64,000 bases of DNA, taken from positions 186,001 to 250,000 of the forward strand of contig NZ_VEED01000006.1 of the NCBI RefSeq assembly GCF_007678255.1, written 5' to 3'. Positions 1 to 64,000 of this stretch are shown one piece after another. Each line of letters begins with the position of its first letter. The stretch's first letter is position 1. This DNA is from Bacillus sp. X1(2014) (GTDB lineage Bacteria; Bacillota; Bacilli; Bacillales_B; DSM-18226). A model generated the notes under the pieces. It had not been told where the DNA came from and made no database searches. It saw only the letters and a list, made by a program, of their open reading frames with translations. The translations under genes and the position numbers were made by a program.

Positions 1-279
1 CGTCACGAGCTCTTTTGTCCAAAGTTTAAAGCCTTTGAAGTCAAAGATAACCCAAATAAAAGTTGGAGTCATGAATGTTACCGCAAAGATGCGGTGTAGC
101 AAACGGGCATTGGCCGGACCACCAAGAATTGGGTAGAGCCAGTCAAAGAACTCCGTGTACATCGGCAGTGCAGTAATGTATAGAGCAAAGAAGGAAATAG
201 CGTTAACACCATGCGCCCAAACAAATGCTTTTGAAAAACGCCGTACTTTTACATTAGCCTTCGGATGCTTTTTACTCAT
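1..279 (-). CDS. fdnI: Formate dehydrogenase gamma subunit, cytochrome b (partial, N-terminus only)
   Basis: The last gene of the fdh operon starts here and runs off the left edge of the window; 93 codons are visible. The protein begins MSKKHPKANVKVRRFSKAFVW, then a WAHG motif (a likely heme-ligand His) and a first membrane segment around residues 22-40, with a second one starting near residue 65. This layout fits the FdnI/FdoI cytochrome b family, which carries electrons from the Fe-S subunit to the quinone pool. Its ATG overlaps the end of the beta subunit gene by 8 bases, so the two are translationally coupled. Identity rests mainly on operon position plus the hydrophobic, His-containing N-terminus. 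Confidence 0.85.
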   Translation of the reverse strand, partial: MSKKHPKANVKVRRFSKAFVWAHGVNAISFFALYITALPMYTEFFDWLYPILGGPANARLLHRIFAVTFMTPTFIWVIFDFKGFKLWTKELVT

Positions 280-1096
280 GGCTGCCACCTCCATCTTCGT
301 CATGATTACTTCTTTTACTAAGAATGCTGTTGGTGATAAAAGCCCCAACAACCGCCATCGTTGTCGCCCCAATCATTGCTTTTCCGATTGGCTGTGCATA
401 ATCTTTCCAAAGGACAGCTGAAGTTGGTACCTTAGGTGATTCTGGAAGTCCATAGACGCTTGGTTTTTCAGCCAGCACATAAATCGTGTGCGTACCGCCC
501 ACACCTTGTGGATTATAAATATTCGCATTAGGGAATCGGTCTTTAATTTGAGCTAACCGCTTTTGTGCCTTTGCCAGCATTTCGTCTTTTTTACCAAACT
601 GCATTGCATCTGTGTGACAGGTTGTTACACAAGCAGGCTGTAAGCCTTCTTCCAGACGATCCGTACACATCGTGCATTTTTGTGATTTTCTGTACTCTTT
701 TCCATTTTTGTCCTTGTACGTCTTTAGAGAAATAACTTCAAACGGGCAGTTTTCGACGCAATAGCCACAGCCTACGCACTTATCCTGATCAATGACAACA
801 GAGCCAAATTTAGAATAACTAATGGCATTTTCCGGACAAACCTTTTCACATGCAGCTTCCTTACAATGCATACATGAGGAATGGCGGAACAGGTATTCTA
901 AATCACCTTTGCCATTTTCATGTTCAATATACTGCAGCACATTCCATGTATCGGCACTTGTTTTAGGATGGGACTGTACACTTCCTTGGAAATCCGTTAC
1001 TTCGGCAGGAAGGTCGTTCCAGTTTTTACAAGCTACCATACATGCCTTACAGCCATCACATTTGGTTACGTCAACATATTTTACAAATTCAGCCAT
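272..1096 (-). CDS. fdnH: Formate dehydrogenase beta subunit, 4Fe-4S ferredoxin type
   Basis: The protein of 274 residues has four cysteine clusters: CDGCKACMVAC near residue 14, CMHCKEAACEKVC near 75, CVGCGYCVENC near 107 and CTMC...CVTTC near 140-160. These would hold four 4Fe-4S clusters forming the wire from the molybdenum subunit to cytochrome b. A single hydrophobic segment near residues 240-258 (AMIGATTMAVVGAF) matches the C-terminal membrane anchor of FdnH-type subunits. The gene has no signal peptide, as expected for a subunit co-exported with the Tat-dependent alpha subunit. It abuts the alpha gene (TAATG, one-base overlap) and overlaps the gamma gene by 8 bases. Confidence 0.93.
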   Translation of the reverse strand: MAEFVKYVDVTKCDGCKACMVACKNWNDLPAEVTDFQGSVQSHPKTSADTWNVLQYIEHENGKGDLEYLFRHSSCMHCKEAACEKVCPENAISYSKFGSVVIDQDKCVGCGYCVENCPFEVISLKTYKDKNGKEYRKSQKCTMCTDRLEEGLQPACVTTCHTDAMQFGKKDEMLAKAQKRLAQIKDRFPNANIYNPQGVGGTHTIYVLAEKPSVYGLPESPKVPTSAVLWKDYAQPIGKAMIGATTMAVVGAFITNSILSKRSNHDEDGGGSHE

Positions 1097-4083
1097 TAGT
1101 CAGCCCTCCTTATATCACAAAGGAATGCTTTATATTCTGGAATCATTGTGTTGGCATCTCCAATATGTGGAGTCAGGCGGTTTGCAATATCTCCTTTGGC
1201 ATATCCTTTAAATCCAAAATTCCAAGGCATCCCTAATTGATGCACTTTTTTGCCTCTAACGGTAAATGGTTTATAGCGTTTTGTCACCATGGCATAGGCT
1301 GTGATTTCACCGCGTGCGGAAGTAACGATCACTTTGTCTTTATTTTTTATGCCTTTTTCCTTGGCCAGCTCTTCACTTATTTCAACAAACATATAGCGGG
1401 CAATTTCGGAAAGCCACTCTTGGTTACGAGTCATCGAACCTGACTGCCAGTGTGCTTCGACACGGTACGTCGTCGCAACAATCGGGAAGTCAGCTTTAAA
1501 GCCTTTTTTATTAAAGTCGCCATCATTAATGACCACAGCTGGGTTCAATTCCACCGATGAGAACGCATTTGGTACAGGGCTTTCAAATGGCTCATAGTGT
1601 TCAGGGAATGGACCATCATTCATCGTTGGGGCAAATAATAACCCGACGCCATCCTTATTCATCATGAAGGCGCCCTTACCGCCTGGTTCGCTTGGGGAAA
1701 GAATCGCTTTAAAGTCAGGAACATCGTTACCAACCCAAGACTTCGCAGTTTCATCCCACCAAATAACAGCTTTTTTCTTGCTCCATGGCTTACCGCTTGG
1801 ATCGGCAGAGGCACGGTTGTAAAGAATTCGGCGGTTCATCGGCCAAGCAAATGACCAGTTTAGGAAGTTGGCATTGCCTGTATCTTTATTATCACGGCGC
1901 TTGGATAAATTTTTCCCCTCTTCCGGATAAAAGCCGGAATAAATCCAGTTTCCGCTTGAAGTGGATCCGTCTTCTAATAAGGCACCAAAACCAGGAAGCA
2001 GTTTACCCGTTTTTAGGTCATAGCCGTTAATTTCTTTTGCGATTAAATCAAGATCTGGTGCCTCTTCTTTTCCACAGTTCCATGTAAGTGCTAAGAATGG
2101 TTGATCCTCAGGTTTTGGACTATTTGCATATAGCTTTTTCAGTTTTAGCGCCAGTTCATGGATAATATCAAGGTCAGGTCGTGCTTCGCCTCTTGAATCA
2201 ATAGCTTTCCAACGATATTGCATCCAGCGGGAGCTGTTAGAAATACTTCCTTCTTTTTCAAAAGAAGCAGATGCCGGAAGCAGGAATACCTCTGTGTTAA
2301 TCTTCGACGGTTCACTGCCCGCTTCTTCTTTCCAGAAGGCGGCTGTTTCAGTTTCCCAAAGGTCAACCGCGACGAGCCATTTCAAGTTGCCAAGCGCCTC
2401 TTTTTCCCTCCCTGCATTTGGTCCCCCGACCACAGGGTTTGTTCCCCAAAGGAAGGCACCCTCTAGTTCATTGTTGTACATCGCTTTGAATAAGTTAATG
2501 TGAGAGTAGTTTTTGTTGCCCTTTGGTAAGAAGTGATAACCGAACTCGTTATTCTTTGTTGCGCTGTCGCCGTACCAAGCTTTCAATAAGCTAACAAGGA
2601 ATTTTGGTTTGTTGCTCCAGAAACCAGTTGGAGGTGTTTCTTTTGCCAAATAGCCTGCAAGGTCAATATGCTCTGGTACGGTTGCTTTTGGAACGCCAAG
2701 ATATCCTGTGAGGTTATCCCATAATAAACCAAAGTCCGTCGAGCCTTGTACATTGGATTCCCCACGCATCGCATTGATTCCGCCGCCTGGTAAGCCAATG
2801 TTACCTAGAAGCATCTGAATGATTGCGAAAGAACGAACGTTCTGGGAACCTACTGTGTGCTGAGTTGTACCCATGGCGTAAAGTATTGTTCCTGATTTGC
2901 CCACCTTACCTGTTTCACAGAAAGCCTTATACACATTTACTAAATCTTTTTTAGGTGTACCCGTCACTCCAGATACGGTTTCCACATCATAACGTGAATA
3001 ATGATTCTTCATTAACTGGAAGACAGTGCGTGGATTTTGTAAGGTTGGATCCTTTTTCGGCGTTCCATCTTCATTTGTTGCAATGGTCCATTTTGTTTTA
3101 TCATACGTACGTTTGGCTTCGTCATATCCTGAGAAAAGACCCTCATTGAAATCAAAGCCTTCTGCCACAATAAAGGAAGCATTTGTATAGTTAATAACAT
3201 AATCTTTATGGAAAAGATTGTTATCGATTGCATATTTAATCATACCGCCCATGAAGGCAATATCTGTCCCGGAACGCAGCGGAGCATAAATATCGGATAC
3301 CGCAGAGGTACGAGTATAGCGCGGGTCGACGCTAATAATTTTTCCGCCGTTTTCTTTCGCTTTTGTCAGCCATCTAAAGCTGATTGGATGATTTTCGGCA
3401 GGATTTGCGCCCATGATAAGTGCACAATCCGTATGCTGTAAGTCGTTCCAATGATTTGTCATTGCGCCACGACCAAATGATGGTGCCAGACCGGCAACCG
3501 TAGAACTATGTCATATTCGTGCCTGGTGCTCTAAGTAGGTGACACCAAGCCCTCTCATTAATTTGGATACTAAATAGGTTTCTTCATTATCAAGTGCCGC
3601 ACCGCCAAGGCTGGCAATTTTTTCGGTTTTATTTACGATCCATCCATCTTCTTTTACCACGAATGAACGGTCACGGGTATCTTTTGCACGCTTAGCAATG
3701 GTGTCAAGCATCCATTCCCAATCTTTTTCTTCCCACTTATTGCTGCCAGGGGCACGATAAAGTGGTTTGGTCATCCGTTTTTCAGAGGTGTAAAGCTGTC
3801 TTAAAGTGGTTCCTTTGCTACAAAGTTTTCCTTCGTTAATCGGGTTATCCGGATCCCCCTCCGTATAAACCACGGTATTATTTTTGGTGTGAACAAGGAT
3901 CCCGCATCCTACACCGCAAAAGCAGCAAATGGTTGGTGTTACAGTAGCTTTGGCAATTTTAAAGTCCTTTGACTTCGCATAGACTTTGTTCTCGTTAAAG
4001 CCTAATTCAACAACCGCTAATGTGGCAGCAGTGGCGCCTGACAGCTTTAAAAATTGCCGTCTATTTAGGTTCAATTCAACCAT
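1096..4083 (-). CDS. fdnG: Formate dehydrogenase alpha subunit, selenocysteine-containing, Tat-exported
   Basis: This molybdopterin enzyme of about 995 residues oxidises formate to CO2 on the outer face of the membrane. An in-frame TGA at 3513-3511 splits the frame. It sits in EHQARI-TGA-HSSTVAGLAPSFGRG, exactly where FdnG-type enzymes carry catalytic selenocysteine (NQARV-U-HGPTV). A SECIS hairpin follows the TGA, so I annotate one selenoprotein with Sec near residue 191. The N-terminus has a Tat motif (NRRQFLKLSG) and a hydrophobic stretch, then a 4Fe-4S motif (CCFCGVGCGI...CSKG). The C-terminal molydopterin-dinucleotide-binding domain is complete. Three ATGs occur in a row; the third (4083) is best placed after AAGGAG. 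The length fits the family (E. coli FdnG is about 1015 residues). selA, selB and selC must lie outside the window. Confidence 0.93.
3482..3513 (-). promoter_or_regulatory. UGA selenocysteine codon with SECIS hairpin
   Basis: On the minus strand TGA (3513-3511) is followed after 11 bases by a hairpin at 3499-3482: GGTTGCC, loop GGTCT, GGCACC. The stem is GGU-GCC against GGCACC with one bulged U on the 5' side. The bulged U, the GGUCU apical loop and the 14-base distance from the start of UGA to the stem match, as I remember it, the E. coli fdhF/fdnG SECIS that SelB recognises. This element is what makes the TGA selenocysteine rather than a nonsense mutation. Confidence 0.88.
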
Positions 4084-4148
4084 CATCATTCTCCTTCCCC
4101 AAATTGTTTAGAATATCCCTATTTCTTCTTGTGATCATTGACTGGTTG

Positions 4149-4925
4149 TTAATTCCCCCCTTCAATGCTTCTCATATCATCTAACTCGCTTGTGATATCG
4201 TTAATGACTCTGCCTGCTGTGGTATAAATCGTCGCCATCTTTCCTCGTAAATAGCCAACCACCTCAAGATTTAAGTATTTAGCCAGCTGTACGGCCTGCT
4301 TTGTGGCCGCCGTGCGCGAACCAACTACAGGAAAGCCAAACTTTGCAGCTTTGGAGAGCATTTCATAGGAAACCCTGCCGGTTGTTAATAACATTAACCG
4401 CTCGGGCTGCAAGTGATTTTTGATAGCGTAACCAATTATTTTATCGACAGCATTGTGTCTGCCTATATCCTCACGAATGGTGATACTACCGTCTTCATCC
4501 ACAATACAAGCACCATGCATGCCGCCGGTTTCAAGATATAACTCTGATCTTTGAGCGAATTCACTTCGCTTTTTTAACAGATAGCTTAATTGATAGCTAC
4601 CTTTTGAGGTTACTTTCGTAAAATTCTTCACATCTGTCATCGAAAAAAACGTGACCCCACGGCCGCAGCCCGCTGTATAATGTTTCTTTTTTGAAAAGAA
4701 CTGCTCCTCGTCAAAATTTGTAAGGAGCTTCACATTAATCGTGCTTAGTTCCTCATTGATTACAATTGAATCAATTTCATTTGCATCCTGAATGAATCCT
4801 TCAGAAAACAAATATCCATATATCCAATCGTCTAGGTTGTATTTGGTTAGTTGAAAAACAGCGATTTCGTAACCGTTAATCAGCAAGGAGATAGGATATT
4901 CATCAGGGCAACCTTTACGGTTCAT
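4149..4925 (-). CDS. fdhD: Formate dehydrogenase accessory sulfurtransferase FdhD
   Basis: FdhD passes sulfur from the cysteine desulfurase to the Mo-bis-MGD cofactor of formate dehydrogenase, which is needed for activity. The 258-residue protein shows the family core: the cysteine loop HYTAGCGRG near residue 85 and the C-terminal half with SYEMLSKAAKFGFPVVGSRTAAT. EDIGRHNAVDK near residue 155 is another FdhD signature. It is the first gene of the operon, 65 bases ahead of fdnG, so the maturation factor is made with its client. The start is supported by GAGGAGGG just upstream. Confidence 0.95.
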   Translation of the reverse strand: MNRKGCPDEYPISLLINGYEIAVFQLTKYNLDDWIYGYLFSEGFIQDANEIDSIVINEELSTINVKLLTNFDEEQFFSKKKHYTAGCGRGVTFFSMTDVKNFTKVTSKGSYQLSYLLKKRSEFAQRSELYLETGGMHGACIVDEDGSITIREDIGRHNAVDKIIGYAIKNHLQPERLMLLTTGRVSYEMLSKAAKFGFPVVGSRTAATKQAVQLAKYLNLEVVGYLRGKMATIYTTAGRVINDITSELDDMRSIEGGN

Positions 4926-5012
4926 TGCTTTCCCTCCTCATCAGGAATACTTCATTTCTTCATGTTTTCTTACATTTTTACTATTATCGTACTTCCGCTA
5001 CCGTTAATCGAA

Positions 5013-5028
5013 AGTAACAATTGTCACT
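5013..5028 (-). promoter_or_regulatory. Candidate Crp/Fnr-type operator upstream of fdhD
   Basis: Read on the minus strand the 16-base site is AGTGA-CAATTG-TTACT, an almost perfect palindrome matching the Crp/Fnr layout (consensus TGTGA-N6-TCACA) in GTGA...TYAC. A weak -10 (TACGAT, 4991-4986) would put the site centre at -41.5, the class II activator position. The match is moderate and the -10 is not unique (GATAAT lies 3 bases further on), so this is a candidate. Confidence 0.4.
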
Positions 5029-5145
5029 AGAAATGAGTGCAAATAGGACTATGGACGTATTTGTCATTGGATTGTCAACTATTGACTCAAACTGACCCTA
5101 CTCTTTAATTAAATTGTGACTCCTGTTAAATTTTTAAAAATGTCC

Positions 5146-5151
5146 TATAAT
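5146..5151 (+). promoter_or_regulatory. pdxK: Probable -10 element of the pdxK promoter
   Basis: A perfect TATAAT lies 37 bases ahead of the pdxK start, within AT-rich DNA. The -35 at the expected distance (CTGTTA or TGTTAA) is poor. The rest of the fdhD-pdxK gap shows only the Crp/Fnr-like palindrome. Confidence 0.4.
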
Positions 5152-5187
5152 AACTAAGAGTAGAAATTAAAGGAGGAGTACGTACAT

Positions 5188-6033
5188 ATGACAATCAAGA
5201 AAGTAATGACAATCGCTGGTTCTGATACAAGCGGCGGCGCGGGTTTGCAAGCTGACTTAAAGACTTTTCAGGAACTTGGCGTTTATGGAATGACGGCAGT
5301 GACTTCGATCGTGACAATGGACCCAAAGAACCATTGGCACCACAGCGTTTTCCCAATTGCTGTTGATACGCTTGAGACTCAGCTTGAAACCATTCTTTCT
5401 GTTGGGATCGATGCAATGAAAACCGGCATGCTTGGTACAGTAGAAATTATTGAATTAGCGGCTCGGAAAATCGATGAAAACAAACTTGAACGTGTGGTTA
5501 TTGACCCAGTTATGGTTTGTAAAGGCGAAGATGAGGTCTTAAACCCAGAAACCACTGATGCGATGCGCGAGTTTCTATTACCGCGTGCCCTAGTGGTGAC
5601 CCCTAATTTATTTGAAGCGGGACAGCTGGCAGGAATGAAGACACCTCGTACCGTGGCGGAAATGAAGGAAGCTGCAGAAGAAATCCACGAACAAGGCGCC
5701 AAGTTCGTGTTGATTAAAGGCGGCAGCAAGCTAGAATCGGAAGAAAAAGCTGTTGACCTGCTATATGATGGAAAAGAATTTATGCTTTATGAGTCGGAAA
5801 AGTTTGAAACCACCTACACGCACGGGGCGGGCTGCACCTACTCATCAGCGATTACAGCGGAATTAGCAAAAGGAAAATCCGTTTATGATGCTGTCGATGT
5901 TGCAAAAGAATTCATCACAGCCGCTATCCAGCAAGGTTTCCGTCTTAATGAATATGTAGGACCAACCTGGCACGGGGCATACCGCAGTGCAGAAAAAGCT
6001 GTAACCGAGTATTGCGAGGATTGTGTGGAATAA
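5188..6033 (+). CDS. pdxK: Pyridoxine/pyridoxal/pyridoxamine kinase (ThiD-like fold)
   Basis: The 281-residue ribokinase-fold protein is close to Bacillus PdxK throughout: AGSDTSGGAGLQADLKTFQE at the start, YGMTAVTSIVTMDP, VIDPVMVCKG in the middle, and the C-terminal anion-hole/catalytic loop THGAGCTYSSAITAEL near residue 212. It phosphorylates B6 vitamers for pyridoxal phosphate salvage, and family members also act on hydroxymethylpyrimidine. The gene is monocistronic: it has its own GGAGG and is closed by a strong terminator. The alternative label is ThiD; the overall resemblance favours PdxK. Confidence 0.92.
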   Translation: MTIKKVMTIAGSDTSGGAGLQADLKTFQELGVYGMTAVTSIVTMDPKNHWHHSVFPIAVDTLETQLETILSVGIDAMKTGMLGTVEIIELAARKIDENKLERVVIDPVMVCKGEDEVLNPETTDAMREFLLPRALVVTPNLFEAGQLAGMKTPRTVAEMKEAAEEIHEQGAKFVLIKGGSKLESEEKAVDLLYDGKEFMLYESEKFETTYTHGAGCTYSSAITAELAKGKSVYDAVDVAKEFITAAIQQGFRLNEYVGPTWHGAYRSAEKAVTEYCEDCVE

Positions 6034-6041
6034 AGAATAGT

Positions 6042-6077
6042 GAAGAAGAGTTGATTAATTAATCGACTCTTCTTTTT
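6042..6077 (+). terminator. Rho-independent terminator of pdxK
   Basis: An almost perfect palindrome GAAGAAGAGTTGATT / AATCGACTCTTCTT centred on AATTAATT is followed by a T run. It lies just after the pdxK stop. Confidence 0.88.
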
Positions 6078-6090
6078 TGAGGTCATTTTT

Positions 6091-6103
6091 GGTGTCAGGC
6101 ACC
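6091..6103 (+). repeat. Dispersed 13-base motif GGTGTCAGGCACC
   Basis: This GC-rich, nearly palindromic motif (GGTG...CACC) stands out in AT-rich intergenic DNA. The same 13 bases recur at 57722-57734 and a variant at 19260-19272. It resembles small dispersed elements common in Bacillaceae intergenic regions. Function unknown. Confidence 0.5.
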
Positions 6104-6204
6104 AGTTTCGCATTTTTTACCTAATTTTAGTATGATAGTTACATTATTAACTAAAATAGACATTAGACATAATCTCAATTAAGGAAGGGAAAGGAGGTTA
6201 TATT

Positions 6205-6552
6205 TTGGAACTTATTGATGTAAAAGGTGCACAAGCTGCCATTAACAGCTTTGCTAATAAAGATGTCTACATTCACCTTGAAACGACCAACGGTGCCTAT
6301 GCCTCACATAACGATCAATCTTTCTTTTCAGCAGGTGCATTTATCCGCAATGCCCTTGTCCGTTATGAATTAGGAAAAATAACAGGGAATGGCCCATTTC
6401 GGGTTGGGTTGAAGATCCAGCTTGGCTGGATTTACGCAGAAGGGATCACTCATTATGAAATCGATGAGGACAATCATCTCTTATTAGCCGGTCACGACCA
6501 TGATGGAAAGCTAGCGGTTGCCTTGGAGATTTCCAGCACCCCTTTTGAATAA
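6205..6552 (+). CDS. yojF: YojF family protein (DUF1806), bacillithiol-linked
   Basis: The protein has 115 residues and starts at TTG, 8 bases after a strong AAAGGAGG. It resembles B. subtilis YojF over its length (YIHLETTNGAYASH, FIRNALVRYELGKI, GLKIQLGWIYAEGLTHYE-like core). No enzymatic motif is evident. It sits 29 bases ahead of bshB2, the same yojF-yojG pairing as in B. subtilis, implying a role near bacillithiol biosynthesis; the biochemical role is unknown. Confidence 0.87.
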   Translation: MELIDVKGAQAAINSFANKDVYIHLETTNGAYASHNDQSFFSAGAFIRNALVRYELGKITGNGPFRVGLKIQLGWIYAEGITHYEIDEDNHLLLAGHDHDGKLAVALEISSTPFE

Positions 6553-6581
6553 GAATGCAAGGCCCGAAAGGAGAATGATTT

Positions 6582-7253
6582 ATGGAAAAAGAACGCCAAG
6601 TATTGGTCGTTTTCCCTCACCCTGATGATGAGGCATTTGGGGTGTCAGGCACCATTGCCACCCATGTGCAGAACGGAACCCCTGTTACCTATGCCTGTTT
6701 AACGTTAGGTGAAATGGGACGCAACATGGGCAATCCCCCGTTTACCAATCGTGAAAATCTGCCGAAGATTAGAAAAGAAGAATTGAAGGAAGCGGCGCGG
6801 GTGTTAGGCATTCAAGACCTGCGTATGCTCGGATTCCGTGACAAAACGATTGAATTTGAAGATGAAGAGAAACTCGCAAATCAAATGTTGGCCTTGATTG
6901 AGGAAGTTAATCCTTCTCTTATTATTACGTTTTATCCAGGCTACTCGGTCCACCCTGACCATGATGCCACTGGTGCGGCGGTCATTCGTGCCGTTGGAAA
7001 AATGAGCCCAGCCGCACGGCCAACCTTACACTGTGTCGCATTCTCGAACAATTGTGTTGATGAGCTCGGGGAACCAGATATTCTTAATGACATTAGCCCT
7101 GTTGCCAAAACAAAAATGGCCGCCATCCAGGCGCACCGTTCGCAAACCGAGCAAATGTTTATGGGGATGGAAGAGAAGTTAAAAAACCAAGACCCGCAAG
7201 TAATGAAGTGGATTAATAATGAACGGTTTTGGACCTATAAATTTGATAAGTAA
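6582..7253 (+). CDS. bshB2: Bacillithiol biosynthesis deacetylase BshB2
   Basis: A zinc-dependent LmbE/PIG-L deacetylase of 223 residues. The signature HPDDEAFG is at residues 13-20 and the second motif HPDHDATG near residue 125; together they give the zinc ligands and catalytic Asp. BshB removes acetyl from GlcNAc-malate to give GlcN-malate, the middle step of bacillithiol synthesis. It follows yojF and ends in its own terminator. The conserved GVSGTI stretch happens to be encoded by DNA identical to the dispersed 13-base motif (6641-6653). Confidence 0.93.
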   Translation: MEKERQVLVVFPHPDDEAFGVSGTIATHVQNGTPVTYACLTLGEMGRNMGNPPFTNRENLPKIRKEELKEAARVLGIQDLRMLGFRDKTIEFEDEEKLANQMLALIEEVNPSLIITFYPGYSVHPDHDATGAAVIRAVGKMSPAARPTLHCVAFSNNCVDELGEPDILNDISPVAKTKMAAIQAHRSQTEQMFMGMEEKLKNQDPQVMKWINNERFWTYKFDK

Positions 7254-7256
7254 TCG

Positions 7257-7284
7257 AAAGCCCCTCATAGTGAAGGGCTTTTTT
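7257..7284 (+). terminator. Terminator of yojF-bshB2
   Basis: AAAGCCC, a ten-base loop, then AGGGCTTTTTT, four bases after the bshB2 stop. Confidence 0.85.
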
Positions 7285-7390
7285 CCTTTTTAGTAGAACG
7301 TTTATAGTTTTAATAAATACACTGGCTCACATGATGATTACAGATTATCATCGTCGTGTATGATGCCGGTTCTATAGGTTTTTTAGTTGT

Positions 7391-7546
7391 AACGGGAACC
7401 ATAGAGGCCGTATGATGACCGTTCTCCCATTTTTTCAGGCTTAACGGGAACCATTGGGACCGTATGATGACCGTTCTTCCATTTTTCCAGGCTTAACGGG
7501 AACCATTGGGACCGTATGATGACCGTTCCTCCATTTTTCCAGGCTT
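7391..7546. repeat. Three tandem copies of a 52-base repeat, with decayed flanking copies
   Basis: Three head-to-tail units (7391-7442, 7443-7494, 7495-7546) share AACGGGAACC...CCGTATGATGACCGTTC...CCAGGCTT. A shortened fourth copy (7547-7590) and traces before 7391 (TGTATGATGCCGGTTC) show decay at both ends. Each unit contains inverted AACGG...CCGTT, so it could fold. The repeats fill the gap between bshB2 and the Crp/Fnr gene, ending beside its stop codon. No coding frame is evident. Confidence 0.85.
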
Positions 7547-7594
7547 AACTGGAAACATAGCATTCCTTTTATGATCGTTCCTACAAATTGTTTG

Positions 7595-8349
7595 TTAAAA
7601 TTCCCGGTGCAGCAGCGTACACAACGTACACCAATCTCGAATAATAATCTTCCGTGATTTCAATTCGATGATTCCATCTTTTTTTAATTTCGAGAAAACA
7701 CGGCTGACACTTTCCCTTGTTGTTCCGACCACCGTGGCAAATTCCTGAATAGTCAAGGGAATCTCGATATCCCACCTGTTCAGGCCATTATTAAATTTAT
7801 TTCCTAGGCGTTCTAATGTCTTGACTGTCTTCGCATACACATCGAGCAGGGCAACGTCTCGTAATTGTGAAGTCATTTCCCTGAGCGCATCACTCATATA
7901 ACTGATCATTTGAATCGATAGTTCTGGATGGCTGAATAAATCCCGCTCAAGTTCCAATTTATCTAAAAATAGGATCTTTCCATCCTGGAGCATGGTCGCA
8001 GTTGCCGGGTAGTATTCTGTCCTTTTTGTAAACAAACAGGCCTCTGCAAACACATCCCCCTGTTGCTTTACACAGACAATAATTTCATTGCCCTGTTCAT
8101 CCTGCCTCGTAAGCTTCACTGCACCAGAATGAATGAAATAAACCCCCTTGGCCACTTCCGCTTCAGAAATGATCTTTTCCCTTTTTTCAACTCGAGCGTA
8201 TGAATTCTTTTTTCAATAATCGCTAGCGACTTCTCCGATAAATCCTTAAAGATGACAATTTTTCGAAGTAAATCCGTTTGGACAACCTGTTGATAAATTG
8301 CTAGATTTGGATCTTTTAAACAATCGACTTGAATCATCCTTTTCACCAC
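7595..8349 (-). pseudogene. Crp/Fnr family regulator with a one-base frameshift
   Basis: Two frames make one regulator. Frame 1 (8349 downward) gives MVKRMIQVDC...FKDLSEKSLAIIEKRI...LELKKG, the start of a cyclic-nucleotide-binding-like domain. The reading then shifts, and frame 2 continues EKIISEAEVAKGVYFIHSGAVKL through the beta-roll to a Crp-type HTH (LTIQEFATVVGTTRESVSRVF) and a C-terminal WCTLC. The break is in a run of six A, three G and four A around 8180-8186; one added base restores GEKII. Cys at residue 9 and the C-terminal CxxC could bind metal or Fe-S, but this is not certain. The gene faces away from nos, so a nos/denitrification regulator is likely. Either a recent inactivation or a homopolymer sequencing error. 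Confidence 0.85.
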
Positions 8350-8403
8350 CCTTTTTAAAAATCCTTTGTTGATTAAACACTTACCTTATATTGTAAAGAA
8401 CAT

Positions 8404-8423
8404 CGTCACTTGAAGAAGTGACG
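8404..8423. promoter_or_regulatory. Perfect 8-base-arm palindrome in the regulator-nos intergenic region
   Basis: CGTCACTT and AAGTGACG flank a GAAG spacer. It is 55 bases upstream of the Crp/Fnr gene start and 157 bases upstream of nosC. The half sites point opposite to the Crp/Fnr consensus, so it may bind a different regulator. Confidence 0.5.
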
Positions 8424-8425
8424 AA

Positions 8426-8485
8426 TTTCACAAAACGTTCATTTTTTCAAAACGCTTGATACAAAGCCCTTTCACAAAACGTTCA
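8426..8485. promoter_or_regulatory. Direct repeats with ResD-like boxes upstream of nosC
   Basis: TTTCACAAAACGTTCA occurs exactly twice (8426-8441 and 8470-8485), 44 bases apart, with a weaker copy between (TTTCAAAACGCTTGA, 8445-8459). The complement of each repeat contains TTTGTGAAA, close to the ResD box TTTGTGAAT described in B. subtilis. ResDE controls anaerobic respiration genes there. Assignment to ResD is inference. Confidence 0.45.
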
Positions 8486-8501
8486 AATTCTACAAAAAAA
8501 G

Positions 8502-8544
8502 TGTGCGGCAGGTCACATTTTTCTCCAATGGAAGCGTTTAGGAT
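8502..8544 (+). promoter_or_regulatory. Candidate Crp/Fnr site and class II promoter of the nos operon
   Basis: TGTGC-GGCAGG-TCACA (8502-8517) differs from TGTGA-N6-TCACA at one half-site base. A TAGGAT -10 at 8539-8544 would give a start near 8551 and put the site centre at -41.5, the standard class II activator position. No good -35 is seen, as expected for an activator-dependent promoter. Confidence 0.55.
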
Positions 8545-8579
8545 GAAGGTGTTCATTTGAGAAAAAAGGAGGGAAAAAG

Positions 8580-9035
8580 ATGAAAAAAGCCATTATTAGT
8601 TTTGTTATTTGTACATTACTTGGCTTTGGATTAGGCTACTTAGTGTTTGGCGTGATCATGGGGGATTCCGAAAAACAGCCTCAAGTGGCAAAAACTGAAA
8701 CGAAAGAAACGACAGAAACAGCAGCTGCTAAAGAAGAAACAACAGCTGATTCAAAAGAAGCAACGACGGTTTCTGCCAACGAGGATAACATCCTTAACAA
8801 AAAAGGCTGCCTTGGCTGCCACAGTGTTGAATCTCTAAATATTACAGGTGGAGCAGTTGGGCCAGACCTTTCCCAAGCATTTGCAAACGTAGAAGGCAAG
8901 CATGGCAAGCCGATTGAGGAATTCTTAAAAGCACCTACTTCTGCAGTCATGTCAGGCGTGATTGGCAAAAATCCGTTATCCGATGAAGAACGCAAGCAAG
9001 TATTAGATCTACTGAAACAAGCATCTGAAAAATAA
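8580..9035 (+). CDS. nosC: Membrane-anchored c-type cytochrome of the nos operon
   Basis: The protein of 151 residues has one N-terminal membrane segment (residues 4-27), a linker rich in Thr, Glu, Lys and Ala (30-70), then a mono-heme domain with CLGCH at residues 77-81 and candidate Met ligands near residue 124. It would be held on the outside of the cell membrane and deliver electrons to NosZ, as NosC proteins in Gram-positive clade II nos operons are thought to do. RBS GGAGGG is well placed. nosZ follows after 17 bases. Confidence 0.88.
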   Translation: MKKAIISFVICTLLGFGLGYLVFGVIMGDSEKQPQVAKTETKETTETAAAKEETTADSKEATTVSANEDNILNKKGCLGCHSVESLNITGGAVGPDLSQAFANVEGKHGKPIEEFLKAPTSAVMSGVIGKNPLSDEERKQVLDLLKQASEK

Positions 9036-9052
9036 AAAAGGTGGTGTATATA

Positions 9053-10918
9053 ATGAAAAAATGGATTCCGATTGCATCGGGTCTCTTAGCTGGGTTTGTC
9101 GCAGCAACGATCTCGTTTGCTGATTTCTCAGCAAAGACAGAAACGCAAGCAGCGTCAAGCACAAAGAGTGATGCTGAAAAAGTATATGTTCCATTCGGCC
9201 AAAAAGATGATTATTACCTATTTGCTTCCGGCGGCCACTCCGGTCAAATGTTTATTTATGGAGTTCCATCGATGCGTCATATTCGAACGGTTCCGGTCTT
9301 CTCGCAGGATTCGGCTACAGGGTATGGTTTTGATGAACACTCGAAGAAATTAATGGGCGGTTATACATGGGGTGACCTTCATCACCCGGCCTTCTCAGAA
9401 ACAAATGGTGACTATGACGGTAAATACATGTTCGCGACCGATGTTGGTAACAGCCGTGCGGCGGCGATGGATTTGAAAACATTCACTGTGAAAGACATTA
9501 TTAACGTTCCAAATACAAGCGGACCACACTGTGCGGCCTTCGTTACTGAAAATACCGAGTATATGTTCCTGCCGACTCGCTTCGCTGTTCCGCTGCAACA
9601 CAAGTACGAATCACTTGATGATTACAGTACAAAATACCGCGGCGTCATGTCTGCTGTCACGTTTGATGAAAACAAACAAAAACTAAATATTGGTTACCAA
9701 GTCGCCCTTCCACCATGGTCTTATGACCTTTCTGATGCAGGTAAAAGGGAATCAGCTGATTGGGCGGTTATGACGACTTATAATACCGAAGAATCAACTA
9801 CTAATCTTGAAATTAATGCTTCACAAGCCGACCGTGACTATATTGTTCTATTCAACTGGAAAGAGCTCGAGAAAATGGTCAAGGAAGGCAAGTACGAAAA
9901 TGTGGGCGGTCAGAAAATGATTTTCCCTGAAAAGCAAAAAGGCGGCATTTATTTAATTCCAGTCGCTAAATCACCACATGGTGTCGATGTTACACCAGAC
10001 GGCAAGCACTTTATTGCTTCTGGGAAATTAGCACCAACCATGACTGTCTTCTCATTTGAAAAAGCGTTTAAAGCTGTCGCAAACAAAGACTTCGCTGGTG
10101 AACGAAATGGTATTCCAGTCCTTAATTACAAATCTGTGATGGAAAGAGAAGTTAACCCTGAAAATGCCTTAGGACCACTGCACACTCAATTTGATGACAA
10201 AGGCATGGCCTATACCACCATGTTCATTTCTTCAGAAATCGTGAAATGGGATCCAAAAACAGGTGAAACTTTAGATCGTGTCCCTGTTCAATATTCTCCA
10301 GGACATTCTGTTGCCGCAGAAGGTGATACGGTTGCACCAGATGGAAAATATATCATTGCATTAAATAAGATTGCGAAGGACAGCTATTTATCCGTTGGAC
10401 CTTCTCATCCTGAATCCATGCAGTTAATTGATATCAGCGGAAAGATGAAGATCATCCAATCTGCACCAGTTAACCCGGAACCACACTATGCCCAAATGAT
10501 TAAAGCGGATAAAATCAAAACAATTGAAGTCTATCCGAAGGACCCAAAGAATAAAGAGGCTGTTTACAAGCAGAGCGATACAAAAATCGTTCGGAATGGT
10601 AACAAAGTCGATGTATATGGTATCGCGATGCGTTCGAAATTCATCTTTGATGCCAAAGCAAAACGTCCTGATGTAATCGAAGTAAATGAAGGAGATCACG
10701 TTACGATTCATCTGACAAATATTGATTTCGATGAGGATATTACCCACGGATTTGCCATCAACAGCTATAACTTAAACATGGAAGTTCAGCCAGGACAAAC
10801 CAACACGATGGAATTTGTCGCAAATAAAGCAGGAACCTACCCACTTTATTGCACAAACTTCTGTTCTGCACTACACCAAGAAATGACCGGCTACTTCCTT
10901 GTAAAACCAAAACAGTAA
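9053..10918 (+). CDS. nosZ: Nitrous oxide reductase, clade II (Sec-type)
   Basis: NosZ reduces N2O to N2. The 621-residue protein starts with a Sec-type signal peptide (KKWIPIASGLLAGFVAATISFA) lacking the Tat twin arginine, the hallmark of clade II. The N-terminal seven-bladed propeller carries the CuZ histidines (for example GGHSGQ, SMRHIR, HHPAFSE, PHCAAF, SPHGVD, LGPLHTQ, PGHSVAAEGD). The C-terminal cupredoxin has the CuA motif CTNFCSALHQEM plus an upstream HGF. An upstream GTG at 9041 is in frame, but the ATG at 9053 is correctly spaced after AAAGGTGG. All key residues appear present. Confidence 0.96.
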   Translation: MKKWIPIASGLLAGFVAATISFADFSAKTETQAASSTKSDAEKVYVPFGQKDDYYLFASGGHSGQMFIYGVPSMRHIRTVPVFSQDSATGYGFDEHSKKLMGGYTWGDLHHPAFSETNGDYDGKYMFATDVGNSRAAAMDLKTFTVKDIINVPNTSGPHCAAFVTENTEYMFLPTRFAVPLQHKYESLDDYSTKYRGVMSAVTFDENKQKLNIGYQVALPPWSYDLSDAGKRESADWAVMTTYNTEESTTNLEINASQADRDYIVLFNWKELEKMVKEGKYENVGGQKMIFPEKQKGGIYLIPVAKSPHGVDVTPDGKHFIASGKLAPTMTVFSFEKAFKAVANKDFAGERNGIPVLNYKSVMEREVNPENALGPLHTQFDDKGMAYTTMFISSEIVKWDPKTGETLDRVPVQYSPGHSVAAEGDTVAPDGKYIIALNKIAKDSYLSVGPSHPESMQLIDISGKMKIIQSAPVNPEPHYAQMIKADKIKTIEVYPKDPKNKEAVYKQSDTKIVRNGNKVDVYGIAMRSKFIFDAKAKRPDVIEVNEGDHVTIHLTNIDFDEDITHGFAINSYNLNMEVQPGQTNTMEFVANKAGTYPLYCTNFCSALHQEMTGYFLVKPKQ

Positions 10919-10938
10919 TTCAGCAATATGTTGGCGAT

Positions 10939-10965
10939 GGGTATCAATGGAAAAAATTGATACCC
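10939..10965 (+). terminator. Intercistronic hairpin between nosZ and nosB
   Basis: GGGTATCAAT, GGAAAAA loop, ATTGATACCC, followed by TTCTCCGTTTT. The stem is perfect but the U tract is weak. It may be a partial terminator or 3' stabiliser raising nosZ above the downstream assembly genes. Confidence 0.6.
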
Positions 10966-11007
10966 TTCTCCGTTTTACAACGATTTCATTAAAAAGGCGA
11001 TGTTAAC

Positions 11008-11577
11008 ATGAAAGATAAAACAAAAAAATTATCAATGGTTTCTTCATTATTGCTTGTTACTTCAACTATTTTAATAGTCATCTCATTATTTTTTCCATGG
11101 TGGAAAATGGTCTTTGTTGCTCCCCAATATCCAGAAGGGCTAAATATCATTGTGTACCCGAATAAGCTTGAAGGCGAAATTGATATCGTTAATGGGCTTA
11201 ACCACTATATTGGTATGGCGAACTTCAGTGAAAAAAACTTCCCTGAATTAGCGTATTTACCTTATCTAGTTGGTGGTTTAGCGGCTTTAACTCTTTTAAC
11301 CGCCCTGCTTCGAAAAAAGTCTGTTCTATACGGATTAATCGGCTTATTTGTGATTGGCGGCGGGCTAGGTGTCTATGACCTTCACCATGCATTGAAAAAG
11401 TTTGGTACCAATTTAAGTCCCGAAGCTCCCATAAAAATGGATCCATTTGTTCCGCCTATTTTAGGACACAATACAGTGGCGAACTTCCAAACCAACAGCC
11501 TGCTTGGCCTAGGAACATATTTGGTAATCGCTGCGTTTATCCTCTTACTCATTCCGTTATGGAAGGATCGAAAGTAA
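11008..11577 (+). CDS. nosB: Polytopic membrane protein NosB of the clade II nos operon
   Basis: The 189-residue protein has four predicted membrane segments: about residues 12-32, 88-105, 112-128 and 165-185. A large external loop lies between the first and second. It contains no catalytic motif. Position between nosZ and nosD is that of NosB in clade II operons, a protein of unknown biochemical role tied to electron supply or assembly. The stop codon directly abuts the nosD ATG. Confidence 0.82.
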   Translation: MKDKTKKLSMVSSLLLVTSTILIVISLFFPWWKMVFVAPQYPEGLNIIVYPNKLEGEIDIVNGLNHYIGMANFSEKNFPELAYLPYLVGGLAALTLLTALLRKKSVLYGLIGLFVIGGGLGVYDLHHALKKFGTNLSPEAPIKMDPFVPPILGHNTVANFQTNSLLGLGTYLVIAAFILLLIPLWKDRK

Positions 11578-12918
11578 ATGAAAAAACTTGCGCTCTTATC
11601 TTTCATTTTTTCTCTATTGCTAGTCATGAGCCCTGAGAAAAAGCTGGCAGCCGAACAATTACAAGCAACCATCGACAGCCTGAAAGAAGGGGCGGTCCTG
11701 AGGCTTGAAAATAAAACCTACCAGGGCAATATTGTCATTAACAAACCGATAACGATTATTGGCTCAAAAAAGACCGTGATCAAAGGAGACGGTACCGGAA
11801 ATGTCATTTCCATTAAGGCACCTGATGTGAAACTGAGCTACCTGACAGTCACGCATGGAGGTATGAACCGGAACTCAGCTGAGGAATATGCAGCCATAAA
11901 GATTTACACAAACAACAATGTCGTCGAACATATCATCATCCGCGACTCCTTTCACGGCATTTATTTAAGCCAGGCACACAAAAATACCATTCGTTCCAAC
12001 CGAATTAAGGGTCTGGGGAAAGGCGAAATCGCCGCCCAGGGCAATGGGATTCATGTTTATTATGCTAATGATAATCTGCTAGAAAAGAATACAATAGAAG
12101 GCACCCGGGACGGGATGTTCTTTGAATATGCGAACAACAACAAAAGCTATGAAAATAATATTAGTCACACAAGATATGGTTTGCATTACATGTATTCCGA
12201 CAAGAACATTTTCAAGAAAAATATATTCACGATGAACACCGGCGGCGCAGCGATTATGAACTCGAATCATGTAAAGCTCGAGGATAATCAATTTCTCGTG
12301 AACTACGGCAACCAGTCGTTTGGATTATTGCTGCTTCAAGCTAATGACAACGAAATTGCCAATAATACCTTTTACATGAACCAACGCGGCATGTACATTG
12401 ATCAAGCGACTAGAAACGAATTCCGCCACAACAAAGTCGTTCAAAACCAAATCGGAATTGAACTGTGGTCTAGTTCCAATGACCAAGTTTTCACCTTAAA
12501 TCAAATTACCGAAAATACGATTCCTGCTGTAACTCTTGGCGGCAATAGTGAGAATAATTCCTGGAGCATGAATGGCAAAGGGAATGACTGGGGCAGCACG
12601 TTCCCCATCACCGATTTAGACCAAGACAGCATCGGGGATTTTCCAATAACCTATCGTTCTTCTTTATATCAATTAATAGAAGACCAAGAATTATCCTATT
12701 TATTTTTAAAAAGTCCCGCATTGAAGATTTATGAAAAATTGAATGCGGCGCTGTCAAAGGAAGCCGTCATGTTTCATGACCCACACCCGCTAACAGCGGC
12801 AAAGGGATCACATTCGAAAGCAATTTTCCTTATTGCCACCTTACTAATTGTGGGGATTTTACTAAAAGGGAGACACCTACTATGCATTACATTTGGAAGG
12901 AATGGAAGGAAAATATAA
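11578..12918 (+). CDS. nosD: NosD, copper-site maturation protein (right-handed beta helix)
   Basis: The 446-residue protein has a signal peptide (residues 1-25), then many Asn-rich NosD/CASH beta-helix turns, such as NTIRSNRIKGLG, NNLLEKNTIEGT and NEIANNTFYMNQRGMYI. A C-terminal membrane segment is near residues 417-434. NosD works with the NosFY ABC transporter to assemble CuZ in NosZ. The start immediately follows the nosB stop and the 3' end overlaps nosY by 37 bases, indicating tight coupling. Confidence 0.93.
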   Translation: MKKLALLSFIFSLLLVMSPEKKLAAEQLQATIDSLKEGAVLRLENKTYQGNIVINKPITIIGSKKTVIKGDGTGNVISIKAPDVKLSYLTVTHGGMNRNSAEEYAAIKIYTNNNVVEHIIIRDSFHGIYLSQAHKNTIRSNRIKGLGKGEIAAQGNGIHVYYANDNLLEKNTIEGTRDGMFFEYANNNKSYENNISHTRYGLHYMYSDKNIFKKNIFTMNTGGAAIMNSNHVKLEDNQFLVNYGNQSFGLLLLQANDNEIANNTFYMNQRGMYIDQATRNEFRHNKVVQNQIGIELWSSSNDQVFTLNQITENTIPAVTLGGNSENNSWSMNGKGNDWGSTFPITDLDQDSIGDFPITYRSSLYQLIEDQELSYLFLKSPALKIYEKLNAALSKEAVMFHDPHPLTAAKGSHSKAIFLIATLLIVGILLKGRHLLCITFGRNGRKI

Positions 12919-13679
12919 GAGGAAAAGGACTTTGGCTAAGTTTAAGTATTATTGTTCTGATTTCAATCGCGATTTTATTTCGTTCCTCAGCCCTTTCATT
13001 TGATAAAGGCTTTTATGTGCTCTTAATCAACTTGTTTGATACGATTATCTATTTTATTCCGATTCTATGCTTATTTATCGGGGCATTCTCGATTTTTCAA
13101 GAAAAGGAACAAAAGACATTGATTATCCTGCTGACAAAGACAGACCAATTCGGAAATTTTCTAATCAAAAAAAGCCTAGGACTCTATACAGTTGTCCTTG
13201 TCCCGCTGATTACGTGGTTTTTCATTTATTTGTTACTATTAAAATTTAACTTTCAACTAGATATGAAAAGTTATTTCATCTTTGTGGCAGCGATTGTTTC
13301 AATAAGCCTCGTCTTTTTGCAAATGGGCGCTGCCATCGGAAGTATCAGCCGTTCGAGGATGCAGATTTTAGGGTTTACGATCTTTGTCTGGTTCTACTTT
13401 TTCTTCTTGCATGATTTTATCTTGCTGTCGTTTTTACCTGATGTGACGCATGAAAATGTAAAACTATTTTCTTCGGTTTACTTTTTAAATCCTCTTCAGG
13501 CTGTTCGAATGTTCTTAGAAACAGGCACTGGGGTATATTCCTTCGGCCATATGTCGAGACTCTTACAAGCGTTTATGTGGACGAAACCGATATTCTTCCT
13601 GCTCGGAAATCTATTGTTCTGGCTCATCGCTTCATTTTTCACAGCGATTGTTTTCAATCGTAAGGAGGGGTACGAATGA
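12882..13679 (+). CDS. nosY: NosY, ABC transporter permease for NosZ maturation
   Basis: The protein has 265 residues with about six membrane segments and the ABC-2 permease pattern (FQEKEQKTLIILLTKTDQFGNFLIKK after the first pair). NosY pairs with NosF to energise delivery of a sulfur species for the CuZ tetranuclear centre. The gene starts inside the nosD coding region and ends in an ATGA overlap with nosF. Confidence 0.92.
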   Translation: MHYIWKEWKENIRGKGLWLSLSIIVLISIAILFRSSALSFDKGFYVLLINLFDTIIYFIPILCLFIGAFSIFQEKEQKTLIILLTKTDQFGNFLIKKSLGLYTVVLVPLITWFFIYLLLLKFNFQLDMKSYFIFVAAIVSISLVFLQMGAAIGSISRSRMQILGFTIFVWFYFFFLHDFILLSFLPDVTHENVKLFSSVYFLNPLQAVRMFLETGTGVYSFGHMSRLLQAFMWTKPIFFLLGNLLFWLIASFFTAIVFNRKEGYE

Positions 13680-14353
13680 TCACCGTAAAGAATTTAAACC
13701 AATCATTTGGAAAAAAAACGGTCTTGGATTCAATCAATCTAGACATTAACCGGAATGAAATTTGTGCTCTGGTTGGACGCAATGGCGCCGGGAAATCGAC
13801 ATTTATCAATAGTTTGCTTGGACTATTGCCGGTCAAGCAAGGGGAGATTTTGATAAATGGTATTGCCGTGAACAAGAAAAATAAGGAGTGGAAAAGAAAA
13901 ACCGCCTATTTGCCGGAAAAATTTATGCTTTATCCGATGCTGACCGGATTGGAAAATATGACGTTTTTTGCAGAGGCGGTGGCTAAGTCCGCCAACCCGG
14001 AACGAATAGAGCATGTGCTTCGTTCGGTCAGCTTGTGGGACGACCGCAATGAACAAGTCAAGAAGTACTCGAAAGGAATGCTGCAGCGCCTCGGTTTAGC
14101 AATCACCCTTTATCAGGATTCAAGCCTGCTCATTCTTGATGAACCGACAAGCGGTATTGACCCGCTCGGAAGAAAAGAAATTTTAGATGTACTCAGTTCC
14201 CTTCAGGATAAAACGATTCTGCTGTCATCACACCATCTGGATGAAATTAAGCAGATTTGTACCCATGTTGCTTATTTAGAAAATGGAAAAATGAAGAAAT
14301 ATAAAGTAGAAGATTTTTTACAAACTCATAATTTAGGAGGAATCAGTTCATGA
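13676..14353 (+). CDS. nosF: NosF, ABC transporter ATPase for NosZ maturation
   Basis: The 225-residue ATPase has Walker A GRNGAGKST near residue 34, signature YSKGMLQRLGLA near 134 and Walker B LLILDEPTSGID near 153. It is the motor of the NosDFY complex. The start overlaps nosY (ATGA) and its last bases overlap the next gene (ATGA), so all of nosB to the lipoprotein gene forms one coupled block. Confidence 0.94.
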   Translation: MITVKNLNQSFGKKTVLDSINLDINRNEICALVGRNGAGKSTFINSLLGLLPVKQGEILINGIAVNKKNKEWKRKTAYLPEKFMLYPMLTGLENMTFFAEAVAKSANPERIEHVLRSVSLWDDRNEQVKKYSKGMLQRLGLAITLYQDSSLLILDEPTSGIDPLGRKEILDVLSSLQDKTILLSSHHLDEIKQICTHVAYLENGKMKKYKVEDFLQTHNLGGISS

Positions 14354-15252
14354 AGATACGGGTAATCTCCGCCATCCTTCTTTTGATTGCCGTGATCACA
14401 GGATGCAGTTCAGACCCTGAATATAAAGTGGCTGTCACAAAGGATCTTTATTTCGTCAAGGATACAGCCATGCCTTTTGAAGTAAAGGTAACCGAAAACA
14501 AGAAAGCGGTAAAAGGGCTAGATGTATCTGCCAACCTAGCAATGACGGAAATGGATCATGGCAGCTTTGATGTCAAGCTTGAGGAAGGAAAAAATGGCAC
14601 CTATAGCGGCAAAGTAAATTTGCCAATGGGCGGTAAATATGAGGCTGTGTTTACGCTTAAAAAAGACGGGAAAAAGACGGAAAAAGTTATTGAACTGAAC
14701 GTAACCAAGCCAAAAGGGGTTGCCAAGGTGAATGGCGAGTGGATCACTGCTGAGGATGTCAGCTTTTATAAGTTCATTAACCAATTGCAGCTAGCGATCA
14801 ACCGTGAGAGTGCAGAGAAACAATATAAGGGCGAGCAGTTAGAGGAAGAACTCGCTTATTTAGAGACACAGGAAAAAACACTTGAAGATAAAAATCAGCT
14901 ATTAACACAAATCATCCGCCTCCGGGCAATGGCCTTACTGGGGGATGAAAAGGGCCATAAAGCAACGGAGACGGAAGTGAATGCGGCCCTTAGCAAAGCA
15001 CGCGAACAATATAATCAATTTGGGTCAGCTAAAAAGCTAATCAACGAGTACGGAGAAGAGAAGTTTTGGGCAACAGAAAAGCAGCAATATCAATTGATCG
15101 TCATGTCCCAGAAGGTTCAAAAGGATTTAATTGACAAAGTTAAAAAGGAAAATCCTAAAGCTGGCGAACAAGAAATCTACTACCAAGCTCAAAAAGAATA
15201 CGAAGAACTGCTGGTTTCACAGGTGAATTCATTAAAGATTGAGATCCTATAA
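14350..15252 (+). CDS. Lipoprotein with YtkA/FixH-like and SurA-N-like parts, last gene of nos operon
   Basis: The 300-residue protein has a lipoprotein signal (lipobox ITGC, Cys near residue 19). Residues 25-120 form a YtkA/FixH-like beta domain with a Met/His motif (MTEMDHG) that could bind copper. Residues about 128-300 begin AKVNGEWITAEDV, the typical start of a SurA/PrsA-type N-domain, and are then mostly charged helix; no PpiC domain is visible. It takes the place that the copper chaperone NosL often holds, and no NosL is seen elsewhere here. I infer a surface-anchored copper-handling or folding factor for NosZ. Start overlaps nosF (ATGA). Domain calls are by eye. Confidence 0.75.
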   Translation: MKIRVISAILLLIAVITGCSSDPEYKVAVTKDLYFVKDTAMPFEVKVTENKKAVKGLDVSANLAMTEMDHGSFDVKLEEGKNGTYSGKVNLPMGGKYEAVFTLKKDGKKTEKVIELNVTKPKGVAKVNGEWITAEDVSFYKFINQLQLAINRESAEKQYKGEQLEEELAYLETQEKTLEDKNQLLTQIIRLRAMALLGDEKGHKATETEVNAALSKAREQYNQFGSAKKLINEYGEEKFWATEKQQYQLIVMSQKVQKDLIDKVKKENPKAGEQEIYYQAQKEYEELLVSQVNSLKIEIL

Positions 15253-15254
15253 AA

Positions 15255-15284
15255 AAAGAGATTGGAATCTCCAATCTCTTTTTC
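15255..15284. terminator. Bidirectional terminator between nos and bgl operons
   Basis: AAAGAGATTGGA and TCCAATCTCTTT around an ATC loop, with A run on one side and T run on the other. It closes the nos operon on the plus strand and bglA on the minus strand. Confidence 0.9.
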
Positions 15285-15288
15285 ACAT

Positions 15289-16800
<1,512 letters not shown>

Positions 16801-16811
16801 TTTTTTAAAAA

Positions 16812-18749
<1,938 letters not shown>

Positions 18750-18790
18750 TTATACAACCAAATTTGTATCCGCTTTCCATCCCAAGAAAA

Positions 18791-18876
18791 CAAAAAACCT
18801 AAACTACCCATACATAAGTAAATAATCCTCATGTGTTGAGTAATTTAGGTTTTGCCTGCCGAACCAGTAACAATCC
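18791..18876 (-). promoter_or_regulatory. Promoter-distal RAT antiterminator with overlapping terminator
   Basis: On the minus strand the RAT is AGGATTGTTACTGGTTCGGC followed by AGGCAAAACCT (18876-18847), close to the LicT RAT sequence. Its 3' end overlaps a terminator whose stem is AAACCTAAATTAC / GTAGTTTAGGTTT with a T run (18852-18791). It is the second of two switches in the bglP leader, 60 bases before the start codon. Confidence 0.9.
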
Positions 18877-18970
18877 TAAAATAATTATCAAGTTTTTAAT
18901 CAAATACACCGTTATAGGAAGGCAGCCACCCTGAGTTCCTTTTTTCCGGATCAAAAGTTTCTCAAGAATA

Positions 18971-19052
18971 CAAAAAAACCTAAATTGTGCGCCTCAAACA
19001 AATGTTAAGAGACGACAATTTAGGTTTTGCCTGCACGACCAGTAACAACCCT
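18971..19052 (-). promoter_or_regulatory. Promoter-proximal RAT antiterminator with overlapping terminator
   Basis: On the minus strand the RAT AGGGTTGTTACTGGTCGTGC plus AGGCAAAACCT (19052-19022) overlaps a terminator with stem AACCTAAATTGT / ACAATTTAGGTT and seven T (19027-18971). It is near-identical in layout to the distal switch, so the transcript must pass two independent antitermination checks. Confidence 0.9.
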
Positions 19053-19083
19053 AAAGAATCGGGTGTATTTAATTTATAGATTG

Positions 19084-19120
19084 ATAGTATCATGATAATT
19101 TTATCATGTCAACGCTTTCA
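19084..19120 (-). promoter_or_regulatory. SigA promoter of bglPA overlapped by a cre site
   Basis: Minus strand: -35 TTGACA (19112-19107), 17-base spacer, -10 TACTAT (19089-19084). The sequence TGAAAGCGTTGACA (19120-19107) fits the cre consensus TGWNANCGNTNWCA at every position and covers the -35, so CcpA bound here would block polymerase. Confidence 0.88.
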
Positions 19121-19149
19121 TTTTAAATTTTTTAGCTTTCTTGACAAGG

Positions 19150-19242
19150 CCTGTTGTTTTCTGCTCCAGGCACTTCGCTTTCCGCGGGCGGTCCGGGGAG
19201 CCTCCCGCAGGAGTCTTCGTGCCTTCCGCTCCAATCAACAGG
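19150..19242. repeat. Dispersed GC-rich Bacillaceae intergenic repeat
   Basis: A 93-base GC-rich element with terminal CCTGTTG / CAACAGG and nested GGCAC...GTGCC arms (core CTTTCCGCGGGCGGTCCGG). It looks like a shortened form of a repeat seen many times in Bacillaceae genomes; that is from memory. No coding frame. Confidence 0.65.
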
Positions 19243-19272
19243 GTGCCAGAATTCACATAGTGCCTGACACCC
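19241..19272. repeat. Inverted variant of the 13-base dispersed motif
   Basis: GGGTGCCAG and CTGACACCC face each other over 14 bases; GTGCCTGACACCC (19260-19272) is the complement of the motif at 6091 and 57722 with one end base changed. Confidence 0.45.
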
Positions 19273-19288
19273 TTACTTACATCATAAT

Positions 19289-20143
19289 TTAAATGACTTC
19301 AAGTATCGCCTTTGCTACGCCGCTATCTACATTAGTGTCTGTAATTACATCACAAAGGGATTTGATTTCATAATTGGCATTTCCCATCGCCACTGACCTG
19401 CCTGCTTTTTCAAACATTGACACATCATTATAATTATCACCAATCGCCATCGTTTCCGCCAAGTCAATTCCTCTTTCTTTCACAAACGATTCAAGTGCAA
19501 TTCCCTTTTGAGCCTCACGGTTCGTGATTTCGAGGTTTTCATGACCGGAAGATGCGATGGCTAGTTCTTCTAAGTCGGCTAATGCTTGATTTGCTGCTTC
19601 TAATTTTTCCCCATCAAATGAGAAGACAAGAAATTTATAGATTTGATACTGATCATTTGCAAATAGCAGTTCATACTCTTCGATTGTTTGGACTAAGCCA
19701 TCACGGATTCTTGCCCCTGCGGCTTCTATGATCTCAGCCTGATTGGCTTCTGGATTCGCACTCATCACGATATCAACAAGAATGGAAACAGCTTTGTCTG
19801 GGTCGATCGTAAAGGCACCCTGATTTGTGTAAACTTCGAAGTACACGTCCTTTTTTGAGAGCCTTGCAGCAACCTCTCGAGCTAATTGTTTCCCAATTGG
19901 AGTAGCTGAAAGGACGTCCCCCTCTTTGGAACGTACTTCCGCGCCATTCACACAAATAACTGGGCAGGTTAAGCCCGCCTCAGAAAGGACGAAAGTAGCC
20001 TCTTGATAGGACCGGCCTGTTGCAACCACTACTTCAACCCCTTGTGACTGCGCTTTTAAAATAGCTTCCTTATTCTCTAAGCTGATTTGTTGAACCGAAT
20101 TTAATAATGTTCCATCCATATCTGTTGCAATACATTTAATCAT
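19289..20143 (-). CDS. Cof-type HAD-IIB family hydrolase
   Basis: The 284-residue phosphatase has the HAD motif I DMDGTLLNS at residues 7-15, motif II VVATGRS near 40, a cap domain in the middle, motif III Lys in REAQKGIAL near 196 and motif IV GDNYNDVSMFEKAG near 221. Such enzymes dephosphorylate sugar phosphates or cofactors; substrate unknown. The ATG at 20143 is preferred over the in-frame GTG at 20152, which lies inside GAGGGTGG. Being beside the bgl operon may be incidental. Confidence 0.9.
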   Translation of the reverse strand: MIKCIATDMDGTLLNSVQQISLENKEAILKAQSQGVEVVVATGRSYQEATFVLSEAGLTCPVICVNGAEVRSKEGDVLSATPIGKQLAREVAARLSKKDVYFEVYTNQGAFTIDPDKAVSILVDIVMSANPEANQAEIIEAAGARIRDGLVQTIEEYELLFANDQYQIYKFLVFSFDGEKLEAANQALADLEELAIASSGHENLEITNREAQKGIALESFVKERGIDLAETMAIGDNYNDVSMFEKAGRSVAMGNANYEIKSLCDVITDTNVDSGVAKAILEVI

Positions 20144-20214
20144 GATGTCCACCCTCTATCCCTTTTCATTATTGCCATTTTAACAGATTATCTAAAACAT
20201 TATCTCCCTAATGC

Positions 20215-20883
20215 TCAAGCTAAATACTTACTTCCTTCGCGAACACTTAACGGTGCTAGCTTTGTCGCTTGGATAAATTTTTTCACGGAATCAGGATTGA
20301 TCTTTGAATATTCCCTTAACGCCCAGCCGATGGCCTTTTGGATAAAAAATTCCTTACTGTCTGCATTAAGGCGTATGTATTGATAAAGAAGCTCTTCATT
20401 TGTGTTCTCTTTATACTTTAATTGAAAAAGAAGTGCCGCCCTGCGCAGCCAAAGGTAATCATGGGTGGCCCAGCCATCAATTGTTTCCGCCACGACATCA
20501 GGAAACCTTTTGGCAATTTCCCCAACCGGTTTAGGGGAAATCGCATCAACTGTATCCCACCATGATTTGGTTTGAATCAATTCCTCCATAAAAGGTAAAT
20601 CGATCTTCTCCAGCTTTTTCAACGATTTTTCCATATAAACCAATCCTGTATATTGGTATTCACGTTCATCCTTCGCCCAAAGATCGCGAATAAATTCTTG
20701 GTTAAACGGCTCCTTTAACAAACCTGTTTCTTTAAAAAACTGCTTCTCGAGTACACTTCGATTTGGTTTCTTGATGCCAAGGAAAGGGAAGTGGTCTTTC
20801 ATATATTTCTCCATTGGTCCAGCATTTGCTTCATTGCGATTTGCTTCAAATAGTTTTGTTAATAAGTCTATATTTGACTGCAC
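20215..20883 (-). CDS. DNA alkylation repair protein, AlkD-like HEAT-repeat family
   Basis: The 222-residue all-helical protein carries the DNA alkylation repair family pattern: YMKDHFPFLGIKKPNRS, then WAKDEREYQYTGLVY, the WWDTVDAISPKPVG segment and FFIQKAIGWALREYSK near residue 180. The Trp and Asp of SWWDTVD and the Arg of ALREY correspond to the AlkD active-site region that excises 3-methyladenine and 7-methylguanine. It starts with GTG after AAGGGTG and stands alone. Confidence 0.88.
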   Translation of the reverse strand: MQSNIDLLTKLFEANRNEANAGPMEKYMKDHFPFLGIKKPNRSVLEKQFFKETGLLKEPFNQEFIRDLWAKDEREYQYTGLVYMEKSLKKLEKIDLPFMEELIQTKSWWDTVDAISPKPVGEIAKRFPDVVAETIDGWATHDYLWLRRAALLFQLKYKENTNEELLYQYIRLNADSKEFFIQKAIGWALREYSKINPDSVKKFIQATKLAPLSVREGSKYLA

Positions 20884-21002
20884 CCAATCACCCTTTTAAA
20901 AAATTCCAGTCAGCTAACTAATAATTTAAATATTACCTTTATTTAACTGTATAAACAACATACTCGAAACCAAACTAAACCATAGTAGAAAAGGAGGGAT
21001 CG

Positions 21003-21164
21003 ATGATGACGAAGAAATACAACAAAGGCAGCAAGAATCAAAACTCCCCGCAAGCAGGACATGCAGAAGCTGAATTTGCCAGCGAGTTTGTCAGCGGTGA
21101 TAACAGTAAAGGTAATAAGCGCAATACCAAAGGGCAGAAAAGCAAAACAAATCCAAACTCTTAA
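21003..21164 (+). CDS. Small basic protein resembling gamma-type small acid-soluble spore protein
   Basis: A 53-residue frame starts with two ATGs (21003, 21006) behind AAGGAGGG. It is rich in Lys, Asn, Gln and Ser and contains AEAEFASEF, reminiscent of the GxFxxEFASE element of gamma-type SASPs; QAGHAEAEF resembles the lead-in. Cleavage by spore protease Gpr would be expected if so. There is only one such unit, shorter than SspE. The frame ends just before a terminator shared with the gene opposite. Confidence 0.7.
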   Translation: MMTKKYNKGSKNQNSPQAGHAEAEFASEFVSGDNSKGNKRNTKGQKSKTNPNS

Positions 21165-21166
21165 AA

Positions 21167-21201
21167 AAAGAAAGAACTGCCCAATTTAGGACAGTTCTTT
21201 C
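21167..21201 (-). terminator. Terminator between the SASP-like gene and the repeat protein
   Basis: AAAGAACTG and CAGTTCTTT arms, 12-base loop; the T-rich tail is best on the minus strand. Confidence 0.75.
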
Positions 21202-21204
21202 TAA

Positions 21205-21804
21205 TTAGTGACAACTAAATGAACGGATTCTGTTTAAATCCATTCCGTAATATTCCCAATGGTATCCACTCCAGCGATATCCGGCAATCGAGGTTCTGCC
21301 AACATAAGTCGGATAATACCAGAAGTTTCTTCCATTATTCAACCAAATATAGGTATAACGGTACAAACAGTGCCGAATTCCTCCTGGGTCAACCGCATAT
21401 AAGCCAACTGTTTCATGCGGAATAAAGGTTGGTGGCGGTCCAGTCGGGGCACCACCGTAATGTGGGCCTCCTCCATGTGGTGGATGATATCCTCCGTGCG
21501 GCGGCGGTTGATGGCCTCCCCCGTGCGGCGGCGGTTGATGGCCTCCCCCGTGCGGCGGCGGTTGATGGCCTCCTCCATGCGGCGGTGGTTGATGGCCTCC
21601 CCCGTGTGGCGGTGGTTGATGGCCTCCCCCGTGTGGCGGCGGTTGATGGCCTCCCCCGTGTGGCGGTGGTTGGTGGCCTCCCCCGTGTGGCGGTGGTTGA
21701 TGGCCTCCCCCGTGTGGCGGTGGTTGTGTTTGTTGCCTAAGGTTGTTTTCATAAGGAAAATTAGGCATTCTACCATGACCCTGAGGGTAATTGAAATGAT
21801 CCAT
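21205..21804 (-). CDS. His/Pro/Gly tandem-repeat protein, probable spore or cell surface
   Basis: The 199-residue protein has no signal peptide. Residues 27-107 are nine tandem 9-residue repeats: eight QPPPHGGGH and one QPPPHGGYH. The C-terminal domain (about 125-199) is aromatic and conserved-looking: ETVGLYAVDPGGIRHCLYR, YIWLNNGRNFWYYPTYVGR, GYRWSGYHWEYYG. I do not recognise a named family for certain. The lack of an export signal together with the repeats suggests a spore coat or exosporium protein, and the His-rich repeats could bind metal; both are inferences. It starts at ATG 21804 after AAAAGGGG. Confidence 0.75.
   Translation of the reverse strand: MDHFNYPQGHGRMPNFPYENNLRQQTQPPPHGGGHQPPPHGGGHQPPPHGGGHQPPPHGGGHQPPPHGGGHQPPPHGGGHQPPPHGGGHQPPPHGGGHQPPPHGGYHPPHGGGPHYGGAPTGPPPTFIPHETVGLYAVDPGGIRHCLYRYTYIWLNNGRNFWYYPTYVGRTSIAGYRWSGYHWEYYGMDLNRIRSFSCH
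21480..21725. repeat. 27-base tandem minisatellite inside the repeat gene
   Basis: Nine head-to-tail 27-base units encode the nonapeptide repeats. Units differ by few bases (GTGCGG/GTGTGG, CCCCCG/CCTCCA), pointing to recent expansion by slippage or unequal crossing-over. Confidence 0.9.
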
Positions 21805-21898
21805 GGTTATTAGTCCCCTTTTATTTAATTTTCCCTTTAACGTATGCGCCCCGCCTAATTTGGTGAAGGTAAAACATTAGTCCTATTTGAAAGTTTTG

Positions 21899-23002
21899 TT
21901 ACTCTACTTTACTTGCTGCTAACTCTCTTATTTCCTCAGCAATTTTATTCTGAATCTGTTCTACAACAGAGAAATCCATCGCAGCAATATATATTTCCTC
22001 TAACTCATCATGAAGTTCCTTTGCCTTTGCTAAATAGGAGATTGCCTCATTCATTTTATTTTTATAATTGGTTGAGATTTTAGTAATGATATCTTCAAAA
22101 ATTTCATCTGTCCCAGGCGCGATTAGTAATTCATACATATCAATGATTTCATCGCCATCTCTGCTTGGGAAGTACTCATGCGGTGCCGTACTATCAAAAA
22201 TCGCAATTCCAAGCTCCCTGAAAATTACCATATCAAGGCTGTGCGGGTCAAAGCCACAATGATAAACCTCTACATCCACCCCTCTGACTTCAGCCGCTGC
22301 AGCAAGCTTCTTCAGCATGGTGGATTTCCCAGAGCCCGGGCGCCCTTTAATAAAGTAACGTTTTGGAATCTCTTCGGTTAGATTCGGAACATAATCAACC
22401 GCTCCTTTAGGCGTTGCTGCCCCTAAAAAGCGATGACGGATATCTGATTTTTTACTAAGCTTCATTTTTCCAAAGAAAGTATCAATTAATTTGTTCGTTA
22501 ATTGATCTGCTTTCTTAAAATCCATGCTGTTGATATAGATCTTTTCCCAATCATCATGAATATCTAATGCTTCTTTAAACGTATCATATGCCTTATGAAA
22601 GGACTGGCTGATTTGATTGGTTAACTTCAAGATTGTACTTTTATGGATCGCTAAGGCGCGAGCATTCCAAGCCTCACCGAGGTTAATATACTCATCCACC
22701 GCACCTGGTGCTTTTGGTTCAATCACATGTGGAGCTGTTCCATCAACAATTCCCACCTTTAATGCCGGTATTAACACGCCATCAATGGAATTATTATCTG
22801 AAGAACAATGTAAGAATTCAACATCATAGCCCTTTTCAAGCCACTCATTGCCGACCTTTTTCATGAGTGAGGATTTACCTGTTCCTGGCCCGCCTTTTAA
22901 AATAAATAACCGGTCGAGATCTTGAAGATTGGAATCATATAAATTATGGAAACCTCTAGCTGTATTACCGCCAGCAAAGTAATTTTTAATTTTCCCTGCC
23001 AC
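21899..23002 (-). CDS. Two-P-loop ATPase of the PRK06851-like family
   Basis: The 367-residue protein is an internal duplication: the first half has Walker A GGPGTGKSSLMKKV near residue 37 and the second GRPGSGKSTMLKKL near 220. Each is followed by a similar segment (VEFLHCSSDNNSIDGV and VEVYHCGFDPHSLDMV, then GIxDxTAPH). No transport or helicase motif is present. The cellular role is unknown to me. GTG start at 23002 follows GGGAG. The repeated CxxDxxSxDxV element after each P-loop may be a substrate site. Confidence 0.8.
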   Translation of the reverse strand: MAGKIKNYFAGGNTARGFHNLYDSNLQDLDRLFILKGGPGTGKSSLMKKVGNEWLEKGYDVEFLHCSSDNNSIDGVLIPALKVGIVDGTAPHVIEPKAPGAVDEYINLGEAWNARALAIHKSTILKLTNQISQSFHKAYDTFKEALDIHDDWEKIYINSMDFKKADQLTNKLIDTFFGKMKLSKKSDIRHRFLGAATPKGAVDYVPNLTEEIPKRYFIKGRPGSGKSTMLKKLAAAAEVRGVDVEVYHCGFDPHSLDMVIFRELGIAIFDSTAPHEYFPSRDGDEIIDMYELLIAPGTDEIFEDIITKISTNYKNKMNEAISYLAKAKELHDELEEIYIAAMDFSVVEQIQNKIAEEIRELAASKVE

Positions 23003-23096
23003 TGATCAACACTCCCTTTTATCGTGACACTCGTAAGATAATTTCACCCTATCTTATGCGATTGTCACCTATAGGTGAGTGCCTAGGAAAAAAATC

Positions 23097-23573
23097 TTAC
23101 TTAATAACTGGGACAATGTCAGCTTTTGTGACCTCTTGCAATTGGACTGGGGCTAAAACGATTTGGACACCAATCTTCCCGGCACTGACAATGATGGTAT
23201 CCAAGTCCTTTGCATGTTCATCAATAAACGTCTTATACTCCTTTTTCATACCAATCGGCGAACAGCCGCCACGGATATATCCTGTCCATTTCTGAATATC
23301 CTTGACGGGAAGCATTTCAACATTCTTTTCACCAGCTGCCTTCGCGGCCCTTTTTAAATCCAATTCCTCAGCAACGGGAATAACGAAGACATAGATATTC
23401 TTGCTGGCTCCCTGTGCAACGAGCGTCTTATAGACTTCCTTGGGGTCTCTGCCGATTTTTTCAGCAACAGAGACACCGTCAATTTTTCCATCTTTATTAT
23501 CATAGGTAAACATGTCATAGCTGACCTTTTTTGCATCTAATATGCGCATCGCATTCGTTTTTGCTTGTGCCAC
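23097..23573 (-). CDS. ybaK: Aminoacyl-tRNA deacylase YbaK/EbsC
   Basis: The 158-residue protein hydrolyses Cys-tRNA(Pro) and similar mischarged tRNAs. Family marks are TNAMRILDAKKVSY at the start, the Lys motif YKTLVAQG near residue 46, and the loop GYIRGGCSPIGMKK near 98. The GTG at 23573, 9 bases after GGGAGG, is chosen; the frame is open further upstream without an RBS. Confidence 0.9.
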   Translation of the reverse strand: MAQAKTNAMRILDAKKVSYDMFTYDNKDGKIDGVSVAEKIGRDPKEVYKTLVAQGASKNIYVFVIPVAEELDLKRAAKAAGEKNVEMLPVKDIQKWTGYIRGGCSPIGMKKEYKTFIDEHAKDLDTIIVSAGKIGVQIVLAPVQLQEVTKADIVPVIK

Positions 23574-23854
23574 GTTATCATTCCTCCCTGAATTTGAAGG
23601 CTCCAAAATAATTTCTAGCATACTGGATTAGCTGAATTTACACAAAATCACCCAAAATCTGTCACCCATTTGTCACTCTAATAAACAATTATTATAGTAC
23701 ACTAAAATTAATAATAAATTACTTTCATTTCCAAAATAGATAATATATTCATTAATACTATTTAAAAACAGGTCTATGTTCAACACTTCACAAACAATAT
23801 ACAAACATATAAAATGACGCTGTTTTCTATACTATTTTCCATGAGGTGAAATAA

Positions 23855-24316
23855 ATGAAATACGATTTAGTCCTTTTGCATGCACCAAGCGTCTATGATT
23901 TTCGGAAAAACTCCCTGCTTGCCGGTCCCATCAGTGATGTGGTCCCCTCGTCACCCGTATTTGAGATGTACCCGATTGGCATTACCAGTATCGCGGAATA
24001 CCTGGAAAGGTACAGCCTTCGAGTGAAAATCATTAATATCGCCAATCGCATGCTCATGAGTGACAAATTTGATGTCGAAGCAAAGTTAAAGAACATCCAA
24101 ACAAAAGCCTTCGGAATTGACTTACACTGGCTTCCACATGCACATGGCAGCATCGAGGTAGCTAGACTAGTTAAAAAGCTTCATCCTATTACCCCTGTAA
24201 TCTTTGGCGGCCTACAGTTGTATGAGGATTATGCAAACAAAATTAGACATCTAATGCAGCCAAAACGCCGTCAGCAATTCCGGCTTGATCCTGAACACCG
24301 GAAAATGAAAATATAA
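23855..24316 (+). pseudogene. Remnant of a B12-binding radical SAM protein gene (internal deletion)
   Basis: The frame starts normally after GAGGTG and gives an intact N-terminal cobalamin-binding domain (MKYDLVLLHAPSVYDF, MYPIGITSIAEYLERY, AFGIDLHWLPHAHGS, VIFGGL). After GGL at about residue 120 the sequence jumps to a basic tail (YEDYANKIRHLM...LDPEHRKMKI) that looks like a C-terminus. The radical SAM CxxxCxxC core is missing; intact relatives would be several hundred residues longer. The most likely history is one in-frame deletion joining both ends. A strong terminator follows. A standalone B12-domain protein is possible but less likely. Confidence 0.7.
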
Positions 24317-24320
24317 TGTT

Positions 24321-24352
24321 AAAAGGAGTTGGGGGACCCCCAACTCCTTTTT
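24321..24352. terminator. Strong bidirectional terminator between radical SAM remnant and liv operon
   Basis: AAAAGGAGTTGGGGG / CCCCCAACTCCTTTT with almost no loop; serves the remnant (plus) and livF (minus). Confidence 0.92.
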
Positions 24353-24366
24353 GAAGGCGGATCGAA

Positions 24367-25074
24367 TTAATGTCCGCCAAGATAAGCATTTCTAATTTGG
24401 TCACTTGAGCTAAGCTCTTCGGCTGTACCAGAAGCGACAATTTTTCCTGTTTCAATAACATAAGCACGGTCCGCGATCGAGAGGGCCATATTGGCATTTT
24501 GTTCTACTAATAGAATCGTTGTGCCTGTTTTATTGATTTCCTCGATAATCTTGAAAATCGTTTTTACTAATAGTGGAGCAAGACCCATGGACGGTTCATC
24601 TAACAGTAATAGACGTGGCCTAGCCATCAATGCTCGTCCCATTGCGAGCATTTGCTGCTCTCCACCTGAAAGGGTACCTGACTGCTGTTTTTTACGCTCT
24701 AACAACCGTGGGAACAGTTGATACACCTTTTCAAAATCTTCCTGAATTCCTTTTTTATCTTTCCTTAAGTACGCACCTAATTCAAGGTTTTCCTCCACTG
24801 ACATGTTCGAGAACACGCGGCGGCCTTCCGGTACTTGTGAAATTCCACGTTTCACAATTGATTGTGGAACCTTTCCGGCTACATGTTCGCCTTCAAACAA
24901 TACTTCACCATTTTTCGGCTTTAATAGTCCTGAGATTGTTTGTAAAAGCGTGCTTTTACCTGCACCATTGGCACCAATCAACGTAACAATTTCTCCTTGA
25001 TTGATCTCGAGGGAAACCCCCTTTAGTGCGTGGATATTACCATAATAAACATTTATATCATTTACTTTTAGCAT
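24367..25074 (-). CDS. livF: Branched-chain amino acid ABC transporter ATPase LivF
   Basis: The 235-residue ATPase has Walker A GANGAGKST near residue 34, signature LSGGEQQMLAMGRAL near 135 and Walker B LLLLDEPSMGLAP near 155; the GLAP ending is typical of LivF. It pairs with LivG beneath the LivHM channel. The ATG shares one base with the livG stop (TAATG). Last gene of livKHMGF. Confidence 0.95.
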   Translation of the reverse strand: MLKVNDINVYYGNIHALKGVSLEINQGEIVTLIGANGAGKSTLLQTISGLLKPKNGEVLFEGEHVAGKVPQSIVKRGISQVPEGRRVFSNMSVEENLELGAYLRKDKKGIQEDFEKVYQLFPRLLERKKQQSGTLSGGEQQMLAMGRALMARPRLLLLDEPSMGLAPLLVKTIFKIIEEINKTGTTILLVEQNANMALSIADRAYVIETGKIVASGTAEELSSSDQIRNAYLGGH

Positions 25075-25853
25075 TAGGAGACCTCCTCTCCAAGATAGGC
25101 TTCGATGACTTTTGGATTATTTCTGATTTGTTCTGGTGTCCCATCCGCAATTAATTGACCGTGGTCAAGCACATAGATGCGCTCGCACACCCCCATAACA
25201 AGACCCATGTCATGTTCAATTAAGAGGATTGTTAATGAAAACTTTTCACGGATTAATGCAATTAAGTTCATTAATTCTTCTGTTTCCTGCGGGTTCATCC
25301 CGGCAGCCGGTTCATCGAGTAGTAATAATTTTGGTCCGGCTGCTAAAGCCCGGGCAATTTCAAGGCGGCGCTGCTGACCATACGGTAAGTTCTTCGCCTT
25401 TTCATGCATTACATTTTCCAACTTGAAGATTTTCAAGAAGTCAATTGCCTTTTCTTCCATTTCCTTTTCACCAGCAAAGTGAGCTGGAAGGCGGAAGATA
25501 GAGCTTACCATCGAATGCTTAGCCAACGAATGATAAGCGACCTTTACATTATCGAGAACAGACAGATCACTAAACAAGCGAATGTTTTGGAAGGTCCGAC
25601 TAATTCCTTTTTTGGTGATTTTATAGGGTGCTGAGCCATTAAGTTTTTCACCTGCTAACGAAATGGTTCCCTCTGTTGGAACATAGACACCTGTTAACAA
25701 GTTAAAAAATGTGGTTTTACCTGCACCATTGGGACCAATTAAACCGACAAGTTCACCCTGATTTAATTGCAAGTTTACATCAGATACAGCTTTTAAACCG
25801 CCGAATCGGATCCCAACATTTTCTACTTTAAGCAATTGGGTTTTTGTTGTCAT
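25074..25853 (-). CDS. livG: Branched-chain amino acid ABC transporter ATPase LivG
   Basis: The 259-residue ATPase has Walker A GPNGAGKTTFFN near residue 38, the LivG signature LPYGQQRRLEIARALA near 153 and Walker B LLLLDEPAAGMNPQE near 174. The C-terminal EAYLGEE is typical. Its ATG lies 26 bases inside livM, so the ribosome site GGAGGAG is coded within livM. Confidence 0.95.
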   Translation of the reverse strand: MTTKTQLLKVENVGIRFGGLKAVSDVNLQLNQGELVGLIGPNGAGKTTFFNLLTGVYVPTEGTISLAGEKLNGSAPYKITKKGISRTFQNIRLFSDLSVLDNVKVAYHSLAKHSMVSSIFRLPAHFAGEKEMEEKAIDFLKIFKLENVMHEKAKNLPYGQQRRLEIARALAAGPKLLLLDEPAAGMNPQETEELMNLIALIREKFSLTILLIEHDMGLVMGVCERIYVLDHGQLIADGTPEQIRNNPKVIEAYLGEEVS

Positions 25854-26802
25854 GCTTTACTCCTCCTTTAGCCGCTTTACCAACTTTAAAGAATGAGGTA
25901 ATTTCTTTTGTGCCGAGCAGGCCTTGTGGACGGAAAAGCATCATCACGATTAAGACAAGGCTGTATATAACCATCCGAACTTCTGGATAGCTAGATAGAT
26001 AAGTTGAAATGATCGTTAACAGGATCGCAGCAATCACTGCTCCTGACATACTTCCTAATCCGCCTAGAACGACGAATATTAAAATATCAAATGATTTCAA
26101 AAAGCCAAAGTTTGTCGGCTGGATAATATAAAAGTTATGCGCATATAAAGCACCGGCAATTCCGGCAAAAAACGCACCGATGGCAAAAGCTGTTACCTTA
26201 TAATAGGTTGTATTAATCCCCATCGCATCGGCAGCAATTTCATTTTCTCTGATCGAAATACATGCTCGTCCATGAGTTGAATTAGTGAAGTTCGCAATCA
26301 CTACAATTGTTAAAATTACGCAAAAGATCAACCAAGGCCATGTGGTAAAGTGGGAGACTGTCATTCCGCTTGCTCCACCGACATAATCAATATTTAAGAA
26401 GACAATTCTCACAATCTCTCCGAATCCAAGTGTGGCAATCGCAAGATAATCACCTTTTAATCGAAGGGAGGGAATCCCAATAATGAGACCGGCTACTGCC
26501 GCAGCTATACCGCCAACAAGAAGGGCCACTGGAAATGGGAGGCTTAATTTCATTGTCATAATGGCTGAGGCATAGGCACCAACGGCAAGGAACCCAGCAT
26601 GTCCAATCGAAAACTGACCGGTAATACCAATAATTAAATGAAGACTTACTGCAAGAATAATGTTTATTCCAATAAAAAATAGCGTATTTACATAAAACTG
26701 ATTCAATGAACCACCATTAATTAAAAATTGCATGACGACCGCAAATACAACGGCTAAAACGATCGAGGTCCAGAAAAATTTTGCTTGTTTTAAAATTGTC
26801 AT
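25828..26802 (-). CDS. livM: Branched-chain amino acid ABC transporter permease LivM
   Basis: This 324-residue polytopic protein has about nine to ten membrane segments with the LivM signatures GQFSIGHAGFLAVGAYA (residues 64-80), LRLKGDYLAIATLGFGEI and the EAA-like cytoplasmic loop (ISIRENEIAADAMGINTTYYK). It forms the channel with LivH. The last codons overlap livG. Confidence 0.95.
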   Translation of the reverse strand: MTILKQAKFFWTSIVLAVVFAVVMQFLINGGSLNQFYVNTLFFIGINIILAVSLHLIIGITGQFSIGHAGFLAVGAYASAIMTMKLSLPFPVALLVGGIAAAVAGLIIGIPSLRLKGDYLAIATLGFGEIVRIVFLNIDYVGGASGMTVSHFTTWPWLIFCVILTIVVIANFTNSTHGRACISIRENEIAADAMGINTTYYKVTAFAIGAFFAGIAGALYAHNFYIIQPTNFGFLKSFDILIFVVLGGLGSMSGAVIAAILLTIISTYLSSYPEVRMVIYSLVLIVMMLFRPQGLLGTKEITSFFKVGKAAKGGVKHDNKNPIA

Positions 26803-26817
26803 TGCTTAAAGACCTCC

Positions 26818-27696
26818 TTACACCTTTTCCCTGATATTTTTACCAAATAAACCAGCTGGACGGAAAATCAAAATTAAGATAAGTACAACAAACGCTACAC
26901 CGTCTCTCCATAGAGAGTAACCAGCAGCACTTACAAGTGACTCTATAACCCCTAACAATAAACCACCGGTCATCGCGCCAGGAATAATTCCAATTCCACC
27001 TAAAACAGCTGCGACAAACGCTTTAAGCCCTGGGATAATTCCCATTAACGGCTCAATTTTTGTATAGTATACCCCAAAGACGACGCCCGCCGCTCCTGCT
27101 AGAGCAGAACCGATCGCAAAAGTCGCTGAAATCGTGTTATTTACATTGATACCCATTAATCTTGCAGCATCCATGTCATGTGATACAGCCCGCATGGCTT
27201 TACCAATTTTTGTTTTATGAACGATAAATTGCAGTAAAATCATTAAGATGACGGATGTTCCTAAAATAAGGATGGACTGGCCGCTAATCTTTACTCCAAA
27301 AATCTCAAGGGTTTTTAGAGGAACGATTCCATCTGGATAAGCTTCCGGCTGAGCACCGCGAATATAAATGGTTCCATACTCGATAAACAACGAAACCCCA
27401 ATCGCTGTAATAAGGGCAGCGATTCTTGTTGCATTCCGAAGAGGTTTATAGGCAATCCTCTCGATTAATACACCGAAGATTGCACAGGCAACCATTGAAA
27501 TAAGTAATGCTGGGAAAAATCCTAAATCAAGAATAGTAATGGAATAAAAACCTATAAATGCACCGACCATGAAGACGTCCCCATGGGCAAAGTTAATTAA
27601 TTTTACAATACCGTATACCATTGTGTAGCCTAGGGCGATTAGTGCATAAATACTGCCCAAGGAAATTCCATTGACAAGCTGCTGTATTAATTCCAT
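26818..27696 (-). CDS. livH: Branched-chain amino acid ABC transporter permease LivH
   Basis: This 292-residue polytopic permease has LivH signatures: NGISLGSIYALIALGYTMVYG at the start, INFAHGDVFMVGAF near residue 35 and MRAVSHDMDAARLMGINV near 168. It pairs with LivM. livM follows 15 bases downstream; livK precedes it across a gap containing a hairpin. Confidence 0.95.
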   Translation of the reverse strand: MELIQQLVNGISLGSIYALIALGYTMVYGIVKLINFAHGDVFMVGAFIGFYSITILDLGFFPALLISMVACAIFGVLIERIAYKPLRNATRIAALITAIGVSLFIEYGTIYIRGAQPEAYPDGIVPLKTLEIFGVKISGQSILILGTSVILMILLQFIVHKTKIGKAMRAVSHDMDAARLMGINVNNTISATFAIGSALAGAAGVVFGVYYTKIEPLMGIIPGLKAFVAAVLGGIGIIPGAMTGGLLLGVIESLVSAAGYSLWRDGVAFVVLILILIFRPAGLFGKNIREKV

Positions 27697-27792
27697 ATGT
27701 CTTACACTCCTTTGGACCGACTTCTACGAATCTTTTTTTAAATACAATTAAACAACGTTTGCATGTTGGGAAACTTGCATTTCTTTTAGAAA

Positions 27793-27826
27793 GGGGAATA
27801 GGGAGACATTACGCTCCCTATCCCTT
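27793..27826 (-). terminator. Intercistronic hairpin between livK and livH
   Basis: Minus strand GGGATAGGGAG, short loop, CTCCCTATTCCCC followed by TTTCT. Its position after the binding-protein gene suggests partial termination that keeps livK mRNA more abundant than the permease genes. Confidence 0.65.
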
Positions 27827-27860
27827 TGGCAAACTATGAAAATTTGTCTAGCAGATACTA

Positions 27861-29033
27861 TTATGGGTTGATCTTTGTCTTAAATTGTTGTTCACCGTTT
27901 TTGTACTCAAGGATAACTGCGGCTTTGATTGGATCGTGGTTTTTGTCAAGCTTCACTTTACCTGAAACAAGCTGTAATCCATCAGTCTCTTCAAGCGCCT
28001 TTTTAATTTTACTAGAATCACTGCTTCCAGCACGCTTAATCGCATCAGCAAGGAAGTATACTGTGTCATAACCTAGAGCTGTAAAGGCATCCGGAGATTT
28101 ACCATCGTATTTCGCTTTGAATGCAGAAACGAATTCTTGAACCTTTTTATCACTATCACCTGAAGAGTAGTGGTTTGTAATAAATGTGTTATTAAGTGTT
28201 GGTGCGCCAGCGATTTCTACTAGTTTAGGAGAATCCCAACCGTCACCACCCATGATTGGTACATTTAAGCCAAGCTCACGAGCTTGTTTAATAATTAACC
28301 CAACTTCTTCATAGAAACCAGGAACAAAGATATATTCTGGATTTGCTGCTTTAATATTTGTTAAAGTAGCACGGAAATCTGTATCCTTTGCCACATACGC
28401 TTCTTCTTTAACAATTTTCCCGCCATTTGCTTCAAAATTCTTTTTGAAAGAAGCAGCCAGACCTTTAGAGTAGTCGCTTGAGCTATCAATTAATACAGCT
28501 GCACTTTTAACCTTTAAATCATTGGTCGCAAAGTTCGCGGCAACTGTACCTTGGAATGGGTCGATAAAGCATGTACGGAAGACAAAGTCATTTAGCTTTC
28601 CGTCTTTATTTGTGATCGTAGCGTTTGTTGCAGTTGGTGTGATTAATGGAATTTTGTTATCTTGAGCAATCTGTACTTGAGCTAGTGTGTTTGTACTTGT
28701 TGCTGCCCCAATCATTGCCACAACTTTATCTTGGGTGGCAAGTTTTAGTGCACCATTCGTTGCCTCAGCAGCATCCGACTTATTGTCGACTGTCACTAAT
28801 TTTAATTTTTTGCCATTAATACCTTCTTTGTTGATTTCTTCGATGGCTAGTTCAATACCTTCTTTTGCCGACTGACCATAAGAAGCTACTCCGCCAGATA
28901 GTTCAAGGTTGGCACCAATTTTAATATCGCCGCCTTTTTCTCCATCACCACTAGCACTTGAATTACATCCTGCCAACACCCCTGCTGCTACCATAAAAGA
29001 CATAAATACTCCAGCTAATTTTCTCTTCCTCAT
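27861..29033 (-). CDS. livK: Branched-chain amino acid ABC transporter substrate-binding lipoprotein
   Basis: This 390-residue type I periplasmic-binding-fold protein has a lipoprotein signal (VLAGC, Cys near residue 23). The mature part shows GANLELSGGVASYGQSAKEGIELAIEEIN, then IGAATSTNTLAQVQIAQ and PTATNATIT, the LivJ/K ligand pocket. It captures branched-chain or related amino acids outside the membrane. First gene of the operon, with promoter and two CodY-like boxes in its leader. Confidence 0.94.
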   Translation of the reverse strand: MRKRKLAGVFMSFMVAAGVLAGCNSSASGDGEKGGDIKIGANLELSGGVASYGQSAKEGIELAIEEINKEGINGKKLKLVTVDNKSDAAEATNGALKLATQDKVVAMIGAATSTNTLAQVQIAQDNKIPLITPTATNATITNKDGKLNDFVFRTCFIDPFQGTVAANFATNDLKVKSAAVLIDSSSDYSKGLAASFKKNFEANGGKIVKEEAYVAKDTDFRATLTNIKAANPEYIFVPGFYEEVGLIIKQARELGLNVPIMGGDGWDSPKLVEIAGAPTLNNTFITNHYSSGDSDKKVQEFVSAFKAKYDGKSPDAFTALGYDTVYFLADAIKRAGSSDSSKIKKALEETDGLQLVSGKVKLDKNHDPIKAAVILEYKNGEQQFKTKINP

Positions 29034-29045
29034 GACTTACCCCCT

Positions 29046-29114
29046 AATTTTTTGAAAAATTTTCCCAACTACTTTTGTCTAACTGTTTTAAAAAAAGATA
29101 ATATTCTGAAAACA
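29046..29114 (-). promoter_or_regulatory. Two CodY-like boxes in the livK leader
   Basis: Plus-strand AATTTTTTGAAAAAT (29046-29060) has two mismatches, and AATATTCTGAAAACA (29100-29114) three mismatches, to the CodY box AATTTTCWGAAAATT. Both lie between the promoter and the start codon, where bound CodY could roadblock transcription. CodY control fits a branched-chain amino acid importer, but AT-rich DNA makes chance matches easy. Confidence 0.45.
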
Positions 29115-29147
29115 TTGTACATAATATTTAAGGGTTCGTCTAGTAGT

Positions 29148-29176
29148 ATTATACATTATTTTAAAATAATTTGCAA
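29148..29176 (-). promoter_or_regulatory. SigA promoter of livKHMGF
   Basis: Minus strand -35 TTGCAA (29176-29171), 17-base spacer, -10 TATAAT (29153-29148), giving a leader of about 108 bases before livK. Confidence 0.75.
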
Positions 29177-29350
29177 TATATTAAAAATACTGTTTTATTA
29201 AGACAAAAACTTTATTCCACTAAAGTCGAAAAGGATTAGCTTTTATTAGGTGGGAAAGCACTGTTTTTCAAACATTTTCGTTAAATATGTTTCCCTGTTT
29301 ACAATAAAAGAAAGAGACTCCAAATTAAGGAATCTCTACACCCAAAATTA

Positions 29351-30556
29351 TTATACTAATTCTTTTCTTTTCGTTTCTTTTCCCAAGAAAAGGACCGAAA
29401 GAGCACCAACAAGAACGGCGATACAGAAAATCGTGAAGATTGTTGAAATTGGCACGTTTTTCGTAACAAGCGACCCTACCAATAATGGGCCAAGTACCCC
29501 GCCGATCCGTCCAAACGAAGCAGCCATCCCCGTACCCGTTCCACGGATGATCGTTGGGTATTGTTCTGGTGAATAGGCATAAAGGCCGCCCCACGCTCCA
29601 AGATTAAAAAATGATAACAGGATTCCTGCTGTCAGCAATTGGGCGGTGGAATCTGCCGTTCCAAAGAAATACGCACTGACTGCTGTTCCAAGTAAATATA
29701 CGACTAAAACAAATTTCCGACCGAATTTTTCAATAAACCATGCGGCCGTGAAGTAACCTGGCAGCTGTGCCAAGGTCATAATTAAAACATATTCAAAGCT
29801 TTTTACTAAGCTAAAGCCCTTCATACCCATGACGCTTGGAAGCCAGAGGAACATCCCATAATAGGAAAAGACGACACAAAACCAGACGATCCACAGCATT
29901 GTGGTCTGACGGCGATACTCCTTCGACCATAATTTTGCAAAGCTTTGAAAAGCAGAGATTCTTTCGGTTTTCTTTAATGCTGTAAAGCGCGGTGAGTCAG
30001 GTAAACCAATTCTTAAATATAAAGCATACAAGGCAGGAATAGCACTAATAATTAAGGCAATCTGCCAGCCATACTTTGGAATGATAAAGTAGGAAATAAG
30101 GGCGGATACCAACCATCCGCCGGCCCAAAAACTCTCCAGCAGGACAACCACTCTGCCGCGTTTTTCAGCAGGGACACTTTCTGATACGAGGGTCGAGGCA
30201 ACCGGTAGTTCTCCCCCAAGACCCGCGCCGATAAAAAATCTTAGTGCTAAAAAAGCGCCTAGTGTTGTGGTAAGCGCGGAAAGACCGCTTCCGATAGAAA
30301 ATAATAATAAGGTGATGATAAATACATTTTTACGGCCGATTTTATCTGCCATTAGACCAAAAATAAGTGCACCAACGGCCATCCCGATTGAATTGATACT
30401 CCCAATCCAGCCCATCTGTCCAGGAGTTAGATCCCACTCTACTTTTAAGGCTGCGATAATGAATGAAAGCATGCCGACGTCCATGGCATCGAACATCCAT
30501 CCCATACCGGCGATGCCAAGCAATCTCCGGCCTGATATTTCCTTTTTGTTGTTCAT
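29351..30556 (-). CDS. niaP: Niacin/nicotinate MFS permease NiaP
   Basis: The 401-residue, twelve-segment MFS protein closely resembles B. subtilis NiaP (YceI): RRLLGIAGMGWMFDAMDVG, WIGSINSIGMAVGALIFG, GGELPVASTLVSESVPAEKRGR, WFCVVFSYYGMFLWLPSVM and FNLGAWGGLYAYSPEQYPT. The DRIGRK-type loop is present (ADKIGRKNV). It imports nicotinate for NAD synthesis. RBS AGGGGG. A palindrome upstream may bind the niacin repressor. Confidence 0.88.
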   Translation of the reverse strand: MNNKKEISGRRLLGIAGMGWMFDAMDVGMLSFIIAALKVEWDLTPGQMGWIGSINSIGMAVGALIFGLMADKIGRKNVFIITLLLFSIGSGLSALTTTLGAFLALRFFIGAGLGGELPVASTLVSESVPAEKRGRVVVLLESFWAGGWLVSALISYFIIPKYGWQIALIISAIPALYALYLRIGLPDSPRFTALKKTERISAFQSFAKLWSKEYRRQTTMLWIVWFCVVFSYYGMFLWLPSVMGMKGFSLVKSFEYVLIMTLAQLPGYFTAAWFIEKFGRKFVLVVYLLGTAVSAYFFGTADSTAQLLTAGILLSFFNLGAWGGLYAYSPEQYPTIIRGTGTGMAASFGRIGGVLGPLLVGSLVTKNVPISTIFTIFCIAVLVGALSVLFLGKETKRKELV

Positions 30557-30650
30557 GTCGATCCCCCTAAGTTCGTAGCTTTTTTTACATTATTCCCTAA
30601 ATTTCTTAAGTTTAGGTACAGAATAATTCTATTAATCATTAGTATTCTAC

Positions 30651-30668
30651 CAACTGTCTTTACAGTTG
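30651..30668. promoter_or_regulatory. Palindrome upstream of niaP, candidate operator
   Basis: CAACTGT-CTTT-ACAGTTG has perfect 7-base arms. On the minus strand it abuts a possible promoter (TTGGTA, 16 bases, TAGAAT). The position suits a repressor such as NiaR, but I cannot confirm the consensus. Confidence 0.45.
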
Positions 30669-30768
30669 TCATTATTTAGTGTCATTTTTTGATAGAGAGG
30701 TTTGGGATTTTATAGGAAAGGACATGAAATGGGGGCATTAACCGTTTTTTGAAAAAACAAGTCTCTAC

Positions 30769-30885
30769 AGGCAATGAACGGGTGGTTCATTTACCGCTAC
30801 AAGTCAAAAGTCGTCTCAATGGTCAATCCAAGGCAGCTTCATTTACCGCATCTACCAAAAATATGCTCCCTCCGGCAATGAAAGC
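30769..30885. repeat. Pair of related inverted elements sharing GGCAATGAA / TTCATTTACCG
   Basis: Two fold-back units: GGCAATGAAC...GTTCATTTACC (30770-30795) and GCTTCATTTACCG...CGGCAATGAAAGC (30836-30885). They lie in the 372-base niaP-ABC gap, which has no coding frame. They look like decayed dispersed repeats. Confidence 0.4.
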
Positions 30886-30896
30886 TATATTGAGCA

Positions 30897-30925
30897 CAAA
30901 AAAAGAGACTAGTTCCCCAGTCTCC
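30897..30925 (-). terminator. Terminator of the ABC exporter pair
   Basis: Minus strand GAGACT, loop GGGGAACT, AGTCTC and seven T, just after the downstream ABC gene. Confidence 0.85.
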
Positions 30926-30928
30926 ACA

Positions 30929-32791
30929 TCATTCTAATCCCGCGTCCACGTTTTTGAATTGATTATAAAACATACTATAATATTTACCTTCTTGGCTCAT
31001 TAATTCCTCGTGATTACCGTTCTCGATGATTTCTCCGTGGTCGATGACCATGATGGTATCAGCACCCTGAATCGTGTTGAGGCGGTGGGCAATGATGAAG
31101 CTGGTCCGGTTCTCCATCAAGGATAGCAAGGCTTCTTGAATATGAAGCTCGGTTCGGGTGTCAATACTGCTTGTTGCCTCATCCAAGATGAGCAAAGCAG
31201 GCTTCGCTAGGATCACTCTCGCTATCGCTAACAGCTGCCGCTGTCCTTGACTTAAATTGCCGCCGTTTTCGGTTAAGACTGTTTCATATTGGTTGGGCAG
31301 CCGCTTAATAAACGTGTCGGCATTGGCCATCTTCGCCGCACGCTCGACCTCGTCGTCGGTTGCCTGCGCATTTCCATACTTGATGTTTTCCTTGATCGTT
31401 CCTGAGAATAAATATGTATCCTGGAGAACAAATCCAAAGCATCTCCGCAAACTGTCCCGTGTGTACTCACGAATATCATGGCCATCAAGCAGAATGCGTC
31501 CACTGGTCACGTCATAAAATCTCGTTAGCAAGTTTACAATGGTTGTTTTTCCTGCACCGGTTGGACCAACGAGGGCGGTACTGCTGCCGATAACAGCTTC
31601 GAAGCTGACATTTTTTAGTATGGGAACATCGGCCCGATACCCAAAACTAACATTTTCAAAAACAACATGTCCTCTTGGCTTTTCTAAATTAATGGCATGA
31701 GGATGGTCAAGCGGTTCCTCTTGTTCATCGATAATTTCAAAGACGCGCTCTGCACCAGCCACTCCGGACTGAAGAATATTAAAAATATTAGCCAAATCAT
31801 TAAGCGGGCGGACGAATTGCCTCGAGTAGGTGATAAAGCTGGCAATTGCCCCAATCGTGATGATGCTTTTTACCGCAAGAATTCCACCAACCACGGCGAC
31901 AATAGCAAAGCCTAAGTTATTGATCACGTTCATGATTGGCATCAAAAACCCGGACCAAATTTGCGCCTTGAGGCCGACCTCACGCAATCTTGTATTGACT
32001 ACATCAAACTCTTCAATGACTTTCTCCTCATGATTAAAAGCTTTAACAATTTCAATTCCAGATATTGTTTCCTCAATCTGTCCATTTAATTTTCCAAGCT
32101 GGACTTGTTGGTCCTTAAAAAAAACACTGGTCCGTTTCGCAATCGTCCTCGTCAGTAAAAAGACGAGCGGTACGGTAATTAAGCTGGCCAGCGTTAATAA
32201 TGGGCTTATTAGAAGCATTAATATTAATGACCCGGTAATAATGACCACTCCGGACATTAATTGCGTCGTCGATTGCGAGATGGAGTTACTCACGTTATCG
32301 ACATCGTTCGAAAGCCTGCTCATTAACTCACCGTGTGAACGAGCATCGAAAAATGATACCGGCAAGCTTTGCAACTTTTTAAAAAGGGCATCTCGTAAGC
32401 GTTTGACAATCCGCTGCGATACACCTGCCATCAGCCAGCCTTGTAAAAAAGTAAGTAAACTGTCAGACACATAAGCAGCTACCAAAATGGCAATCATCAC
32501 TTCAAGAAAGCCAAAATCGACTTTACCGCCCTGACTACTCATCGCATCAATTGCTTTTCCAATCAGGAAGGGGGCAAGCAGCATCAGGGCAGAATCAATC
32601 ACGATAAAGATAAAAATGACCGATAGCATTTTTCGTTCTTTGCCGAAGTATTCCCACAGCCTTTTCAGCGTTCCTTTAAAGTTCTTCGGCTTCACAACTG
32701 GCCCGCGGCGATGAGCACCGCCAAATCCGCCAGGTCGCATCGGCGGCGGGGCAGCGGGGGTGGAGGTGGTTTGTATGTTTTCCTTTGACAT
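30929..32791 (-). CDS. ABC exporter half-transporter with degenerate signature (YfiC-like)
   Basis: The 620-residue protein has a Pro/Gly-rich N-terminal tail, six membrane segments (about 55-340) and an ATPase domain: Walker A GPTGAGKTT near 408, Walker B LLILDEATSSID with the catalytic Glu, and a non-canonical signature LSQGQ instead of LSGGQ. The partner gene has the complementary changes, the pattern of heterodimeric exporters such as BmrCD or TM287/288. Lipid or drug export is likely; substrate unknown. Its ATG shares a base with the upstream gene's stop. Confidence 0.9.
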   Translation of the reverse strand: MSKENIQTTSTPAAPPPMRPGGFGGAHRRGPVVKPKNFKGTLKRLWEYFGKERKMLSVIFIFIVIDSALMLLAPFLIGKAIDAMSSQGGKVDFGFLEVMIAILVAAYVSDSLLTFLQGWLMAGVSQRIVKRLRDALFKKLQSLPVSFFDARSHGELMSRLSNDVDNVSNSISQSTTQLMSGVVIITGSLILMLLISPLLTLASLITVPLVFLLTRTIAKRTSVFFKDQQVQLGKLNGQIEETISGIEIVKAFNHEEKVIEEFDVVNTRLREVGLKAQIWSGFLMPIMNVINNLGFAIVAVVGGILAVKSIITIGAIASFITYSRQFVRPLNDLANIFNILQSGVAGAERVFEIIDEQEEPLDHPHAINLEKPRGHVVFENVSFGYRADVPILKNVSFEAVIGSSTALVGPTGAGKTTIVNLLTRFYDVTSGRILLDGHDIREYTRDSLRRCFGFVLQDTYLFSGTIKENIKYGNAQATDDEVERAAKMANADTFIKRLPNQYETVLTENGGNLSQGQRQLLAIARVILAKPALLILDEATSSIDTRTELHIQEALLSLMENRTSFIIAHRLNTIQGADTIMVIDHGEIIENGNHEELMSQEGKYYSMFYNQFKNVDAGLE

Positions 32792-34521
32792 TAATGCGAC
32801 ACCTCCTTACCTACTTGTGATTGGTAGATTTCTTGATAGACGCGGCAATCCTTCAATAGATCCTGATGGGTCCCCATCCCAACCAACTTGCCGTGATCGA
32901 GGACGATGATTTTATCGGCATCGATAATCGAGGTGATCCGCTGCGCAATTAACAAACAAGTGAGCCCCTTTGCATATTTCTTCAAGGCCTCCTTGATTTT
33001 TGCCTCTGTGGCAACATCCACGGCACTTGTACTATCATCTAAAATCAATATCTCTGGCTTTTTCACTAACGCCCGGGCAATCGAAATCCGCTGTTTTTGT
33101 CCGCCCGAAAAATTAACTCCGCCCTGACCAATTCTCGTTTGGTAGCCTTCTGGAGATTTCTCGATAAAATCATGCGCCCCTGCGATGGCCGCAGCAGCTA
33201 TTACTTCCGCATCGGTTGCGTCTTCTTTCCCCCAGCGAATATTTTCCGCGACACTTCCTGTGAATAAAATATTCTTCTGAGGAACCATCGCAATTTTCTC
33301 CCGTAAAATCTTCGGGTCGACCAGTTTACTGTCCACACCATCGACCTTAATCGTTCCGCTCACGGCATCATAGAAGCGGGGAATTAGTCCGACAAGCGTG
33401 CTTTTCCCCGATCCGGTTGAACCGATGATCCCAACCGTTTCTCCAGGCAGAATTGTAAGATTAATATTTTTTAAAATAGGGTCACCCACACCACCTTCAT
33501 AAGAAAAAGAAACATCTTCAAATTCAATTCGTCCTTTTTCTGTAAAAGGTTCGTCCTGCCGTTCATTCCAAGTAGGGGGGTCCTCTTGTAAAAATACTTC
33601 ATTGATTCTCCCTGCAGAGGCTTTAGCTCTGACAAACATGTTAAAAACCATCGAAATCATCATCAGTGAAAATAATATTTGTGTCATATAGTTGATAAAG
33701 GCAATAATATGTCCAACTTGAATATCACCGGAATCCACGCCGTTTCCGCCAATCCAAAGGACTGCTACAATACCAAGATTGACAGTCAACATAATCAGCG
33801 GGCTAAAGGTGGCCATCAGGCGGTTCGCTGCGACGGATTTCTGTTTATAGTCGTCATTCACTGCTTTAAATTTGCCAACCTCAACATCAAACCGATTAAA
33901 GGCTTTGACAACCCTGACACCGGATAAGTACTCCCGCATCACACTGTTCACTCGGTCCAATGCTTTTTGGACACGAGAAAAGCGGGGGAATCCTAATCGT
34001 AGATTAAAAATAATTAACAAGGCAACAATCGGGACGACCACAGCCAGAACAACCGAGAGCTGCAAGTTTAACCTTGTCGCCATAATCAACCCGCCGATCG
34101 CGAGTAACGGAGCTTTAACGAATATCCGCATTAATCCATTGACAAACACCTGAACCTGGGTGACATCATTCGTCAGCCTTGTCACTAATGAGGCACGGTC
34201 AAATTTATCAATGTTTTTAAACGAAAGCATTTGAATCTTTTTAAATAAGTCTGATCTTAACTCGGTCCCGAAGTTTTGGGAAACAATGCTCGCAACCACA
34301 CTTCTAGTCGAAGCAGCTACAGCGCCACCGGCTGTAATAAGCAGCATCAGTCCGCCCATTTTCAACACATAGTGGATATCCCTGTTAGCTACCCCTTCAT
34401 CAATAATTTTTGCCATAATGGTAGGCTGCAATAAATCACTTAGGGCCTCAAAGGTAAGAAATAGAACCGCTATGCTAAAAGATTTCCAATATGTCCTTAT
34501 GTATTTTGATAAAAATTTCAT
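32791..34521 (-). CDS. ABC exporter half-transporter with non-catalytic Walker B (YfiB-like)
   Basis: The 576-residue protein has six membrane segments (about 15-305) and an ATPase domain: Walker A GSTGSGKST near 372, canonical signature FSGGQKQR near 476 and Walker B LILDDSTSAVD, in which Asp replaces the catalytic Glu. Thus one ATP site of the heterodimer would be degenerate and the other active. Start ATG 34521 follows GGAGTGAGAGG. Confidence 0.9.
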   Translation of the reverse strand: MKFLSKYIRTYWKSFSIAVLFLTFEALSDLLQPTIMAKIIDEGVANRDIHYVLKMGGLMLLITAGGAVAASTRSVVASIVSQNFGTELRSDLFKKIQMLSFKNIDKFDRASLVTRLTNDVTQVQVFVNGLMRIFVKAPLLAIGGLIMATRLNLQLSVVLAVVVPIVALLIIFNLRLGFPRFSRVQKALDRVNSVMREYLSGVRVVKAFNRFDVEVGKFKAVNDDYKQKSVAANRLMATFSPLIMLTVNLGIVAVLWIGGNGVDSGDIQVGHIIAFINYMTQILFSLMMISMVFNMFVRAKASAGRINEVFLQEDPPTWNERQDEPFTEKGRIEFEDVSFSYEGGVGDPILKNINLTILPGETVGIIGSTGSGKSTLVGLIPRFYDAVSGTIKVDGVDSKLVDPKILREKIAMVPQKNILFTGSVAENIRWGKEDATDAEVIAAAAIAGAHDFIEKSPEGYQTRIGQGGVNFSGGQKQRISIARALVKKPEILILDDSTSAVDVATEAKIKEALKKYAKGLTCLLIAQRITSIIDADKIIVLDHGKLVGMGTHQDLLKDCRVYQEIYQSQVGKEVSH

Positions 34522-34623
34522 CCTCTCACTCCAGCCTGCCGGAAATCTTTCTCTAGGATTATTATAATTTTTTCCAGTGATTTAACCAAGTAATTACCCC
34601 GCTATTTTGGTTTAATTGCCCAT

Positions 34624-34657
34624 AAAAAAAGCGGCCCATTGATGAATGGACCACGTT
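34624..34657 (-). terminator. Terminator of the ASCH gene
   Basis: Minus strand GTGGTCCATT, CATC, AATGGGCCGC followed by seven T; stem includes G-U pairs. Confidence 0.8.
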
Positions 34658-34667
34658 TCTGATGTTT

Positions 34668-35018
34668 CTATTTTTGAACAGGGCTAAACTCATGAACCCA
34701 AACTCGCATTTGCGGCAGCCAAGGCATTCCAGGGTGATAGCTTAAAATAGACTGTTTATATTCTTCAACTGTCGCAAAGCCCTCGCGGCGGGCATCGTCA
34801 TCTGTTAGTTCACCTAATGCTTGGGAATAGACGCGATCTACCACAAAATCACGGCCTTCTAGTGTCATGATTTCACCTGGGTCTGCATAGCGGCCATTAC
34901 GGCGTGTCGCTGTTTTTTCACCTGAAAGAACTTTTTTCACATCGGCTTCCATCGTTACTAAGCGATCTACCGAGCAAGTTTTTGGTGGTAAGGTATTGTT
35001 ATCATTTACTGTCGTCAT
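34668..35018 (-). CDS. ASCH domain-containing protein
   Basis: The 116-residue protein shows an ASCH-like beta-barrel pattern: VKKVLSGEKTATRRNGRYADPGE, where the GxKTxxxR motif is the likely nucleic-acid or nucleotide-binding edge, then DDARREGFATVEEYK and MRVWVHEF at the end. ASCH proteins bind RNA or hydrolyse modified nucleosides; the exact role here is unknown. The ATG at 35018 follows GGAGGAG; an upstream TTG (35039) is in frame but unsupported. Confidence 0.8.
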   Translation of the reverse strand: MTTVNDNNTLPPKTCSVDRLVTMEADVKKVLSGEKTATRRNGRYADPGEIMTLEGRDFVVDRVYSQALGELTDDDARREGFATVEEYKQSILSYHPGMPWLPQMRVWVHEFSPVQK

Positions 35019-35094
35019 TTTTTCTCCTCCTATTTCCAATTCATTTATCTATATTAACACTATCAAGATGATTTAATCCAATTTTGAAAAGAAT

Positions 35095-36810
35095 TTACAC
35101 CACTTGTCCGCCTTTATCCCGGTATTTAAGAATGCCTTCAGCTGCGCGGTAGGCTAGGGCACCGACTGTATCGGTTGGATTGTAACCGGAGTTGTGCGGA
35201 AACGCGGTTGCACCCACAACAAACAAGTTATCATAATCCCACATTTGCAAATAATTATTTACTGCCGAGGTTGCAGGGTCATCCCCCATGATGACGCCGC
35301 CGGTATTGTGTGTGGATTGATACGTAGTGATATCATATGGACCCAATTCTTTCATCGTATCGATATGATTCGCTCCCATTTCTTTCATGACATCCGCACA
35401 TTTGGAGGCAAGAAACTTGGCAAGATTCCGATCTTGATCCTCAAAATCAAACGTTATGCGTATTAATGGATCTCCGTAAGCATCTTTATAGGTTGGGTCA
35501 AGGTCTAAATAATGGTGTTGAAACGGCATAGAGGAACCTTGAGCACCTATGGATAAAAAGCGGTTCGCATATTTAACCGACTTTTCCTTAAATTCTTTTC
35601 CCCAGGTTGGTTTGCCGCCAGGAACCGGGTTATTTTGAATCGGTCTCATTCCCGTTTGGCTGAGCGAAACCATTCCGCCATGGATAAAATTGACCTTAGA
35701 GTGGTCAAAATTATCACCATTATAGTCATCCAAAACCATGCCAAGCGATCCTGCCCCTGCAAAGGTATTAAACTCTTTATCATCAAAAAAGCCTACCGCA
35801 TTTCCTTTGATGACTTGATACGCATAATTTTTTCCAATCACGCCTTTACCTGATTGCGGATCATATGCTTTACCTACGTCCGACATTAATAATAGACGGA
35901 TGTTATTAAATACATAACTGGTCATTACAACAATATCTGCCGGCTGCTCAATTTCCTCACCGGTAGTCACATCGGTGTACAATACGCCCGTTACTTTATC
36001 GCCCTTTTTTAATATTCTTCTTACATTTGAGTGGGTTCTTATTTCAAAATTGCCCGTTTTGTTGGCAACAGGAATAACGGTCACCACAGGGTCTGCTTTT
36101 GCTCCATATTCACAGCCAAAGCGCTCGCAGTAACCGCAATATTGACAGGCTGCCCGTGAGACTCCATCTGGATTTTTGTAGGATTCTGAAAGATTCGCAG
36201 ACGGCATCATATATGGGTGCAATTTCAGCTTTTTCGCCGCTTCCTCAAACATCTTTAATGGTGGTGACTTTTTCATAGGCGGCGTAGGATACTTGTCCGA
36301 ACGTTTACCAGCCAGCGGATTCTCTTCTCCGGAAATACCGGTTAGCTTTTCAAATTTATCATAATAGGGTTCTAATTCATCATAGGTAATGCCCCAATCC
36401 TGGATGGTCATCCCGGCTGGAATTTTCTTTTTCCCATATCTTTCGACGGTTTTGCTATAGATTTCAAAATCGTAGGGCAAAAAGCGGAAAGTCTGTCCGT
36501 TCCAATGGACACCCGACCCCCCTAAACCATCGCCAAGCAAAAATGACCCATACTGACGCATCGGCAAAGCACGAATTCGTTCATTTCCTCGGAAAGTAAT
36601 TGTTTCCTTTGACAGATCTTGCATCATTCCATAGCGTAATGCATAACGAAGTTCGTCATGAACCATAAAGTAATCTTCTGTTTTGCGTTCCTTACCCCTT
36701 TCCAAACCAACGACCTTTAGTCCCTTTTTTGTCAGTTCAGAGGCAATGATTCCACCTGCCCAACCTACACCAACAATCACTACATCGACTTTCGGTAATT
36801 TCCTTGCCAT
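35095..36810 (-). CDS. GMC family oxidoreductase, gluconate 2-dehydrogenase-like FAD subunit
   Basis: The 571-residue flavoprotein has an N-terminal FAD Rossmann motif (VVIVGVGWAGGIIASEL), GDGLGGSGVHWNG near residue 110, and the C-terminal GMC segment with HNTGG and FPHNSGYNPTDTVGALAYRAA. A Cys motif, CQYCGYCERFGC near residue 220, matches the position where related FAD dehydrogenases hold a Fe-S cluster. It has no signal of its own and is likely co-exported with the Tat-dependent small subunit encoded just upstream. No cytochrome c subunit is present. Start 36810 follows AGGTGG. Substrate (gluconate, sugar or polyol) not determinable. Confidence 0.87.
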   Translation of the reverse strand: MARKLPKVDVVIVGVGWAGGIIASELTKKGLKVVGLERGKERKTEDYFMVHDELRYALRYGMMQDLSKETITFRGNERIRALPMRQYGSFLLGDGLGGSGVHWNGQTFRFLPYDFEIYSKTVERYGKKKIPAGMTIQDWGITYDELEPYYDKFEKLTGISGEENPLAGKRSDKYPTPPMKKSPPLKMFEEAAKKLKLHPYMMPSANLSESYKNPDGVSRAACQYCGYCERFGCEYGAKADPVVTVIPVANKTGNFEIRTHSNVRRILKKGDKVTGVLYTDVTTGEEIEQPADIVVMTSYVFNNIRLLLMSDVGKAYDPQSGKGVIGKNYAYQVIKGNAVGFFDDKEFNTFAGAGSLGMVLDDYNGDNFDHSKVNFIHGGMVSLSQTGMRPIQNNPVPGGKPTWGKEFKEKSVKYANRFLSIGAQGSSMPFQHHYLDLDPTYKDAYGDPLIRITFDFEDQDRNLAKFLASKCADVMKEMGANHIDTMKELGPYDITTYQSTHNTGGVIMGDDPATSAVNNYLQMWDYDNLFVVGATAFPHNSGYNPTDTVGALAYRAAEGILKYRDKGGQVV

Positions 36811-36828
36811 CGCTGCCACCTGCCCTTT

Positions 36829-37569
36829 TTAGTGATTTAAATGATTCTTTAAGCTTTGTGGATTTATTTTCTTAAAATCTTTTTCAATAACATCTGTGTA
36901 TGCCATTTGACTGCCTGGATAATTTCTCATTTTCCAGCCGTCCATATTTTTATTTCCTCCATAGAGTGGATCGCTATAAGCACCTTCTAGCGTTGCGCTT
37001 CTCAGCAAAAGGAAGAATCCACTTGGAGAAATGGTCGTCAAATTCACCTTATCTTGTTCAAAATCACTAAGAATGGCATCCTGTTCTTCCTCTTTGAGTT
37101 CGGTGAATTTTTTCTTATGGACCGCCATACTGTGATTTTGAAGTTCCCTTAGGCCAATATCAAAAATGTCTCTGCGCCTTAACCGGCCTTGGTAGCCTTG
37201 GACTTTTTCCCCTTTAAAAAAAGGAGCCTGCATATATTCCCTTGCATTAAAACCCCAATCACCTGCTAACTGATGGTCAATGAAGAAAGCTACCCCGAGT
37301 GCTTTAGCACCCGGTCCAGACTCATCCTCAGGAAAAATCCGTTCCGTTGCGGCTTCAGTCAGTTGAAATTGTTCAGGTGTAAAATACATGAGTGCCTGAT
37401 TGAAATTCTCTGCCGCAGGTGGTGGTGCTTTTTGTTGTTTATCATTATTTCGAGGGATTAGACTACCCAAGACACCACCAACTGCTAGACCGCCAACAGT
37501 GAAGCCTGTATTGCGTAAAAACTTTCTTCTTGATAAGGTTTCAGGATTCTGTTTGTTTTCTTCAGCCAT
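36829..37569 (-). CDS. Gluconate 2-dehydrogenase subunit 3 family protein, Tat substrate
   Basis: The 246-residue protein has a Tat signal (SRRKFLRNTGFTVGGLAVGGVLG, residues 18-40). The mature part shows the subunit 3 family pattern: LTEAATERIFPEDESGPGAKALGVAFFIDHQLAG, then GYQGRLRRRDIFDIGL and a C-terminal PLYGGNKNMDGWKMRNYPGSQMAY. It would chaperone and carry the FAD subunit across the membrane. Start 37569 is chosen because GGAGG lies 8 bases ahead. 18 bases separate it from the GMC gene. Confidence 0.88.
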   Translation of the reverse strand: MAEENKQNPETLSRRKFLRNTGFTVGGLAVGGVLGSLIPRNNDKQQKAPPPAAENFNQALMYFTPEQFQLTEAATERIFPEDESGPGAKALGVAFFIDHQLAGDWGFNAREYMQAPFFKGEKVQGYQGRLRRRDIFDIGLRELQNHSMAVHKKKFTELKEEEQDAILSDFEQDKVNLTTISPSGFFLLLRSATLEGAYSDPLYGGNKNMDGWKMRNYPGSQMAYTDVIEKDFKKINPQSLKNHLNH

Positions 37570-37695
37570 TTTCGAACCTCCATGGTTTTTCGACATTATT
37601 CTCAATCAACTAATTTTAATATGTTCCCAAAATAATCCACTCATACTTAGAAATAGCAGCGGAGAAAATAATTAAAAAAAAAGGAGGCATTTTTT

Positions 37696-38406
37696 ATGTT
37701 GAAGCGTAAATGGAAAATTTGGGGATTACCATTCTTTGGTGCTGTTTTAATGCTAACAGCTTGTGCAAGTCAAAACGGAATGAAAGAAAATGAAGTAGGG
37801 GCTGCTGAAAATATCAACTATCATGATCAATCGGTAAATAACAAAGGAAATGGGCATGTCCACAACCAAAATAGTGTCAATGTAATTCCAAGCGTAGATC
37901 GAGCAAAGAAAAGTACAACCAATCGAAACAGCCAAACAACAGAAGGGATAGGGGCAAATGTTTATAGTTTAATCGGCAGTTCCAGCCTTCATGACGGCGG
38001 AATATCCTCTCATTTGGAATCACGCCTATCCGGAGAGGGCATCCCCGGGATTAAAGTATTTGTCCTAGATGACACTGTTATTTTGGCACGTGCCAAACAA
38101 GAAGCTACCTCAACTCGTTATGATGAGCTTCAGAATAAGGTGTTAAAAAGCACCTCCGGCTCCTCAGGCAAGGGGAATCTTGATGGAGTTGACCCAGACA
38201 AGTTAAATAATGATGATAATTTGGATCGAGCAAAAGAAGTGATTGATAAAGCTTTTAACGGTAATGTTCAGGTTTTAACGATTACAAACCCCAAAGCGTT
38301 GCCGCTGATTAATGGCATCAAGGCCAATATAAAGGCCAAAAATCCATCTTATAGCAAGCTTTCAAGCGATATTATTACCCTTGTAAAAATGTCCAATGAA
38401 AAATAA
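37696..38406 (+). CDS. YhcN/YlaJ family sporulation lipoprotein
   Basis: The 236-residue protein has a lipoprotein signal ending in LTAC (Cys near residue 23), a low-complexity Asn/His-rich linker (35-85) and a YhcN/YlaJ domain from about 115 to 230 (IPGIKVFVLDDTVILARAK, ALPLINGIKANIKAKNP). Family members sit in the spore inner membrane and aid germination. The insert SGSSGKGNLDGVDPDKLNND around residues 152-172 lengthens one loop. RBS AAAGGAGG. Its terminator is shared with the protease gene opposite. Confidence 0.85.
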   Translation: MLKRKWKIWGLPFFGAVLMLTACASQNGMKENEVGAAENINYHDQSVNNKGNGHVHNQNSVNVIPSVDRAKKSTTNRNSQTTEGIGANVYSLIGSSSLHDGGISSHLESRLSGEGIPGIKVFVLDDTVILARAKQEATSTRYDELQNKVLKSTSGSSGKGNLDGVDPDKLNNDDNLDRAKEVIDKAFNGNVQVLTITNPKALPLINGIKANIKAKNPSYSKLSSDIITLVKMSNEK

Positions 38407-38410
38407 ACAC

Positions 38411-38452
38411 AAAAAAACGCTCGAATCCAAAGTGATCCGAGCGTTCCTTTTT
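38411..38452. terminator. Terminator shared by the spore lipoprotein and S8 protease genes
   Basis: AACGCTCG / CGAGCGTT arms with A run on the left and CCTTTTT on the right. Confidence 0.88.
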
Positions 38453-38459
38453 GTTCTTA

Positions 38460-41400
38460 CTATTTACTTAACCCTTTTGATACCACACTAGAATAGGAAC
38501 TGTAAACCTTAGAACCATTTACTGTACGATAAGCTCTTACTTTATAGTAGTACGTTTTGCCCTTGGTTAATTTCTTATTGGTGTAGCTTGAAGAAGTAGT
38601 CGATTTTACTTTTGTGTAGCTGCCAGATTTTGAAGTGGCACGATATACTTCATAACCGCTTGCACCACTTACTTTAGCCCAAGAAACTTTTATAGATGTG
38701 CTGCTTGCCTTAGCAGCTTTCACACTTGTTGGAGTTTTAAGAGCCGGCTTCGCACTAACAATGCTTGAGCTTGGACTAACAAGTTTTTTACCTTCTACTG
38801 ATGTATAAGCAATAACCTTATAGTAGTAGGTATGACCTGTAGCCAAGCCGCTATTTACATAGCTTGCTGTGCTTCCGCTGGCGGTCGCTACTTTGCTATA
38901 GGAACCTGTTTTAGAAGTGGCACGATATACTTCATACCCACCTGCTCCTGTTACTTTTGCCCAGCTGACGGTTAATTTATTGTAGTCAGAAGAAGCAACC
39001 TTTACTGATGTCGGTGTAGAAGGATTTTTAACAAAACGTGCATATACGTTTGTGTCTGCCACAATCGGTGCGTTAAAGTCAAATTTGGTTTTAAAGCTTG
39101 CATCTTTATACCAGCCGAAGAAGGTATAACCTGATTTAGTTGGAGCCGCTGGAGCCGCAACTTTTGAATTCTTTATTACGTCAGCTTGCTTAACTAGCGT
39201 GCTGCCGTTGTAAAACTTCACCTGATAGCCCTTAAAGACGTTAACCTCTTTGGTTGTCTTGTTGCCTGCAATATCAACAAGTTCAAGTGTAAAGGTATTT
39301 TTACCAGGGGCTAGATCAAGCTTGGTTGTTACATTTTGACTTATGTTTCTCATTTGATATGGTTCAGCAAAATCCTTAAAGAATTCTTCGCTTCCATCAA
39401 CAAAGTAGCGGATCTTATCAAAGTTATCAGAAATGGTTGCATTTAGGTCCACAGAGTTTACATCTGGTTTCACTCTAGTTGGAACACTGACACTAATACG
39501 AGGTGCTGTGGTATCCACGATAAGATCACGAACTTGGTAGGAAATAACATTCCCTGCAACATCCGTACCGGAAATTTGAATTTTGTGTACACCGTCTTTG
39601 GCGACCTTGACGGTTGTACTGAATTCATAACGAGCTTCCTCAGCGTTAAACGTTAACTCTACAGGCTTCCCTTCAACAGTTAATTCACGAATTTTCGAAT
39701 CATCTGTTACATATCCCTCAACAGGCAGTTCATGAGAATTGTAGACTCCTGTTGCACCAATAGAGGTAACATGAATAAATGGAATTGTACCATCATTTGC
39801 ACCATTTGTTACGGCAGCTTCGGCCATACTTGAGTTACCTGCAAAGTCATAGGCTACGACCTCTACTAATGCACCAACTGCTGGAGTTTCTTTTAATGTA
39901 TACTCTGTTTTATTGCCTGCTAATGGGAGTTCGCCATTACTATATACAGATTTGCCATTCACCGTAATATCGTAATAAGCCACACCCGAACCAGTTCCAT
40001 CTGTTGATGCAACGGTTAGTTGATTGCCATTTACGCTTGCTGTTGTTACAGTTGGTGCAACTGTGTCAACTAGGACAGGGAATGTCACTTTTTGTGCATC
40101 TTTACCAGCATAATCAATAGTTGCATCTACTTCGTAGAAATATTGACCATCTGCAACTAGCTTGTTCTTTATTTTTCCATCCCATGCATTGGCAGGATTT
40201 AAGTAGTATTGAGCCCCTCTTCCGCCATCGTTGAAGTTTTTAGAAACGAGCGTGTCAGACTTGAGTTTGCGAAGGACATTTCCGTCTTTATCAACAATCT
40301 TGTATTCTACTGTTTTCGCATTGCGCAAGAAAGAAAGAATTGGAATCGCATTATCATTTTGACCATCACCATTTGGTGAAATGGCGATTTTAGCTTCTTG
40401 AGCTGTTTCATCTGCAGGATTCACGCCTAAATAGTTAAAGTTCTGATTACCATCTTCGTCCGTGCCGGCAGCTGTAAGCATACCAGTCCAGCCATAGAAG
40501 GAATCAGCAAATTTATCATCGTAAATCATTGAATCGATAATAGGTGACTTATTCCAATCACCATTGAATCCTACATATGGTACGGAAACCGTTGGATTTA
40601 CATCGTTAACATCTGTTAACGTAACATATCCCTCGACGAAATAACCATTAGCAAAAAGGACATCTAATGGGACGTTATAAGCCCATTCCACTGTATCAGT
40701 TAAGTCAACGGTAACATCTAATGTCACGCTATCCTTAGCAGGGATCGTCAACTCATCTTGGCTAAATGAGATAGGGAATTCACCCTTCCATGGAGCGGCT
40801 TCTGCTACTGTACCAGCTTTATAGATCCCTTGAGACTCAAGTTGATCTACCAGGTAACCACTAGCATCTTCAAGTACTAAATCTGTTAACACACTTCCGT
40901 CCACTTTATAAGTAACTGCTTGGTCGGAGAAGTTTTGTGCTTTTAGGGTAAATGTTGCTTTATTATCTTTGATTTCTTTTAGTGCAACTTTTGCTTCATT
41001 TGTGGCCGCGTTTGTAACCACGATTGGTGTACTTAATGCAGCATGTAATTGCATCACACCAGCACCTTGACGACGTGGTGAGTAAGGATTGTGCGTATAA
41101 GCAGCATTATATGTGCCCTTATCATCAATCACTTTACTAGTGTTCATTAAAATGTTTTTTGCCATGCCTACTTTTGCTGCACCTGTAAGATCAGCAAAAT
41201 CCTCTTTCACTCGTTCAAGAACAAGTGCAGATCCACCAGAAACGTGTGGGGCAGCCATCGATGTCCCACTCATGACACCATAAGAGTTGTTATTAAAAGT
41301 GGAATAGATATTTCCACCTGGAGCAGTAATTTCAGGTTTGAAATCTAAATTAGATGTCACGCCCCATGAAGTGAACGTAGACATTTGTCCAGCAGATGGA

Positions 41401-43037
41401 TTTTGTGTTGTCTTCTTGTCTCCTTGGAATTCAATCGAAACTGCTTGGCCCGCATCTAATGCAGCCTTCATCGTGTCTCCATCAGATTTTAAGGCAAATA
41501 GCTGTGGAATCTTGATTTCTGGAGATGTAGCCATGCTAAGTAAACCACTTGTATTGTTATAAACGATAATTCCTGCTGCACCTGCATTTTGTGCATTCAT
41601 CGTTTTTTCAACAAATGTAAGGGTTCCACGTTTTACTAACGCGTATTTCCCAGTGAAATCTTTTCCTGCAAAATCGGAAGGCTGTCCGATTCCCGCATCA
41701 ATAATATCAAATTTCTTTTGCTCTAACTTATTAGGATCGACGCTGCTGGAAGAAAGATATGGGGCCTTCCCAGCTTCCGTACCGTCAAATGAATAAGTAG
41801 CAGCATAAAGATCAAGATAGTTATTTTCAAGTGAAGCAACCTGTATTGAGCTGTTTGAACTACCAGGTGTACCGACAACACCGTAATCAGGATTTCCGGC
41901 TAATGGATTGCTATAGCCATCTCCAAAGTGGTTTGAATTACCAGCTGAAATAGACATTAACACACCATTATCAACCGCTCTTTGAACGGCTTCTTGCTCT
42001 GGAGCGTCCGGCTGAACGAAACCAGCAGTCGAACCTAAGCTCATGTTGATGACATCTGCACCTAATGTAATGGCATCGTCAATCGCTTTGATTTCGATGT
42101 CACCCCATGTAGAAGGCATTTCTGGATCATTACCGAATATTTTAAGGGCAAGCACCTGGGCTTCTGGTGCAACCCCTTTAATACCGCCATTCGCTTCGTC
42201 GCCGTTTGCTGCAACCGTACCAGCAACGTGCATACCGTGCATGGAAGCTTCAGGACCTAAGTCTAGAATTTGAGCATTTTCATCGTAATAGTTATAGCCA
42301 TAAGGGACTTTTTCGGTGTAAAACTTACCTGACAAGCCCTTTCCAGCGACCGCTGCATCCACTTCTTCCTTGGTAAGTGCTGCTTTGGAACCATCTGTTA
42401 AAATAAAATCTTTGTGGCTTGGGTCGACCCCGGTATCGATAATACCAACGACCATTCCTTCACCTTTTTTACCAAAAGCTTCCCAAGCTTTTTGAGCCTC
42501 AACGATTTCTTTACTATATAACATGTTTGGTTCAATTTCGGGACGTTGATATTCAGTTGCAATCGACACATTTGCAACCCCATCTATTGTTTTAATGGCA
42601 GCGATTTGTCCATATTCAACAACGCCACTGAATCCATTAAATGTAGTCGTAAAGTTTTGCTTGAACTGCATTTTGATCGCCTTTTTGGCAAACTGACCTT
42701 TTACAGCCTGCTGGGCATCTAGTAATTTATTTTGGAGTTGTGCTTTGACTGATTTTGATAGCTCGCTATATTTTTTCCCTTGCTTTGTTGCATATGTAAT
42801 CGCAGGGGCACCATCAACTTCAACAATTACACGAACTTTATCTGATTTTTTATAATTTTTTTCTGTCTCTTTTACTTTTACTGATTTTGGAAGTTTTTTC
42901 AAAGTACTAGCTTTAGCTGATGCAGTTGCCTTATTTGCTTTGCTAGTCTTTGGCAATGAAGGAGCTGCTGCCGATGCAAAGCTAGAGAAGACCATTAAAA
43001 AGACCAAAAGTAACGGTAAAACTCTTCTGATTTTCAA
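38460..43037 (-). CDS. Very large secreted subtilisin-family (S8) serine protease, Vpr-like
   Basis: The 1525-residue preproprotein has a signal peptide (1-24) and an I9-type propeptide (about 65-165). The catalytic domain has Asp201 (IIDTGVD), His267 (MHGMHVAGT), oxyanion Asn in SAGNSN and Ser593 (GTSMAAPH), with a PA insert at about 455-540. Then come Fn3-like and FlgD/CHU-type beta modules (SPNGDGQND near 880), bacterial Ig-like repeats, an InlB B-repeat (SGYTFFGWYKD) and two fibronectin type III modules with nearly repeated EVYRATSK..GSY. There is no LPXTG. It starts at TTG after AGGGGG. The extended C-terminus suggests binding to cell wall or substrate. All catalytic residues are present. 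Confidence 0.93.
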   Translation of the reverse strand: MKIRRVLPLLLVFLMVFSSFASAAAPSLPKTSKANKATASAKASTLKKLPKSVKVKETEKNYKKSDKVRVIVEVDGAPAITYATKQGKKYSELSKSVKAQLQNKLLDAQQAVKGQFAKKAIKMQFKQNFTTTFNGFSGVVEYGQIAAIKTIDGVANVSIATEYQRPEIEPNMLYSKEIVEAQKAWEAFGKKGEGMVVGIIDTGVDPSHKDFILTDGSKAALTKEEVDAAVAGKGLSGKFYTEKVPYGYNYYDENAQILDLGPEASMHGMHVAGTVAANGDEANGGIKGVAPEAQVLALKIFGNDPEMPSTWGDIEIKAIDDAITLGADVINMSLGSTAGFVQPDAPEQEAVQRAVDNGVLMSISAGNSNHFGDGYSNPLAGNPDYGVVGTPGSSNSSIQVASLENNYLDLYAATYSFDGTEAGKAPYLSSSSVDPNKLEQKKFDIIDAGIGQPSDFAGKDFTGKYALVKRGTLTFVEKTMNAQNAGAAGIIVYNNTSGLLSMATSPEIKIPQLFALKSDGDTMKAALDAGQAVSIEFQGDKKTTQNPSAGQMSTFTSWGVTSNLDFKPEITAPGGNIYSTFNNNSYGVMSGTSMAAPHVSGGSALVLERVKEDFADLTGAAKVGMAKNILMNTSKVIDDKGTYNAAYTHNPYSPRRQGAGVMQLHAALSTPIVVTNAATNEAKVALKEIKDNKATFTLKAQNFSDQAVTYKVDGSVLTDLVLEDASGYLVDQLESQGIYKAGTVAEAAPWKGEFPISFSQDELTIPAKDSVTLDVTVDLTDTVEWAYNVPLDVLFANGYFVEGYVTLTDVNDVNPTVSVPYVGFNGDWNKSPIIDSMIYDDKFADSFYGWTGMLTAAGTDEDGNQNFNYLGVNPADETAQEAKIAISPNGDGQNDNAIPILSFLRNAKTVEYKIVDKDGNVLRKLKSDTLVSKNFNDGGRGAQYYLNPANAWDGKIKNKLVADGQYFYEVDATIDYAGKDAQKVTFPVLVDTVAPTVTTASVNGNQLTVASTDGTGSGVAYYDITVNGKSVYSNGELPLAGNKTEYTLKETPAVGALVEVVAYDFAGNSSMAEAAVTNGANDGTIPFIHVTSIGATGVYNSHELPVEGYVTDDSKIRELTVEGKPVELTFNAEEARYEFSTTVKVAKDGVHKIQISGTDVAGNVISYQVRDLIVDTTAPRISVSVPTRVKPDVNSVDLNATISDNFDKIRYFVDGSEEFFKDFAEPYQMRNISQNVTTKLDLAPGKNTFTLELVDIAGNKTTKEVNVFKGYQVKFYNGSTLVKQADVIKNSKVAAPAAPTKSGYTFFGWYKDASFKTKFDFNAPIVADTNVYARFVKNPSTPTSVKVASSDYNKLTVSWAKVTGAGGYEVYRATSKTGSYSKVATASGSTASYVNSGLATGHTYYYKVIAYTSVEGKKLVSPSSSIVSAKPALKTPTSVKAAKASSTSIKVSWAKVSGASGYEVYRATSKSGSYTKVKSTTSSSYTNKKLTKGKTYYYKVRAYRTVNGSKVYSSYSSVVSKGLSK

Positions 43038-43251
43038 CCACTATTCCCCCTTTTTTGTTTTTAATCTTTCTAGCAATTTATCACTCTACTAGAGTAAAGT
43101 AATAATTTAAAAGATATGAATCCCCCCTATTTGTCCTATTCTCACACACAATTAAGTCTATTTAGAATTTATAGAATAGTCAATAAACAAAAACACCGAA
43201 ATCTCGGGCTTTTTTGCAGATTGTCGAATGTTACAATCTAATCAAAAACGC

Positions 43252-43287
43252 AAAAAAATACCCCTGAAAAGTTATTCAGGGGTATTC
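43252..43287 (-). terminator. Terminator of the inhA-like gene
   Basis: Minus strand AATACCCCTGAA / TTCAGGGGTATT and seven T, about ten bases after the stop. Confidence 0.92.
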
Positions 43288-43296
43288 CATGGTTAT

Positions 43297-46200
43297 TTAT
43301 TTCTTAACAACTTTAACTGTAGCAGTAGAGCTAGTGTTTCCAGCCTTATCTTTTACAGTTACTGTTAAAACAGTTCCTGTTTTAAGAGCTTTTTTTAGCT
43401 TAACACTGTACTCGCCTTTAGAATTTACAACAGCCGTTCCAACTGTTTTTGATCCAACTTTAACCGTTACAATTGCGCCTGCTTCTGCTTTACCAGTAAC
43501 TTTCAAATCATTGCTGTCAACTTTCTTAACAGAAGGTTTTCCAGGCTTTGTTTTGTCTTTTACTGATACAGTTGCAGCTCCACTTACATTTCCAGCTTTG
43601 TCAGTTGCAGTTACACTAACAACCGTTTTAGCCTTAATTGAATTTCTTAATGTAACGCTGAATTTACCATATTTATCAGCATAAGCAGTACCTACAGTAG
43701 TAGAGCCAACTTTAGCTGTAACTTTAGATCCAACTTCTGCCTTACCAGTTATCTTCTTATCATAGTCTTTCACTTCGTACACAGTTGGGGCGCCAGGTGC
43801 GGCATTATCCAACGCGAACGATTTTGAAGTCCATTTTAAAGCATTGCCAAGAGCATCTACGCCGCGAACATGTAAATACCAAAGGCCGTTTTTACCTGAA
43901 AGCTTTAACGTGCTGCCATTTGTGAACTTACTCCAGCCAGTTGCAGGGGCAGAAGTAGTTTGTGACCATACATACTCAAGTGAGTTAGCTTCTGCATCCT
44001 TCACAGTTACCTTAGCAGCAACTGCTTTGGCAGGTGTTGTACTGCCATTTGGTGCAACAGAAGCTGTTGGTGCATCATTATCTACTCCAAATGAAGTTTG
44101 TCCGGAAACAGCATTGCCTTCTTCATCTGTAGCTGTTACTTTTACAGTATAATTACCAGTTGCACTGTTTGGTAATGTTAATGTACGCTCAAATGATTTG
44201 TCAGTACCAGTTAATGTTTCAGACTCAGTTAATACCACTTTGCCATTCTTATCAACTAGTTCATATTTAAGAGCTACACTCTCACCAGGTCCATCAAGGT
44301 GAACTTGACCTGAAACCGTTAATTCTTTATGGCCGGCTTGGTTTGAATAAGCAGTCTTGCTTAATGGGTTTAATTCCACTTTGTCGATATTTCCTGTATG
44401 AAGTTCAATTGCTCCAACAGACATATCATCCGCTTGACCTGTTACGTGAATCTTTAAGCCATACTTTGGTACATTACGGCCTGAATAAATTAAACCGGCA
44501 TTTGTATAATCTCTTGAATCGTCAAATGCAGTTACTGCAGGTTGCGCACCTAAAGTCATATAACCAAGACCATAATCTAAGAACAACTTACCTGTTTTGT
44601 TTAATGAGAAAGCTGCATCTTTAATTTGGTATCTAGTATTAGCAGGACCATAGTAATTGGTATTGTCACTGATGTTGCTATCTTTCCAGATTGCTGTTTC
44701 TTGATGCGCATCAACAACTCCTAAAAACCCTTCGCCTGGATGATCGCCTACCCAGTTATCGGTATATTTGTTGTCAACATACCAAAGAACAAGACCTGGA
44801 TCATGAGTTAATACAGATTTTCCGCGAGTAGTAGCAGCAAGTCCGCTGTCGGTACCTGCATGAGAACGCCACTCAGCTAAATAGTATTGTGTTGATAATT
44901 TAATACCATTATTTTTCTCGAAGCCAGTAAGAGTAAACGGTGAAGTTGCACCTTCAGCATCGTCTGTTAAAACATCCGCGCCATCAGCAGTTACTTTCAC
45001 ATCATCTACAAAGAAACCAGGAAGAGAAACCCCAGCATCTGTTACATAATGGAAGCGAAGAGACACTTTTTTGCCGGCGAATGCAGAAAGGTCAAATGTA
45101 GCATCTACCCAATCCTTAGAGTCGCCTGTGATTCCGTTGCCTAGATTTGCTTCATATGGGTTAGTAGTTGTTGTGATATTCCCTGGAATTGGAACATAGC
45201 TTGTAGCGCCATCTTCTTTTACTTCAACATAGGCATAATCATAACCATCTTCAATCTTGTACCAAGTCTTAAATGTTAATTGTGCAGTTGTTTTACCTGT
45301 TAAATCAACATTAGCTGCCATTGAAGTGTTAATGTCATCTGCACTACCGCTAAAGTATTCATATTGACCACTTGACGGAGTGTTGATTGTTGTTGATTTA
45401 TCTGGCAGATTTATTTTTACAGCATCAGCGTTTGTACCTTTGTCATTTGCTTGGTCTAATTTAACTGTTTTTCCATCTGTTAAGTCAGAAAGATTATATT
45501 CTACATCTTTGAACCAGTTTGATCCTGGCATTGTTGCTTGTAAAAATTCTTTGTCATAAGGACTGAAACTTGTTGGTTCTGTTCCGTTGATTTTACCAGC
45601 CCAGCTTCCTGCTGACATGATTGTCCAATATTCAGTAGGAGCACCAACTGAATTAGCTGTGTACATTGTGTCATATTCATCAGGTAATCCTAAGTCATGA
45701 CCAAATTCGTGCGCAAATACACCTGCAGCGCCATCTTCTGGCTCAATTGTGTATCCATATGCAATCATCTGACCATCCCAATATGGAACTTTTGCAGTTG
45801 AATTAGGAATCCCTTGTAAGTCGGTAAGTGCAGAGCTGTGTGACCAAATCGCATCGCCACCAAGTGAGCCGCCGCCAGCTTCTTCACCAATACCCGAGTG
45901 GACAACCATTAAGTGGTCGATGATTCCATCTGGCTCAAAATAATTGCCATCTCTATCTAAGTCGAATTCATCTTGAATATCATAATCTTGTAAATTAATA
46001 TCCGGATCTTGTGCTGCTTGAGCTAACGCTTCTTTAACTAATGAACGTGGATGTGCATCATTTCCATCTGGTGCTGGCACGTTACCGCCATAATATGCTG
46101 CTGGCTGGCTCGCTGTATACCATTTAGAAACTTGTCCATCAACGGTATAACTGCCACCTGATTGTTCTTCGTAATATTGTTTCATCGAAACAAGTTTTTC

Positions 46201-46857
46201 ACCATTTGGACCCGTATACCCATCTTCACCAAAGATCATATCCTCGTAATGTTTTTGAGTATAATCGTCATATTGAAGAACTGCTCCTTCACCTTCTTTA
46301 ATCGTACTATGAGGTGCATCTGGATAATCAATTAATAAAACAAGTACCTTATCTGTTCTTTCTGAACCTTCCCAAGTTTCCTTTTGAATTGGGTCTACTT
46401 TAGAAGTAGTAACATAAGTAGATTCCCTTGCCTTAGAGGCTTTCGCTTTTGGGGCAATAGCATCTTGTACTTTTAAGTTTGCCTTTTCTTGTAATTTAGT
46501 ACGAATTTGCTTTACTTCTTGCTGATTTGTCCCAGCAACGTTGGCTTTAGCCGCACGTTTTGCAAAATATGCATTCATTTGTTTTTGCTGCTCTTGAGGA
46601 GAGGCAGTTTTGCTCACGATACCTTGATCGATTAATAGTTTTAGAACTTTTTCATCATTTACTAGACCAATATCAAAAGGACCGCCAGTGTGCTTGCCAA
46701 GGAATGGCAGTGTTGATCCTTCTGGAGTTTGTAAAACATTTGCGTATGGAACTTTTGAAACATTCGTAGTCTTCGCAAATGCAGCTGGTGCAAAGGAACT
46801 AACTACAAGACCAGTCGATAATAGTGAAGTCCCAAGGACATTCTTCCAATTTACCAC
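43297..46857 (-). CDS. inhA: Immune inhibitor A-type M6 metalloprotease with C-terminal Ig-like repeats
   Basis: The 1186-residue secreted protease has a signal peptide (1-28), a propeptide (to about 150) and a thermolysin-like fold with the zinc motif HEFGHDLGLPDE (His383, Glu384, His387). A MAM/VEG-like jelly-roll follows (about 500-630). Beyond the usual InhA length (about 800 residues) come an FN3-like module and two Ig-like modules ending ..GxVTxKVGSxTVGTAxxxxxGxxxVxL. InhA enzymes cleave host proteins in the B. cereus group, but homologues are widespread in soil bacilli. GTG start after AGGGGG. Confidence 0.93.
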   Translation of the reverse strand: MVNWKNVLGTSLLSTGLVVSSFAPAAFAKTTNVSKVPYANVLQTPEGSTLPFLGKHTGGPFDIGLVNDEKVLKLLIDQGIVSKTASPQEQQKQMNAYFAKRAAKANVAGTNQQEVKQIRTKLQEKANLKVQDAIAPKAKASKARESTYVTTSKVDPIQKETWEGSERTDKVLVLLIDYPDAPHSTIKEGEGAVLQYDDYTQKHYEDMIFGEDGYTGPNGEKLVSMKQYYEEQSGGSYTVDGQVSKWYTASQPAAYYGGNVPAPDGNDAHPRSLVKEALAQAAQDPDINLQDYDIQDEFDLDRDGNYFEPDGIIDHLMVVHSGIGEEAGGGSLGGDAIWSHSSALTDLQGIPNSTAKVPYWDGQMIAYGYTIEPEDGAAGVFAHEFGHDLGLPDEYDTMYTANSVGAPTEYWTIMSAGSWAGKINGTEPTSFSPYDKEFLQATMPGSNWFKDVEYNLSDLTDGKTVKLDQANDKGTNADAVKINLPDKSTTINTPSSGQYEYFSGSADDINTSMAANVDLTGKTTAQLTFKTWYKIEDGYDYAYVEVKEDGATSYVPIPGNITTTTNPYEANLGNGITGDSKDWVDATFDLSAFAGKKVSLRFHYVTDAGVSLPGFFVDDVKVTADGADVLTDDAEGATSPFTLTGFEKNNGIKLSTQYYLAEWRSHAGTDSGLAATTRGKSVLTHDPGLVLWYVDNKYTDNWVGDHPGEGFLGVVDAHQETAIWKDSNISDNTNYYGPANTRYQIKDAAFSLNKTGKLFLDYGLGYMTLGAQPAVTAFDDSRDYTNAGLIYSGRNVPKYGLKIHVTGQADDMSVGAIELHTGNIDKVELNPLSKTAYSNQAGHKELTVSGQVHLDGPGESVALKYELVDKNGKVVLTESETLTGTDKSFERTLTLPNSATGNYTVKVTATDEEGNAVSGQTSFGVDNDAPTASVAPNGSTTPAKAVAAKVTVKDAEANSLEYVWSQTTSAPATGWSKFTNGSTLKLSGKNGLWYLHVRGVDALGNALKWTSKSFALDNAAPGAPTVYEVKDYDKKITGKAEVGSKVTAKVGSTTVGTAYADKYGKFSVTLRNSIKAKTVVSVTATDKAGNVSGAATVSVKDKTKPGKPSVKKVDSNDLKVTGKAEAGAIVTVKVGSKTVGTAVVNSKGEYSVKLKKALKTGTVLTVTVKDKAGNTSSTATVKVVKK

Positions 46858-47052
46858 GTTTTTTCCCCCTAATTTTTTTGTTTATGTAGTAATCAGCGTT
46901 CTTTCGTCGATCCCTCCTCAGAGATTCATGCTTTGTGACTATTAATCTAGTTTTTTGTAAAAAATTGTAGATTAACAGTTACAGGAATTTTATTTTATCA
47001 TCAAAATATTCAAAATAAAACAAAATTTTATAAAAATCTTATTTTTTTCATA

Positions 47053-47085
47053 ACAAAAAAAGGCCGAATTTTATCGACCTTTTCC
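47053..47085 (-). terminator. Terminator of the ABC exporter operon
   Basis: Minus strand AAAGGTCG, ATAAAATT, CGGCCTTT and T run directly after the last gene. Confidence 0.85.
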
Positions 47086-47087
47086 TA

Positions 47088-47888
47088 CTATACATTCAAA
47101 TCTCTTTTTTTATAAAAAGTGAAGGTAATTGCTAAAAATAGGGCAGCTACAAGTACTGATATAACAAGATAAATTGGTTCAAGCCCATTGCCTAACATTA
47201 GATTCTTAGCCTCGAAATATTTAAAGGGGGTCAAATATTTCAAGCCTTCCATATTCTCATTCAAATCAATTGCAATTGACAGCATATACGTTAGTAACAG
47301 GATACCCGTAGCTAGTGATGGGGCTGATCTCGGTTTCCTTTTTACAGCTGCCAGTGCACTGCCAATGACCAAAAACAAGACTTGTAAAATAAACATGCCC
47401 ACCTGGGTGAGGACTATTTCACCATTAACAGCTTCACCCGCGCTGTTGTACTTTTCAATAAGAGTTATTGATGAAATCAAGGTAATTAGATTAAAAATAA
47501 CGATATTCGTGAAGGCAGCTAACAGTTTTGCCGTTATAATCTTCGTTCTGGAAACTGGCTTGACGAATAAAAACTCCGCTGTTTTGTCACGTTCTTCTTT
47601 CGCAATGATCGAAGCCCCGAGCATTGCCGCATGGATCGTCGCCATTAATAACAAATATATATACAATAATGAGTAATAACCGCTAATCTTCGACAAATCG
47701 ACTACACCAAACCCCATGACTGCCTTTAGCGATTTAGGCAAATCAGCGATCAGGTCATTGATGGATTGACCCGATGAAGAATAGGCAGCGTATTTGGCCA
47801 TTCCTGAAGCTACCATGAGGAAGACACCGATGCTCCAAAAGATCAGCGACCTTCGGTACGATTTCAGTTCTTTTACAAATATATTCAT
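47088..47888 (-). CDS. ABC-2 type transporter permease, subunit 2
   Basis: The 266-residue protein has six membrane segments with the ABC-2 pattern after the first pair (IIAKEERDKTAEFLFVKPVSRTKIITAKLLAA). It resembles the neighbouring permease over its whole length (shared FIW/IIWS start, AxMLGASI, FLxxKPVxRT), so the two arose by duplication and probably form a heterodimer. Start follows GGAGGG. Confidence 0.88.
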   Translation of the reverse strand: MNIFVKELKSYRRSLIFWSIGVFLMVASGMAKYAAYSSSGQSINDLIADLPKSLKAVMGFGVVDLSKISGYYSLLYIYLLLMATIHAAMLGASIIAKEERDKTAEFLFVKPVSRTKIITAKLLAAFTNIVIFNLITLISSITLIEKYNSAGEAVNGEIVLTQVGMFILQVLFLVIGSALAAVKRKPRSAPSLATGILLLTYMLSIAIDLNENMEGLKYLTPFKYFEAKNLMLGNGLEPIYLVISVLVAALFLAITFTFYKKRDLNV

Positions 47889-47909
47889 AACCCTTGCCCT
47901 CCTTCACAG

Positions 47910-48707
47910 CTATACAGCATGGATATCCTTTTTTAGATAAACAATATAACTTGCCGTAATTGACAAGATGATAATAACGGCACCAGCCACTAGAAAGGAA
48001 GTTTCATAGCCAGAATGTTTAATGATATAGGCAGTGTCAAAGTATTTAAAAGGTGAAATATAGCGTTTTGCTTCTTCACCCGTTGTACTGCTAAACATTC
48101 CTAAAAAGTAGAAAGCAAATACGGTTGTAAGTGAAACGGAAAGGACAGATTTAATCTTAGGAACAATGACTGAGATCATAATTCCGACTGCAAGGAACAT
48201 CAACTGAATAAAAAACATGGTAAGTGAAAGTAAAAGTAATATTTTTACGCTGAAATTATCTGTCTTGACTTGAAAAACCATGAACATTGTAACCACTAGA
48301 TAAATAATATTGGTAATGACGATTGAGACAAAGGCTGCGAACAGTTTCGATGTCAGTACCGCTGTCCTCGTAACGGGTTTAGTTAACAGAAAATCCGCTG
48401 TCTTCTCACGGACTTCCTTACTGACAATGCTTGTGCCAAGGTTCATTGCTTGAATCGCCCCGCACAAGGTTATGAACGATAACGGAAAGCAATAAAAGCC
48501 TAGAATTGTAAAGAAGTTGCCAAGGTTAAAACCGATTGCATTTCTAATCGCTTCAGGATATCCTTCCATGATCTTTTGAAAGTCCTCTGCATCATTTGCA
48601 AAGGCAGGATAAAACGACATAAACAGAGCAATAATCAGCACTAATGAACAGGACCAGATGATTGTGGATTTCCGATAGGCCCTCAACTCATGAAAAAATA
48701 TATTCAT
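47910..48707 (-). CDS. ABC-2 type transporter permease, subunit 1
   Basis: The 265-residue permease is a paralogue of the next gene, with six membrane segments and IVSKEVREKTADFLLTKPVTRTAVLTSKL. It lies 6 bases from the ATPase gene and 21 from the second permease. Substrate is unknown; the operon is controlled by a dedicated TetR repressor, as in many multidrug or antibiotic-efflux systems. Confidence 0.88.
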   Translation of the reverse strand: MNIFFHELRAYRKSTIIWSCSLVLIIALFMSFYPAFANDAEDFQKIMEGYPEAIRNAIGFNLGNFFTILGFYCFPLSFITLCGAIQAMNLGTSIVSKEVREKTADFLLTKPVTRTAVLTSKLFAAFVSIVITNIIYLVVTMFMVFQVKTDNFSVKILLLLSLTMFFIQLMFLAVGIMISVIVPKIKSVLSVSLTTVFAFYFLGMFSSTTGEEAKRYISPFKYFDTAYIIKHSGYETSFLVAGAVIIILSITASYIVYLKKDIHAV

Positions 48708-48713
48708 AGTTTC

Positions 48714-49598
48714 CTAGGCCTCCTTTTCATAATAATGCAGAAAGATCTCCTCAAGGTCTGGCTCTTCTATCCATAAATTCACGAGCTCAATATCGGCAAG
48801 TTTTTTCATAATGGCATTAATATTCCCTTTAAATAAAAAGCTGGTGATATTGTCTTTGACTTCTAAATTGTTGGCGCCACTGATGTTGAAATAGTTTGGA
48901 TCCAGCGGTACTTTCGTTTCTACTTTAAATTTCTTATAGTTGTTTTCTTGTAAAGTACTGATCTTTTCAACGGTAACAATCTTACCTTCTTTAATGATCG
49001 CCACCCGGTTACATAAACGCTGCACTTCGCTGAGGATGTGCGATGAAAAGAGAATGGTTGCGCCTTTTTTATTTTCTTCTTCTAAAAGTTCAAAGAATTT
49101 CTGCTGCATGAGCGGATCAAGACCGCTTGTTGGTTCATCGAGAATAATTAACTTTGGTTCATGGAGCAGCCCTTGAACAATTCCGACCTTCTTTTTATTT
49201 CCTAAGGAAAGATCATCAATTTTTTTATTGAGATCCAGGTCCATAATCGCGGCCAATTCTTTGATTCTCTTACTGCAATCTTTTTTATAAAAACTAGCTG
49301 AATATTTTAATAGGTCCTTAACCTTCATATTGTCATAGTAAAAAACTTCAGAAGGTAAATAACCGATTTCCTTTTTAACTTCCGGTGCAAATTGAACAGA
49401 GTCTTTGCCAAAGATGGTGGCACTGCCGCTGGTTGGGTAAATCAGCGACAAAAGGGTCCGAATGGTGGTTGATTTTCCTGCACCGTTTGGCCCAATGAAC
49501 CCGAAAATCTCGCCTTCCTCAACATGAAAGCTAACGTCAGTAATTCCTCTTGACTTACCATAGGTCTTAGTAAGTTGGTTAATTTCAATTACATTCAT
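48714..49598 (-). CDS. ABC transporter ATP-binding protein
   Basis: The 294-residue ATPase has Walker A GPNGAGKSTTIR near residue 37, signature LSLGNKKKVGI (LSLGN rather than LSGGQ, as in many exporters of this class) and Walker B LIILDEPTSGLDP near 155. A C-terminal extension (about 215-294) fits the CcmA/DrrA group. It energises the two permeases encoded next. Start follows TAGGAGG. Confidence 0.92.
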   Translation of the reverse strand: MNVIEINQLTKTYGKSRGITDVSFHVEEGEIFGFIGPNGAGKSTTIRTLLSLIYPTSGSATIFGKDSVQFAPEVKKEIGYLPSEVFYYDNMKVKDLLKYSASFYKKDCSKRIKELAAIMDLDLNKKIDDLSLGNKKKVGIVQGLLHEPKLIILDEPTSGLDPLMQQKFFELLEEENKKGATILFSSHILSEVQRLCNRVAIIKEGKIVTVEKISTLQENNYKKFKVETKVPLDPNYFNISGANNLEVKDNITSFLFKGNINAIMKKLADIELVNLWIEEPDLEEIFLHYYEKEA

Positions 49599-49610
49599 CG
49601 TGATAGCCTC

Positions 49611-50237
49611 CTAATGTTTATAAAAACATTTAATCATGACCTCAAAATACTCTTCTGCTTCCGCTTGGATCTTTTGATAATCAATCTCGTGGGTGGGGGA
49701 CAACTTTGCTTTCTCTATCGCTTCATCACTCATTTTTTCAAATGTCCAGCTGATCATTTTTATGATTTTCGTGAGGTCGACATCGTCCCTAAATTTCGAA
49801 TAATCAATTCCCTCATACGCCTTTTCAATATTGATATGCGTTAGTTCTGACTTCTTTTTATCAAATTCAACCTTTATTTCAGCCGATTCCTCCATAAATA
49901 CCTCTTGAATAAACTTGAAGATATCCGGATAAGTTGAGAGCATCTCCATTTTGACAATGATGGCTTGACGCATTCGTATAAAGAAATCTGTCTCTTGAAG
50001 ATTAATTTTCTTGTAAAATTCGTCGACGACCAATTCGTAGCAGTAATCAAAGACAAATAAGAACAGTTGCTTCTTGTTTTGAAAATAATGAAACAGCAGT
50101 CCCTTCGATATACCCGCTTCTTTGACAATTTCATTGGTCGATGCCCGGTCATATCCTTTCTCGGCAAATTCCTTAATGGCAGCATTTATAATTCTGTCTT
50201 GTTTTTCTTTATCTAAGTTGAGAAACTTCGAAAACAT
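49611..50237 (-). CDS. TetR/AcrR family transcriptional repressor
   Basis: The 208-residue protein has a TetR DNA-binding domain (residues 10-56: RIINAAIKEFAEKGYDRASTNEIVKEAGISKGLLFHYF) and a ligand domain with no further recognisable motif. It is the first gene of the exporter operon, 12 bases from the ATPase gene, and should repress its own operon at the twin operators. The ATG at 50237 follows GGGAGGG; an open frame extends to 50285, where the promoter and operators lie, which argues against that start. Confidence 0.93.
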   Translation of the reverse strand: MFSKFLNLDKEKQDRIINAAIKEFAEKGYDRASTNEIVKEAGISKGLLFHYFQNKKQLFLFVFDYCYELVVDEFYKKINLQETDFFIRMRQAIIVKMEMLSTYPDIFKFIQEVFMEESAEIKVEFDKKKSELTHINIEKAYEGIDYSKFRDDVDLTKIIKMISWTFEKMSDEAIEKAKLSPTHEIDYQKIQAEAEEYFEVMIKCFYKH

Positions 50238-50262
50238 GGTTGCGGCCCTCCCTCTTTTGTTA

Positions 50263-50312
50263 TTGACCACATCAGTCAACCACATTGTACTCCCGTTGAC
50301 TCATCTGGTCAA
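50263..50312 (-). promoter_or_regulatory. Promoter and twin operators of the TetR-ABC operon
   Basis: Minus strand: -35 TTGACC (50312-50307), 17-base spacer, -10 TACAAT (50289-50284). Two 17-base near-palindromes with TTGAC...GTCAA arms occur: one over the -35 (50312-50296), one just after the -10 (50279-50263), centres 33 bases apart. This is the classic layout for autorepression by TetR. Confidence 0.85.
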
Positions 50313-50509
50313 TAGTAGTCAAGCTATATTTTTTACAAAATTATAAAATGGACAGTTGATGTATAGTATGGCCTTTGGGTATGTGCTGCGATGCAGGGTG
50401 AAGGAACTATTTTACAGAGGTAATGGACAAGATTCAAAAACGTGTAACCGCTCTCTCATAGTGATATGATATTCATGAATTCAACTCAATAAAGGGGAGT
50501 GTAGTGGAA

Positions 50510-51742
50510 TTGAAGAACGAACTCATTGAAAGATTTACTTCCTATGTTAAAGTGGACACCCAGTCCAATGAAAACAACGAAACTTGTCCATCCACCGAGG
50601 GTCAGTGGACCCTAGCCCGGATGCTTGTCGAAGAATTGCAATCAATTGGAATGCAAGAAGTTACGATTGACGAGAATGCATACGTGATGGCGACCTTACC
50701 GTCAAACACAGACAAAGAAGTGCCAACGATTGGCTTCCTTGCTCATGTTGACACAGCCACTGATTTTACAGGCAAGAACGTAAACCCGCAAATCGTTCAA
50801 AACTATGATGGGAACGAAATCGTTTTAAACGAGGCCCTTAAAGTAGTGATGTCACCGAAGGATTTCCCAAGTCTTCCTGACTATATAGGCCACACCCTGA
50901 TTACAACAGACGGCACAACGCTGCTTGGGGCAGACAACAAAGCCGGCATTACCGAAATTATGACTGCCATGGCTTATCTGTTGAATCATCCTGAAATTAA
51001 ACACGGTAAGGTCCGCGTTGCGTTCACTCCAGATGAAGAAATCGGCAGGGGACCACATAAGTTTGACGTTGCGGCCTTCAATGCTAAGCATGCCTATACC
51101 GTTGATGGCGGCCCGCTCGGAGAATTAGAATACGAAAGCTTCAACGCAGCGGCAGCAAAAGTCACCATCAAAGGCAACAACATTCACCCGGGTTCCGCTA
51201 AAGACAAAATGGTCAACTCGATGAAGATTGCGATGGAATTACATAGCAAGCTCCCAGCACAGGAAGCACCAGAACATACCGAAGGATACGAAGGCTTCTT
51301 CCATTTGTTAGCCTTCAATGGTGATGTGGAACTAACCAAGCTCCACTACATTATCAGAGATCATGATATGGCCAATTTTAAGGCGCGCAAGACATTAATT
51401 GAAAGCATCGCGGGTGAACTCAAGGCCAAATACGGCAGTGACACCATTCAACTGGAATTGAATGATCAATATTACAACATGGGTGAAAAAATTAAACCGG
51501 TGATGGAAATAGTCGACATCGCGCATGAAGCAATGGTGAACCTTGGCATTACGCCGATTGTTAAACCAATTCGCGGCGGTACCGATGGATCTCAGCTTTC
51601 CTATATGGGTCTGCCAACACCAAATATCTTTACTGGCGGGGAAAATTTCCACGGCAAATTTGAATTTATTTCCGTGGATAATATGATTAACGCTACTAAC
51701 ACTGTCATCGAAATCATCAAATTAACGGAGCAAAAAGCATAA
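50510..51742 (+). CDS. pepT: Peptidase T (tripeptide aminopeptidase)
   Basis: This 410-residue M20B dinuclear-zinc peptidase releases N-terminal residues from tripeptides. It shows [14 protein letters not shown] (zinc His and Asp), [12 protein letters not shown], the catalytic [10 protein letters not shown] and the C-terminal [10 protein letters not shown] and [10 protein letters not shown] ligands. It matches Bacillus PepT along its length. The start is ambiguous: TTG at 50510 fits homologues (MKNELIERF), while the in-frame GTG at 50504 is closer to GGGGAG. Confidence 0.94.
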
Positions 51743-51747
51743 CAAAA

Positions 51748-51780
51748 AAAGCTCGCTTTGACTAACTCAAAGTGAGCTTT
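51748..51780. terminator. Terminator between pepT and the APH-like gene
   Basis: AAAGCTCGCTTTGA / TCAAAGTGAGCTTT arms around CTAAC. Confidence 0.88.
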
Positions 51781-51783
51781 ATT

Positions 51784-52725
51784 TCATAAAAGCAGTGCTG
51801 TTGCACACTGTTGAAGACTCGATATAGTTTCATCAAGTTGGGTATTTAGTTGCTCAACAGACCATTTCCCACCATTTCCTGCTAAATCCCTTTGAATCAA
51901 TAACAGCATCCAAACCGAAAAAGCAGTTGCCACTAAATAATACTCTTTAAAAAACCAAGCCCGGTCATACTCAAATGTCACTTGATTTAGGTACGTTTCC
52001 AAGATCCTCTCCCGTAATGAACTTGTTATTTTTTTTGGAAAAAGGGGATGGGACATATCAACCAGATGGTATAGGTCCCAGTGTGGTGAATTAAGATGGG
52101 CGTGCTCCCAGTCCAAAATCTTCAACTTGTTGCTGGCAACCGCATAATTTCCGGTATGTAAATCACCGTGGGTCAACACTTGAAGCTTTGACAGCTGCCA
52201 ATTGCTTATTTTTTCAAAAATAGCATCAACGAGTTCTCGCTCGATGTTCAGAGAAGACATTAAACGATATACTTCATCCTTCTTAACAATAACCTCAGAT
52301 ACAATCTCCTCTATTCTCGGCTTCAGTCCCTTATGGGGTAGAATTCCCAATTGTTCAACTGGCAGGGAATGCCACCATGCAGCCCACTTTATGACATCTA
52401 ATACAATATCCTCGTTAAATTCATGTGAGAGCTGACCAAGGTCTTCAAGAATCATCCAGTTAAGTTCGGTACATTCATTTATGGAGTAAGAAATAATTTT
52501 TGGAAAAATGGCTGGGAAATGGGGGAGAATATGTTCATAAACCCAGACCTCTTTGCCTAATTGACCATTATTTGTTAGTGGTTTAAAAATATAGCTTGTT
52601 TCGGGAGTCAGATAAAATCTTTCAACAAATCTTCCATTCATCCCTTTATAGAGGATTTCCTTTTTCAAAATTAACTGCTTATTTAATGCTCCATTGGCCT
52701 GAACAAGATTGTTAGGCAGCTCCAT
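51784..52725 (-). CDS. Aminoglycoside phosphotransferase (APH) family kinase
   Basis: The 313-residue protein kinase-like fold has the catalytic loop LTHGDLHTGNY near residue 195, the metal-binding LDWEHAH (the usual DWE) near 213 and the upstream MILEDLGQL hinge. Family members phosphorylate small molecules (antibiotics, homoserine, choline, sugars). Drug resistance cannot be inferred from sequence. ATG 52725 follows GGTGGTG. Stands alone opposite pepT. Confidence 0.85.
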   Translation of the reverse strand: MELPNNLVQANGALNKQLILKKEILYKGMNGRFVERFYLTPETSYIFKPLTNNGQLGKEVWVYEHILPHFPAIFPKIISYSINECTELNWMILEDLGQLSHEFNEDIVLDVIKWAAWWHSLPVEQLGILPHKGLKPRIEEIVSEVIVKKDEVYRLMSSLNIERELVDAIFEKISNWQLSKLQVLTHGDLHTGNYAVASNKLKILDWEHAHLNSPHWDLYHLVDMSHPLFPKKITSSLRERILETYLNQVTFEYDRAWFFKEYYLVATAFSVWMLLLIQRDLAGNGGKWSVEQLNTQLDETISSLQQCATALLL

Positions 52726-52882
52726 TGACACACCACCAAATCTATTAATAGTTTCATAGATTTACTTTTACAAAGAATATAATGGTAATCATTATGCACA
52801 ACAACTGAAAAGCATTACTGAATATTTTCAAACAGCTTGGTCAAAATAACAGTGGTTCGATTTTTCAAGGAGGTTAGGCGGA

Positions 52883-53008
52883 ATGGATAATCGTGACACA
52901 CATGAATTTGTAGAACAACTGCATGAAAAGCAGGCAAAAGATCAAAAAAATAAGCAACGGCAAGCGACTAGTCAAAAAAGCCAAAGGATGCCGAATAAAC
53001 AGCATTAA
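52883..53008 (+). CDS. DUF4023 family small protein
   Basis: A 41-residue basic, hydrophilic frame behind AAGGAGG: MDNRDTHEFVEQLHEKQ start and RMPNKQH end. Both ends fit the DUF4023 family of small Bacillaceae proteins as I remember it. Function unknown. A strong terminator follows directly. Confidence 0.75.
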   Translation: MDNRDTHEFVEQLHEKQAKDQKNKQRQATSQKSQRMPNKQH

Positions 53009-53049
53009 AAAAAGGGCCAGCCTCACGATACTGTGAGGTTTGCCCTTTT
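53009..53049. terminator. Terminator between DUF4023 and parR-like genes
   Basis: Bipartite stem AAAGGGC..CCTCAC / GTGAGG..GCCCTTTT with A and T runs on both sides. Confidence 0.88.
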
Positions 53050-53052
53050 AAA

Positions 53053-53658
53053 TTACTTATTCATGTTAGCAAGAAAACCACCAAGTAAGTCGTCGATATC
53101 CGGCTCCACTTCGTTTTCCTCTTCTTCAAGTAAAGGTTGCTTTTCTTTTGCATCTTCCCAGTCAAACTCACTGAGGTCATCATCCATATCACTTAAATCG
53201 ATAGGGGGGGATGGAACCTCCTTACCAGCAGCAATCTGCAGATAACTGTCATCTTTTTGAAGTTTCTCGGGAAATACCTCTTCCTGAAGATACAAAGCTT
53301 CATCGATATCAATTGAATGACTGTTTAATGAAGCAAGCAGCGAGGTCGAACGAACTGGATCAGAAATCAGCTGATAAAGAATACTCCCCAGCAAAGCTTC
53401 TGAATGCTCATGCTTTAACCAATTTCGCTGGGCTTTCGTTAACTTCTGGGGAAGGGGAATCGTAATGGTCTCCTTTTCCCGCGAAACAGAACTACTTACA
53501 CCTTGCATTACAAACTCGGCAATTTTACTGGAAAAATTCCTTCTTTCTGTATCCTTCAACCTTTGTAAATGCTTTAAGATATGGTCAGGTGTATCAGAGG
53601 GGATGCGAAAGGATATGGCTTGTCCCCGCTGAACCTCGTTTGAGGCTGGTTTTTTCAT
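53053..53658 (-). CDS. parR: ParR-like DNA-binding adaptor of an actin-type segregation system
   Basis: The 201-residue protein follows parM by 11 bases, its RBS AAGGTGAT overlapping the parM stop. Residues 12-55 (QAISFRIPSDTPDHILKHLQRL...FSSKIAEFVMQGV) fit a ribbon-helix-helix domain of the ParR/RHH kind. A middle helical part and a strongly acidic tail follow (about 155-190), ending DIDDLLGGFLANMNK, a plausible ParM-binding tail. It is longer than plasmid R1 ParR (about 117 residues). The call rests on gene order, predicted fold and the nearby iterons, not on strong sequence similarity. Confidence 0.72.
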   Translation of the reverse strand: MKKPASNEVQRGQAISFRIPSDTPDHILKHLQRLKDTERRNFSSKIAEFVMQGVSSSVSREKETITIPLPQKLTKAQRNWLKHEHSEALLGSILYQLISDPVRSTSLLASLNSHSIDIDEALYLQEEVFPEKLQKDDSYLQIAAGKEVPSPPIDLSDMDDDLSEFDWEDAKEKQPLLEEEENEVEPDIDDLLGGFLANMNK

Positions 53659-53669
53659 ATATAATCACC

Positions 53670-54848
53670 TTATTTAGCTTTTACAGGTTCAACTCTAGGC
53701 GCTGTTTGTTTTTCTGACTTTCGAACAAAGTCCATGATGAGTTTATAATAAGCATTGGCCATCATCCAAATACTTTCTTTCCCATCTTCAAAGAAATCAA
53801 TATTGTAACCGTCTAAATTGTTATTCAATGTTTTAAGATATTCCTTTAAGACATTGGCACCGCCACCGACAAAGTAGCAAATTTCCGTTTGCGAGTTTCT
53901 CTGCCAAACATTACGTAATAAACGATATTGCTTTTTAGCTAAATCAAGCAGGATTCGGTCGGTAATATCGTGAACGCTCGTCCGGCTTCCTTTAACCATG
54001 ATATGATTGCGGTCACTTTTCTTCGTAATAATCTCAACAACATCACGGCGGCTATCGAGCTCAACGCCATGCTTTGTTCTAATCTCTTCACGAATAGCTT
54101 CTAATGATTCTGAAACTCCTAAATTAAACCCTTGGGCTTTATCATCATCAACATTACGATTTTTGATGACAGCGATATCTGTAGATAATCCACCGATATC
54201 TTGAATTAAGATGCGCTTATCAATAAGATCCTTATTGATGATTTTTCCGCTGTTATCCAAAACAAGATTAATAAATGCGGCGAAACCTTCCGGGTATACT
54301 TTTACTTCATCAAATTTAATATTTACTTTCAATCCTTGGTACTTTGGAGTGACAAGGAATTCAACTTGATGGACTGAACCTACTAATTTAGAGCGGTAGC
54401 CAGCATCTTTTCCTTCTTTTACTTCGCGAAGGGGAAGTCCTGTTCCCAATGTATAATTGGCATCAATTATATTTTTAGTGCGCGGAAAAGCATTTGAGTT
54501 ATTTTCCTTTACCGCATCTAAAGCTAATGTTGCAAAAAGCATAATTAGCGTTTGGTCTTCCTCAGACTTGCTGCTGCCAGGATCTAGCTCAGTTGCATTA
54601 ATACTTTTCGTAGCTAAATTACCAATCCGATAAATTCCGTTGTTTTCTTTTAAAGCAGGGGAGTGGACTTTGATGTGAATTCCATCTAATGGATTTTTAT
54701 TATCAAGTTCTTCAATCCCGATAACAGGTCGATCTTCTGTATCCCTAGCAATAATGTTAGGAATATTTAATTCATATTCTAATTCTCCGAAAATGGCCTT
54801 AATAGAGTCATTCCCAACGTCAATAGCTGCAACTCTGGATTTAGTCAT
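53670..54848 (-). CDS. parM: ParM/StbA-like actin ATPase
   Basis: The 392-residue protein has actin-fold motifs: phosphate 1 AAIDVGNDSIKAIFG at the start, phosphate 2 IQDIGGLSTDIAVI near 218 and the adenosine motif YFVGGGANVLKEY near 335. This is the ParM/StbA/Alp class that polymerises to push DNA copies apart. The start at 54848 follows AAAAGGA; an upstream ATG at 54857 has no RBS. It is the first gene of a parM-parR operon, and centromere-like iterons start about 125 bases upstream. Confidence 0.88.
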   Translation of the reverse strand: MTKSRVAAIDVGNDSIKAIFGELEYELNIPNIIARDTEDRPVIGIEELDNKNPLDGIHIKVHSPALKENNGIYRIGNLATKSINATELDPGSSKSEEDQTLIMLFATLALDAVKENNSNAFPRTKNIIDANYTLGTGLPLREVKEGKDAGYRSKLVGSVHQVEFLVTPKYQGLKVNIKFDEVKVYPEGFAAFINLVLDNSGKIINKDLIDKRILIQDIGGLSTDIAVIKNRNVDDDKAQGFNLGVSESLEAIREEIRTKHGVELDSRRDVVEIITKKSDRNHIMVKGSRTSVHDITDRILLDLAKKQYRLLRNVWQRNSQTEICYFVGGGANVLKEYLKTLNNNLDGYNIDFFEDGKESIWMMANAYYKLIMDFVRKSEKQTAPRVEPVKAK

Positions 54849-54973
54849 TAATATCATTCCTTTTCAATATTTAGATTTATTTTTAATAGTGGGTATGTAA
54901 TTCTAGGTCCTTCTTTAAGGTTATAGAAGATTAATAGATTCTTCAAGATTTCTCAGCAAAAAAAAATATAACT

Positions 54974-55146
54974 GTAAAGTTGTAAACAACATGTAAACTT
55001 CAACTCATTGTATACATTTATGTAAACAATGATGACAAAATCGTATACGAGGCTCTGTTTTACTATGTGTACAGGTTTGTTTACATGTAAACCAATTTGT
55101 AAACAAAAAGTATACAAATTGTAAACAAGTACACAAAAATGTATAC
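54974..55146. repeat. Iteron array 1 upstream of parM, candidate parC centromere
   Basis: About a dozen GTAWAC-type hexamers (GTAAAC, GTATAC, GTGTAC, GTTTAC, GTACAC) occur, for example at 54982, 54993, 55010, 55022, 55043, 55067, 55079, 55087, 55099, 55110, 55121, 55129 and 55141. Much of the spacing is 11-12 bases, about one helical turn, so a protein would bind one face. It lies next to parM as parC does in type II partition loci. Confidence 0.75.
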
Positions 55147-55290
55147 TTACGATAATTTCCCCTGTCTAATTCTCCATTTTAATCATCGTATTCCTAAGTA
55201 AAAAAGCACTCATCAAATTTCTACTTATCTATTCCGTATTAGGACATAGTGCGCTGCCAATTTCATCTTTTTGTACTTTGTAAGTTTGTG

Positions 55291-55479
55291 CTATCCCTCA
55301 AATAAATTCGAACTAATTGAATCATAAATTTCATCTTTTTCGAGAAGATTCCCCAGATTGTAGGAGAGGGGGAGCCTGAGTGTTGTTTCTACCCTCATTC
55401 TCCTAAAGAAAGACCATCTTACATCTGTCTCAGAGCTGACCTGGGAATTTTCATGACACAAGAGATGGAAGAATAACAT
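55291..55479 (-). pseudogene. Strongly decayed third copy of the L,D-transpeptidase 3' end
   Basis: Recognisable blocks align, on the plus strand, with the 3' end of the intact gene: TTTTTCGAGAAGATTCCCCAG against TTTGTCGAGATAATCCCAC, ACCATCTTACATCTGTCTCAGAG against ACCATCTGCCTTCAGAG, and TTTTCATGAC against TTTTCATCA. An open frame of 62 codons survives but has no RBS or domain. Similarity is partial, so confidence is moderate. Confidence 0.55.
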
Positions 55480-55571
55480 TCCTCACTCGCTAGCCATCCG
55501 GCTTCACACCAATGACTAATCAAACTTTTGTCTAAAATGATGACAGATCTTAAAATTCATGGCGTGGATAT

Positions 55572-55676
55572 AAGATGTGTACAGGTTTGTCCACATGTAA
55601 ACGAATTTGTAAATAACAAGCATACAAAACGTAAACAGGTATACAAATTCGTAGACGTGTCTGCAAAAATGTATAC
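55572..55676. repeat. Iteron array 2
   Basis: This block aligns base for base over long stretches with array 1 (GATGTGTACAGGTTTGTCCACATG, GTAAACGAATTTGTAAAT, CATACAAAACGTAAACAGG, ending CAAAAATGTATAC). Several hexamers are mutated (GCATAC, GTAGAC), so it is more decayed than arrays 1 and 3. Confidence 0.75.
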
Positions 55677-55796
55677 TAGTTCCATAACTCCTCTCGTAAC
55701 CACAAACCTTTAATTTTAAATCCTTACTCCCTTCTCTCAAAAAAACACACCATAATCACCAATGGATGGAGAAGGGCATAGTTCCCTACCCTTTAT

Positions 55797-56051
55797 TCAT
55801 GGAGCCGGGAACCATATCTTCACGAACATAGAGGAATACCATTTCTCCTTGTAATTCAACCAGCCGGTCACGACTGATTCATGACTGTTTAATTTGTACC
55901 TTTCTCCTAATAAATCTGGCTCATCAGATTCTATATATTCATTTTTGTCGAGATAATCCCACTGACTATTGTAAATGAGCTCCTGCGTATTTTTCATCAT
56001 GCCATAACCATTAAGGAAATACCATCTGCCTTCAGATTTGACCCAACCCAC
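55797..56051 (-). pseudogene. Truncated second copy of the L,D-transpeptidase 3' end
   Basis: The 84-codon frame matches the C-terminal part of the intact neighbour: GWVKSEGRWYFLN, MKNTQEL, NSQWDYLDK, KLNSHESVVTGWLNYKEKWY. A one-base loss after KEKWY shifts the last part (SSMFVKIWFPAP instead of YLYVSEDMVASA). There is no start region, signal peptide or YkuD domain. It is a duplicated gene end, not a gene. Confidence 0.88.
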
Positions 56052-56131
56052 TGGTTTTCATCACGATGGTGCTATCAAATAATCTCATCCTTCACATCAG
56101 TTAACAAAATAATACCGCTGTTATTAAGATA

Positions 56132-56260
56132 TTTGTAAACAATGATTACAAATATGTATACATAGCGCCATTACTTGATGTGTACGAGTTCGTGCACATG
56201 TTTACACTTTTGTAAACAATAAGTATACATAACGTAAACATGTATACAAAAATGCAAACT
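56132..56260. repeat. Iteron array 3
   Basis: Third copy of the iteron block, with TTTGTAAACAATGATTACAAATATGTATACAT, GATGTGTACG, CATGTTTACACTTTTGTAAACAATAAGTATACATAACGTAAAC split across the same spacing as array 1. It lies 92 bases beyond the intact L,D-transpeptidase stop codon. Confidence 0.75.
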
Positions 56261-56352
56261 TACCTTTTAAATCTAACATCAAAAAAAAAGCACCTACTAG
56301 AGGCACTTAAACATGTCTATTAATCTATTAGGCATTTTTCCTACCAGCATAA

Positions 56353-57540
56353 TTACCCTTCACTCATCGCACTGGCAACCATATCCTCACTAACGTAGAG
56401 GTAATACCATTTCTCCTTGTAATTCAACCAGCCGGTCACGACTGATTCATGACTGTTTAATTTGTACTTTTCTGCTAATAAATTTGACCCTTCCAATTCA
56501 GTATCTTCACTTTTGTCGAGATAATCCCACTGACTATTGTTAACAAGTTCCTGTGTATTTTTCATTACCCCCTGGTCATTAAGGAAATACCATCTGCCTT
56601 CAGAGTTGATCCAACCTGTTTTCATCAGCCCTGAATCATCGAGATAGTACCATTTTCCCCCATCAGCCAGCCAGCCTGTTTCCATTGCACCGCTGTTATC
56701 GAGATAATACCGATTCGCATCGAACGATAACCAGCCGGTTTGCAGAACCCCTTTATTGTCCAGATAATATTTCTGTCCGCTGTCAGCAATCCAGCCCTTT
56801 CTCATCACACCCGTTTGATCAAGATAGTACTTCTTACCGCCTTTTTCAAGCCAACCTGTTTTCATGACGCCTTTTTTATTAAGATAATATTTCTGTCCAT
56901 TCTGGGTAAGCCAGCCGGTCTGCATTACCCCTTCGTCATTAAAGAAATATCTTTTTCCGTTGATCGATTGCCAGCCAGTTTTTACATCACCATCCACATA
57001 ATAGTACTTGTTCCCGCTTAATTCGGCCCAACCGTTGCCATATCCGTTCGCTTTGGCAATTGAATCAAAGCTGCTATCCGTATGGGTGATAATAACTAAT
57101 GTATATTTTTTAACGTGACTATAAAGCCAGCGTATTTCTGAATTATGCATCCGAACGCATCCTGAACTTGCATAGGTGCCAATTGAATTTTCATTGGCAT
57201 TTCCATGAATCGCATAAGTTGTACCATAGGTCCCTCTTGCTTCTAACCCCATCCAGCGGTTACCCAATGGGTTCCGTGGATCTCCTCCAGGAATTTTCAA
57301 TTTATAATAGGGACGATTAACGATTTTAGTAACAATTCTAAATGTGCCTTCTGGTGTAAGTGACCTGGTTCGACCTGTAGCCACTCTAAATGTTTTAACT
57401 AGTTTTCCACCTTCATAAAAGGCAAGCGTGTTAGTCTTTTTATTAATAATAATTAACTGTGAACCGTCACTAGCATCTGCTTGACTCGTAAATAGGAATA
57501 TACTAAATAGCAAGACAAAAATAATAGATAGTTTCTTCAT
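56353..57540 (-). CDS. Secreted L,D-transpeptidase (YkuD) with cell-wall-binding GW repeats
   Basis: The 395-residue protein has a signal peptide (1-24), a YkuD catalytic domain (about 27-155) with His112 (AIHGNANENS) and Cys128 (SSGCVRMHN), then about ten 20-residue repeats of the GWLxxxGxKYYLDxxGxMKTGW type (about 165-330) as in choline/glucan-binding modules. A distinct C-terminal unit (NSQWDYLDK...ESVVTGWLNYKEKWYYLYVSED) ends it. It would cross-link or remodel peptidoglycan at the cell surface. Its 3' end is duplicated twice downstream. Confidence 0.92.
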   Translation of the reverse strand: MKKLSIIFVLLFSIFLFTSQADASDGSQLIIINKKTNTLAFYEGGKLVKTFRVATGRTRSLTPEGTFRIVTKIVNRPYYKLKIPGGDPRNPLGNRWMGLEARGTYGTTYAIHGNANENSIGTYASSGCVRMHNSEIRWLYSHVKKYTLVIITHTDSSFDSIAKANGYGNGWAELSGNKYYYVDGDVKTGWQSINGKRYFFNDEGVMQTGWLTQNGQKYYLNKKGVMKTGWLEKGGKKYYLDQTGVMRKGWIADSGQKYYLDNKGVLQTGWLSFDANRYYLDNSGAMETGWLADGGKWYYLDDSGLMKTGWINSEGRWYFLNDQGVMKNTQELVNNSQWDYLDKSEDTELEGSNLLAEKYKLNSHESVVTGWLNYKEKWYYLYVSEDMVASAMSEG

Positions 57541-57721
57541 CGTAATCTCCCCAATTATGTAATTATTACTATTAAAAGTAACATAGGCAATCGGAATATT
57601 TTGTCAAAAAATAAGTGGAAAAGTAATCCTACTTTCCTGTTTTTTAAGAAATTTAATTTGAAAATCTCTCTCATTTCGACAATTTTCTCTCCAAGATTAA
57701 ATATGAACTTCTTCTCTATCT

Positions 57722-57734
57722 GGTGTCAGGCACC
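57722..57734 (+). repeat. Dispersed 13-base motif GGTGTCAGGCACC
   Basis: Identical to 6091-6103, in the 254-base gap upstream of rluF. No other feature is evident in this gap. Confidence 0.5.
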
Positions 57735-57803
57735 AGAAGGACTTGAAAAAACGATGGCAGTTGGGTATGGTAAAAATACAATTCTCCATTTAGGGTGTGT
57801 ATC

Positions 57804-58511
57804 ATGCGTATTAATAAGTTTATTAGCGAGTCTGGGAAGGCATCTAGAAGAGGCGCGGATAAGTTAGTTAGTGAAGGAAAAGTTACGATTAATGGCCAAG
57901 TGGCGGTAATGGGCAGCCAGGTGGAGCCGGGCGATGATGTTCGAATCAATGGGAGCCAGATTAGAGTTGCTCATAATTATGTCTATATCGCCTTAAATAA
58001 ACCTGTTGGAATTACGAGTACAACAGAAAGACATATAAAAGGAAATATCATTGATTTAGTCAATCATCCCTTACGAATCTTCCATATTGGACGATTGGAT
58101 AAGGACTCGGACGGCCTCATTCTTCTAACGAACGATGGCGATATTGTTAACGAAATCTTACGTGCCGAAAATAAGCATGAAAAGGAATATATCGTCACTG
58201 TCGATAAACCAATCACTCCAGAATTTTTAAAGAAGATGGCAGCTGGTGTGGAAATTCTCGATAAAAAAACTCTGCCATGTAAAGTAACCCAGATGTCTAA
58301 ATATGTATTTCAAATCATCTTAACACAAGGGTTAAACCGCCAAATCCGCCGAATGTGCTCAGCGCTTGGCTATGGGGTTGTCCGTCTGCAGCGGACAAGG
58401 ATTATGAACATTCATTTAGGCAACCTGCCGATTGGACAATGGCGCGACTTATCGAAAAAAGAAAAGAATCAATTATTTGCTGACTTAAACTATCAACCTA
58501 AAGAATGGTAA
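57804..58511 (+). CDS. rluF: 23S rRNA pseudouridine synthase, RluF/RsuA family
   Basis: The 235-residue protein has an N-terminal S4 domain ([31 protein letters not shown]) and a catalytic domain with [17 protein letters not shown], whose Asp is the nucleophile, then [15 protein letters not shown]. The [11 protein letters not shown] pattern suits RluF (U2604 in E. coli) rather than RluB. The RBS is weak (AGGGTG), and ATG 57804 is chosen over an in-frame GTG at 57795 because homologues begin MRINKFISE. Confidence 0.88.
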
Positions 58512-58544
58512 GGAAGAATAATCGGATCACCAGAGGTGGGTCAT

Positions 58545-59084
58545 TTGGAAATAGGAGCAAAAATTCGTGCCATACGAAATCGAAAGAAAATCACCATTGC
58601 GCAAATGTGTGAAGGGACAGGACTGTCCAAAGGATTTATCAGCAATGTCGAAAACAATAACACCTCCCCTTCAATTAGCACGCTGCAAACAATCGCAGCC
58701 TTTCTTGGGGTTCCTTTACCCTATTTATTATTAGAAAAAAAAGAGCATATGCGTGTTGTTAGAAAAAATGAGCGGACTCATTCTACTTTTAACCACTTGA
58801 AAATCGAGCATTTAACCTCTAAAGGAGGATTAAGAATGATGCTTGTCGAATTTCCTGCGGGTGCTTCTATGGGTGAATTAAATGCGCATGAAGGGGAAGA
58901 ATGCCACTTGGTGCTAGAGGGAAAAGTTCTAGCAGAACAAGGCGAAGACTCCATGATTATTGAAGAAGGAGATTCCTTCAGCTGGAACGCAAGTGTCCCT
59001 CATTTTGTTAAAAATATCGGTGACGGCAAGGCCGTTGTCCTCATTTCGATTTATTCTGATAGTGAATTAAGAGATATTTTTTAA
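58545..59084 (+). CDS. XRE-family regulator with C-terminal cupin domain (PuuR-like)
   Basis: The protein of about 179 residues has an HTH_3 domain (residues 3-58, IRAIRNRKKITIAQMCEGTGLSKGFISNVEN) and a cupin domain (about 105-175) with the HEGEECHLVLEGK and PHFVKN motifs. This HTH-cupin architecture includes PuuR, which controls putrescine use. It faces an FAD amine oxidase gene tail to tail, so an amine-related role is plausible but not shown. TTG 58545 follows GAGGTGGG; GTG 58536 is in frame. Confidence 0.85.
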   Translation: MEIGAKIRAIRNRKKITIAQMCEGTGLSKGFISNVENNNTSPSISTLQTIAAFLGVPLPYLLLEKKEHMRVVRKNERTHSTFNHLKIEHLTSKGGLRMMLVEFPAGASMGELNAHEGEECHLVLEGKVLAEQGEDSMIIEEGDSFSWNASVPHFVKNIGDGKAVVLISIYSDSELRDIF

Positions 59085-59092
59085 TTTATCCC

Positions 59093-59152
59093 AAAAAGGG
59101 CTGACAAGGAGGGGCGACAAGCAGCTTTCAATAGTCAGCCTTTATTTAAATG
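59093..59152 (+). terminator. Probable terminator of the XRE-cupin gene
   Basis: AAAGGGCTGAC and GTCAGCCTTT pair across about 28 bases, followed by ATTT. Long loop, so only moderately convincing. Confidence 0.5.
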
Positions 59153-59186
59153 ATAAGAGGGTATAATTTTTTGAACTTAGATTACT

Positions 59187-59234
59187 GTCTAGCGCAAGCG
59201 GCCCTAGCGGCTGACCACGGCGCTTGCGCTTTTC
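59187..59234. repeat. GC-rich dispersed hairpin element
   Basis: Arms AGCGCAAGCG (59191-59200) and CGCTTGCGCT (59221-59230) flank GGCCCTAGCGGCTGACCACGG, preceded by TGTCT and followed by TTTTC. It looks like a common Bacillaceae intergenic repeat and could act as a terminator for genes on both sides. Confidence 0.65.
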
Positions 59235-59242
59235 TTATGTTC

Positions 59243-60784
59243 CTACTTTATTTTCAAATCATGGATTACATCCTGTGCAGCCTTCTCACCAGTTTCGACC
59301 GCACCGTTTAAATATCCTGGGTACAGGATTGACGTGTGCTCACCAGCAAAAAAGATATTGCCTTCCCGTTCTCCTAAAATTCCGGCAAATTTCGTATACT
59401 GGCCTACCTTCCAATACGAATAAGCCCCTTTGCTCCATTGATTACTAAGCCAATGGTCGATTGTGGCTAACCCGTTCCACTTATTAATGCTTCCTTTCAA
59501 AACAGGTTCTAGCTTGTCCAGAAAGCTAATCGTCGTCTCTTTTAACTTCCCATCTGTGACAGCAAACTGCTGAGCCGCCGTTTCACCTCCTGTATAATTA
59601 ACTAGAATTCCGGATTTACCTCGTTGTGCCCGTGATGATTCAAATGTCTGCTGATAACCTGTATCCGCAAATGTTTCACCATTATTTCCAAGCTCATTCC
59701 AAAACCGATTGATAAATTGAACATGTAGCTTTGTATTTATACCCATTCCGAGCTCTTCAATCGCTGCCGCCTTTAACGAACAAAATCTTGCATTCTGATA
59801 ATCTATTGTTTTTAAAATACTACAAGGGATTGCGAGAATGACTTTGTCGGCTAAAACTTCCCATTCTCCTTCTTTATTTCGAAAAATGAGCCTTATATTC
59901 TCTGAATTGTGTTGGTCTATCTTTATCAGTTCGGAATTAAAGTTTATTTGTTCTTGAAGATCTTTTGCCAATAAAGCAGGAATTTGATCATTGCCTCCTC
60001 TAATATGAAGACTTTCATCAGAATCACCGTACATTCGAAAGTTCTCTTTTTCCGCAAATCCTAACAAATAAAGAAGATTTAGTGCACTCTGCACATGGGC
60101 GTCTGCTCCATATTCAATCGAATAGGCAACAGCTAATAGTTTACCGAACCTAGATCCAATGCCTCCTGGTACCGTTTCATTGATATAGTCAACAATCGAC
60201 ATATGATCGATCTCAAAGCCTCGCTCTGTATAACGATTATAAAGGGTCGTTTCACCTACTTCTTGAAGATCTTTTTTTAGTTTGGGGAGGATTTCCATAA
60301 AGTCAGCGGTTACCTCCTGAAAGGAATATGGACGCTGATCAAAAAAATAAAATGGCTCGGTATTGCAGGATTCAGACATGATTAAATGATCTAAAGTTAA
60401 GCCTAGTTCCTTTGCAAGCTCTTGAATCTCCCTGTGGCAAGTATCTATTAATTCCCCGCCACGCTCGACCATTTGTTCGTCCTTGAAATAACCTCTCCTA
60501 GTCCAACAACGTCCTCCTACCCGTTCGGAAGCCTCATAAATTGTTGCTGTGATTCCAGCTTGTTTAAGCCGATATGCACACGTGAGGCCGGCCAGACCTG
60601 CTCCCACAATGACAATCCTTAGATTCAGCGGCTGACGTTTAACCTTTTCGAAGGGATCCTGCATATTTTGTATATGATGAAGATCTACAATATTAGCTTG
60701 TCCAGTAGATAATTTGTTCTCCATTTGAGTATCTGCCAACGCAAACGATTTCTGCAGTATACTAGCTAATGGTGTTCGTGCCAA
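59243..60784 (-). CDS. Flavin-containing amine oxidase
   Basis: The 513-residue flavoprotein has the dinucleotide-binding motif IVIVGAGLAGLTCAYRL near residue 57, then YEASERVGGRCWTRRG and RGGEL, and the C-terminal FAD motif FFAGEHTS..YPGYLNGAVETGEKAA. Family members oxidise primary amines, polyamines or amino acids to aldehyde or keto products, ammonia and H2O2. No signal peptide: an N-terminal extension of about 50 residues precedes the FAD motif. A PuuR-like regulator lies opposite. Substrate unknown. Confidence 0.9.
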   Translation of the reverse strand: MARTPLASILQKSFALADTQMENKLSTGQANIVDLHHIQNMQDPFEKVKRQPLNLRIVIVGAGLAGLTCAYRLKQAGITATIYEASERVGGRCWTRRGYFKDEQMVERGGELIDTCHREIQELAKELGLTLDHLIMSESCNTEPFYFFDQRPYSFQEVTADFMEILPKLKKDLQEVGETTLYNRYTERGFEIDHMSIVDYINETVPGGIGSRFGKLLAVAYSIEYGADAHVQSALNLLYLLGFAEKENFRMYGDSDESLHIRGGNDQIPALLAKDLQEQINFNSELIKIDQHNSENIRLIFRNKEGEWEVLADKVILAIPCSILKTIDYQNARFCSLKAAAIEELGMGINTKLHVQFINRFWNELGNNGETFADTGYQQTFESSRAQRGKSGILVNYTGGETAAQQFAVTDGKLKETTISFLDKLEPVLKGSINKWNGLATIDHWLSNQWSKGAYSYWKVGQYTKFAGILGEREGNIFFAGEHTSILYPGYLNGAVETGEKAAQDVIHDLKIK

Positions 60785-60827
60785 GAAAAACCAACTCCTT
60801 TGTGCAAAATAAAACCATGCTAAAAGA

Positions 60828-60859
60828 TTGATAAACTATCGCGGGATAGTAGTTATCAA
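60828..60859. promoter_or_regulatory. Large palindrome upstream of the amine oxidase gene
   Basis: TTGATAA-A-CTATC, GCGG spacer region, GATAG-TAG-TTATCAA: two nested inverted repeats over 32 bases, 44 bases ahead of the start codon. No T run follows on either strand, so an operator is more likely than a terminator. Confidence 0.55.
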
Positions 60860-61071
60860 TAAAATATGCATGGCGGTTAAATTTGCCTGAGACAAGCAGC
60901 CAGTTCCTTGATTTAAATTTATTTTATTTAAAACGACAGAATTCTTTGAGATATCCTGCTCGTATGTCAAAATATTTATGAATAAATGTTGTGATCATGT
61001 CGGTAGAAGGGCCGAACTATTTATCTAATCTCTGACATCAATCACCAAGTTTTACAAATTGGAGGGAAAAA

Positions 61072-61992
61072 ATGATGAGGACCATGAAACTCGGAAGCAG
61101 TTCGTTAGAGGTGCCAGTCGTATCTGTTGGTTGTATGCGTATTAACTCGCTCGAGAAAAACCAGGCAGAGCGTTTTGTTCAATCAGCCTTAGAAGAAGGG
61201 GCAAACTTCTTTGACCATGCTGACATTTACGGCGGCGGCACATGTGAGGAAATTTTCGCAGATGCTATCCAAATGAATGCAGATGTTCGTGAAAAAATCA
61301 TTCTGCAATCTAAGTGCGGGATTCGAAAGGGAATGTTTGATTTTTCAAAAGAATATATTTTGGAATCCGTCGATGGGATTTTACAACGACTGAAAACCGA
61401 ATATCTCGACGTCCTGCTCTTGCACCGCCCGGATGCACTTGTCGAGCCTGAGGAAGTGGCTGAGGCCTTTGATATCCTTGAAACTTCGGGAAAGGTTCGC
61501 CATTTCGGCGTTTCCAACCAAAACCCGATGCAGATTCAACTGCTAAAGAAGTTTGTGAAGCAGCCACTTGTTGCTAACCAGCTGCAATTAAGTATCACCA
61601 ACGCTACGATGATCTCAAACGGAATTAATGTCAATATGGAGAATGATTCCGCTGTCAACCGGGACGGAAGTGTTCTCGATTATTGCCGTTTGAATGATAT
61701 CACTATCCAGCCATGGTCTCCATTCCAATATGGGTTCTTTGAAGGGGTATTCCTAGGAAGCGAGAAGTTTCCGGAGTTGAATCAACAGATTGATGAAATT
61801 GCCGCTACATATGGAGTCAGCAATACTACCATCGCGATCGCCTGGCTTTTACGTCACCCAGCCCATATGCAGCCAGTAATCGGGACAATGAATATCGACA
61901 GATTAAAGGATTGCTGCAAAGCGTCTGATATTCAACTGACTCGTGAGGAATGGTATCGTATTTACCGGGCAGCCGGCAATATTCTTCCGTAA
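61072..61992 (+). CDS. Aldo/keto reductase, YdhF-like
   Basis: The 306-residue NADPH-dependent TIM-barrel enzyme has the catalytic tetrad: Asp and Tyr in FFDHADIYGGG, Lys in LQSKCGI and His in VLLLHRPDAL. GVSNQNPMQIQLL and the C-terminal AIAWLLRHPAHMQPVIGT fit the YdhF subgroup. The physiological substrate is unknown. Two ATGs in a row (61072, 61075) follow GGAGGG. Confidence 0.9.
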   Translation: MMRTMKLGSSSLEVPVVSVGCMRINSLEKNQAERFVQSALEEGANFFDHADIYGGGTCEEIFADAIQMNADVREKIILQSKCGIRKGMFDFSKEYILESVDGILQRLKTEYLDVLLLHRPDALVEPEEVAEAFDILETSGKVRHFGVSNQNPMQIQLLKKFVKQPLVANQLQLSITNATMISNGINVNMENDSAVNRDGSVLDYCRLNDITIQPWSPFQYGFFEGVFLGSEKFPELNQQIDEIAATYGVSNTTIAIAWLLRHPAHMQPVIGTMNIDRLKDCCKASDIQLTREEWYRIYRAAGNILP

Positions 61993-62059
61993 AGAAACTC
62001 CTTATCGGGAAGAAAATTTATTTTTCAAGGTAAAAAATAGTGGCAATAATGGTATATAC

Positions 62060-62106
62060 TGTAAATACTTTGATAAAAAATCTGAAGTATGTAACATTTT
62101 TGTAAT
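62060..62106 (+). promoter_or_regulatory. WalR box(es) far upstream of the LysM-3D gene
   Basis: TGTAAC-ATTTT-TGTAAT (62090-62106) fits TGTWAH-N5-TGTWAH fully. TGTAAA-TACTT-TGATAA (62060-62076) fits with one change. WalR control is expected for YocH-type proteins, but these lie about 220 bases upstream with a terminator-like hairpin in between. Confidence 0.6.
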
Positions 62107-62116
62107 AAATAGAGGT

Positions 62117-62149
62117 TAAGCCCAGCAATTGTCACTGCTGGGCTTATTA
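62117..62149 (+). terminator. Terminator-like hairpin between WalR box and the LysM-3D gene
   Basis: TAAGCCCAGCA / TGCTGGGCTTA with a loop of eight, then TTACT. It may end the aldo/keto reductase transcript or attenuate the LysM-3D leader; the U tract is poor. The following 175 bases show no further clear element. Confidence 0.6.
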
Positions 62150-62324
62150 CTATGAAGAGTTGTAAAATAGCTATGTTTTCAGATAATTAAATAAACTCAG
62201 AAATACTATCGCAATATACTTGCCACAGATGTAAAGAGATTAACATACCCCTGTTCTTTGTTTCAGAAAATTCTATGTTACTATTTAGAAAACTTAGCAA
62301 CCAAAGAACATGGAGGGTAAAAGA

Positions 62325-63104
62325 ATGCTTAAAAGAATACTATCAATTATAGCAGTTGCTGTACTCTCAGTAACTGTAAGTGCTAATGTACAAGCTGCAA
62401 CAGTAACAGTAAAAGAAGGGGATACCCTTTGGGACCTATCACGTGTAAATAATACGTCTTTAGAAAATATTCAAAAGTTGAACGATCTGACTACAGACCT
62501 TATTCACCCTGGGGATGTTTTAACCATAGCACCAGAAAAACATTATACTGTTAAAAAAGGGGACTCATTATGGGAGATAGCCAGGGATTATCAAGTAACT
62601 GTTTTACAGCTTAAAGAATGGAACAATTTAACTACTGATCTCATCCATCCTGGATTAAATCTATTAATCTATGAAGGTTTAAATACTACTACTAAGGTTG
62701 TAACAGAAAAACCAGTCAATCAGGCGGTACATAAAGAATCTGCAAAGCCGGCTGTGCAGGCACCAAAGGAAAGTGAACCTGAGGAAAAAGAAGCACCAAC
62801 AGATAATGCAAATTCAAAAGAAATTACAGTGAGAGCTACAGCTTATACTGCCTCATGTGAGGGATGTTCTGGTACTACAGCTACTGGTATTAACTTAAAG
62901 GCAAACCCAGATAAAAAGGTGATTGCCGTTGACCCATCTGTTATACCGCTTGGCAGTAAAGTTCATGTAGAAGGCTATGGTGAAGCAATTGCTGGAGATA
63001 CTGGCGGAGCTATCAAAGGAAACAGAATTGATGTCTTTATTCCTTCAGAAAAAGATGCTATTGATTTTGGCGTAAAACAATTGAAGGTAACCATAATAAA
63101 CTAA
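62325..63104 (+). CDS. yocH: LysM-3D domain cell-wall protein, YocH-like
   Basis: The 259-residue secreted protein has a signal peptide (1-24), two LysM domains (VTVKEGDTLWDLSR from about 26; YTVKKGDSLWEIAR from about 75), a Pro/Glu/Lys linker (115-168) and a C-terminal 3D domain (VRATAYTAS...AVDPSVIPLGSKVHVEGYG...GNRIDVF) with the three conserved Asp. YocH in B. subtilis is a WalRK-controlled muralytic protein. ATG 62325 follows GGAGGG. Confidence 0.92.
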   Translation: MLKRILSIIAVAVLSVTVSANVQAATVTVKEGDTLWDLSRVNNTSLENIQKLNDLTTDLIHPGDVLTIAPEKHYTVKKGDSLWEIARDYQVTVLQLKEWNNLTTDLIHPGLNLLIYEGLNTTTKVVTEKPVNQAVHKESAKPAVQAPKESEPEEKEAPTDNANSKEITVRATAYTASCEGCSGTTATGINLKANPDKKVIAVDPSVIPLGSKVHVEGYGEAIAGDTGGAIKGNRIDVFIPSEKDAIDFGVKQLKVTIIN

Positions 63105-63116
63105 TCTGCTTAATAA

Positions 63117-63150
63117 ATGCCACCCCTTTATTTATCAAGGGGTGGCATTT
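63117..63150. terminator. Bidirectional terminator overlapping the end of the FadR-type gene
   Basis: ATGCCACCCCTT / AAGGGGTGGCAT. The hairpin includes the last codons and stop of the minus-strand gene. Confidence 0.88.
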
Positions 63151-63844
63151 TAGGATATTCTTTTAAAACCTTATGGCGAACGTAATCAAGATGTAAATAC
63201 AATTGATGAAATGCCTCAAAAGGATCTCTTTTTTCCAATGCTTGATAAATAGCTAGGTGATGTTGAATGGTTCGCTCTGGTTCGCGAATTTTTATTTCAC
63301 TATTGATTTTGACAAGGGTAACGATTAATGTATCAATCATTCCTTCGACAATCGGATTATTGGCACTTAAGGCAATGATCCGATGGAATTCAAGGTCTGC
63401 CTCGCTATAGTCACTGTCTTTATTGTTGGCAATCGTATCAATTGTTTCTTTTAGCCGTTGGAGTTCTTCGTCGCTGATTTTTTCAGCAGCAATCGTAATT
63501 AATCCCAATTCTAAGGCCATTCGGGCTTCTACCATTGCCTGCAGATTATCGTGTGCCAGGGATAGCATGATGGAAAAGGGATGACTGCTAATTTTATTAT
63601 TAAAAAAAGTACCTTCCCGCGTTTTTCGGTGAATAACGCCTAATGATTCGAGAGAACTAAGTGCCTCCCTTAACACAGGGCGGCTGACATTAAGTATTTC
63701 CATTAATTCCATTTCAGTAGGAAGTTTCTCGCCCGGCTTCATTTGACCACTAACCAATAGTTGGATAATATTTTCGACTACCTGCTTGGATAAAGTATTG
63801 CGGTGTACTGAATCAACTTTTATTTTTTTAGGAGTTTCGTCCAT
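63128..63844 (-). CDS. FadR/GntR-family regulator with FCD ligand domain
   Basis: The 238-residue protein has an N-terminal winged HTH (residues 15-80, QVVENIIQLLVSGQMKPGEKLPTEMELMEILNVSRPVLREAL) and a C-terminal FCD domain (about 100-225) with the ligand/metal residues in DLEFHRIIALSANN and HHLAIYQAL and HLDYVRHK. FCD regulators sense small organic acids such as lactate, glycolate or gluconate. It starts after GAGGGG and lies downstream of a gene that enters at the window edge, probably not in one operon since a terminator separates them. Confidence 0.9.
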   Translation of the reverse strand: MDETPKKIKVDSVHRNTLSKQVVENIIQLLVSGQMKPGEKLPTEMELMEILNVSRPVLREALSSLESLGVIHRKTREGTFFNNKISSHPFSIMLSLAHDNLQAMVEARMALELGLITIAAEKISDEELQRLKETIDTIANNKDSDYSEADLEFHRIIALSANNPIVEGMIDTLIVTLVKINSEIKIREPERTIQHHLAIYQALEKRDPFEAFHQLYLHLDYVRHKVLKEYPKMPPLDK

Positions 63845-63914
63845 CGTTAGGCCCCTCGTTTTACCAATTTTGTAAGCCTATTATAATCTATTCATATCCT
63901 TTTTCACCAGCGAT

Positions 63915-63946
63915 TACAAAAAACGCTGCCGTATATTAGCAGCGTT
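63915..63946 (-). terminator. Terminator of the gene at the right edge
   Basis: Minus strand AACGCTGC, ten-base loop, GCAGCGTT and six T. Confidence 0.88.
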
Positions 63947-63953
63947 CGGTTTA

Positions 63954-64000
63954 CTATATTTTCAATACACGGCATACATTTTCTGCCGCAAAAGCTAAGT
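63954..64000 (-). CDS. C-terminal end of an unidentified protein (partial)
   Basis: On the minus strand a frame entering from the right edge ends LAFAAENVCRVLKI then TAG, eight bases before a good terminator. Only 14-15 codons are visible, not enough to name it. The terminator position supports it as a real gene end. Confidence 0.45.
   Translation of the reverse strand, partial: LAFAAENVCRVLKI

Follow-up and report, generated by a model that had tools for sequence, protein, structure and literature searches.

Results

An actin-type partition locus with three repeat arrays

The window, i.e., the whole stretch of 64,000 nucleotides from Bacillus sp. X1(2014) that was analysed, encodes an actin-like ParM with nucleotide-binding motifs and an adjoining ParR-like protein, both lying downstream of three arrays of short repeats (Table 1). 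ParM belongs to the Alp7A family: its C-terminal domain scores 133.1 bits against PF22128 (Alp7A_like_C; Pfam cut-off 22), ALP_N scores 38 bits, and the protein matches phrog_691, a partition protein. The ORF contains DVGNDS, DIGGLSTD and GGGAN, which we take to be the actin-fold motifs with their customary roles, and these are almost wholly invariant in 17 aligned ParMs. The gene is under purifying selection (dN/dS of 0.009-0.047 against six relatives). Many homologues have 390-393 residues, against 395 in the window, and the true start may be an internal ATG (MTKSRVAA).

The parR gene adjoins parM in all 80 named loci. Its product has an N-terminal ribbon-helix-helix pattern (beta-alpha-alpha), an acidic linker and a conserved C-terminal motif, DLDDLLGDFLxxMNK (DIDDLLGGFLANMNK in the window). 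The window protein has no Pfam or NCBIfam match above cut-off and no PHROG match with E below 0.08, and sequence and profile searches of the PDB gave nothing credible. AlphaFold2, run with 41 and with 49 sequences, reached a mean pLDDT of 52 and 65; the beta-alpha-alpha start is seen in one weak model, and Foldseek gave no match of the models in the PDB with E below 4. Because the models are weak and lack a structural match, the ribbon-helix-helix call comes from the sequence pattern; ParR is probably a ribbon-helix-helix dimer.

Table 1. Features of the locus, in positions of the window.
Feature	Position	Strand	Details
parR-like gene	53053..53658	-	201 aa; ORF call
parM, Alp7A-type actin-like ATPase	53670..54857	-	395 aa; PF22128, ALP_N, phrog_691
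Candidate parMR promoter (single-copy conserved block in the gap between array 1 and parM)	54885..54960	-	upstream alignment
Array 1, candidate parC	54974..55146		13 TGTAWACA-type sites
Array 2, diverged copy of array 1	55577..55676		7 sites, 4 exact
L,D-transpeptidase gene 3' fragment, duplicated, amid arrays 2 and 3	55787..56051	-	self-comparison
Array 3, copy of array 1	56135..56259		9 sites, 7 exact
L,D-transpeptidase with choline-binding repeats, neighbour	56353..57540	-	YkuD 95 bits, Choline_bind_1 134 bits

The three GTAWAC arrays that an earlier note on this DNA had placed upstream of parM and parR are all where it put them. Exact GTAWAC/GTWTAC sites number 11 in 54982-55146, 4 in 55597-55676 and 7 in 56135-56247, and allowing one mismatch brings arrays 1, 2 and 3 to 13, 7 and 9 sites. 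The densest 180 bp hold 11 exact sites; none of 200 order-2 Markov simulations of the window exceeded 4, nor did any of 100 that took the array region itself as training sequence. The spacings in array 1 are 11, 17, 12, 21, 24, 12, 8, 12, 11, 11, 8 and 12, so the distance of 11-12 bases given in the earlier note describes many of them and leaves aside the others (8, 17, 21, 24). Array 3 shares the end register of array 1 (20, 12, 11, 11, 8, 12). Within the window the arrays are mutually homologous over 135 nt (67% and 74% identity), and from copy to copy the sites are better preserved than the linkers (77-88% against 63-65%).

Between array 1 and parM, an alignment of 81 upstream regions gives the consensus block TAGATTCTTCAAT. 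A simple consensus promoter scan listed no site within this block and, with 16 sites against 15.5 expected, is left out of the argument. The flanking genes keep the names of the earlier note, and pepT and rluF were compared; by eye, no phage genes were found near parMR in the ORF list of the window. The L,D-transpeptidase gene, a relative of which lies near the locus in 19 of the 80 named loci, is probably outside the parMR system. Its duplicated 3' fragment, overlooked in the earlier note, matches the gene over 214 nt at 88% and 48 nt at 79% (Choline_bind_3 reaches 18.9 bits there, under its cut-off) and is probably a by-product of array duplication.

An array upstream of parM in every orthologous locus examined

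In all the orthologous loci analysed (152 loci, 151 distinct parM sequences), fewer than 500 bp separate parM from an array on its upstream side, i.e., in 81/81 of those that trained the array model and in 71/71 further ones. A repeat array thus adjoins the operon as a parC would, and none of the 152 loci has a further array match beyond the 4.2 kb that precede parM. Across 33 arrays, site columns are 91% conserved against 66% for the linkers, with GTAWAC as consensus. Between array 1 and its counterpart in L001, a relative with a complete 6.09 Mb chromosome, 66/66 site positions and 60/75 linker positions are identical. The contrast with L001 is small for array 2 (94% site, 91% linker identity) and array 3 (92% and 89%), which is evidence against these two arrays being under strong selection. 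We therefore dropped the idea that arrays 2 and 3 are proven working copies, and these extra copies may be weak. The best explanation of these sequence comparisons is that array 1 is the constrained and general candidate centromere. The earlier note had suggested that the same layout be sought in other genomes: the array next to parM recurs, and the three-array layout is not the rule, most relatives having a single one. The three-array layout is a lineage-specific duplication in which the spacing register was retained.

The arrays are nearly unique in the genomes searched. Searching for further arrays elsewhere on the chromosome, as was also proposed, returned matches only at the parMR locus in 26 of 28 whole genomes; for each genome the search scored 97 candidates out of a first selection of some hundreds to thousands, so that weak lone arrays could escape it. 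Genome G193 has one weak match on a second contig (E 5e-6). A simple pair pattern gave 94 matches in ten genomes against 90 in the reversed control and was used for placing arrays only.

A chromosomal system, widespread and not strictly vertical

In the host order 145 of 299 genomes have an orthologue of ParM with at least 77% identity, in a second order 25 of 200 (170/499 in these two samples together), and in a sample of the class 24 of 398. Among the matches listed, the next relatives have at most 43% identity. The gene is thus chromosomal and conserved among species, e.g., in L001. Since about half of the host-order genomes lack an orthologue, the system is dispensable for chromosome segregation in general.

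In the 76 genomes compared (four of 80 had partial DnaA rows and were excluded), ParM is on average as conserved as DnaA (mean identity of 83.1% and 83.0%), with a weak rank correlation between the two (0.26). The copies of Ureibacillus and Lysinibacillus have 88-90% identity in ParM and 76-77% in DnaA, which is too similar for their hosts; inheritance is therefore not purely vertical, and these copies look transferred. With this and the weak correlation, we do not claim strict vertical inheritance. The neighbourhoods of the 63 placed loci form 44 clusters on the upstream side and 36 on the downstream side, which are over-split because the flanks compared are short (about 1.2 and 0.8 kb). This variety weakly supports a moved cassette; insertions beside the cassette would look alike, and the transferred copies could have arisen by recombination that replaced a resident copy in place.

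The place of the locus near dnaA is nearly constant. Taking dnaA as the mark of oriC, 97 of the 130 genomes examined have parM and dnaA on one contig. In 95 of these, parM is on the left arm, in 96 it is co-directional with replication, and in 95 it lies at most 313 kb from dnaA, mostly 30-300 kb. The exceptions (L065 at 764 kb, on the other arm and head-on; G743 at 280 kb on the other arm; G762 at 417 kb) are all on contigs longer than 3 Mb, where distance is measured best. Part of this constancy may come from gene order being generally stable around oriC.

Plasmid records with a ParM match number 83, all below 60% identity (25.5-43.6% for the best 30 of the 83). By eye, paired sites of the same shape, 11 bp apart (12 in L152), lie upstream of parM in six relatives on plasmids and in one genomic copy of the plasmid type. 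The core letters differ (GTATGC or GTATCC) in six of these seven plasmid-type loci, as expected if each operon's own ParR reads its sites. The plasmid-type copy L147 has few, poorly paired sites.

Discussion

A candidate centromere near the origin

A chromosomally fixed actin system with its own centromeres was one of the readings of the earlier note, and the one that gains from our results: the identity gap to plasmids, the occurrence in 170/499 genomes, the array at every orthologue checked and the near-constant place near dnaA all favour it, with a centromere function that we infer. We give a probability of roughly 60% to the locus being a chromosomal ParCMR machine for moving or positioning the origin region. 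What sequences offer here are the genes, the array, its conservation and near-uniqueness in the searched genomes, the place and the direction; DNA binding, filaments and force would work as follows. ParR would bind neighbouring TGTAWACA sites along the array, producing a docking scaffold on the DNA near dnaA. ParM would polymerise, and the complex of ParR and array would hold the filament ends, most likely through the conserved acidic C-terminal part of ParR. The filaments could then separate or position two newly copied origin regions. Bound beside the parMR promoter, ParR would probably also repress the operon. As two ParB_N genes lie within about 30 kb of dnaA in 28/28 genomes, the ParCMR system would act in addition to ParABS.

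Such a machine might serve sporulation specifically, capturing the origin region or pulling it to the forespore pole and leaving vegetative segregation untouched. In B. subtilis, capture of the origin at the forespore pole involves RacA with Spo0J and DivIVA. All 170 carriers have a match to spoIVA (they make up 145 of the 288 spoIVA genomes of the host order and 25 of the 144 of the second), and the origin-proximal place suits capture of the origin region. The system is found in none of the 67 genomes without spoIVA (0/11 and 0/56; Fisher p of 8.5e-4 and 2.0e-4, kinship being ignored), although these genomes are not independent, as spoIVA was maybe lost in few events. Against this role, 262 spoIVA genomes lack the system and the genes neighbouring parMR vary, and we regard a sporulation-specific function as possible and on balance unlikely. 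We also propose, somewhat short of even odds, a further view: spore-forming Bacilli of at least two orders would have a second chromosome centromere near oriC, this one actin-driven, beside ParABS, where the ParM filament and a ParR with a chromosome-specific tail would move or anchor sister origins, probably at entry into sporulation.

The remaining explanations turn on plasmids and on the neighbouring wall gene. A domesticated plasmid module could act against related plasmids, its array titrating the plasmid ParR or giving partition incompatibility. Plasmids with related ParMs do circulate in the same families, as the 83 matched records indicate, and the weak match on a second contig of G193 fits; yet the low identity of plasmid ParMs (at most 43.6% among those listed) and their differing core letters make cross-recognition doubtful, and this role needs no fixed, origin-proximal and co-directional place. 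We consider it improbable. Recent integration of a plasmid or of some other mobile element, as in the integrated segregation module of the earlier note, is very unlikely, even if systems of this type are typically found on plasmids, flanking genes differ among relatives and the Ureibacillus and Lysinibacillus copies look transferred: no plasmid record reaches 60% identity, ParM is on average as conserved as DnaA, and the locus keeps the same arm near dnaA across genera (95/97). That the arrays are WalR operators controlling the L,D-transpeptidase, the alternative once given for the GTAAAC sites, is scarcely credible. The WalR consensus is TGTWAH-N5-TGTWAH; the neighbour is a wall enzyme and one such pair occurs in array 1 (at 54981), but arrays 2 and 3 lack any, and elsewhere the window has three more. 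The array accompanies parMR in 80/80 named loci, against 19/80 with a transpeptidase relative near, and 13 sites over 170 bp exceed the need of an operator. The array model has no other match in 26/28 genomes, a search that single operators would escape.

It has long been asked, without a settled answer, whether actins move chromosomes in bacteria. If the view of a second, actin-driven centromere beside ParABS is true, this would be, to our knowledge, the first actin of a bacterium shown to sort the chromosome of its own host by means of a dedicated centromere. Many spore-forming relatives of Bacillus carry a plasmid-style actin kit with a conserved array near the origin, and may use it to sort their own chromosome. 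The conserved candidate centromere, the near-fixed place relative to oriC, the wide spread and the named isolates make the proposal testable by deletion and origin imaging, and a natural experiment is at hand in the contrast between carriers and non-carriers, between relatives having one array and three, and in the apparently transferred copies.

Comparison with known systems

The Alp7A/Alp7R/alp7C system of plasmid pLS20 is, we assume, of this ParM kind. Alp7A-type plasmid relatives share the ParM family by its Pfam name (PF22128), a small gene directly 3' of parM in 5/6 loci and paired sites on the upstream side of parM in 6/6. They differ in having about four upstream sites against 13 in array 1 of the window, and ParRs of 138-149 aa without the C-terminal tail motif that the chromosomal ParR has. 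In ParMRC of plasmid R1, repeats about 11 bp apart precede the operon, the adaptor is a ribbon-helix-helix protein and the motor an actin filament. The present system would work alike, by analogy, with its candidate parC, adaptor and filament, and it differs by a chromosomal place near oriC, another ParM subfamily and a mixed spacing of 8, 11 and 12. The origin-proximal chromosomal centromere of Bacillus is ParABS (Soj-Spo0J-parS), from which motor, adaptor and site all differ and whose ParB-type genes coexist with the system in 28 genomes.

Chromosomal ParMs were reported in 2025 (PMC12270681, J Biol Chem): Dh-cParMR-1 in Desulfitobacterium, Cb-cParCMR in Clostridium and Bt-cParMR in Bacillus tropicus. 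Among the matches listed, in a search that left most subscription papers outside, this appears to be the only paper with chromosomal ParMs as its main topic. As the accessible part of that paper has it, these too are chromosomal ParMs with an adjoining ParR and high conservation within groups, they occur beside ParA/ParB genes, and Cb-cParC consists of palindromic repeats that adjoin the operon and are bound by its ParR (PMC12270681). The same part reports no conserved cparC among Clostridium strains, unlike the conserved array here, and describes no conserved origin-proximal centromere; in its main text, the word oriC occurs once, in the reference list, so that the position of the genes with respect to oriC is not discussed under this term. 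Finally, AlpAC-alpS of prophage CGP3 in Corynebacterium combines an actin, a DNA adaptor and a site within a bacterial chromosome; according to the accessible portions of the two reports it serves a prophage (PMC4446434, PMC5539076).

The array, parM and parR of the window

The window derives from a Neobacillus-type chromosome. Its nearest named locus, L001 (Neobacillus sp. SuZ13; complete chromosome of 6.09 Mb), encodes a ParM 99% identical to that of the window and has the same gene order for 16/16 genes compared. Three actin-fold motifs were found in the ParM of the window and are kept among aligned homologues. Compared with six relatives, dN/dS is 0.009-0.047 for ParM, 0.051-0.093 for ParR and 0.030-0.039 for PepT. 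The synonymous divergence of parM (0.77-0.81 against three relatives) is below that of pepT, rluF and an ABC gene (1.0-1.3), perhaps through codon bias or recombination.

Features of the window, with the arrays (candidate parC) numbered outward from parM
Feature	Position	Strand	Description
Large secreted protein	43297-46857		HEFGH metalloprotease motif; by eye, presumably immune-inhibitor-A-like
parR-like gene	53053-53658	minus	11 bp on from parM
parM	53670-54857	minus	PF22128 (Alp7A C-terminal domain), 133 bits; PHROG 691 'partition protein', 144 bits
Array 1	54974-55146		
Array 2	55577-55676		
Array 3	56135-56259		
L,D-transpeptidase gene	56353-57540	minus	choline-binding repeats

The earlier note claimed three arrays of GTAWAC sites before parM, and these are borne out: arrays 1, 2 and 3 hold 11, 4 and 7 exact sites (13, 7 and 9 with one core mismatch allowed), and the densest 180 bp contain 11 exact sites against a maximum of 4 across 200 simulated windows. 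The arrays are copies of one another, with a spacing register common to all three at one end and sites that diverge less than linkers. Since a 3'-end fragment of the transpeptidase gene sits between arrays 2 and 3, local duplication is the probable origin of the extra arrays. Relative to L001, identity in sites and linkers is 100% and 80% in array 1, 94% and 91% in array 2, and 92% and 89% in array 3. Because the gap is large only in array 1, this array looks constrained and the other two hardly so.

A chromosomal family in which one array is the rule

The array, parM and parR form a fixed chromosomal family. A scan of a genome collection found 454 relatives, from which we retained 80 named loci (ParM 86-99% identical), with parR adjoining parM in all 80. 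Among 299 genomes sampled from the same order, 151 had a ParM match; 145 of these were orthologues (77-99% identity), and the next matches among those listed were at most 43% identical. The class sample (398 genomes) gave 24 matches at 77% or more, 16 at 43% or less and none between. In a second order, that of Lysinibacillus halotolerans, 25 of 200 genomes carried an orthologue and one more a 40% relative. Relatives in plasmid records were all below 60% identity (best among those listed, 43.6%), and four phage records held distant ones. Three loci labelled Paenibacillus bovis (L009), Chryseobacterium sp. (L021) and Paenibacillus sp. (L023) have ParMs at 88-90%, like Bacillaceae loci; these labels are probably wrong.

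An array model was trained on 81 upstream regions. It placed an array less than 500 bp before parM at 81/81 training loci and at 71/71 other orthologous loci, among them L095, from a genome already in the training set. The model was positive, too, at 7/7 loci of a Ureibacillus/Lysinibacillus-type set (L161-L167, some duplicating named loci). Column conservation over 33 arrays was 91% in sites and 66% in linkers. The multi-array layout singled out by the earlier note recurs in part: extra arrays occur at 15/81 of the closest loci, 4/55 more distant ones and 0/16 others, and a single array is the rule among relatives. Further arrays elsewhere on the chromosome, also envisaged there, were scarce: among 28 genomes the model matched at the parMR locus alone in 26, and G193 and G300 had one weak additional place each (E 5e-6 and 0.008). 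That of G193 (C2:7906-8020), a weak lone match, is on another contig, which may be a plasmid. Genome G019 has a second array downstream of parMR (C1:3264654-3264807, 57 bits) besides a weaker upstream one.

Place and direction relative to dnaA

We compared the positions of parM and dnaA, a stand-in for oriC, in 130 genomes, 97 of which had both on one contig. Pooled, parM was on the left arm in 95/97, co-directional with replication in 96/97 and at most 313 kb from dnaA in 95/97, a distance that short contigs bias toward small values. On contigs of at least 3 Mb (n = 40, sizes partly implied by coordinates), the corresponding counts were 38, 39 and 38; all three placement exceptions (L065, G743, G762) are on such contigs.

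The four sets behind these numbers were as follows. Set 1 comprised 80 of the 145 orthologue carriers, chosen mostly for longer contigs; the 67 placed were all left and co-directional, and their distances to dnaA spanned 36-313 kb with a median of 84 kb (for six, the genome size used was a rounded one). Of the ten genomes in set 2, all named, one duplicates set 1 and one is split over two contigs; the remaining genomes had 7/8 left and co-directional at 39-165 kb, the exception (L065) being on the other arm, head-on and 764 kb away. In set 3 (18 named genomes, one a duplicate), six loci could be placed (G670-G673, G678, G681), and each of them is left and co-directional, 50-83 kb from dnaA; a further 11 were on different contigs or had a contig unmatched. 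In set 4, with 24 additional genomes, eight had the two genes on different contigs, and the 16 placed were left in 15 and co-directional in 16, at 32-417 kb. Genes, array, near-uniqueness and place can all be read directly from the sequence.

Neighbourhood and transfer

A transpeptidase relative, pepT and rluF are near only 19, 30 and 19 of the 80 loci, respectively, so the neighbouring genes do not account for the system. Grouped by neighbourhood, the 63 loci of known place formed 44 clusters on the upstream side and 36 on the downstream side, an overestimate, as short flanks were compared. The transferred unit seems to be the array with parM and parR. Identity in Ureibacillus and Lysinibacillus is 88-90% for ParM and 76-77% for DnaA; since the similarity of ParM to Bacillaceae copies far exceeds that of DnaA, these data suggest that the bare cassette has passed from one family to another. 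Five Ureibacillus/Lysinibacillus loci examined had no flanking-gene block in common with Bacillaceae loci, only scattered genes. In the seven placeable genomes of the group (G670-G673, G748, G769, G802), parM is again co-directional and on the left side, with dnaA 50-83 kb away. These copies may have replaced an older one in place. Over 76 genomes, mean identity was 83.1% for ParM and 83.0% for DnaA, with a weak rank correlation. At L010, L028, L036, L047 and L055, all from these two genera, parMRC is far closer to the Bacillaceae copies than DnaA is.

Proposed function and comparison with known systems

All 28 genomes tested have two ParB-type genes no more than about 30 kb from dnaA, so the system adds to ParABS. 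DNA binding, filaments and movement are proposed by analogy with ParCMR systems: most likely, ParR would coat the array, the complex would hold the ends of ParM filaments, and these would then exert a push or pull on sister origin regions, or anchor them. Repression of parMR would probably be a second task of ParR. A spoIVA match was found in 170/170 carriers from the two order samples, and the system in 0/67 genomes without spoIVA; this link to sporulation is a lead, not a result, as the statistics ignore kinship.

Paired sites precede parM in six plasmid loci (L151-L156) and in a plasmid-type copy within a genome (L146). Their spacing is 11 bp, or 12 bp in L152, and their cores, read by eye, are GTATAC/GTTTAC in one of these seven and GTATGC or GTATCC in the others. 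Sites are few and poorly paired in another plasmid-type copy, L147. The array model had no match at the plasmid-type genomic copies L146, L147 and L186 or at the six plasmid loci. That the kind and position of the sites are the same while the core letters change is an argument that the ParR of each operon reads them. ParR has 138-149 aa in the plasmid relatives and mostly 185-208 aa in the chromosomal loci, where, unlike in the plasmid ParRs seen, it has a further acidic stretch and a DLDDLLGDFLxxMNK motif. This tail might make a second contact with ParM or bind a host partner. Many ACATGTA/ATGTAAA repeats lie 3' of parR in the plasmid relatives L151 (2131-3205) and L154 (3580-4053); they are possibly the actual centromere, on the opposite side of the operon to the chromosomal array.

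Our literature search did not find a paper on the present array-parM-parR clade. ParMs encoded on chromosomes were described as a kind in a 2025 paper, which reports that they are conserved in Desulfitobacterium, Moorella and Bacillus, and, in one Clostridium strain, a ParR-binding cparC not conserved among strains (PMC12270681). According to the same paper, ParCMR had not yet been implicated in chromosome segregation, and in its main text 'oriC' was found in the reference list only.
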